A stretch of DNA of 64,000 nt from Xiphias gladius. Its lineage: Eukaryota > Chordata > Actinopteri > Istiophoriformes > Xiphiidae. The stretch covers positions 1,691,448-1,755,447 of the forward strand of contig NC_053403.1 of the NCBI RefSeq assembly GCF_016859285.1. Direction: 5' to 3'. Shown piece by piece: positions 1 to 64,000 of this stretch (within the stretch, counting starts at the first letter, position 1; every line of letters starts with the position of its first letter). The notes below the pieces were generated by a model. The model was not told the origin of the DNA and did no database searches. It worked only from the letters and a program-made list of their open reading frames with translations. The position numbers were made by a program, and so were the translations under genes.

Positions 1-989
1 CCGCCGGGCGGGGCGCAGGGGCTCTACAGAGGCCGTCATCGGGACAGGAGAGGCCCGGGCCACAAGGTGTCCCACGCGAGCCCGTCACCCACGGAGGTTC
101 GGAGCAGAATGTTCCCACTGACAGTGAATTCACGTGTTAAATCTCGTACGCTCTTATAATTACACGATTCCCAGAAAGCTGAAGACTAAAGCACAAACTA
201 CTGACGTTAATTACCGAGAGGACAGATGACCGTTGTCCTTTTTCTTGTCCTTTCCACTTTTATGCCCGTTTTTTCACTGTGTCGCGGAATGAACGGACTC
301 TTTGCCTCTTTGTCGGTGCGCGGGCAGACCGACCTGACCTCCATCTTTTTTTCTTTTTTTTTTTAAAAACCCTGACTCAACAGAACCGACCCGGGAGCAG
401 GTCTCGACTCCCTATGGCTCCTCCTCGGAGCAGCTGTTCTGAATTATCGTGACAGGACAGGCCCAGGTGGAACTCCGGGCACATCCTACCAGTAGGGACG
501 TGTGCACAGTTATTATTTATCATGTGTCACCTGTGTTTGACAAGTCCAACATGACAAAGGTCCAGTCGTTCAAAATAAAACCAAAAATACACTAAAAACT
601 GCGAATTTCTGGCTTCGGCTTCTGGATTCTCTCCCGACTAAGGGCTTCCTGGCCCCTGAGGGTTTAGAGGTTCCAGTCAAATGTTTACTGAGGCGGACGC
701 CGTGTTGACGGACTCGCTGGTGTGTTACGGCAACAATCGGAGATTGGGAGACTCTCGTGTGTTTCAGTGGCAAGGACAGAGAGGAGGAGGAGGAGGAGTT
801 CGGCCAATGAGAGGGTGCTGACGAGTCCATCTGAAGTTATCGGCTGGAAGGAGAACGAACAGATAAGCGGTGGGAAGGTGTGTGTGTGTGTGAGAGTGTG
901 TGTGTGTCTGTTTGAGGCTATATAGTAAAACCTGCATTAATTCCTTGTTGTATTGCATAAAAGATTAGCAGGTGTGAAACGACAGCCGT

Positions 990-992
<3 letters not shown>

Positions 993-1062
<70 letters not shown>
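993..1062. repeat. (TG)n microsatellite
   Basis: About 35 uninterrupted TG dinucleotides upstream of hey2, ending some 50 bp before an RBPJ-type motif. Confidence 0.95.
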
Positions 1063-1108
1063 TGGCCTCTCACACGATGATTGGGTTTCAGCACACAGAG
1101 CCAGAAGC

Positions 1109-1116
1109 TGTGGGAA
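1109..1116 (+). promoter_or_regulatory. candidate RBPJ/Su(H) site upstream of hey2
   Basis: TGTGGGAA matches the YGTGGGAA consensus for RBPJ, the DNA-binding partner of the Notch intracellular domain. HEY genes are direct Notch targets, so the position is plausible. It is 2.3 kb upstream of the start codon and an 8-mer also occurs by chance, so occupancy is an inference. Confidence 0.35.
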
Positions 1117-2660
1117 CAACTGACACACACACACACGACATTGTGTCACTCTACTTTCTGCTATTTCTGTCTCCGTCTCTGTTTCTCTACACTCAGAACG
1201 GACGACCTGTCCACCGCTGCGACGTCGAGAAAAATAATAATAAAATAAAACACGGATGAAACAAAATTAACGCCTGCAATCGAATTATAAAAACAAAGGC
1301 TCCGGGGAAATCGGCCTCTCAATAGCAAGAGGAACCGGCTCTCCCAGCCCTCAGTCCTCCGCTCTAACAGAATCGTTTTCTTCGCTCCTGATGTGTGTAG
1401 GTCAGAGACGTCCCCTAAAAAACGTACAACAGTCGAAAGGTCAAGTTGGACAGATTACCTGCCAGGCCTCTGTTCTTTAAGACCCTCCGAGGCCCCTCAG
1501 ACATTCTGGCCACGGCTGGATTGATCTGCCCGGGGGGGTCCGGGGTCAGAGACTGTCTGCTGGACTGTCCCGGGACTGTTAGTCGGCTTCAGCGTGTGGG
1601 GTTTTTCTGTGCTGAAATGCTCCCTGGCCCCCATTTTGCTGTATGGAGATGCGATTAAACGTGTTAGTTTAGGAATATAGAAAAAGAGAAAACGAGCACA
1701 CGAGTAAAAAGATGAAGGTCTTGGAACCAGGTCTGGACGCAGAGGCCTCCAGATGAGGTAATGGGGCAGGACCCACCTTATGGTTTCCCAAACTAGTTTT
1801 CAGCGAAATCGGCACAAACCCGAGCGCGTGGGATTCAGATGTGGGATTCAGATCCAGGTGATGCTCGGAAAGAAGGCAAAAGTGCTTATGAGTAGCGGGT
1901 CTGAATGTCCACACCTGCAGGCGGAGTGAAGAGCCGGGGGTCTTGGGGAGAGGACAGGCTCCTTATGGAGGTAAAAAGTGGGCATTTTCAGATGGTCTCT
2001 CCTGCAGGACATTCGCAGGCTTGTTCAGGTGTGTAAAGCCCCAATCAGTCGTTTTCAGTAAACAACGTGACACGCGTCACCGGACCCCGGCTGGAATAAA
2101 AGCCGTGGGCACAGCCCTCTCGTTTTCTCGAGGTTCACAGAGCCCGAGCGGCTGGCGACCTCCAGTTTCGGCGGGTGAGCTTTGGGCCAAGCGGAGCCAC
2201 AGCAGAGCGGAGCGGACTAGAGGAGGTCACGGGCCCACGGCGCGTCAGACGAGTCGGCGAGGAGCCGAGTGAAGCGGAGCTCGGCCGGCCTGGCTCCAGT
2301 CGGCGGACAGCAGATTCGGGACAGAGGAGAGCAGGGCCTGCAAGGAGTTAGAGCAGAACCTCAAGGCTGATTTCAGTGGGATGAATCCCACCGTGTGTGT
2401 GTGTGTGTGTGTGTGTGTTCAGCCTCACTGCAGCAGGCCGGTCTGGAAACCTACTGCCTTATATAATGACTCATTTTTGACTGTAAGAAGTGGCCTCATT
2501 CCCATGCACTTGTCTGTCTGACACACACACACACACTCACACACTCCGTCTGAACCAGACAGGCGGTATTATCAGGAGAGAAGGACCAGCCCTGCCGAGA
2601 CTGCAGAAATCTTCCATCTCAAACTTGTGTTTGAGTGCACGTGGGCGGCTCCACCACCGA

Positions 2661-2668
2661 GTGAGTGA

Positions 2669-2701
<33 letters not shown>

Positions 2702-2716
2702 CATGTGTGTGTGTGT
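2661..2716. repeat. GT-rich simple repeat
   Basis: A run of GAGT units grading into (GT)n with one CA interruption, upstream of hey2. It is immediately followed by the second RBPJ-type motif and a GAG/GGA trinucleotide run. Confidence 0.9.
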
Positions 2717-2729
2717 ACTTTCCAGGCTC

Positions 2730-2737
2730 CGTGGGAA
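2730..2737 (+). promoter_or_regulatory. candidate RBPJ/Su(H) site, hey2 proximal
   Basis: CGTGGGAA is a perfect match to the high-affinity RBPJ consensus YGTGGGAA. It lies about 650 bp upstream of the hey2 start codon, in the same orientation as the site at 1109. Direct Notch control of Hey genes through such sites is established. Use of this particular site is inferred. Confidence 0.45.
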
Positions 2738-3390
2738 AGCTCCAGCAGCAGCAGAGGAGGAGGAGGAGGAGGAGGAGCAGGAGAAGGAGGATTACACACC
2801 GGTCACCAGTCCAGTCTGCAGCCGCCTCACAGGCCACCTGTCTCGGACTATTTACCGGACTCACACCGCGGGAAAAACAACTGCCGGAGCTCCGGTGAAA
2901 TTATTTAACACCGAACCTTTTCAGGACTTTTTTTTTTGTTTTTGACTGACTTCCTTTCTTTGCTGATATCGGACTTTTTTTTTTTTTTGTAGAGGGATCA
3001 TCAATCACTAATCATTAACATCCCCAAACTTTAGTGTCTCCGGGTTTTGCTTCCTGGGAAGAAACCCGAACCTCCATCGGATCCTGGATTAAACAGACCC
3101 AGAGCCCCACTCCGCCTTTCCTGGCGTACTCCCGTGAGGCCGGTATTCCTCAGCCGGACCCAGGAGCGGTCGCGTCCCTCACCGTCCCTCGGAGCACCTC
3201 CACCTTTGGACTGCCTTTCTGTTTTAATCCTAACATACACCACCGGAGCAGAGAAGCCTCTTCCTCTCCCTTTTCTTCATCTTCTTTTTTTTTCCCCCTC
3301 TTCCCGCCTCTTTTACCTTGGACTTGACCTCCGCACCTGCGCGTCCCGTCCCGGGGTCTGACGGCCGGCGCTCCCCGCCGCCCATGCACC

Positions 3391-6300
3391 ATGAAGCGGC
3401 CGTGCGAGGACAGCAGCTCGGCGGAAAGTGAGGTGGAGGAGACCATCGATGTGGGCAGTGAGAACATTTATCCAGGGTGAGTGAGGCGGAAAAACCCTGT
3501 TCCGTCCGGCGCCTAACGCCTCCGGGGCCGCGGTTTAAATCCGTCTGCGCTAATGTGGCATTTGACTATAATGTAAAACAACGCGCTGAACTTTCCCCTT
3601 GTTCATCTTGAACTTCCATCTCTGGTTAAATTCACGGAAACAAGTCTGCGGACAAAGACCTTGAATCCTAATGTTCTTTGTGAGGCGGTTTCAAAATGTT
3701 CAGATTATAACTCACGGTTCGCAGCCGCGAATCGCTCGATAAAGGATCGAGGTGATTTAAAGTACCAGTACCTCGTGCTGTCAGACTTTAAACCGATCTG
3801 GGACCAGGGTTACCGGCGGCACGTCAAAGAAAAGCCCCGAGTGCGGGTCAGGGCACCACTGCTCCTGAAGACCGTCGTTTTTAGACTGTGACGGACAGTT
3901 TTTAAAAACTGTCTCCCCACGCCCGAGGCCCGAACTTCCAGACGTCGTGTTTGGCCCGGACGCAGATGAGAACAACGTTACATCCATTTCACACCAGCGG
4001 AGAAAAAAACGACCGCAAATCCTCGCATTTGAGAAGGTTTTTGGGCTTGGAAAGAAAACGACACAACAATTCCTCCCTTACCAAAATCGTCGCATAATAA
4101 TCTTGTGTTAAACGGACTTAGTCGTTTCGGCTTCACGCTTAATATCTGTAAAATGTCCAGCGGGGTCATTTTGCAAACTGAAGCTGCCCGTCCCGCTTTG
4201 AAAAGGGAGGCGAAACGCTTGAGTTGAGCGTAACAGACGGGCCCCGGAGCTTCTGCGCTGCGTGTCCCCAAAACCTCGCGCTGCCCAAATGCCACGTCTG
4301 GCGTTTTCATGTTTTTCATGTTTCGGGGTGAAATCCGACCCGAGCTGGTCCTGATACTGACGTTTTACGGGTCATTTCCTTTCCTCGACCCGCCTCCTCT
4401 GCTACGGCTTTAATTGCCGACCTTCCTACCTTTCCCACAATCCCCTTTCGGCAACCTCCAGAGAGCGGGGGTGTCCTCGGCGGACGCAGGTGGACGGCAG
4501 TGGTGAAAGAAAGGCACCGTGTTGATAAAATCAAAGAGGCGGCACAGCAGTGGACAAGTCCGGTACCGAAAATGCGTTCGTTACAGTCAAAATACACGTG
4601 TTTTATCAGAGAAATGTGCCTAAAGTAGCAGAAGTTCCAGTTCTCCTGATGCAGAAAAATGGGCCGGTGGGTTTCCTCTGTCATATCACGAGGTAATTCT
4701 TATTATCGCGGACACATGAAGGTGTAAGTAACGTTTTCCTGTTGCGGTTTGGTGGAGGCGGAGCTCATCCGAGACTATTTTAGATTCTCCCGGGCAGGTT
4801 GTAGCAACGCACCGTAACATCAGCGAACCGGGACGGATCGGGTCGGAAGGCCTGCGTTGACGCGGTGCCGATTGTTGCGCTTCGGGTCGATGGGTCGTCC
4901 GAGCGGAGGAGGAAATGAGGTCATTTTCAGCGCGGCAAGGGGTCGTCTATCCTTAGAAACGAGTCGGCAGTTCGCCCCCGACATGACACCGAAAGGCTTT
5001 CGCTGCCGATCGTTCGAAACACTCGCGGCAGGTGCTGGGGACAATTGGGTATCATGTCTGGAATTACAAAGAAAAAAAAAAGACAAAAATTCAGAAATTC
5101 AATATTTGCGTCTTAAAATAGCTGTTTGTTTCCCCTACAACTCCCTAAAACACGTCCACACATTGAGGTTCACGTTCAGGTTCCGAGGCCGGATGGGTTC
5201 CCCGGTCCTTCCCACCAACAACCGGAGATTTTCTCCCGCTCACGTCCAGCTTGGTTGTTGGTCCACTTTCGTGGCAGCCGGGATCACTCCGGAGTCAGGA
5301 GAATATTTCTCTTGAGCTGTCGTCAGGGCACTTTCAAAACCGGGACTCAAGCCTTTCTCCACTTTTCTCCCGGATGCATGTCTCTGATAAATAAACGGTT
5401 CAAATTCAGGCTTTGTGGCCATTTAATGTGTATTTAATCGCTTTCCCCAGGCACATGAAGGCATCCTTCATAAGATGTGGATCCCCGACTACGACCACTC
5501 AAGTGATGGCGAGGAAAAAACGCAGAGGGGTAAAAGACATGATTTATATCGACGGAACCGTGCCGACGCTGGCATCATGTGTAAGGATTTTACGGCTCGG
5601 AAACAGGTCGGGTTTTTCATTCTGCTCTCTTATTCGTCAGATCATTGAGAAGCGACGCAGGGACAGGATCAACAACAGCCTGTCGGAGCTACGGAGACTC
5701 GTCCCCACAGCGTTCGACAAGCAGGTGAGACTCTGGTGGTTTGTGCTAAACTGACTCTGAAGCAACCAATAGTCCCCGTCTAAACCGACGCTCAGCAACC
5801 TGTCAGGTACGTCTGCGCCTCACAAGCGGCGTTCAGCGTTTTTTGTTTTTTTTTTCTTCCCCTGTATCATTTAGTCGCACCTCTCGTTTCCTGGTTCGGT
5901 CTTCCCCTCATGCTAATTAGTGGCTACTGTCCCCTGGCCAAGCACCGCGGCCCGTCTGTGGCTGTTCGGTGGGCTCGCGTCCGTCACGCCAGCGCCGCAG
6001 CGGAGCGACGGATTTCAGTAGCCACTCACGTCGGAGAGCCGTCGTGTTTGCCAGTCTTTTCTCGCCAAGTTGGCCAAAGTCGGTATTACAGAATCTAACC
6101 ACGAATGCAATAATCCAAGCTTCGATCAGTGTAATAAATGATGTCGCCTGTCAAGGTTCACATCGGGCACAGCTGTAAAACTAAACGTTCTGTGACTCCT
6201 TTTTGTCGTTTGTCGTCACAGTTCACATAAAATCGGGGACTGGAGCGGGACATGAACTCGTCGTCCCAAAAGTGCTAAAGCGGCGCTTGGTAAACAGCAA

Positions 6301-8483
6301 TGTCGAAGTGTCACGAAGCGATATTGGTTCTTGGTGCCTGATGTAGTGAAGGATCACCTCGGCCTGATTACTGATTATTGACCGCGGCAGTAATCGGCCA
6401 GAAGCAGAGTCAAACGTTTCTTTCCTTGCGGACCAGTGGCTCCGGCGGATTCGGCCTGACGCCGTAAAGCGCGATCAGTGCGTCGACTTCCGTCAAACCC
6501 CCCTTTCTCCTCTATCGCTTCCTGAAAAATGTATAAATAAGCCAGCGGATGCACAGCACGCTCCACAGAGAACCGGCCGTCCTGCAACACGTAGACGCCT
6601 CGGTTTAATGGCTTTTTGTCCCCGTGTTCAGCCGAGCGTCTGCGGCGGGGAAGGCGCTACTTTCCCGATCGAGAGCTGCGGAACACAGCGCGGACTTGCG
6701 CCGGTGTCCCGCTCTAACGCTGGGTCTGTTTTCAATCAGGGTTCGGCTAAACTGGAGAAGGCAGAAATCCTCCAGATGACTGTGGACCACCTGAAGATGC
6801 TGCAGGCCACGGGAGGGAAAGGTAAACACCACACACAGCAACTCCTGCCTGATAAGGGACACAGCGTGCCCCCCCCCCAAAAAAAAATAAATCTTTCTTT
6901 TGTACCTCGGAGCATCAGACAACAAAGCCTGCAGACGTATCCCGCACACAGCACAGAGTTTTTGCAGCGTCAGGTCTCCGACAGTTCTACCGCGCAGCGG
7001 CCTCGGGTACCCACTCACGGGCTGGTTCTCCTTTTCGCTCCTCGCCTTCAGCTCACTGGTCGCGACTCAAGAAAAAATCGCCGGGCAGCAACAGCCAAGT
7101 TCTGTATTTGGCTTCACTGACACAAAGCGCGCGGGACGTTGAGAGCCCCGGGACAGAGACTGACCGGGCTGAGGTCCCAGTCCCGACCAGGTGGCGGCTT
7201 CGGTCCACTTCTGCATCGTTGCTGTAGGAACAGAGCGTGGATGAGGACAGCCACCCGTCACCGGGCGCTTTACCGGTTGGCGGGCGCCACCTGGTGATAC
7301 TGTCCGATTCTCCCGCTTCGCGCCACCTCTCTTCGTTCTTCCCACCTCGTTTTCTGTTCTTCTTCCGGCAGCGACACGATGAGCTGAAAAGCTGAATTTC
7401 ATGGTGTCGGTTATCGATTATTTTTTTTTTTTTTTCGTCAGATAGTGACAGACAGTGGCATGAGCCTTGGTCTCAGTGGTTACTTCCTGTCACGCAGGCA
7501 CAGAGCGAACAGGCCCCCCCCCCCCACACACACACTCCGGGTCGTAGCCTGAGACCAGTTGTCTCTGACTGTCTCCTGGTTCAGGCTGGAGACCTGCCTT
7601 GTTTTTGTAGATTAGCTTTTAATTCTGTCCTACTACTTCGCTGACCTGTTGCGTTTTTTACACATTTCCTCTCATGTTTGCAGAGTCGCGCTCCAAAAGC
7701 TCATCATATTGTTTTCTTCGGCCCGTGGTTACGGAAACGACGTCTCTCCCTGTGTCTGTAGGTTATTTCGACGCCCACGCTCTGGCCCTGGACTTCCTGT
7801 CTCTGGGCTTCAGGGAGTGTGTGACGGAGGTCTCCCGCTACCTGAGCGCCGTGGAGGGCCTGGACTCCAGCGACCCCCTGCGCTCCCGCCTCCTCTCCCA
7901 CCTCACGTCCTGCGCCTCGCAACGCGACGCCGCCGCCCTGACAGCCGCCTCCCATTCTCCGCATCCCCACCACCAGCAGCCCCTCCCTTTACCCCACCCC
8001 TTCCACCCTCAGCACTGGGCCGCTGCAGCCACTGCCGTGGCCACTGCGGCTGCGTTTCGACAACTACCAGCCGCCGCCGCGCCGTACGGACTGAGCGGGC
8101 TTCCTGTTTCTCCAGATGCTGGAGGAGGTGGAGCCCCCCAAAGGCTGGCCGAGCTATCGCAGCGCAGCGTGGCGTCCTCCTATTCCTCCCACGCAGACTT
8201 CACCTCCTCCTCCTCCTCCTCCTCCTCCTCCTCCTCTTCCTCCTGTCTCGTGCTCCCCTGCGCCCCGGCCCCTCTCTCCGCCTCGCTCCTCTCCCTCTCG
8301 GCCTCGTTTCCCATCGCCCTCCCCGGTGCTTTCACCGTCCTCCCTCCCTCCTCCTTCACCTCCGCTGCCACCACCAGTCCTCCCATGTCCTCCTCCTCCT
8401 CCTCCTCCTCCTCCTCGCAGACAGCTCACAGCAGCAGCAGTAAACCCTACAGACCGTGGGGGACCGAGGTCGGAGCTTTCTGA
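3391..8483 (+). CDS. hey2: Hairy/enhancer-of-split related with YRPW motif 2 (Hey2), bHLH-Orange repressor
   Basis: Coding exons are 3391-3476, 5451-5529, 5641-5724, 6740-6821 and 7762-8483. All have GT-AG borders and joining phases, giving 1053 nt and 350 aa (human HEY2 is 337). The N-terminus MKRPCED and the ETIDVGSEN stretch are typical of Hey2. The bHLH spans about residues 48-103: basic region ARKKRRG with glycine where Hes proteins have proline, then [19 protein letters not shown], then helix 2 ending [13 protein letters not shown]. The Orange domain (about 115-155) contains [17 protein letters not shown] and [11 protein letters not shown]. The C-terminus [13 protein letters not shown] carries the YRPW motif and terminal peptide. 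The protein is a Notch effector that binds E-box/N-box DNA in the nucleus and represses transcription; in zebrafish the orthologue (gridlock) acts in artery and heart development. Two poly-serine tracts (nt about 8204-8240 and 8390-8416) interrupt the C-terminal half. HEY1 and HEYL fit less well. Confidence 0.96.
8204..8240. repeat. (TCC)n coding microsatellite in hey2
   Basis: A TCC/TCT run in the last hey2 exon encodes about 14 consecutive serines. A second run at 8390-8416 encodes about 9 more. Both lie between the Orange domain and the YRPW motif and are absent from human HEY2. Confidence 0.9.
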
Positions 8484-8954
8484 CTGACCCGGCTGCCGAC
8501 TAACCTCTGACCGACCCGGAAAGCTCTTTTGTCACCAGTGAACCAGATACTTACGAACCCAGTTTCAGCCACGGGCTTTAACCCTCGACCCGAGCGACCC
8601 GTTCAGTTAACCTGTTAACCTCTGAGATGTTTTTGACTGTTTTCACCTGCTGAGTAAAAAGTGACTGATCGTTCTCAAAACCTCTGCCCAGAGGAAAGAA
8701 GTGTGTGGCTTAGTTTGTCGTCTTTCTTCTTTCTATTCAGATTTATTGATCCGTTTTAACACGTTCTACCAATATCAGCTCTTGTTTTGTTCCCGTATAA
8801 GATTTACTCCGCTTGGACAAAATTGGACCTCACTCTTATTGGAGGTTTGCTGCCATGAAGGTAAAACCTGCACAACCTACATATTTATTATTGTTTGGCT
8901 TTGATAAGTCTGGCGATATTAAATCAAATCCCATTAAAAGGTCAAAACCAACAC

Positions 8955-8970
8955 TGAATGTCATCTAGTA

Positions 8971-9012
<42 letters not shown>

Positions 9013-9150
9013 CACAGCCTGATGTATCTTACTCCTCTGAGCCTCAGAGCTCCATTAAAAACCCAATGTCCTGTTGCCACTGATACTCACTCCAGCGCCA
9101 CGTGTGGATTATTCCGCCACAGAAAATAGTCCCCAACAAATGAACTGTTT
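8955..9150 (-). repeat. dispersed repeat with internal (GT)n, copy A
   Basis: Read on the minus strand, the segment near 9100-9145 contains TTGTTGGGGACTATTTTC followed by a GCGGAATAATCCAC-type stretch and, further on, a CA/GT array (8973-9011). The same order occurs near 21861-21941 and 50242-50409, so this is one family of interspersed repeat rather than an isolated microsatellite. Confidence 0.6.
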
Positions 9151-9840
9151 CCTCCTCATTAATAAAAACTGCAGTGAGCAGCTGTATTAAGAAAATTACT
9201 GGGACTTTTTAAACATGAAACTTTGTAAATGTGAGGTGTTTTTAAAGATGTACATCCTCCGAAGGAACCAGTGGACCTGAGGCCAAGAGTCAGAAAGTGT
9301 CGGGAGACAGACTTGGTTTCCGTCTTTTTCCTGGAAAAAACACCAGGTTTATCCTTTGAAACCTTCCTCAGACACGAACCACGCGACCAAATGCGGATGA
9401 ACCAAAGGCTCCGAGATGAACAGTCCAATGATGTTTAACCCGACCAACAGGAACGGACGCGCTTTTGAAGAGAATCTGGTCCCGAACTGTGTCTCTGCGG
9501 GCCTCCGCCAGTTGCGTGTTCAGACCGGTGCGAACTGGAGTGAAGATTAACATAATAACAGCGATGGTGATTTGAATATTGTACTGACTGAAACTCGACC
9601 GTATTTGATCCACTTTGTTTTCTATTACCTGTGGTTTTACACGTAAACTGTCACTGAATTTTTTTCCACCAGAAATCTGCGATTCCCCGTGTGTCTTTCT
9701 ACAAATAAAGATGATAACAACATTGCCGCTGTAATGACCAGTGCTGCTGTACTGGTGTGTGTGTGTGTGTGTGTGTTTTTTTTTCCCACTAGGAACTGGA
9801 CAAGAGCTTCCAGTGTCTTTGTTATTTATATATTTCCTCA

Positions 9841-10125
9841 AAGGAATGGTGCAACTTTTTGGGAAAACTACGCTCGAGAACGTCGATATCACTCTTATAT
9901 CTGTGCGCTGAGTAAGGAAACTAAAGGCCCGATGGCTGTTAGCTTAGCTTAGCATAAAGACTGGAGTCCATCTTTACATTTCTGTTCAGGCATTTGACAG
10001 ACAAACGCATTAATTAGCGAGTTTTATAGGTGCTGGTAGGTGCATATTTAAGCTATGGGCCGAGCCAGGCTAGCTGCATTCCGCTCTTTATGCTAAGCTA
10101 CGCTAACCAGCTGCTAGCGCCAACT
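9841..10125. repeat. teleost fold-back interspersed repeat, copy 1
   Basis: Contains TTAGCTTAGCATAAAGACTG near the left half and, in inverted form, CTTTATGCTAAGCTACGCTA near the right end, so the two ends are imperfect inverted repeats. A relative sits at about 24285-24580. From general knowledge, this sequence type is widespread in percomorph genomes and looks like a non-autonomous element. The family name was not assigned. Confidence 0.6.
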
Positions 10126-11492
10126 GCGTTGTTAACACACAGACTTTGAAAATGATTCCAGTTTTATCGAAACAACTCTCAACAAGAGTGAAAACGCATA
10201 TTTCGCAAAACATCAAACTACTCCTCTGACTACTAATCATTTCTTTTTGCTTTTCTTTGACAGCCGACAGTGCAGCGAGAGCCGGGAAACAGAGACAGGG
10301 GTATGACATGTCGCCGCTAGTGTGGTTCGCACCGTAACCGCTAGAACACGTTCCAACGAGATCCTTGTGTCTATTTTTTTCCCTCCCGTTCCTGGTTTCT
10401 ATCCATTTCCGCGGCAGACTGTTGACACTTGTGTCCGTCTGCGCTAATCTTTGTAGCGTTGCGGTATCTTTGTGTGGTAACGCAGTGCAGATGCATTTCA
10501 AACTTTTACTAACAACAGTAAGACCTGATGTGATGGATTAGACAGGGCGGACAGTTGACTGGGTATGTTTTCGTGGCCACCCTGACAATTTTATTCATTA
10601 TTTAGTCCGACGCTGGGTTTATTTTTTTAGCTGCGTGGGACGAGTATCTTCATCTCCAGTCAAACGCGGAAGCCGCAGCGTGTGGCTGACGGGTACAGGT
10701 GATGTTTCTTTATGTCCATTAGAGAAGTATGCCGAATCTCAAGCTGTTCTTTCTTTCATTTGGCCGATCACAGTGCAGCCGTCCCTCTGTCACCGCTGAG
10801 CACACCACCACACCAGACCTGCAACGGTGTCTGAATCCCCGGACAAATCTGAGACGCGGGCAGAGATCCAGTGGCCTGGAGCCCGGCGAATGAAGGAATG
10901 ATGGAAAAAATACACACAGATCTCTGAAACTCGGCAGCTCGGTTTGCTCACCGGTGGCCCGTGAGGCAGAGCGCAAGAGGTTTGTTGTAAATGGGGTTGA
11001 AACACTGCAGTGTTCCTTTAAACGGCCCTTGAGCAAGGCACTCAGCACTGCTACGCCGGGAAACGGGATTTAAATTAGCTGACAGCAGCTGAGAAAACAA
11101 TCCCACCACATGGTCCATTTAGCAGGCGTTCTGGAGCTTTCTATCGCAGCACATGTGCAGTTGGAGTTTTTGTCGCGATTGTCGAATCCGCCCCCCTTTT
11201 TTTTTTCCTGAGCACTTTAAGGAACCATGTTGACCCCAGAAAGTGCTCAGAAAAAAAAGGTTAAAATATGACCAGCGACGTCTGCGAGGCAACCGGGCAA
11301 ACTGCATTGGCAGAGGAAGATCAGATTATTTGGTCGAAAGCACCAGAAGTGCTAAATGGATCTCGCAGTGAGGCTGTTTTCTCAGCGTGATTCACTTAAT
11401 CTGGAAAACAACCTCCTGAGGTTTTTTCACCTCAGATTCTTTACTGTAACGTGTCCATGAGTAACCAGACTGCATTCCCAAGTTGGGAAAGT

Positions 11493-11605
<113 letters not shown>

Positions 11606-13919
11606 TTAATCCACTCCCTCCTGCTCTTCGCCTTCATCTTGCAGTTGATTTAAACGCAGAAATCACTGTTGCACCCGTTAAATCCTCCCAGAGAAGAAAA
11701 CGGCATCACTTCCAGCTGAATGGAGGATTAAAGGCTGACAGGTCTGGGAACAGCTCCGCAGGCCGTAAATCCGCCCCGGTCAGCCGACACGGTTCTCACG
11801 CCGGACGCAGCTTTGAAGTGACCGGCGGCAAATTCGGTGACATGAGCCGCTCGGTGCTTTCCACGGAGACAGAGGAGAAGCCCGAACCGCAGTTAAAACA
11901 CTGAATAATTATAAAAGCTCTGGCTTCATCAGCTGTACTGAAGGTACAAGCACTGACTGGGTGATCTGAGGAGTTCTACACACGTATTTGTTTTCATTAC
12001 TTTCATTTTAATGTTTAAAAAAACAAAACCTTTTCTTTGTTTCTGTCATCACGTTTGCACAGAGGCCCACAGGTTAACAGGACACGGGCTAAAACTTCCT
12101 TTCCCCTCTCGCGCAGTGAGTGATTTATGCTCATCTGTGTTCCGCTGTCGTTTCCAGTGGTTTTAGTTTGTATCCAACAAATCGTCCAATTGAACGGTTT
12201 CATGCAAACAGAAAATAATGCAAACTGCTGCTGATTAAGCTTAAAAAGAAAGGGCCGTAATATTCATTCCGTTTTTTTTCATCAGCATTTTTATTAATAT
12301 TATTCGAGCCCAGGGCTGACTCGCCCACCTGCCTGCAACTGGAATTGTCGGCAGCTGAACGCAGCTTTTTCTTGTTTCCTTTGTGCGGTGCTTTGAGGGC
12401 CAATCACCAGGAACCTCACAAATTGGTCTTTTTTGGGCAGCGGTGGGGGAAGAGGGTCGGAACCAAGGCGGCGGAATCAGAGGGATCTGCCCACATGGCG
12501 AGTTTTTTAGTCTGCAAACTGACTTGTTTGATTCTAATCAATGTCTCATGACGAAGAGCAAACGGCCGCGTCATTTATCAGCTCACACAGTACGTAGTTT
12601 ATTTCTTTTTGGTATGTTTTATCTCCTCAGGATGGCAGGAATCTCCCTGTAATTAGAAAAGCTGACAAGTTCCCTCTAGACATTTTAAGACACATTATGT
12701 AAAATAATCTGCTGCTTGGAAAAAGGATGCTGGGTTTCTTCTCTACAAAAACACTTGGATCACCTGGTTAAAAATTCTTAAAATGAAATCTGCTCCTCTT
12801 TCTCCCTCTTTCAAAAACCCCAGAGTCGATGAGCATGTAAAGAATTTTTCACTGCTGGAGACGCGATGTCTCCTGATTCACTGGAAAGTCCGGTCTCAGT
12901 GTTTGTGACTTGGAAGCTTCAGAGTTTCCACATCACGTTCCTGTAAGCTGCAACTGCCCCGGGGGGGCCTCATCCCAGCAGGGGCCCAGTTTCAGAGTGT
13001 GTGTCGGCTGCGAGTTCGGAGCACCGAAGTACTAAATCAACTGGGCCCTGCATTATTTCATAACCTTGTGGTCCCGCGCCAGTAGCTTTGATTTACGTTG
13101 TGCTCACACGGCGCGTTTCCTAAATAAAGCGTCATGGGGCCAGGTAGCGTTCCAGTACTGGAGTGCTGATTGGTTTATAATGAAGCTACGGTCTATAGTC
13201 TGCTGTTGGGGGTGGGGGTTGGGGGCAACAGGGGCCCCTAGACGGATTAAACCAGGCTAATCCGGCCATTTCACTGATACTTTCTCTAGTTTTCCAGGGA
13301 GCAGCCTGCAGTCTGCACACCGCCCAGACCTGTGAGGCCGTAGGCGTGGGTGTGGCGTCGTGCATGCGACGTCCCGCCAAACAGGTAGAACGTAATCGAA
13401 TTGTTGTCCTATGTCGCCGTTTCTGACCTTCGGCACCTCGCGCTGCAGCGTGTTCACGCTTATGACTTAGCGTTAAATCCTCTCTGGACATGTCGTCCAT
13501 TGATTTTAGCCCCGCAGCATGGGCGTAACACGGCATCAAACGGCCTGGCCCCAGATTATTGAAGTGACTTTTGGCCCCGCTGCTCTTACAATTCCCGGGA
13601 TTTCACTATAACTCCACCGAAGGGGCTTTTAGTTACCGCCCCCCCGTGGACAGAGGTAACAGGGAGCAGTTGTTTAAGGGGTTTGTGACTGGCACTCTCT
13701 CCAACACTGCGACAGACGGTCAGTAGATTCAAAGCAAACTTTCTTTTTTCAGACAGAAGAAGCAACCAGTGCACAGATGTTCAAATCCAGATGAGCAACG
13801 TAACAAGAAAACAAAACGTGTATCAGGAGCTGGACTGCGACATAGAAGAAAAGTCCGGTTCTGTTTCCACCGTGGTGTCCAGCCGTAATGACCCGAGCAC
13901 TTCCCGGTGTGTCCCTTCT

Positions 13920-16900
13920 TTAAGGTGACAGCAAGGGGACCATGCTGTTCGGGTTCAAGATCTCAATCCAGTAGCCGTCAGGATCCTGAATGAAGGCCAG
14001 ATCCTTCATTCTACCTGTGAGGAGGAAAGAAGTGCAGCATTAAGTACACACACACACACACACACGCTGTGTCACTCAGGAGAACAGGTTTATTCCCTGG
14101 AGACTTCGCCGAACCTGACCCTGGCCCTGAAATGCAGCGTTCACCCTGGGGGGCGGGTCTGGAGTAAACAGAGCCCAGCTTCGACTCTAACCCACAACCT
14201 GGGTTTAATGTCCGGTAAACCCTGAGCTCCACCTCCTGGTGGAAACTTAAACCAGCCGAGGGCGAGTCGCAAATCACGGGGTCCGAGTCTGAGCTCTAGA
14301 CCTTTTCACATTTCCTTTTCAGAACAGCAGCATGTGGGTGTTGTAGAGATATGTAGAGGAGTAAAAACACTTCCGACCCTCATTTAGAATTTCAGTATGT
14401 AAGTTGTTGTAAGGAAGAAAAAACACTGCTCCGGAATAAAATGAACAAACTTTTCAAGTCCCGGAAATGAGTGAATTCAGGTTTCAGACTCTTCCGGAGC
14501 GGCATCAAAGGGCAGATTTAATTCATCTGAAACATGAGGGAGCTGCTGTGCCGGCCCTGATTACGGACGTTTCCGGAGCTGAACTCACCGGAGTCTGGTT
14601 TCTTGACAAACGTCACTCCTTGCTCTTCAAATAGTTTGCAGGCAGAGTAAACATCAGGAACAGCAATGCCAATATGACCTGCAACGAGACGGCAGGTAAC
14701 ACCCAAAGCACACACAAGCACAATTCAAGGAAATCAAACCGTAGGTTCCATCGGCTTCACCTTTTTCTCTCAGCTCGTCTTGGACAAAAGCTAAAATCTG
14801 TCAATTACAGCAACAAAAATTCAAGCATCATCAGAGAAAAGCAAGATAATGAAAGAATAAGAGAAAGACGTCAGAGCTGATTCAAGCTTTTTACTCCTTT
14901 ACCGGCAGGGAAATCTACTTCAACGTAGTGGAACTTCTCACCAAATCCTCGCGGTTCGTTGTTCCCGTTGTGGTACGACAGAGTCTCATCTGACTCTGAG
15001 CCCCAGTTGCTGAAAGACGGAGACGCGATATTCATCAGAAACGAAATTACAATTAAACTCTGTGGGTTTTTGATTCCCGCAGGACAAAAATAAATATCAG
15101 CTGAGAAACACGGAACACAACGACCCCTGCATCTCCGCTATATGGCCAGAACTACGTGGACACCCAAACAGTCCACCCACATGTGATTAAAGCTCAAAGC
15201 GTCACTTGACCGGTTCCCTGATCAACAGATTCTTCCATTTTGAAACAAAAAAAGCTCTTTGCTCTCGGGCTTGAATACTTGTCGGTTTTCTTGCTCTTCC
15301 GTGAAAGTAAACTGAGCATATTTGGCTTTTGTCGGGCCGAAAAACCAGGCAACTTGAGGGCGTCATCACATTTTACAGACTAAACCAAACAATCGCTGGA
15401 GCTGCTTAGCCCTGTACGTAACAGTTGGACACGGGCTGCTCCAACAGCCTCCGCTGCGGGGGGTTCGCTGCCATGCGGGCACAGGAACCTCAGCGACGTC
15501 CGACACTGACCTCACAACAGCTCAAAGGGGAGCATTCTACTTTTTACTTCGCGGCACTGATTCGTGATATGACGACGGTCAGCTTATTGAACAGGACGCG
15601 CTGTTTTAGCCGATTCAGCTTCCCAGTATCAAATAGTTAAAACTGGCTTCACCTCAACCGGTAAAACGCTGCATCCACTTGAATATATCGGTAATAATAA
15701 TCCAATAACATTCACTACAACATTTTTCTGAGTTATGATTGGCCTACTTTCACTTTTGATACTTAAAGTACATTTTTCCGACATGTTCAATGTCCGGCTT
15801 TTATCGGTGATGGAGTGTTTTTGTGTTGTAGCTTTCGGAACTTCTCCTTCCCCCGCTTTACGGCGAAAGTTATGCTGCCTTCAAGGCTAAAATCGGGGAG
15901 CAAAGTCTCCCGTGGGCAAGGTATACGCACCCGTACGCATCTGCGGCTACTTTCAGGCAGGTACAGGGTAAACCCCCCCCCCCGGGCCAGAGGTGGGTGT
16001 ACACCCTAGACCTGGTGTCCACATACTTTTGGCCATATGGCGTGTGGAAAAACATCCGTTTTGGGGGCCTATGGGGTCTTTCGGGGGCGCACTGGGCCTA
16101 CAGTGTTCATCATACATACTGTGTGAGCTCTACGGTGCCCGGGCGAGAGAAAGTCCACGCCGTCCTCTCTCTGATGTCGGCTGGGACGTCCAACTTGGCC
16201 TCGTAGCCCAGGAAGTAGAGGCTGAAACGCACGGAAGGGAAGTCGATTTTCTGCAACAACCTGGGAACCACAGAGGAGCCCGGGGGCCGTTGGATCAGAA
16301 GGGACGCTTTTGAACGGAAAAACCACCGGAGAGCCCAACGCGTCCGGCTCCCCTCTGGCATCCAGCCACGCAGACAGTTTGGAAATATCCGTCTGAGAGT
16401 TGAGGTTCAGACTCGTCTCTGCGGCAGGAAGCGGTTCCTCTGAACTCTGTTCGCTCGGTGAGCGCTGTGGTTTACCCAGAACAACAGGGCCACAGTTTCC
16501 GGAAAGACAAGCTCCTGCCGAACTCGTCAATCCTCAAAGCTCCGAGTGCGACGGAGGAAATTTCATCCGCCCTCTTTGTTCTGGACAACTCGGCTCAAAG
16601 CCCGGACGAATCAAACCAAAACCATCTGCGTGGGTGGATACCACTAGAGCGAGGAGAGAGAGATCCTCGCCTGAACCTGCTTCCGCTGAGGACTCACGTC
16701 ATGCCCAGGATTCGGGTGTAGAAGTCCAGAGATCTCGCCGGATCCTTGACCCTCAGCATCGTCTGTTGCATCATGTAGTCCTGCAGAGACCGGGGTCATC
16801 AAGAAACACGGGAACAATTAACACTTTAAATGAACCAGAACAACTTGTTCAAGCGCAACAGCTCTCTACAGAAAACAGTGTCTGAGTTACTCCGGATAAT

Positions 16901-17300
16901 CTCACTTCTAACCACCGAAATCGTCCCGGTTCACAGGCCACAGGGCATTTCGTGGGTTGTCCGGAGTAACCCGGACACTGCTGCTGGAAAGACGAGTTGC
17001 TGTTGAGTTATTACAGTTTTTAGCCTGTACACGGGCTTCTGGAGCCCCGCACACACCCTGCACTAGACGACAAAGTATGTGAAGTGTCACATACAGCTCC
17101 CGGCCAACAGGTCTGACTGCATCTCAGCCTCACACCACCGTCTGCCTCTTTAGCCACGGCAGCAGAACGCAATGAGTCACAGAAAGTAAATCAAATCCAC
17201 CAAAGAAACCGACGTGGTTTCCCAGAGTCACCTGGGTGATGGGGTCTCCTTCGCTGCAGGCAGCGGACGCCGCCTCGTCCGACAGCCCTCCGCCCTCCAT
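13920..17300 (-). CDS. glo1: Lactoylglutathione lyase (glyoxalase I)
   Basis: Minus-strand coding exons, 5' to 3', are 17300-17232, 16780-16698, 16260-16120, 15009-14942, 14678-14589 and 14014-13920. All borders are GT-AG and phases join to 546 nt, 181 aa (human GLO1 184 aa). The enzyme converts the hemithioacetal of methylglyoxal and glutathione to S-D-lactoylglutathione in the cytosol. The two-module glyoxalase fold is recognisable from [49 protein letters not shown] and [12 protein letters not shown]. Zinc ligands align with human Gln34, Glu100, His127 and Glu173: here Gln29 (QQT), Glu95 (VELTH), His122 (GHIG) and Glu168 (WIEIL), so the active site looks complete. Exon 3 uses the acceptor at 16261, which restores the LLQKIDFP frame; an AG 10 bases further on does not. 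The C-terminus (SMVPLLSP) differs from human. Intron 3 carries a transposon. Confidence 0.95.
15138..16041. mobile_element. non-autonomous DNA transposon in glo1 intron 3
   Basis: The left end (15139-15164) reads TATATGGCCAGAACTACGTG then GACACC. The right end (16014-16040), reverse-complemented, reads CCATATGGCCAAAAGTATGT then GGACACC. These form imperfect terminal inverted repeats of about 27 bp enclosing roughly 0.9 kb. No transposase was recognised inside. This type of terminus (GGTGTCCACATACTTTTGGCC) is familiar from abundant fish DNA elements. Exact ends and superfamily are uncertain. Confidence 0.6.
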
Positions 17301-18793
17301 GGCTCCCAGACGGGACTGAATCAGCACACGGGTGCCTCCACACACCCACCTCGCCTGGTCTGAGCCGCCTTCAGGTGCTGCTCGTAGGATTGTGCGTCTC
17401 AGACGTCGTATCACACCTGCTGATGGTTTTCGTGTGGAAGAGTTTTTAGGATCAGAGAGTTTCAGTGCCGCTGTCTTTATGCGGCCATGGAGACAGTTTG
17501 GGTTTCCTGACAAACATGGCGGAGCGGATCACCTGCGTCGGCGGCAGTTAAGGCCCCTGATGGACTCTGAACAACTACATGGCTCTCTGGTCCTGGCGGT
17601 TCGTTTCCTCTGGACATCACATGCCCAGATTTTTCACCTTCGACGTCCTCCGGGGTCTTGAGCTTCCAGGTATTTTTTTACTCCGTATCTTGCACTGAGA
17701 CCCTTCAGGTCGCAGACAGTTTCAGAGTCCAGGTCCGGGGAGGATTTCCTCTATAACTCAGTGCTCCCATAGTTTCACGGGGTTTGTGCGCTTTGTCTTA
17801 CTGCATTTTCACATGAGATCGGATAACCCTGGTTCTGAAAGGTGCCAGGGCAAAGGACTCCCTCTCTCCCCGCTGCTACTTCCACCGGTACCCTACCTTC
17901 TATTCAATGCTGCTGTCACAAGGATCAGACCTGGTGTCAGTCCTGCTCCGTTTCAGGCCCCGTTAGAGACAAACCGGGACAAGGAAAAGGAGCTCAGCTC
18001 TTATTATAATGAGAACGTTTTCTCTGCTTAACGAGATCCTTCTCATGTTTTCATGTTATTTTGCAGCAACACATTTCGGTCCTTATTACCAACTAATGCT
18101 GTGGCGAGAAACGTTTCTGGTTTTGATAAAGACATTTCTTTTTCTTCTTGTAAACGAGGTGCGTCGATTTTGTGCAGACTCAAGGAAAGTTTTTGAGTAG
18201 AAATGAGATCAAACGATCTCTTGATTTAAGAAGAGTCATGAATGTGGTAAGAATGAAGCCAGTATGTCGTTCTAACACGAAAGACAAGTTTTAAATGAAA
18301 AGGACCCAAACTAAAGCCAGGAAATGCTGCCATACTCTACAACACTTCCCATGTCTCAGATTTCTCTCCCACTGATGATGTACGGAACTGAACACAGTAT
18401 TCTGTGCTTGAATTAAAAAAATTAAAAAATAAAAATCAAGCGAGTTGAGAGGAAACTCAACTGTACCCCTGTAAGTGTAACGTTAAATTAACCTTTTCAA
18501 ACTTTATTATTGTTTAATGTGTTGTTGTCCTTTTGATGCGTCTCATCTCTGCAGCTCAGGTGTTGCAGAGAAATTCCGATTTTCCCGGTCTAGATATTTC
18601 TGACAGACCCTGAACGCAGCACGACGGGTTCTTTTTTTTTTTTTTCATGCCAGGTGTGTTTTCCGTGGAGGGAGGGGCCACAGGGGGCCTTCAGGGGCCG
18701 CGACCGAGCCTCGAGTGTGACTGTAAAATGACTGTAGACGTGGAAGTTAGGTTCCTCTGAGCCCTTCCCACCGCTGCTGGTACCAGCATCTCA

Positions 18794-18794
<1 letters not shown>

Positions 18795-18830
<36 letters not shown>
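18795..18830. repeat. (CA)n microsatellite
   Basis: About 18 pure CA units upstream of glo1. Confidence 0.9.
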
Positions 18831-18832
<2 letters not shown>

Positions 18833-19079
18833 CATCTTACCCGCTCCACGGAGCGTGGAGGAACCAAGGGAACCAAATCCAAATACACAGATTTACTTTG
18901 GCTGTTTTCAAAACACACAGTGTTCACAAGCTGTGGTTGTGTTGGAAGATAATTAGAGTGAACAAGTAAAATGGTTTTTCTGAGTCTCGTTGTTTGTCAG
19001 ATCAACATCTGGGTCACCCGGGGATCTGAGCCACGTTCAGACAGAGAAATGCAGGTCTGAACAGGTACCAGTGAGACCT

Positions 19080-19540
19080 CAGAGGCGGGGGGGGGGGCTG
19101 AGATCCCCACACCCCGACCCTGGGTCGCCGGGAGTTCTGCTACGGGCTTTTTGTCGGTGGAAAGAAACGGAGACGACCCTGGCGAGACCCGCTGCGGCCC
19201 GTGTGTTCGTCATTTCAAGGCTCCGGGAATCAGATCAAATCCGGAGCCGCTTTAATGAGACGGGGAGAACAGGCGGCTCCTCCCGACGTCGCCGCCGGGG
19301 ACAGAGGATCCGTGCGGGATGCTCCGGGGGACCGTGTGCTCACGCAGCTCCGCCGGGGAGGCGTCCCTGGCGCTCGGCCTGTTCGCCGTGCTGGCGGCAC
19401 GGCTCCACGGACGGCGGTGTCGGTCAGTCCACCAAGAGGTCTCAGCAACCCCCGGAGTCATGACCCCGAAACGATCCACAGACCTGAAGGATTCCCAGAG
19501 GACGAGCTGTGAACGACTTCCCTGATCCCGACTGTGAGGT
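19080..19540. other. orphan CpG-rich patch
   Basis: A short stretch unusually rich in CG dinucleotides, with many CGG/CCG triplets near 19230-19460, set in otherwise ordinary sequence about 1.8 kb upstream of the glo1 start and 2 kb beyond the bub1 stop. Open frames exist on both strands but match no family I recognise. It could be a CpG island for an unannotated or non-coding transcript, or a GC-rich repeat. Confidence 0.35.
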
Positions 19541-19977
19541 GGATATTTGCGGCTTTGAGCAAAATGTCTCAAAACCGATAATTTACGTTTTTTTTTCCTC
19601 TCAGGATGAAGTGTGATCCGGGTGACTTGTCATGTACCCTCATCATCAGCTCAAACTTTTAATTTGGGCAACTGCCCAGGGGACCGAGACCCCTAGGACC
19701 CCCCCTCCGGGTTCACTCCATATCATTTGGATAAACATCATTTTTATTAAACGTGACCCTTTGTCAAAATCCAGTTTTAAGACCTGAACCTTCCTTCATG
19801 TGAAAGTATTGTATTTTCATCCAGTTTGTTCTAAGTGATCGACGCACAGAAAACCTCAGGTCGTATTTATTCCCTCGTAGGAATAAAACCATTGTTTCCA
19901 TCATCAACGGTAAATGGACTGAACTTACACAGCGTTTTTCCAGTTTTATCCACCACTCAAAGCGCTTTACACTACTG

Positions 19978-19982
<5 letters not shown>

Positions 19983-20019
<37 letters not shown>
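19983..20019. repeat. (CA)n microsatellite abutting a minisatellite
   Basis: About 18 CA units ending 9 bp before the perfect 12-bp tandem array. Confidence 0.95.
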
Positions 20020-20020
<1 letters not shown>

Positions 20021-20028
20021 AATGGGGG

Positions 20029-20172
20029 TTCAGTTTGGGGTTCAGTTTGGGGTTCAGTTTGGGGTTCAGTTTGGGGTTCAGTTTGGGGTTCAGTTTGGGG
20101 TTCAGTTTGGGGTTCAGTTTGGGGTTCAGTTTGGGGTTCAGTTTGGGGTTCAGTTTGGGGTTCAGTTTGGGG
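20029..20172. repeat. 12-bp minisatellite, 12 perfect copies
   Basis: The unit TTCAGTTTGGGG is repeated twelve times without a single mismatch (144 bp), preceded by GGGGG. The G4 runs recur every 12 bases with 8-base loops. All open frames through it are simple translations of the repeat (GFSL or VQFG units) and are not genes. Confidence 0.97.
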
Positions 20173-21081
20173 TTCCACGCGCGGACTGGAGGGGCCGGGT
20201 TAGTGGACGTCCCGCTCTACCTCCTGCGCCACAGCCGCCAGGTACGTCTGCCAATCATTCAAAATGCCCGACTGACTGTTCAGCGTCTAAACTGTCAGAA
20301 AATGGTGGAAGGCGGCCCGTCATTATTCCCTGAAGCCCAGTTTTCTGGTGCCCGGAGAAGTGATGAAACTTCTTCTGTATGTATAGTGGAGGTCACCAGG
20401 GGCCCAACAACAGATTTTCTTTTGGCTCCAGGGGCCCCTCAGGAGGCGGACGCTGATATTGGTGTCTGAGAGTCAACCAACGTCCGGTTTATACACGAGC
20501 ACATTTTTGATGAAGATCCTAAAATTCGGTCACTTAAAGAGTTGCCACCGAAATGTTAAGCGCTTATGTTTGACAGTTGAGAAATAAACTTTCCAGCTAC
20601 TTATAGGCCAGAATGTAGGCTGATAGTAAAATATCCACCACAGGCAGGTACTGGCCAAAGTACTGTTCCGGTTTATGTGTCAGTGTAGCTCTAATGCTAA
20701 ATGGTTGGACTCTGCAAACTCTAGGAAAGCAAGAAAGAAAATGTGAAAATAATCGGTTCAATTTCCCTTTTATGAAAAGTACAAAAACTTAATAATTTTT
20801 AAATACTGATGAAAAAAATGGAGCAGAGCAATTCATATTTGTAATTCTAAAGTTTGATCAACGGTCCAATAGTTTTCTTAAGAAAATGTTGATAAAAAAA
20901 CTAAAGCAAACAAGTTGTAGCCAAATTAACTTCAAAGTAGAAAAGAAAAAAGAAAAAAAGAAACTCTTTTCAATAAAAGGAGTTGAGTCAGACAGGAACT
21001 CATGTCTGTGCAGACTCACTTCAATGAATCCTCCAACGATTGAGCAAAATAAGAAGATAATTATTGCACTTCAGCACAAAG

Positions 21082-21087
21082 TTTATT
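21082..21087 (-). terminator. candidate bub1 poly(A) signal
   Basis: TTTATT on the plus strand reads AATAAA on the minus strand, 399 bp beyond the bub1 stop codon. The position is reasonable for a 3' UTR end, but no transcript evidence is available and the local sequence is AT-rich. Confidence 0.4.
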
Positions 21088-21485
21088 CTTCTAAGAAAAA
21101 TGGTTCTCACTCCCACAAGTCTCACAATTTGGAAGCAGATAAAATTAAACTGTAAAAAGCAACTAAATAATAATTACATTTTTTAAATGTACAAATTCTG
21201 TTCAAACTTAATCAGTTGCTCAAATCCTCCTCCAATGACATTTCACCAAACCTTTAAAAATTAAAATTTAACTGATTTCTGTGCATCAGTTTGAACCAGT
21301 TTAAAAAGGAGGACAAGAGGTTGTAGGTGTTTTTTTTTTTTTTCCTGGTTTGTAGAAAGAAGGGGAGACACGGAGGGAAAACGAAAGGAAAACGAAAAGA
21401 TGGAAAGAGAACAGAGGAGGAAAAAGAGTGAGGAGTGAAGCGGTTCAGAGTAAACGAGCGAGGGACAGGAGGAGAACTGGCTCCG

Positions 21486-37234
<15,749 letters not shown>

Positions 37235-37410
37235 TTCGATTTGAGTTTTAAAAAGCCCTTTATAATCGCAAACAGAAAGCTCGCTCCAATTAATGTATTT
37301 TTATTGGATGGTTTGTTAACTTTACACACAAATTTCAGCAGATAACTTGCATCGTTAGGTTTGTGTTGTGTTGTCTCCTCCGAGCTGCCGCTGCTGTTGT
37401 TCCTACAACA

Positions 37411-37425
37411 TTTGAAATTTCGCGC
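37411..37425 (-). promoter_or_regulatory. candidate E2F and CHR elements of the bub1 promoter
   Basis: TTTGAA (37411-37416) matches the cell-cycle homology region core, and TTTCGCGC (37418-37425) matches the E2F consensus, together about 180 bp upstream of the bub1 start codon. Inverted and direct CCAAT boxes (37286 and 37313) lie between them and the start. This combination is typical of G2/M genes under DREAM and B-MYB control, which includes BUB1. Function is inferred. Confidence 0.5.
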
Positions 37426-38942
37426 TCAGCAAATAGCAACGCGGAGTGTCAGAAAACCACGCCCCCAACGTGTGACGAAGAATCCTGGGTAAAAAACACA
37501 CACAAAATAAACAAACACAAAATTTAAAAAAATAAAAGAGAGAATAAAAAACAAACAAACAACAACAACAAAAAAACAAAACAGAATAACAACGAGAAAG
37601 GTGCAAAAATTCTTAAATGCAATGGATAATAGCATTATTGTACTCAGTCAAAGTTGACATTTTTAGGTTGTTTTTTTTTGTCACTGTCACTTTTTAGAGG
37701 ACTGAAGTAACAAACTAAAATATAGGTGAAGGAGGTGACACTAGCAATATTTTTACAGTGATATAAAAGAAAGCGGAAAATCCTCACATTTCAGAAAGTG
37801 ACACCAGAGAATGTTTTTAACAATTCATTGATTTGTCAAAACAGTTTCCAATTAATTTTTTGCCAGTGGGCTAATTGACAAATCCTTGTGGCTCTAATGA
37901 ATTCAGACAGTTTCTACACCTTGGGCCAAATGTATTGACAGTCACTAAGCAAAAGTTGAGTAGTGCCAGCAGTTGAAACAAAAATGCAACACTGATCTTT
38001 ATAATTACTAAAGAATTAGTTACACAGATAAAAGTTATGCTTTTTAATTGACTATGAAGAAGCTGAGAGGGTGTTTTCATTTGTGTTTTTTTACCTTTGA
38101 ATGGAAATTCTGTTAACCACTGGAAGATACGGTGTGATGGCTATTGTGTTAAATGCGGTATGTAGTACATGTGAAACTTTATTGTGCAAAATGAAAGTAC
38201 AAACATTTAAAGGAATATTACATTTGTATAGCACATTCATGTTGAAAAGTACGCAATGAGACAAGAATGAAGGAATAAACAAATGAAAATTTCATCAATA
38301 GAAATCCATTTAAATGTACTAAAGCTAAGGGTCCTCAGTGAATATAACCTAGTGCAGTAAAGGAAGAAGTTTTAGGGCATTTTTTTTCATTTTAAGGTCA
38401 TTCATCCATGTGCTAACATGTGGTATGCATTTATCAATTATTACTGTGTGAATTAAATATCTACCCAATGAAATCAAATGATTTACTTTTTTAGTTTCTA
38501 TTGTTACTCGAAAATTGAAAATTGAATCTTTACTGAGAAAGTAACGTGGGGTGTAATTAACAGGTGGATTGTATGGCACAACAGTAGCAAAAGGTAATCT
38601 ATTTATAGTAATTTGTCAGTTAAACGTTTTGTTGGCAGTGAATACCGGAGACCGTATGGGTGAAAACATACGCAAGATGTAGCAACACTTGGCTGAAGCT
38701 ATCCTAAAGCTAGCTAAGGCTAAAAAAAAAAAGAAGTATTTAGGGGGACGGCGTGAGATAAAGCATCTTTAGGGTCCCGTGAAAGTGTAAATTAATCCAA
38801 CACCAGCGACAAAAGCTATAAAACATCAGTCACTGGGTCCGTGTCGCTGCGGGCCGGATGCACGAAAACGGAGCAGCCCGCGAGAAGCAGTTTAGGAAAC
38901 CCCATACATGCAGGCGAGAAGCAGAGATCGCGACGTTACGTA

Positions 38943-38954
38943 GCCGCCATTTTG
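38943..38954 (+). promoter_or_regulatory. candidate YY1 site at the syncrip promoter
   Basis: GCCGCCATTTTG matches the strong YY1 motif often found just downstream of CpG-island transcription starts. It lies in a CG-rich stretch about 115 bp before the probable first-exon donor of syncrip. Confidence 0.5.
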
Positions 38955-39069
38955 TTTCACCGGGAGTAAAGAAACCAACCTGAAAAGCACCGGCGTGAAT
39001 ATTTTCCTTTATTTGAAGCACCTTCAACACGGCGGATCAGCATCGTGCACCCAAGTTCAGATTCGCATG
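38955..39069 (+). other. syncrip: probable syncrip 5' UTR exon
   Basis: The CG-rich segment ends with TTCGCATG directly before a good donor (GTATGT at 39070). The next exon with a matching acceptor starts at 40286. The 5' limit is not determinable here, so 38955 is only an estimate. The exon ends in an ATG that would be in frame with the next exon, so translation could in principle start in exon 1. Confidence 0.5.
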
Positions 39070-40297
39070 GTATGTACACGCCGAGGTGGCCCTCATATTA
39101 CGTAAACATGTTGTGGTTGAGCTTGTGCTCTGTGCACACTAATGCTGGATGCGTTGCACGACCGGCCAGTGTTAGCAACACGGCAGCTCGTTATCACGGC
39201 TAGCCGGCATTTTGAAAAACGGGCCCGCTCTGATTGACGGCCCGTTATACAGATGTGGTGTAAATGACTCACGTGGGTCGAATTTAGAGAGAGTACGATG
39301 CCTTGCAAGGATTTAGTCCTGAGATTTGTCTTGGTAAGGTTAGCCCCATTCAGCCTGCATCTCCACGCGTGTGGTGAAGACTGAGGCCTGCAGTCCACCG
39401 AGCCAGGGACGCTAGCTGACATTAGCTAACAGAGGCGTGGTGGATATGTATGGAAACAAGCTGGCTACTGACACGAGATTATTATTATTTACTACTTTCT
39501 GGAGTTGAGGGATAGCATGAACTATGCTCTTTTTATCTAAGAGCACCAGACGTTAAATATGGCCAATCGCGGCATCCAAGTGTCTCAGTTTCACCCTTGC
39601 GACCACTGGGATAACGTTACCGTGTGTGAACGGCGTCCAGTCTTGAACGATGGCGCCAAACCGCACACCTTACTTGTTTTTCCAGTTTCGCTTGTAACTT
39701 ACACCATGGCTCGATTGAATTCGTTGTTGTCGGGCCCCCACCGACCCTCATTGTACATTAGATCTGATCATTCCTCCCGGCAACCAGAGACCAACCGGGG
39801 CTCTAAAGCTGAGATGGTTAGTTGAACAATGCCCGGTATTCTCCGGTGTGAATATTTTCTACTTTCCCAGTTTTTCTGTAATGGTGAACTGGACATATTT
39901 TTTTTTGTTTTTGACACCTGGTCAGATACAACAAGCAATTTGAATTGAATCAATTCATCATTAAAGAAAACAATTGTCGGCGTTTCCTTAATGGAATAAT
40001 GCCAACTTGCCTGCGGTTTTCAGTGTGGTAACTACTTGATGCACTAAACAAAATAAACTAAAACAGTTGAGGTCTTAAAATTTATAGTTTCACATAAGGT
40101 CACTCTACAAGACCAGGGTGACAAGATGTGGATTTATGACTCAAAATAGTTGATATTTCAGTGGTGCAAATCTATGATTGATGATACCATGTAGACCCAA
40201 ATGCAAACTGTTGCTCAGTTGGTGATCCATGCCTTGAACTACAGTGATGATGTTGGTAATCCTGCTCTTAATCTCATCTGCACAGATGTCTGGAGAC

Positions 40298-43200
40298 ATG
40301 GCCACAGATCACGTAAACGGAAATGGTACAGAGGAACCAATGGACACTACAGCAGCGGTGACCCACTCAGAACACTTCCAGGCTTTACTGGAAGCTGGTT
40401 TACCTCAGAAAGTTGCAGAGAAGCTAGATGAACTTTACGTAGCAGGTAAGCTGAAGTTTCATCTCAGGTTGTGTTCTGCTGTTGTCTCCTGCCTTTACTT
40501 GCTCTGAGGTAAATGCTTTTCATATAAATGTTGGACACCACCACACTTTTGAAACACAGCTCTTGTCAGAGATGTTTTCCAGAGGTACTTTTGTATTGTA
40601 GGGTCACAGAGGTTTTTTACTCCCAGCGCAGGTGCCATGTCTATCTGCCTTTACGTACTCTTTAAAGGATGAGGCTATTCTATAGTGGTATCATTGCCAA
40701 CAAATCCCATGAAAGACCAAAACCATGAATGACTTGATCTTACTAACAGGTATGTATCTAAAGGGAGTACCCTATGTATTTAAAGCTTGATGTATCTGCA
40801 GTGACCACTTGTTTTCAAAGCGATGATCCAAGTTTAATACTAAATTATTAAGCTTTTTTAAAAACTGAAACCATGTATTTGTGACCTCCGTACTAAACCT
40901 TTATGTCCCCAGTAGAAACAATTGGGGTTGGGGCTACCACAGACATGGTAGAGAGGTCAGAAAGTAGTGCGAGATTTTGGTTTTGGTCTTCTCATGAAAT
41001 TTGTCGCAAAAAGATGGACATGCCTGGTGACTTTCTTTTTTTGATATTGATTGCTTAAAGCAATGGTAGCCCAGGAAATGAAACGGCAGTCATTCATCCA
41101 CTTCCTCTGAAGTATAACCACCTAATAACTGTAAATGATGCCTAGTTTAAAGTTGTTACACTTATCATTTGAGCAGCAAGATGATTGACAGAGCTGGTAG
41201 ACTGTAAGAAAAAGAGAATTCCTCAAACCCCTGATTTTGGTGATCATCCTCTTTTCTACATTGTCACAGACTAAACAAGTTATCCAGCATTTAAACTTCT
41301 CTTTAGATTAAATCATGCAAATGCAAATTTCTTTTCCAATATCAGGAAAATATTTTCTGTTTCTTTGTATAGCACCCTCAAATATACCTTCTTTGTTGCA
41401 AATCAATGAGTTGCTCTGGTCCCAGTCTAAGTATTGTCATGCTACACAGTGTAGACACTGGATTGAATGAGTAAAACGATGGCTGTAGCCATAAAGGGTT
41501 TAAGGAAGATAGATTGAAGCCAGCAGGTACTATGGCATATGCACGAAAAAAATCAAAGCAGCTATATAACTGCAGTAGGTGAAACAGCCAAAGAAGCCAC
41601 AAGGATGTTACATAGGCACGGTTAACATGATTGTTAACAGAAAGTTTTTTTTTTGGGCTTTGCAGGATCTTCATGTCTTGAAATTTAGTTTTAATAGCAT
41701 CTGTGTTTAATGTTTGAGTAACACTGCCCCTTTGTTGTTAATTTCGAAAGTATCAGTTGTACCAGTTGGTATCTGTTGCATGTTTGTAGAGATTGTGTTG
41801 AAACTTGGCACTCGATGGGACAGTAAATGGCTAGAAGACATAATAATGACACATTGACAATCAGGGCATTGTCCCTTCAGCTAATATTTTCTTTTGTTAA
41901 TACCAGTACAGATCAATTATAACTAAGCCTCTATTGTCCAACTGATTCATAGCTGCGCAAATAATACCCCCCGTTTCTTAGTGTTAACCTGCTCAGATAT
42001 CATGTAATTATTATTATTATTTTTTTTAAACACCATATTCACAGTTCCTTTTTGTTGTATTTCTCAGGCCTGGTAGCACATAGTGACCTAGACGAAAGGG
42101 CTATTGAAGCTTTGAAAGAATTCAATGAGGAGGGAGCCCTGCAAGTGCTGGTTCAGTTCAAAGAGAGTGATCTGTCACATGTGCAAGTAAGTTCCGAACA
42201 CGCTACTTTTTAGGTGTGGTTTGTCACTCTGAAAGACAGTGGGCTCTTGGTTTAAAAACTGCAGTTGAGCGGGTCCTTTTGCCAACGTACAGTATACAAT
42301 TAAACTGAGTACACCCCTGTTCATTATCACTAAAATATTAAATGATTCAAAATTGTATCTTAAAATAATTTTGATTTTTAGGTGAAGTGTAGGGTATGTG
42401 CTCGTGTGTATAATGAAAAACAAACAGGTTAGACTACATTGAAAATACAGGCATCAAAGTCAAACCTCAATACAACAAGAGTGAGTGCACTTCTGATTTC
42501 CAGTTAGGGTTAATTGTATGAACAAAGTCATAAAATAACCTGTAAACACCCCAGATTCTTCACTTTTTGCCTGTCTAATGCAAAATAGCTCCACATGGTA
42601 AGGGACTGCCTGAACAAGAAAGAAACCAGATTGTGAAACTCCACAAAGATGAAGAGGGTACAAATGAATCAGTGTGCTACCGAACATAAGATGAAACCTT
42701 GACCGAAATCTGAAACTGAAAGATTAAACTTTGCCGAAGAACATGAAAAGAAGCCTGACAAATGTTGGCAGCACGTTTTGTGGTCAGGAGAAACCAAAAT
42801 AGATTTGTTTGGATTAGATGGGGTCCAGCCTGTTTGGTGTGGACCTGGCCAGGACTACCACAGTGACTGCACAGTGCTGCCTGTGAAACATGGAGGTGGG
42901 AGCTTGCTGATATGGTGCTGCATGAGTGCAAGAGGTCTAGGAGAGATGACTTTTATGGATGGCACTATGAACGCAAGCTTGTTTACCCAAATACTGTCTG
43001 AAACGATGTCTCCCAGCCTCAGGAGTCTTGGCAGGAGAGGAATTTTCCAACAGGACAATGATCCCAAACACTTCAAAAATCACACAAGAGTTTGTAAATA
43101 AGGGAAAAAAAGTGAAAACGACGACCTGGCCACGTGTGTCCCCTGACTTGAATCCAATAGAACATCTCTGGAGTAATTTCAAGTGGAGCATAGAGCAACA

Positions 43201-46200
43201 AAACCCGTCCAGCAAAGAACAGCTGAAAAGACTCACCTATGAAGAACGGCAGAACATCTCTCCACTGATTTGTGCTAGACTGACAGGATCGAATATATCA
43301 TCAGAAATAAAAGGCCAAAATTACAAAATCTTAAAAAGTGAAAGTATGGAATCTCAATAATGAAGGGTCTATCGACTTTTGTTGCAGTTGGTTCTTTTAT
43401 ATGGAGCTTTTATTATAGTTTAATGGAATATTTTTGTTTTTTAAATTTAATTGACTTTGTTGTTCTTGGGCTGTGGCTAGGAACACATTAAATCGTATTA
43501 AAGGGACAGGATTTCTGATTACTTTGTATTTTTGTGATACTGACCAGGGGTGTACTCGGTTCAGTTGTGTACTGTATGTGTTCTAGTGTTGCCTTTCTCT
43601 TTGCTGTGTGTGGGGTTTTTTTTTTTTCTTCTTCTCCCCAGTAGAGGAAGGTAAATTATGTGTTTGTGACAGTTGTTCTCTCTTCCAGAACAAAAGTGCC
43701 TTTCTCTGTGGGGTAATGAAGACTTACAGGCAGAGGGAGAAACAAGGGACTAAAGTTTCAGATTCTACTAAAGGACCAGACGAGGCTAAAATCAAAGAAC
43801 TCCTGGACAGAACCAACTACACGCTTGATGTAACAACAGGACAGCGAAAGTATGGTGGCCCCCCACCTGAGTCGGTGTACTCAGGTGCCCAACCCACGGT
43901 TGGAACAGAGGTACGGTTTGTGATGTTGTGTTAAGAGTAAATCTAGTTGTTAGGCAGGGAAGGAAACCAAACCAGTGCTTCCCGCAAATATGAATTTTAC
44001 TCATTTGCTGCTATTTTACAGATTTTAGCCAGACTGAGCTCTGGGACGTTATCCAAAAAATATTTTACATCTTTCATCTTCAAATGCGAGAATATTTTTG
44101 ATTGGCCGATAAACAGAAAATAATGATTATGGAGTTTGAAGTCAACATAACCAAAGTAACGCACATCGTATCTTGACTTTGACATGTTCCCTCTGGACAA
44201 TTGCACCTTGCCTTGATTCCTATAAGTCTTTAAAAACTTTTTCCCAATATGGAAGGACAAGTATCCTTTGATTCATCATCTGAGCTTGGTTAAAAATGAA
44301 CAGCTGTCAGCAATACTTATATTTCAGCGTGAAGTTGGTTTGTGGTTGAAATCTAAAAGACGCCACACAAGATTTCATATTGGTCTGAGACATTGAATGT
44401 CTTATTTCTATCGTCTTAGTTTTTGTTTTTACGTCAGTTTTCACTGTTTCATTTTATAGGAAGAGGAAATGGGAGTCTGTAAGTGGGCTGTGTGCATCTG
44501 TAAACATTTTTTCTTTTTCTCCTAGATATTTGTCGGGAAGATTCCCCGTGACTTGTTTGAAGACGAGCTGGTTCCTCTCTTTGAGAAGGCCGGGTCTATC
44601 TGGGATCTCAGGCTAATGATGGACCCCCTTAGTGGCTTGAACAGGGGCTACGCCTTCGTCACATTCTGTACTAAAGAAGCGGCTCAGGAGGCGGTGAAGC
44701 TGGTACGTTTTGTCAGGAGTTCACCGTTCAGCAGAATGGGGAAATTCCAGTTGGAACAAGAATTGAGTCAGGACAGTAGTTTTTGTTCAGCAGTCAATTA
44801 ACTGCACAAAAATGTCCACATAATAGAGGTTTGGAATGGGGCATGGAAAGATTGTAGACTGAGATTCTCAAAGTTAGTCAGTTGAACAGTTGTATGTGCT
44901 TGATGAGATTAAATTTTTTTTTTTATTATTACATTTTTAAAAAAATTATTTAATTCATTAATAATAATAATATATATTTTTTTTACAGTGTAATAATCAT
45001 GAGATTCGCCCTGGCAAGCACATTGGGGTGTGTATATCTGTCGCCAACAACAGGCTATTTGTTGGCTCCATTCCCAAGAGTAAAACAAAGGAGCAGATTG
45101 TTGAAGAGTTTGCTAAAGTCACAGGTAAAAATTCCTGATGAATCTGTTTTCATGTAACTGCTTTGTAATGCCCTGCCGCAGTTTTCAAATTCAGTTGACG
45201 CGTTGTTTTACTTACTGTAATCTAAAGCACTTTACTGCGTCGTCTCAGAATCTTTTTATTTTTCCGTCTAATTAAAGAGGGCCTCAGTGACGTCATACTG
45301 TACCATCAACCCGATGACAAAAAGAAGAACCGAGGCTTCTGCTTCCTGGAGTATGAAGACCATAAAACGGCTGCTCAGGCCCGCCGCCGGCTAATGAGCG
45401 GGAAGGTGAAGGTCTGGGGCAACGTGGTGACAGTGGAGTGGGCTGATCCCATCGAAGACCCTGACCCAGAGGTCATGGCCAAGGTGAGCTTCAGAAATTG
45501 AGTTATGCCATAGAAAACAGCAGCAATTGAAAGAAGAAATGATAACTTCATAGTCTTGAAATGTCACTTGGAACTACTTGGCAAACAGCGATTAAGGTAA
45601 AGATAGCACCAGAGTCTTAATATGTTAGAGAGATAATGGGCTGGAAAATGTTAGTGCATCCCTGGAGTACTGGCATTTCTTAGTCCTCAACCTCAAAATC
45701 AATTTCTGGTCCACATAATGAACCTGTGGGAGGGAGGGACTGACATGAGGTTTGACCATTCCTCTGTCCGTTTCACAGGTGAAGGTTTTATTTGTGAGGA
45801 ACCTCGCAAATGGTGTCACAGAGGAGATCCTGGAGAAGTCCTTCAGTCAGTTTGGAAAACTGGAGCGAGTTAAGAAGCTCAAAGACTATGCTTTCATTCA
45901 CTTTGAAGAGAGGGACGGTGCAGTGAAGGTACGGATTTTCTGTGGTTCTGTAATGTAGTTTTTACACATTGTTATTAAAACTTGGGTTCTGTTTCCAATT
46001 TTTAATTTGTACCAGTTTTATTGAGCAGTTATCACACATTTCACTTACTGAACCTAAACTAAATACTAAGTTGTGACTGTTGAAGTCAAAAGGCACATGC
46101 AGAAATGTCGTTGCTTGCTTTTCTCAGGCATTGGAAGAAATGAACGGTAAGGAGCTGGAGGGAGAGCCAATTGAGATTGTTTTTGCCAAGCCACCAGATC

Positions 46201-46970
46201 AGAAACGGAAGGAGCGCAAAGCCCAGAGACAAGCAGCCAAAACACAAATGTAAGAAAGCACTTGACACGTCCTCTGATTGAATTACAGGCCAATCCAGAA
46301 GTTACCCTCGTGATTGTGTTGCCTATTTTCTTATTCCTTACCTTCTTTTGCTCCCATCAGGTACGATGACTATTACTACTACCCTCCCCCTCCCCACATG
46401 CCTCCGCCTGTCAGAGGTCGGGGCAGAGGCGGCAACCGGGGCGGCTACGCCTATCCCCCCGACTACTATGGTTACGAGGACTATTATGACTATTACGGCT
46501 ATGACTATCACAACTACCGCGGTGGCTACGATGACCCCTACTACGGCTACGACGACTTCCAGGCCCCAAGCCGGGGGCGCGGTGGCAGCAGGGGGTCCCG
46601 GGGAGGAGCCTCACCAGCCAGGGGACGTGGCGGCGCTGGCGCACCCAGGGGCAGGGCCAACTTCTCCCAGCGTGGCGGGCCAGGACCGGGCCGCGGCGGG
46701 CGAGGAGCAAGAGGAGGCGTGCAGCCGAGAGGGCGAGGAGGGGTACGTGGTGCGCGGGGTGGCCGCGGTGGAAATGTAGGAGGAAAGCGCAAAGCTGATG
46801 GGTACAACCAGCCAGATTCCAAGCGTCGCCAGACCAATAATCAGAACTGGGGCTCTCAACCCATTGCTCAGCAACCGCTCCAAGGTGGTGATCATTCTGG
46901 TAACTATTCTGGTTACAAATCTGACAACCAGGAATTTTATCAGGATTCTTTTGGGCAACAGTGGAAGTAA
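40298..46970 (+). CDS. syncrip: Heterogeneous nuclear ribonucleoprotein Q (SYNCRIP)
   Basis: Coding exons are 40286-40445 (start codon used 40298), 42068-42186, 43689-43910, 44526-44702, 44989-45124, 45278-45483, 45779-45928, 46128-46249 and 46361-46970. They give 1890 nt and 629 aa (human 623). The N-terminus [18 protein letters not shown] identifies SYNCRIP rather than HNRNPR. The acidic N-terminal RNA-recognition unit covers about residues 20-105. RRM1 starts at IFVGKIP (164), RRM2 at LFVGSIP (about 244) and RRM3 at VLFVRNL (about 339), each with the aromatic RNP1 strand (YAFVTF, GFCFLEY, YAFIHF). The C-terminus has YYG/DYY repeats, an RGG-rich region and a bipartite nuclear signal, [15 protein letters not shown] (about 569-583). 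The protein binds mRNA in nucleus and cytoplasm and acts in splicing, stability and translational control. ATGs at 40286 and at the end of exon 1 are in frame, so a start four or five residues longer is possible. Intron 42187-43688 contains a Tc1-type element. Confidence 0.96.
42290..43574 (+). mobile_element. decayed Tc1/mariner-type DNA transposon
   Basis: A 1285-bp element bounded by TA target-site duplications (42288-42289 and 43575-43576). The terminal inverted repeats of about 33 bp (left from 42290, right ending 43574) differ at about 5 positions, and both contain GAGTACACCCCTG. Inside are two overlapping frames (about 42733-43101 and 43028-43360) with Tc1 transposase motifs: [21 protein letters not shown] and [11 protein letters not shown]. 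The first catalytic aspartate (WSDETK in the family) is glycine here, a frameshift separates the two halves, and the N-terminal DNA-binding part is missing. It is therefore an inactive relic, in the sense orientation within a syncrip intron. Confidence 0.88.
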
Positions 46971-47571
46971 ACCAGTAGGGCTTTGATAACAAAATACGTG
47001 TTTATTGTTTTTGTTTTTGTCTTTTTATTTAGAGACTTGATCTGATTGGCCCTCAATCCCATACGGTTGCCTGCATTTTTTCCTCAAAATTGGTGACATC
47101 TGGCAAGATATCTTTTTGTACATATTTTAATAATCCGCTTGGACTCAAACAGTAGTCACACTCCCACCTGTTTCTGGCGAACTGGTTTTCCTTTTTTTTT
47201 TTTTTTTTTTTCTTTTGTTTGTTTTCTTTCTTTTTTTTCTTTTTTTTTTAATTAAGATGGTCGTTTAAAAGATTTTCCATAACAAAGTTTGAAAAAATTT
47301 TTAGATGCAAATATGTGCTCGAGCTGTCTATTTGGCTATAGCTTTATGTATGTTTTTAGAAATTCTGGTTTCCATGTTTTAAGTAGCTAACAGCAACAAA
47401 GCATATGTCTCCTAAACATGTATTTAAAACAAATGAAAATACAATTTGTATTGTCACAAAGTAATGCGTGTCTTGTTATTGAAAAGAAGAAGAAAAAAAA
47501 AAAAAGGACCGTCGTAGTCCTATTTTTTGGCTTTACATTTTGGCTTGTATTCTTTGCTGTTTGTCTGCTTT

Positions 47572-47577
47572 AATAAA
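47572..47577 (+). terminator. candidate proximal syncrip poly(A) signal
   Basis: AATAAA 602 bp after the stop codon, followed by a GT-containing region. Confidence 0.5.
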
Positions 47578-48696
47578 CATACACGCACACGTGTACAAAA
47601 CTTCAAATTGTGTTGCAAATTCATGTTTCGGCAAATTCTCTCTTCAAATTGCCTTCAAATTTAAGGCTCCTTGTGGAAGAAAATGGATTAAAGGTTTGCC
47701 AATGTTGGCCACATGCTACAGTGTCACCTTGCATGCCATCAAATTCCAAATCACCTACTTCTATAGTCGGCATCTCTCAAGTGCTCTGTATGTGTAGTGA
47801 CATACTTCATCCTTATGAGTTCCTCTCATGTCCAAAAACATAAATGTCTCTCAAATTGGTGTCCCAAATCAATGCAGCATCAAGAGTAAGCCCCGCCCCC
47901 GACAAGTCTGTCGTACTGGTCCCTTTCGATACTGACGGGGGAGATAAAAGCACAATTTGATTTATTAATTTCAAAGTGAAGCTTTTCCTTGTCCCAGAAG
48001 GATCTACCTAGCTGTTGAAGGCCTGGATACTAATCTTGCATGTTTATCTGGAGGTTTGATATTGTGCTACTGTGGTAGATAACTGCCGTGCATGACTCGC
48101 TTGTAGTGTTTTTGTTCAGTTTGCTTTTATAGACATAATGGCTGCTCTTAACCCCCACCCCCTCCCCTTCCCTCTGCCCGTCTAAGCGTGTCCACGTTTC
48201 ACCTGCTGCACCTCAAACGGTTTCAGTTTTATTATCCGAACCGGGCCGATTCTCTGCTTGTCGTCCTCTTTAAGGCATTGACATGTGCATGTTGCGTCAG
48301 AGGGCGTGCAAGTATGTGAGAATGCTTTGTCTTCTAATGTATGTAAATTCATGTTTTACTCGTTACACAATTCGCCCTCTACAGTTATACTGAATATGAG
48401 TGTGTGAGCGTGAGGGACACAGAACAGTAGATGTGTGTGTAGATGTAATACGATCCCGTTTTCCATTCTCTAATTGCTTCCTTTTGTTACCTGACTAGCA
48501 GGGAAAAGGGGTCGAGGCCGGTCCTGATGTGTCGCTATGAAGACTGACCAGTGTATGGCGTCACACACTGCAGGCTGCCAGTGGATGGAATGGTAAGGTC
48601 ATCTGACTCTGTGGTCCAGTGGTATTCCAGCCTTTTTAAGGAGCAGATCTCCTGAAACTGCCACGTTCGAAGATAATCTGAAGAGCAAAACTTGAG

Positions 48697-48701
<5 letters not shown>

Positions 48702-48731
<30 letters not shown>
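48702..48731. repeat. poly(T) tract
   Basis: About 30 consecutive T residues in the presumed syncrip 3' UTR; length is likely to be unreliable in the assembly. Confidence 0.95.
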
Positions 48732-48735
<4 letters not shown>

Positions 48736-49899
48736 CATTGACTTTTAAGTTAATAAGACCCAGCCCCAAATATGCCATTTGAGACCTTCTGAGTATTAGT
48801 GCATGATGGACATCCTTCTGGAAAAGTTGTTGCACTTTTTTCTTTTTTTTTTTTTTAAGTTTGGAGTGGTTTAGTGGAACTTGATGCTTTTTTTTTTTTG
48901 TTTTGTTTTTTTTGTTTTTTGTTTGAGTTCTTAAACTACATCTTTATGATGGACTAGACATGATGACCTACGATCATCAGGTAGTGTTGAGGTGTGATCA
49001 CCCGTCGCTGAAGGTCGGGCATTCCAGGAAAATGGTTAAAGCCACCGAGGGTTCGTTAACTACCTCAGTTTCGAGGACTCGTCTGCTCTGTTTCACTTTG
49101 TACTTGAGGAAACTGAGGCAGGGATCGACCCACCCCTCCACCCTCCACCAAAAAAAAAAAAAAAAAAAAGAATCCCACCCCTCCACCTCAGAGTTATGCA
49201 CAGGCAACAGCAACAGAGCACTTAATGAATTTTAGTTCTCAGTTGAGACTTGATGTAGGCTGCAGCTACTGTGGACATGTGGCTGGTCCTCCTGAGATGA
49301 GCCTGAACAAGCCTTGCTGTCTTTATAAATGAACTAAGTGATGATGTAGTTGACGGACAGAAATTGTTTTATAGCTTTTATTTTTCTTTGTAAGATCTTA
49401 AACGCCTGGAAACCGCAGTCATCCCTTGTCTTCCACGTAGGAAAAGTTGTCTTAATTTTTGTTTTTGTTGCAAAGTGATGTCTCAGGCAATCTGCTCTGC
49501 ACTAACATCTGTGTTTGTCCACAACATGAATGACCACTGACATCCAGTGACGCTGCCTTTTTATTTAGAATCTCTGAGCAGGTCTGGAAGGAAATGAATT
49601 CATTCCATGTCTTGAAAAGTTTTTGGAATCGAACTAAATGTAGCATGGAAAAAGTTTTCATTGCAAAAACATGACTACACATTTCACATCGTACGTCACT
49701 GTAGACTGATTATCATGCTATGTATGTGATCGTGACACGTTCTCCTGTAAACTGGTGTCGATTCATGTCTTGTCACTATCAGTGTACACATTATAGTGGA
49801 GATCAAGCTGTTAAGAATTTAAAGGAGCAGATCCATCCTAAAACGGTGAAACTTTGGGGATGTACCTTGCATTTTTGGGCACATTTTGTTTTATGTGGA

Positions 49900-50319
49900 G
49901 TCTGAAGTGCTTTACAGCTTGTTAGATGCAGCCCACCCGCTCAGTTTTTCCGTGGTGCTTTTTAGCTAATAATTAATAAAATTAATTGTTAGCAGTATAA
50001 AATGTAGAGGATCAGTCTGGTGGTGTTCTGTGTTTTTTGTTGTTGTCAAAAAATCCCACGAAAAGACCAAAACCAGCACAGTGTGTTAGTCTGCGTGACT
50101 TCCCTGCCGTGTCTGTGACCCTTTGCCCCAAACCCTTTGGAAAACACCTCACAAATATATAGTTTCATTGAAAAAAGCTTCAGTAATTTTCCTCAAACTG
50201 CTGCTCGCTGTAGTTTCTTATCAAACAAACAGGAGGGAACCGTGCATCTGTTGGGGACTACTTTCAGCGGCGGATTAATCCACATCTGCTGAAGTAGTGA
50301 GTATTTGTGGCAGCAGGAC

Positions 50320-50411
<92 letters not shown>

Positions 50412-50560
50412 TGGTGATGATGAAGGAACATGTCACCCAGAGCAGCAGTGTGATTCACTGATGTGTTTTTTTTATAGTTTTTGGAAACAGTGGAGCTCTG
50501 AGGCTCAGAGGAATCAGGACACATCAGGCTGTGATACACAGACAATAACAGGATGACACT
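49900..50560 (+). repeat. dispersed repeat with internal (GT)n, copy C
   Basis: This is the longest copy. It has ATCCCACGAAAAGACCAAAA near 50055, TTGGGGACTACTTTCAGCGG near 50251, GGATTAATCCACAT, a GCAGCAGGACG linker, (GT)n from 50321 to about 50409, then GAGCTCTGAGGCTCAGAGGA. The last part matches the inverted copy A near 9040 (CTCTGAGCCTCAGAGCTC). Confidence 0.65.
50321..50409. repeat. (GT)n microsatellite, about 43 units
   Basis: A pure GT array within the dispersed repeat copy C. Confidence 0.97.
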
Positions 50561-51286
50561 CAGCGTTGGGTTTGGTCTTTGAATTGGCTTTGTTGACGGA
50601 AAAGTATAGAGTCTCATCAGACTGGTCCTTTAAGTGATGTAGACTATCTACTGTCAGGTTTTGGTGGTGGGGCGGCGGGGAACGCTTTTCAGAGCTTCCG
50701 GTTTGCACCATTGATCAGCAGTCACACAGAGAAGAGCTCATTTGCACGGAGATCGATATCTGCCCCCGCAAAATGTGATTGAATCCATGGGGTTCTTCTG
50801 ACTCTCTTCTGGAGATGGCAAAAGGTGTTCGAGGGAGTGTAGTCTTTACTTCACAGTCACTTTTTGAATGCAATGTACATCCCAGACTCGTGTGGTTTTT
50901 AATGAAGAGACAGTGTGTGCGGTTGGATTTCTCCTTTAAGCTCTTTTTAAACATCAGTAGCACGTAGTCGTCGTCTTGCTTTTGTGTGACATTTGCCATG
51001 AAACAGTCTTTTGAATCTGACTCATGTTTTTTAGCATTCTTCCAGTTCAGAAATGATTGTGCGGCTTGTTTTTTTTTTTTTTCTCTTTTTATCCAGTTTG
51101 TGAAAAAGAGCCAGATTAGTTTTTTTTTCTTCTTCTTCCCATACTAGTATTGACTCTGTTGGATCACCAACAGAGTCATTAATGATTTTCTTTCTCTTTT
51201 TTTTTTTTGTGCTAACAAGTGTGTTTGCATTCTTGCAAATGAATTGTTTTATACTGTACAGTGAGGTGAGTTAAACCTATTTTTCT

Positions 51287-51292
51287 AATAAA
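51287..51292 (+). terminator. candidate distal syncrip poly(A) signal
   Basis: AATAAA followed by a T/G-rich stretch (TTGACTTTGACCTTGGTTGTG), a good context for a cleavage site and 4.3 kb after the stop codon. Confidence 0.5.
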
Positions 51293-51310
51293 GTTATTGA
51301 CTTTGACCTT

Positions 51311-54181
51311 GGTTGTGTTTTTGATTGTACAGCCAGTGTGATTTCTTGTATGTAGATATAATTTGGATCGTGGACTCTGTACCTTGACTTTAATGTTGCC
51401 CTTTTAGTTCAAATGCTTCAGTACAGATGCAGATTGTTGATCATGAAAAGGTTTATAAATGCACTTTTTTCTACCCTACAAAGGTCTTAAATAGGTTTTC
51501 CTTGCCCGCTGTAGACGGTGACATGAGTTATAACTTTTTTTTTGGGTCTGTGACTGAGTTGTTGGGACATGTTATACATCCATAAACTACAAGTGGACAC
51601 CGGTGCGACAATGGATTGTGCACGCCAGGAGGGTTTTTAGCCGTTCTCTGTGGATTTACGCTTTATTTTTGCTGCGAGCCACAGTAGCCAGGGAGCTCAT
51701 CAAGTCAAAGGGCAAGAGTTGTTTTGGTTTTTTTGTTTGATCTAACCATCAGTTTCCTGTCCCTAATCTGGGTCCAGGTCGGGGTAAATCGATTAACCAT
51801 ATAACTGAGAAATATTGTTATGTGCAGCTATGAAGCACTGACAGAAAAATCGGATATAAATGTCAATAAATTCATGTACTTAATGGATAACTAAGGTTCA
51901 TGGTCCCCCCTGACTTTCTGTCATTCTTGTGAAAACGGTATAAAATTTCCTTCTACGTGGTTTTAAAAAAGTCTTCAGTTTAATTTGGTGAACATTGCAG
52001 AAAGAGACCCTGTCGGTTATCCATTGGCATTTCAGTCATTTATATGACTCTGAACTTGTTTTAAGTGAAGCAGCTGGATTTCCTCGACCCCCACAGACGC
52101 CCTCTGTCAAATAAGACCGAACAAAGCCACACACCCCGGTATGCGGCGGTGAACCCTCCTCAGTCCAGATTCTAACGGCACAGCTGTGGATTTCCTTCAG
52201 GTGGTTGGTGTGGTCCGTCAGCTTTGATCCCATTCAAAGCCCTTTAAACGTATGGGTCCGTCATCTAGTCTTGGATCTAATCTTGGATCTGGTCTTGCCC
52301 CCCTTTTTTTTTTTTTTTTTTTAAAGTGAAGAGAAGCCCGTTCACAACTCGCCCACACATCCACCAAACCGCGGAACTAACGCGAAGCGTCGGAAGACTA
52401 ACAAATCAAACTTGGGTCTGTTCTGGACCAGTAAACGGGTCGTCGGACGAGGGTTTTGAAGTAGTTCCGGTCGCTAGCGACGCGCCGAGGAGTTGCCCAA
52501 ACTTCGGATCGCCCCAAACGGAAATGGCGATGTTTGGATCGAGGGTTGCCATGTCCGCTCGCTTCTGCTTCTGCGCTGTTCGTGTTCAGCGAAACCGCCG
52601 TCAGGTAGTTTTTTATCCGGGCAAATCGTGAATTTCGAACATTAAGTCGGAATTTTTTTAAATTAATAAAGTGATGATTTAATGACGGACACAACGGGAA
52701 GCTTAACCGACTTATCCCGCGTACGCAAAGCAGCGAGAAACTTAAAAAAAATAAAAGTACAAAATCATGGAGCAAGAGAGAGATTAGTTGTTTAAAAATC
52801 ACCAGTCGAATCCATTTTGTCCTGTTGTTTTGTTCTAGTAAAAAGTATTTTTTGAACATGGGTTTGACAAAACAAACATCTGAAGACTTTGGGAAATCGC
52901 GATGCTCGTTTTTCAGTTTTTTTTTTTTTTTTTTTTTTTTCTGATATTTTACAAATTCCAAATGAACCGGTGATGAAAACAAGCCTCAATAGCAGCGCTA
53001 CTCTCAAAGCCAATGAACAAGTCCACATTTCGACCGGAAGCTTCAGGAATACAGGGGGATTCCTTCTATATGCATGGACGGATTATTAGAGAATGGGCCC
53101 CTGGGCCCCCCGACCCCTCGTAGGACTCCCAGAGAGACAGAACGACTAGAGACGCTGTGATGGCATCACTTTACAGTCATTTTTTGTAGCTCTGTATTCA
53201 TTTCATGTGTCTCTCCGGCAGTTACTTGCCTCTTAATGGTCGGTTTGTGTCTTTGTGGTCGCCTTGCTTCTCCCTGGAGCTGTTTTACGTGTCTTTGTGA
53301 TCATTTTGTGTCTTTCAGCCGAGCTCTATGAAGAGCAAACGAGTGACAAAAAAAATAATAATAAAATTACAGAGGCTCTGTCCTGGAGGCCCCCAGACCC
53401 CTCAGGCCCCCGGGCATGTTGGGTAATCCAGCCATGCGTATATGATATAGCCAAAAAACAACATGGCGAGAAATCTTTATAAGTGTATTAAGTACAGTTT
53501 TTTAATGATTAGACTTTGTTTTAATTTGCTATAACTGTAAAGCGTAATAAAAGACCGTTCTTCACGAAAGAGAATGTATCCCTCTGAAATCAATGGGTGA
53601 TCGGCGTCCGGTATCGTTTGCCATTTAATCCCGTTAAACGAGGTTTCGAGGAAGAAGAAGTGCCGGTTTTTGTCTTTAAAGACACACACCGGCTTCTCTG
53701 ACCCGTGAAAAAAACCGCGATTACTTGATCCCGCCGGCAGATCTGGCAACCCTGGTTGGATTAGAAAACATTCCATCTGTCAAGGAAGTCGGCTGGGACT
53801 TTCAAAAAAAAATGGAAAACACGAAGTGAAAACTTTTCGACATCGGAGAAAGTGGCTTGCGTTTCGGACTGGTGGGGGCCGACAGCCGGGGACTACGGTC
53901 GTTGAGAAGATGTGTTCCATTAAATGAAGCGCTGCGTCCGTCGTGTTTGTCGCTGTAAGTCGAGGCGTTATCCGCCGAGCCGAAAGACGACGACGTTAAC
54001 GGTCACCTAGCTTAGAGCGACTCGGGCTAGCTCTCTCCGACGGGGCTTCGCGTTAACTTTTAAATGGACGACCTCGCTCTTCGTCGGCGCGATTCCTTCA
54101 AACGGACCCCGATAGAAGCGCCTGCGCGTCGCTAACGTGTCTCGTGAAATGTGTGTCCCCGTCCGCAGATCCGCTGACGGG
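51311..54181. other. syncrip-snx14 intergenic region and snx14 promoter
   Basis: Largely without recognised genes. It includes a CG-rich patch at 52430-52620, a non-autonomous repeat at about 53065-53445, and a second CG-rich stretch at 53820-54180 that is probably the snx14 promoter and 5' UTR. The open frame on the minus strand at 53477-53776 matches no family I recognise. Confidence 0.5.
53065..53445. mobile_element. short non-autonomous element with imperfect inverted ends
   Basis: The left end has TATGCATGGACGGATTATTA and a GGGCCCCTGGGCCCC stretch. The right end, reverse-complemented, has TACGCATGGCTGGATTACCC and a GGGGGCCTGAGGGG stretch. The interior contains CATTTTGTGTCTTT and GTCTTTGTGGTCG units that are familiar from fish interspersed repeats. 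No ORF of interest. Confidence 0.5.
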
Positions 54182-54333
54182 ATGGCAGGTATCCTAACGT
54201 ACGTGGAGGATCTGAAACGGGGACTGAAGCTGGACGCCCTGAGGGAAGCCGGGCGGCAGTACCCGGTCTTCTGCTACCTGCTGCTGTCCATGGCCTCTCT
54301 GACTGTGCTGTTCAGCAGGTAAAAGTAGCGGTG

Positions 54334-54388
<55 letters not shown>

Positions 54389-57300
54389 GGTCCGTCAGAT
54401 TATCAGTTGAACACCGGGGGGGGTCATGTGATGTCTGGAGGATTGTGACCCGCCGCCTGCCGCTGTGAACCTGATCAGGGCAGAGCCGTTTATCTGCGTG
54501 TGTTGTCACCCGGCGGCTCCTGTGTCCTACCGGGACTCTCGGGTTCAGGACGCCCGGTCTGCGCGCAGCTCCTTAAACCTGATTCATCAGCAGCAATGAT
54601 GCGAGTTCATTCCTCCGTCGAATCCACGGACCGGTCGTGAGCCAGCGGGGCCCCGGGCCCCACGACCCGCCCCCACTGTCCTTGTTTTTCATCTCTGACA
54701 CAGTAACATAGTGGTGACACCTCTGCCTGACTTATTCTGGGAGATCTGTTATTTATATGACTTAAATTAAAAACGTAAATTCAATTTCAGATGCTAAATC
54801 CACTTCTCTAACTCATCAAATAAAAACGACGGGGTGTTTTATCAGCTGAAAGTAAAGTTAAAATAATCTAGACAGGCTCTTTCTTTTCCTTTCTCTCTGT
54901 CTTATGTTTAGGACGTGTCATCTTCGTACGTAGCACTTACCCTGCATGTCAGGGCAAAAAATGTTAATCACTAATGAGATTTATGACGATAACAATGAAT
55001 GGCTCTAGTTGCAGTGAACACAAGGGGGAGGCCCCGATCAAATGCTGATCAGTTTTCCTTTGTATTTTTATTTGAGCGATGGTTTTAGTTCTTTTACGCG
55101 GGTTTTAACTCCATATCATAATCTGCCTCCAGGTATATCCACATCCTGATGGTCTTCTGGTCTTTCCTGGCTGGTGTCATCACTTTCTATTGCTGCCTTG
55201 GACCAGAGTCTCTTCTCCCAAATATCCTCTTCACCATAAAGCCAAGAAACAAAGTAAGTCAGACATCTGACAAATTTAGAGCCAGTAGAGAAAGTATCTC
55301 AGTCTCTCCGGCCCGTGTCCGTGTTTTATGGTTGAGTCCCCGCGTTGCTTACCCAAGAGATGTTTTCAGTGATGAAGTGGCCACTCGGGAAATATCCGGT
55401 GGTAATTTACGGCGTGGACTGATAAAGGAAAGAGGTTATTTATGTTTTTCCACCGACAGCTGCAGGAGCAGGAGTTGTTTCCTCTGGGCCACAGCTGTGC
55501 CGTGTGTGGGAAGGTCAAGTGCAAACGTCACCGGTATGTTAACAACATCTCTGAGCAGATAATACGATTGGCCGACTTCTCCGTGGTCATTTGACAGCTG
55601 TAGTTACTAGTTACATGGCTGCGGGAGATTTTACATACAAAACTAATGACCTGCTTCTAAAATATAATGATCCTGTAATAGGTTCAACTATCTGGCACTA
55701 AATGAAGTTCTTCAGATCGGCTCTAGCTCGACCAGCTTTAACAGTAAAATGTTCCTTACGCATTATTGAAATAATGATTCAATAATCTATTACTATAGAC
55801 AACTCTCAGGGGCCTTTTTTTGCTGCATAGTGATGTTATCTGATATTACCTCTGCACTTTTACATAAGTAAGATTTTGGGACTTTCAGTCTTAATGGAAT
55901 ATTTTTTTAAATCGTTTTTTTTTGATACTTTTTATGAAAGACTCTACATTTATTCTTTTTTTAAATCTTACAGTTTAATGGTACGATTCCTTTGTTAAAA
56001 TGATTTTGTAGCACAATTTAACTTAACTCATGTTATAAAGTAAAAAGTTAAAAAGTAAAACTAAAAAAGCTTTAGTACACAGTGGGGAAAAAAAAGAGAG
56101 AAACCTCGAGAGATGCAGTTCAGCGTTAAGTTTCCCTTCTCAGACCAACAGGTGTGCACTAGGAACAAGACAGTTACAAAAAACAGAGCAACACGAGGCG
56201 TTTATAAAACAACGATGGGATTATGACAAATCTTAATTTGACCTCTGGAGCAGGATAGGACTGTAGAGACTTTTAATAAATAACCTCCAGTCAGCCATGG
56301 ACAGCAGCTAGCCGCTGTGTGGATTTTACCTGGAGTGGATTTTCACTCTGGTGTCGCTTATGATCGCTGCTTTCTTAGAGTGTGGTGAGCTGAGATGCAT
56401 TCAAGGAGCAGTCACTGATAATATGCACCAATATTTTGTTCTTTGCAGGCCGACGCTGCTCCTTGAAAATTATCAGCCATGGCTAGACCTGAAGGTTCAT
56501 TCAAAAGTGGACGCTTCAGTGGCAGAGGTACCTCGCTGGACGCTGAAATGTCAACGTTTTTTTTCCTGAATTTAGTTTTTAATTATTTGGAAAAAATGTG
56601 GCTGTTATTCTGACAAAACCATTGAAAAACGTAGACATTTTACTTACGAAATTACATTTTGATTGTAGTAATTATTTGTCTCTGTAAAACTGGAACTATC
56701 GTCTGAACGTATGTAAATGTCATCAGTTAAATTCACAGACTTGTTTATTTCCGACCTGTGTTCACTGTCCTCATCCTGCAGGTGTTCGAGTTGGTTCTCG
56801 AGAACTTTGTGTACCCCTGGTACAGGTAGGAAGAGATCCCAAAGTGCTTCATTGTCTTATGAAAGTGAAACCTGTGCGGAAGTTGTTTTAAACTTCTTCT
56901 TCTGGTTTTCAGGGACATCACAGAAGACGAGGCATGTGTAGACGAACTGAGGATGACCTTTCGCTTCTTCGCATCAGTCCTCGTCCGCCGAGCTCACAAG
57001 GTGATGCCCAAACATTCTTCAGCCCAAATACGGCAGTTAGAAGATGTTTAGCATGTTGTTGCCTTGTAATGTTCTTGCAGCAATCCTGGTTTTTCATGTT
57101 GGTTTTTCAATGGCTGATTCACACAGAAGGTCAGAAAATTCAAAAGCAGGTTGTTGCATCGCTGGAACACAATTTGTTGGGTCTTCTTGTACTTCCGGTT
57201 GTTGTTGAATTGTATTTCATTGTTCTCTCACCTCTCCTGCACACAGCCCAGGCAGTTCCTGGTCCTCTCATATCCAGTAATGCTATCATAAAAACCCCTG

Positions 57301-60300
57301 GAGGTTCTACAGTCTCAGCATTTTTATCTTGATGGGGCATACATTCCCATCATACTAATAGGCAGCTTTAGGCTTAAAAAGACTGGAGACAGACGCATGT
57401 TCATTTTGTACGTTTTTACACTACAGCATTGTCTTTTAATGATAAAAAAAATGAACAGAGTTTACCATTTTCCACTGATCTTTGTTAATTTTTGATGATT
57501 ATTTAGGCATCTCACAGGGTAACTGTGAAGCCTTCTCATATCTTGTCGTATTTTTTCTCTTTTTTGCGCTTTTCGCTAATTGTGGACAACTTCTTGGCAG
57601 GTTGATATCCCGTCTGTGTTTGCAGACAAAGTGATGAAAGCTGCAATGAAGCACATTGAAATTATTGCAAAAGCTCGAGGAAAAGGTATGCATATGTACC
57701 GACAGGTAATCATAACAATCTTGACTGCAGAATAAAATTTGACATGATTTATTCACTCATTTATTTATGTCAATCATTCTTTCACTGATTTATGTTAATT
57801 TCTTTTGTTAGTAATTTTAACATCACATTTGACTGCCAACAATTTAGCTAGAAATCTGGAAATGGTGAGAGTTTTCCCTCCACTAAACTAGAACAGGAAC
57901 ATTAATCCTCGCTTTACTACAAAAAATGTCACATGCCACCACAAATACCACTGGTGATGTAAATTAGTGTCATATGTTATGGTTTGGCTCCAGATAACAG
58001 AGTTAAATTGATTAGTGAAAATGTGTTGCAAACTCATGTTTGTGGTCTGATTTTATTTGTCATGGTCATACTTTGTTACCTCCACCAAGGACGTTATGTT
58101 TTCACCCGGGTCTGTCTGCCTGTTTGTTTATTTGTCGGCAGGGTAAAGCAAAAAGTACCAAACCAGTTTGCACTAAACTTGGTGGAGGGATGGGGCATGG
58201 GCCAGGAAAGAACCCGTCAAACTTTGGTTTGGTGTATGTTGTTTGAGGTTGTCCTTGGCAGAGGTCTGTCCTCTACTGAGTGCCCTTCAAGTGTGTTTTG
58301 GTTTGTTTACACTAGGATACATATAGGCATGCTTGTGGTATCAAAAATCCAAACATCCCATTTGGGCCAATGTCGTGGTCAGACCAGTCGTAAAACATGA
58401 CAAACGTGTGTAAATGGTGGCAGGTAGGTTAGTATGTTCTTTAAGCCCAGTTATCTGAGGCTGGGTTTGGTGAGTTCAGGGTTAAACGGCAATGTCCGCT
58501 CTGTTCTAAAGTTATATTGTGTGTGTTTGTCTGCAGTGAAGAATGCGGAGGGTTTACAGCAGGCAGCTCTGGACGAATACGGTGCTGATCTACACATCGC
58601 TCTGCGCGGCCGGAAAGACGAGCTGTTCTACCTGAGGAAGCTGACTGAGATGCTGTTTCCCTACGTCATGCCTCCCAAAGCAACAGACTGCAGGTAGGTA
58701 GACCCAAACTGGCCTAACCAACTCCCTTCCCAGCCGGACTTACAGCAGTTCATGGTGAATTTGGGAAAACCAGTCACCTTAAATGTGAAAGTCGAATCCA
58801 GGAGTTACACTTTTTCTTGGTTCAGGTCTCTGGCTCTGCTGCTGCGGGAGGTGATGGCTGGATCTGTCATCCTACCAACCATGGACTTCATGGCCGACCC
58901 TGTAAGTAGAACAGGACTGTGTATGTCTACAGTATAACGAACGAGCAGGTCATATTGTTTGAATGCTGTAAATGTTGAGATTAGTAGACGTTATTTCTCT
59001 TCACCAAATGACCGAGCATTTGAGACAGAATCCAGGCAGGTGGAGAAACAGCTTTACCTAATCTGGCCATGGAAGTGGTGATGTTACAACAGTAGTAATA
59101 CCTGCTGAGAGCCTCACTGTGGAGAAGAAATAATACAGCAGGGTGTTACACAGCGAATTAACATAAAAATAACTTGAGGTGAATTATTTAGACAGATTCT
59201 CCAGTCGGGTTTTTGAAAGCAAACTTGGACTGAAAGTTTTACTGCATTTTAATGCAGCTTAATCTGGATCTTAAGAGAAAATGCTTTTTCTCTTTGTTTT
59301 TCAGGACACTGTGAACCTCATGGTGCTCATATTTGTTGATGACACTCCAGTAAGTGAGATTGTTGCCTGCTGCCTTATGTCTGAATTAGTGAGAGGTTCA
59401 TATATTGTGTATCCAATCAGAAAAAGAGACCCAACCTCCTAAAACCCACATTTGTTAAAAAAAACTGCTTTGCTACACTTAAGGAGATGATACAATACCT
59501 GACAAAAAATCAAATGGTTGCTGCACAGCCCACAGGTACATTCAGATAAATCAATTGAAACCTGATTGCGGTCAGGTTGATCAACTAATCACTTGGGTCC
59601 TTTAAATGTCTTCTGTATCTTCAGCCGGAACCAGCCACAGAGCCTCCTTCTTCCCTGGTTCCATTTTTACAGAAATATGCCGATGTCAGCAACAAAAAGC
59701 CGTCTGTGAGTATCTCCCTCGCCAGAGAGTAAGAGTCACCACAGCAATTGATTTCTCTCAGATTTCTGCGAGAAATCAGAAAAATTGAACTAGACATTTA
59801 TTTTTTTGCTTGTACCGCACCTTGCTATCATTTAGTCCTACCAGCAACTTTACATTCTGCGTATCTATGTATTGTCTTTGATGTTTTTATTGGAGTAGTT
59901 TTGAAACTACTTCTGTAATCTGGATAACTAAACCTCTCCCTCTGGCCGCACAGGTGCTGAAGTTGGAGCTGAGGGAGATCAGGGATCAGCAGGATCTCCT
60001 TTTTCGTTTTATGAACTTCCTGAAGCAGGAAGGAGCCGTGCATGTGTTGCAGTTCTGCCTCGCTGTGGGTAAGAAAACCCATCGTACACGCTGCCCTTAA
60101 TTTTTTATAATAATAGCTCGGCCGATTATCTTCGAGTTTCAAACAACTAGCCTCGAAAGCCTGTAGCAAGCTAAGTTAAGTGGTTAGATAGCCGGCTGGC
60201 CCTCCAACTTCAACATGAATGAAAAATGTAGTTTACTACCATTTTCAGTTCATCTGTGCATCCGTCCACTTTCCAAGCCCCGTAGCCTGTTGACGGTTAG

Positions 60301-63300
60301 GTGGGGGGTAATCAGGGATCTGTATGCAGACTGCTTAAGGAATCGTTTCCATATAGTTACTGGAAACATATCTGACGTGTGTTTCTTCGCACTGATCAAA
60401 AATCCTGAGGGTAATTCTGGAATGGAAAGGTGATAAGTCATGTTTTCAGAAATGTGACAAGGTATCTAAGCTCAGTAGCAAATATTTGAGCCTGTAACAT
60501 AAATATGTCAGAGCACTCAGGATTTCCACGTCATTCGGACTATATTACACTTCACGTCGTTTCCTTCAGAGGAGTTCAACGATAAGATCCTGAGTCCGGA
60601 GCTGAATGACTCCGAGCTGCGGCGTTTACATGGTGAGGTGCTGCACATCTATGAGACCTACTGCCTGGACGAAAGCATCGACAAGATCAGCTTTGACCCG
60701 TTCATCGTGGAGGAGATAAGAAACAGTAAGACACCACATGATTCATTACAGTGCTGGGCTTTCCTCTTTTAGGCTTTAAAGTAGTGCAGCTGTTGAGTCA
60801 CAACTTCATCGCTCCTACACTGCTTCAAAAACATACAACCTAAAAAACTAAAAAAGGGACCTGTAGATAAACTGTCCAGTGGTTTAAACTCTCACCTGGC
60901 TGCAGTGATGTACAGGTGTGCTAAAGGACAGTGTGACATCCCTGTCGGGTGTGGTTCCAGGTGAAACAGACATGAAACTTTCAGCCACAGAGGAAAGCGA
61001 TACATTGCTTTTAGCCTGGTGTTAACTTACTCTTTAAACGGTTTAGAATGCACTGCTATTTGTGTACAATCTTGTGTAGTACGTTCCTGTTTGTCTCCAC
61101 CGTAAACTTTCTAACCCTCCACACAGAAACTCAGCGGGAAAGCAGAGATCAGTTTAATCTCACTCTGTCTTCCCTCTCAGTTGCTAAAGGTCCAAACATC
61201 CATACACGCTGTGGTGAAGCTGCAGACCATGCTGCTGCCTGTTTGAGGCTTATGAACCGTCCTGTCTCTGCTGGAGAGTCTCTTCACCCGATGTTCTGTC
61301 ACAGTGATGAAGTAAGACCTTTTTTACAAATGAGCTAGAGCAGAAATGAAGGTACCAAGTGACTGTGTATGTTGTGTTTGAATGTTGTGAGAGTTAAGTA
61401 TAGTTTGATCACCAAATGACCGAGCATTTGAGACAGAATCCAGGCAGGTGGAGAAACAGCTTTACCTAATCTGGCCATGGAAGTGGTGATGTTACAACAG
61501 TAGTAATACCTGCTGAGAGCCTCACTGTGGAGAAGAAATAATACAGCAGGGTGTTACACAGCGAATTAACATAAAAATAACTTGAAATAATTGAGGTGAA
61601 TTTCCAGACAGATTCTCCAGTCGGGTTTTTGAAAGCAAACTTGGACTGAAAGTTTTACTGCATTTTAATGCAGCTTAATCTGGATCTTAAGAGAAAATGC
61701 TTTTTCTCTTTGTTTTTCAGGACACTGTGAACCTCATGGTGCTCATATTTGTTGATGACACTCCAGTAAGTGAGACTGCTGCCTTATGTCTGAATTAGTG
61801 AGAGGTTCATATATTGTGTATCCAATCAGAAAAAGAGACCCAACCTCCTAAAACCCACATTTGTTAAAAAAAACTGCTTTGCTACACTTAAGGAGATGAT
61901 ACAATACCTGACAAAAAATCAAATGGTTGCTGCACAGCCTACAGGTACATTCAGATAAATCAATTGAAACCTGATTGCGGTCAGGTTGATCAACTAATCA
62001 CTTGGGTCCTTTAAATGTCTTCTGTATCTTCAGCCGGAACCAGCCACAGAGCCTCCGTCTTCCCTGGTTCCATTTTTACAGAAATATGCCGATGTCAGCA
62101 ACAAAAAGCCGTCTGTGAGTATCTCCCTCGCCAGAGAGTAAGAGTCACCACAGCAATTGATTTCTCTCAGATTTCTGGGAGAAATCAGAAAAATTGAACT
62201 AGACATTTATTTTTTTGCTTGTACCGCACTTTGCTATCATTTAGTCCTACCAGCAACTGTACATTCTGCGTATCTATGTATTGTCTTTGATGTTTTTATT
62301 GGAGTAGTTTTGAAACTACTTCTGTAATCTGGATAACTAAACCTCTCCCTCTGGTCGCACAGGTGCTGAAGTTGGAGCTGAGGGAGATCAGGGATCAGCA
62401 GGATCTCCTCTTTCGTTTTATGAACTTCCTGAAGCAGGAAGGAGCCGTGCATGTGTTGCAGTTCTGCCTCGCTGTGGGTAAGAAAACCCATCGTACACGC
62501 TGCACACTTAATTTTTTATAATAGCTCGGTAGCTTCGATTATCTTCGAGTTTCAAACAACTAGCCTCGAAAGCCTGTAGCAAGCTAAGTTAAGTGGTTAG
62601 ATAGCCGGCTGGCCCTCCAACTTCAACATGAATGAAAAATGTAGTTTACTACCATTTTCAGTTAATCTGTGCATCCGTCCACTTTCCAAGCCCCGTAGCC
62701 TGTTGACAGTTAGGTGGGGGGTAATCAGGGATCTGTATGCAGACTGCTTAAGGAATCATATTCTGGAAACCATATACTGACATATCTGTCGTGTTTCTTC
62801 GCACTGATCAAAAATCCTGAGGGTAATTCTGGAATGGAAAGGTGATAAGTCGTGTTTTCAGAAATGTGACAAGGTATCTAAGCTCAGTAGCAAATATTTG
62901 AGCCTGTAACATAAATATGTCAGAGCACTCAGGATTTCCACGTCATTCGGACTATATTACACTTCACGTCGTTTCCTTCAGAGGAGTTCAACGATAAGAT
63001 CCTGAGTCCGGAGCTGAATGACTCCGAGCTGCGGCGTTTACATGGTGAGGTGCTGCACATCTATGAGACCTACTGCCTGGACGAAAGCATCGACAAGATC
63101 AGCTTTGACCCGTTCATCGTGGAGGAGATAAGAAACAGTAAGACACCACATGATTCATTACAGTGCTGGGCTTTCCTCTTTTAGGCTTTAAAGTAGTGCA
63201 GCTGTTGAGTCACAACTTCATCGCTCCTACACTGCTTCAAAAACATACAACCTAAAAAACTAAAAAAGGGACCTGTAGATAAACTGTCCAGTGGTTTAAA

Positions 63301-63717
63301 CTCTCACCTGGCTGCAGTGATGTACAGGTGTGCTAAAGGACAGTGTGACATCCCTGTCGGGTGTGGTTCCAGGTGAAACAGACATGAAACTTTCAGCCAC
63401 AGAGGAAAGCGATACATTGCTTTTAGCCTGGTGTTAACTTACTCTTTAAACGGTTTAGAATGCACTGCTATTTGTGTACAATCTTGTGTAGTACGTTCCT
63501 GTTTGTCTCCACCGTAAACTTTCTAACCCTCCACACAGAAACTCAGCGGGAAAGCAGAGATCAGTTTAATCTCACTCTGTCTTCCCTCTCAGTTGCTAAA
63601 GGTCCATACACCGCTGTGGTGAAGCTGCAGACCATGCGCTGCCTGTTTGAGGCTTATGAACACGTCCTGTCTCTGCTGGAGAGAGTCTTCACCCCGATGT
63701 TCTGTCACAGTGATGAA
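54182..63717 (+). CDS. snx14: Sorting nexin 14, 5' part (continues beyond the window)
   Basis: Coding exons are 54182-54318, 55133-55253, 55460-55533, 56449-56527, 56782-56825, 56913-57000, 57601-57685, 58537-58693 and 58826-58901, then a five-exon block present twice. Copy 1 is 59305-59349, 59625-59705, 59954-60068, 60570-60725 and 61181-61311. Copy 2 is 61721-61765, 62034-62114, 62363-62477, 62982-63137 and 63593-63717. Phases join throughout. The start aligns with human SNX14; an in-frame ATG at 54137 is possible. Exons 1-2 encode two hydrophobic segments ([18 protein letters not shown] and [19 protein letters not shown]) that anchor the protein in the ER membrane. [14 protein letters not shown] and [13 protein letters not shown] follow, then the PXA domain (exons 4-10) and the RGS domain ([19 protein letters not shown] to MFCHSDE). 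The PX and C-terminal nexin domains lie outside. SNX14 links ER and lipid droplets and affects fatty-acid handling; loss causes cerebellar ataxia in humans. Confidence 0.93.
54336..54382. repeat. (GT)n microsatellite
   Basis: About 23 GT units starting 18 bp after the exon 1 donor of snx14. Confidence 0.93.
55590..55970 (+). repeat. teleost 'GTACTTTACT' interspersed repeat, copy 2
   Basis: A diverged copy in snx14 intron 3 with CAGCTGTAGTTACTAGTTAC, ATAATGATCCTGTAATAGG and CTTTTACATAAGTAAGATTT in the order seen in bub1 intron 2. Confidence 0.45.
58079..58290. repeat. dispersed vertebrate repeat in snx14 intron 7
   Basis: Begins CCTCCACCAAGGACGTTATG (58079), includes GTTTGTTTATTTGTCGGCAG and AACTTGGTGGAGGGATGGG, and ends CCTTGGCAGAGGTCTG (58253). 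The two ends form a short imperfect inverted repeat. This sequence pattern recurs in many vertebrate genomes. Class not assigned. Confidence 0.5.
58915..61360 (+). repeat. snx14 tandem duplication, copy 1
   Basis: The first copy of a unit of about 2.4 kb with five exons and their introns. From 59001 onward it aligns almost base for base with 61409 onward, with scattered substitutions and short indels in introns. In the first four exons the only differences I could find are two synonymous ones (CCT/CCG and CTT/CTC); the fifth exon differs strongly. The unit begins with GACTGTGTATG (58915-58925). Confidence 0.95.
61181..61311 (+). pseudogene. scrambled RGS exon in snx14 copy 1
   Basis: Compared with the intact exon at 63593-63717, this copy has an 8-base insertion near 61194, then single-base losses and gains further on, with a net +6. 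The splice sites and the ends (AKGP and MFCHSDE) are intact and the frame is open. About 35 residues between them are read out of frame, replacing the conserved [19 protein letters not shown] helix of the RGS domain. It is either a decayed exon or a patch of sequence error. Confidence 0.8.
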
Positions 63718-63779
63718 GTAAGACCTTGGCTTTTACAAATGAGCTAGAGCAGAAATGAAGGTACCAAGTGACCGTGTAT
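61361..63779 (+). repeat. snx14 tandem duplication, copy 2
   Basis: The second copy of the five-exon unit. It starts with GACTGTGTATG (61361-61371), followed by a shortened and diverged version of the sequence after 58925, then tracks copy 1 until GACCGTGTATT at 63769-63779, where unique intron sequence begins. All five exons are intact and match the human SNX14 reading. Confidence 0.95.
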
Positions 63780-63814
63780 TCAAAATATAGACTTGCAGTA
63801 TTTGTCTATATCGG

Positions 63815-64000
63815 TGTTGCAAAGTAAGAGAGCACGTTTTGCTTGTACTTGTATGAGGTACTTGTATTTTACTTCAATATTTCCATTTAATGCTCCTTTA
63901 TGATTCTACTTCACCACATTTCAACTGGAAATATTTTACTTTTAACCACACTGTACCAGCTACAAGTTAACTTCCAGATGAAGGTTTTTACAAACATGTT
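63815..64000 (+). repeat. teleost 'GTACTTTACT' interspersed repeat, copy 3 (cut by the window edge)
   Basis: GTACTTGTATTTTACTTCAA, TTTCCATTTAATGCTCCTTT and TTCTACTTCACCACATTTCA appear in the order typical of this family, immediately downstream of snx14 copy 2. Confidence 0.55.

Follow-up and report, generated by a model that had tools for sequence, protein, structure and literature searches.

Five repeated exons in an snx14 gene of Xiphias gladius probably reflect one stretch of DNA assembled twice

Five exons of one sorting nexin gene, together with their introns, are present twice, head to tail, in the 64,000-nt stretch of Xiphias gladius DNA analysed here (the window). The last exon of the first copy, directly beside the join, carries a cluster of frameshifting differences, a local feature absent from the preliminary description of this DNA. 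A novel protein with two RGS regions is improbable here, and judging from the error-like damage at the join the assembly probably contains a single stretch twice. False haplotype duplication had been named as the main alternative to such a protein; we now make it the leading reading because the damaged exon adjoins the seam.

The repeated block and its gene

We used positions 57001-64000 as a BLASTN query against the window, which paired 59001-61370 with 61409-63779 at 97.0% identity. Such identity over 2.4 kb rules out chance similarity. Gapped alignment of these two intervals gave 17 substitutions and 19 indels, 36 difference events in all. A longer local alignment, which includes the unit start, is 2445 columns long; 24 of these are mismatches and 70 contain gaps. 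The unit starts at 58915 with GACTGTGTATG, which recurs at the seam, 61361. The corresponding unit end is marked by GACCGTGTAT, beginning at 63770, and BLAST similarity stops at 63779. From these alignments we place copy 1 at 58915-61360 and copy 2 at 61361-63779, both on the forward strand. The seam zone (61191-61408) comprises a cluster of differences in copy 1, a short join at 61361-61371 that holds GACTGTGTATG, and about 37 bases after the join (to 61408) with poor similarity to the start of copy 1. No N lies between the copies or anywhere else in the window. When the window was compared with itself, the next-ranked match after the repeat was 115 columns long and the longest other match 180 columns, among the matches listed.

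We placed exons manually on the sequence, six upstream of the block and two sets of five within it (a-e), all on the forward strand. The upstream exons (56449-56527, 56782-56825, 56913-57000, 57601-57685, 58537-58693 and 58826-58901) keep an open frame. Those of copy 1 lie at 59305-59349, 59625-59705, 59954-60068 and 60570-60725 (a-d) and at 61181-61311 (e), and those of copy 2 at 61721-61765, 62034-62114, 62363-62477, 62982-63137 and 63593-63717. AG and GT splice sites flank all 16 placed exons, including all ten of the two copies. The joined coding lengths are 529 nt upstream, 528 nt in copy 1 (176 codons) and 522 nt in copy 2 (174 codons), and the three sets read one after another form a single open frame. 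The preliminary description had reported a tandem block in snx14 between 58915 and 63779, entered and left in phase 0, with an in-frame read-through that adds 176 codons. The head-to-tail BLASTN pairing confirms the block, the recurrence of GACTGTGTATG and the end of similarity at 63779 uphold its limits, and the hand-placed exons bear out both the phase and the read-through. The placed set starts at 56449, and further exons of the gene would lie 5′ of it; a hydrophobic open frame lies at 55122, upstream of the placed exons.

We take the gene to be snx14, and not snx13 or snx25, from its presumed likeness to the human protein and from a syncrip-like gene upstream, on the assumption that syncrip neighbours SNX14 in vertebrates. 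This upstream gene (42055-46970) contains a Pfam hnRNP_Q_AcD match at about 42055-42195, and its open frame at 46314-46970 is rich in RGG. Each of the three forward frames of 40001-50000 has RRM_1 matches, although in the third they are weak and no individual stretch passes. Beyond these Pfam matches, the name syncrip/hnRNP Q is our assumption. A DDE transposase fragment, presumably a Tc1-like remnant, lies at 42703-43228, where DDE_3 scores 27.9 bits, just under its cut-off of 28.6, and overlaps an open frame at 42703-43101. Farther upstream, a minus-strand open frame of 369 codons (24597-25706) includes a period-39 repeat at 24953-25094 that is read as repeated DVPMSP motifs, and a period-12 tandem repeat at 20025-20175, identical in the listed self-matches, adjoins a dinucleotide run. 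Further simple repeats are found at 993-1061, 11493-11605, 50321-50416 and 54336-54386. Open frames at 6368-8483 seem to resemble a HEY-type bHLH-Orange transcription factor.

A damaged exon beside the seam

The protein joined from the upstream exons and copy 2 matches PXA (4.9e-39) and then RGS (4.5e-09) in Pfam. The PXA match covers residues 18-184 of this protein; the upstream exons encode nearly the whole domain and its last 8 residues alone fall inside the block. The repeated end of the PXA domain that had been described is indeed carried by the block, but at these 8 final residues it is very short. The claim of two RGS regions likewise stands in part. Copy 2 matches the RGS profile over positions 3-112 of 117 (39.2 bits). 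Copy 1 also exceeds the Pfam cut-off (29.8 bits against 23.9), but its match covers positions 3-82 of 117 and is cut short there by a run of 31 out-of-frame residues towards the end of the copy. The window does not contain two complete RGS domains; of the two RGS regions in the assembled sequence, one is whole and the other truncated. Neither copy had a match among PDB sequences at E 0.001. For the 52-residue exon d, no relatives were confirmed in viral and prokaryotic collections, where 25 (viral_contigs) and 434 (genome_contigs) stretches matched its pattern, a result uninformative for animals.

The truncation originates in exon e of copy 1 (61181-61311). Relative to its counterpart in copy 2, this exon has two substitutions and five indel events, of which one involves 8 bases and four a single base; two of the four single-base indels shorten a C run. 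The two exons are identical at 120 of 134 DNA columns and at 21 of 50 protein columns, 12 of the latter in the flanking AKGP and PMFCHSDE. The out-of-frame stretch of copy 1 measures 31 residues and corresponds to 29 residues in copy 2. The length changes sum to +6, which restores the frame by the end of the exon, with no stop. The five indel events thus fall within 131 nt, while the other 1448 nt of placed coding sequence (529 upstream, 397 in exons a-d of copy 1 and 522 in copy 2) are open.

This concentration stands out against the rest of the repeat. The copies are identical over 60441-61190, 750 bases directly before the damage in exon e, and a gap of this length arose in 1 of 100,000 random placements of the differences. 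Six of the 19 indel events lie between 61181 and 61330, which has a probability of 0.00086 under random placement, the interval having been picked after the data were seen. Exons a-d differ by no indel and by two substitutions, T/G at 59648 in a Pro codon and T/C at 60001 in a Leu codon, both of them synonymous. Other clusters of differences are distant from the seam, at 59174-59189, 59360, 60095-60123 and 60345-60377, so that damage at the seam accounts for part of the differences between the copies and not for all of them.

Origin of the second copy

We consider it likely that this is a false exon gain, in which one snx14 locus, probably represented by its two alleles, was placed twice by the assembly with a poor consensus at the seam. 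In this scenario a pair of contigs that overlap in this part of the gene, and that most likely stem from both alleles of a heterozygous animal, would have been left unmerged, placed end to end and closed over an imperfect match of about 10 bases at 61361. A poor consensus at the contig ends would account for the small frameshifting indels in exon e of copy 1, with copy 2 clean. The true locus would then be a single block encoding an ordinary PXA-RGS sorting nexin. The damage in exon e looks like poor consensus at a contig end because it lies beside the join, with the other exons of copy 1 clean. A difference in consensus quality between the copies may be read from the sequence only: exon e is damaged beside the seam in copy 1, and open and RGS-like in copy 2. 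Rhie et al. (2021, PMC8081667) name frameshift-causing short indels as the most frequent consensus error in their long-read contigs before polishing, and describe homotype false duplications as often sitting at contig boundaries.

The differences outside the seam look allelic. We treated 10 of the 17 substitutions as isolated and excluded by hand the other seven, which fall within clusters of indels or at the seam; six of the ten isolated ones are transitions, and both substitutions in exons a-d are synonymous. The substitution rate, 17 in 2370 bases or about 0.7%, is inside the range of heterozygosity given for the vertebrates of Rhie et al. (PMC8081667), 0.1-1.6%, and we count it in favour of the allelic reading.

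A real and recent tandem duplication, fixed or polymorphic, is a considerably less probable explanation. It would have been mediated by microhomology at GACYGTGTAT, with exon e of copy 1 either decaying or badly polished. The unit limits coincide with a match of 9 out of 10 bases at the seam (P 0.0005 for a random breakpoint), a mark of microhomology-mediated duplication, as such a case would predict; closing a gap on overlapping ends would give the same match. No N separates the copies, although a gap is a listed hallmark of false duplication (PMC9516828, PMC8081667); the gap may have been closed without N. The AG and GT sites kept at all ten exons, the open read-through and a copy 1 that still exceeds the Pfam RGS cut-off also fit a real duplication, and the regained frame without a stop and the difference clusters away from the seam count against an assembly error as well. 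Against a real duplication speaks the distribution of the indels: decay should spread them, yet exons a-d and the 750 bases preceding the damage have none, and exon e has five. If both RGS regions were working, exon e should have been kept, yet 31 of its residues are out of frame.

Within this reading, it is very improbable that the locus truly has two copies, that the damage in exon e is a local consensus error only and that two whole RGS regions are encoded. The indels do resemble long-read consensus errors, and short reads derived from copy 1 could align preferentially to copy 2, which is clean, leaving copy 1 uncorrected. Such a locus, however, would have to combine a consensus error with a real duplication, the latter having no independent support. 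Mutually exclusive exons are ruled out, since five exons are repeated together with their introns and the last exon of copy 1 is damaged.

Published cases and consequences

The false exon gain that we favour resembles the cases within a gene described by Ko et al. (2022, PMC9516828) in that the exons of one gene are repeated inside it at high identity, here five near-identical exons in each copy (97.0%). It differs from them in that no assembly gap (N) lies between the copies in the window, and in being suspected from the sequence alone and not from depth or k-mers. False duplications from adjacent overlapping contigs, as presented by Kelley and Salzberg (2010, PMC2864568), have a median identity of 98.1% and are mostly shorter than 2 kb. 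Like these, the present copies are adjacent and 97% identical, with the end of one block repeated as the start of the next; unlike most of them, the block extends over 2.4 kb, a length that counts against false duplication.

According to a review of the family (PMC7956473), the SNX-PXA-RGS-PXC sorting nexins include SNX13, SNX14 and SNX25. The gene in the window shares with them a PXA followed by an RGS in one open frame, and the assembly as written departs from them by a second, incomplete RGS region. The PX and PXC of this family would fall beyond 64000, past the end of the window, and the hydrophobic open frame at 55122 may be a candidate for its N-terminal transmembrane helices. Among the open-licence PMC papers searched, we found no report of a sorting nexin with two RGS domains and none of an exon duplication in snx14.

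There is a small chance that the five-exon, in-frame duplication of snx14 is genuine, perhaps polymorphic, and adds an RGS-derived segment whose end is frameshifted or misread in the assembly. Its read-through product would then carry two RGS regions, the first broken (or misread) and the second whole, and splicing from copy 1 to the next exon of copy 2 would yield a near-normal protein. A domain would then have been duplicated in frame, and recently, in a gene that has been linked to the human cerebellar ataxia SCAR20 (PMC7956473; title of PMC11035801). If the false exon gain that we prefer is correct, frameshifting indels limited to the exon on the side of the join, with the other exons of that copy clean, would offer a cheap sign of such gains from sequence. 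Taken at face value, the repeat would introduce a new sorting nexin architecture into gene models.
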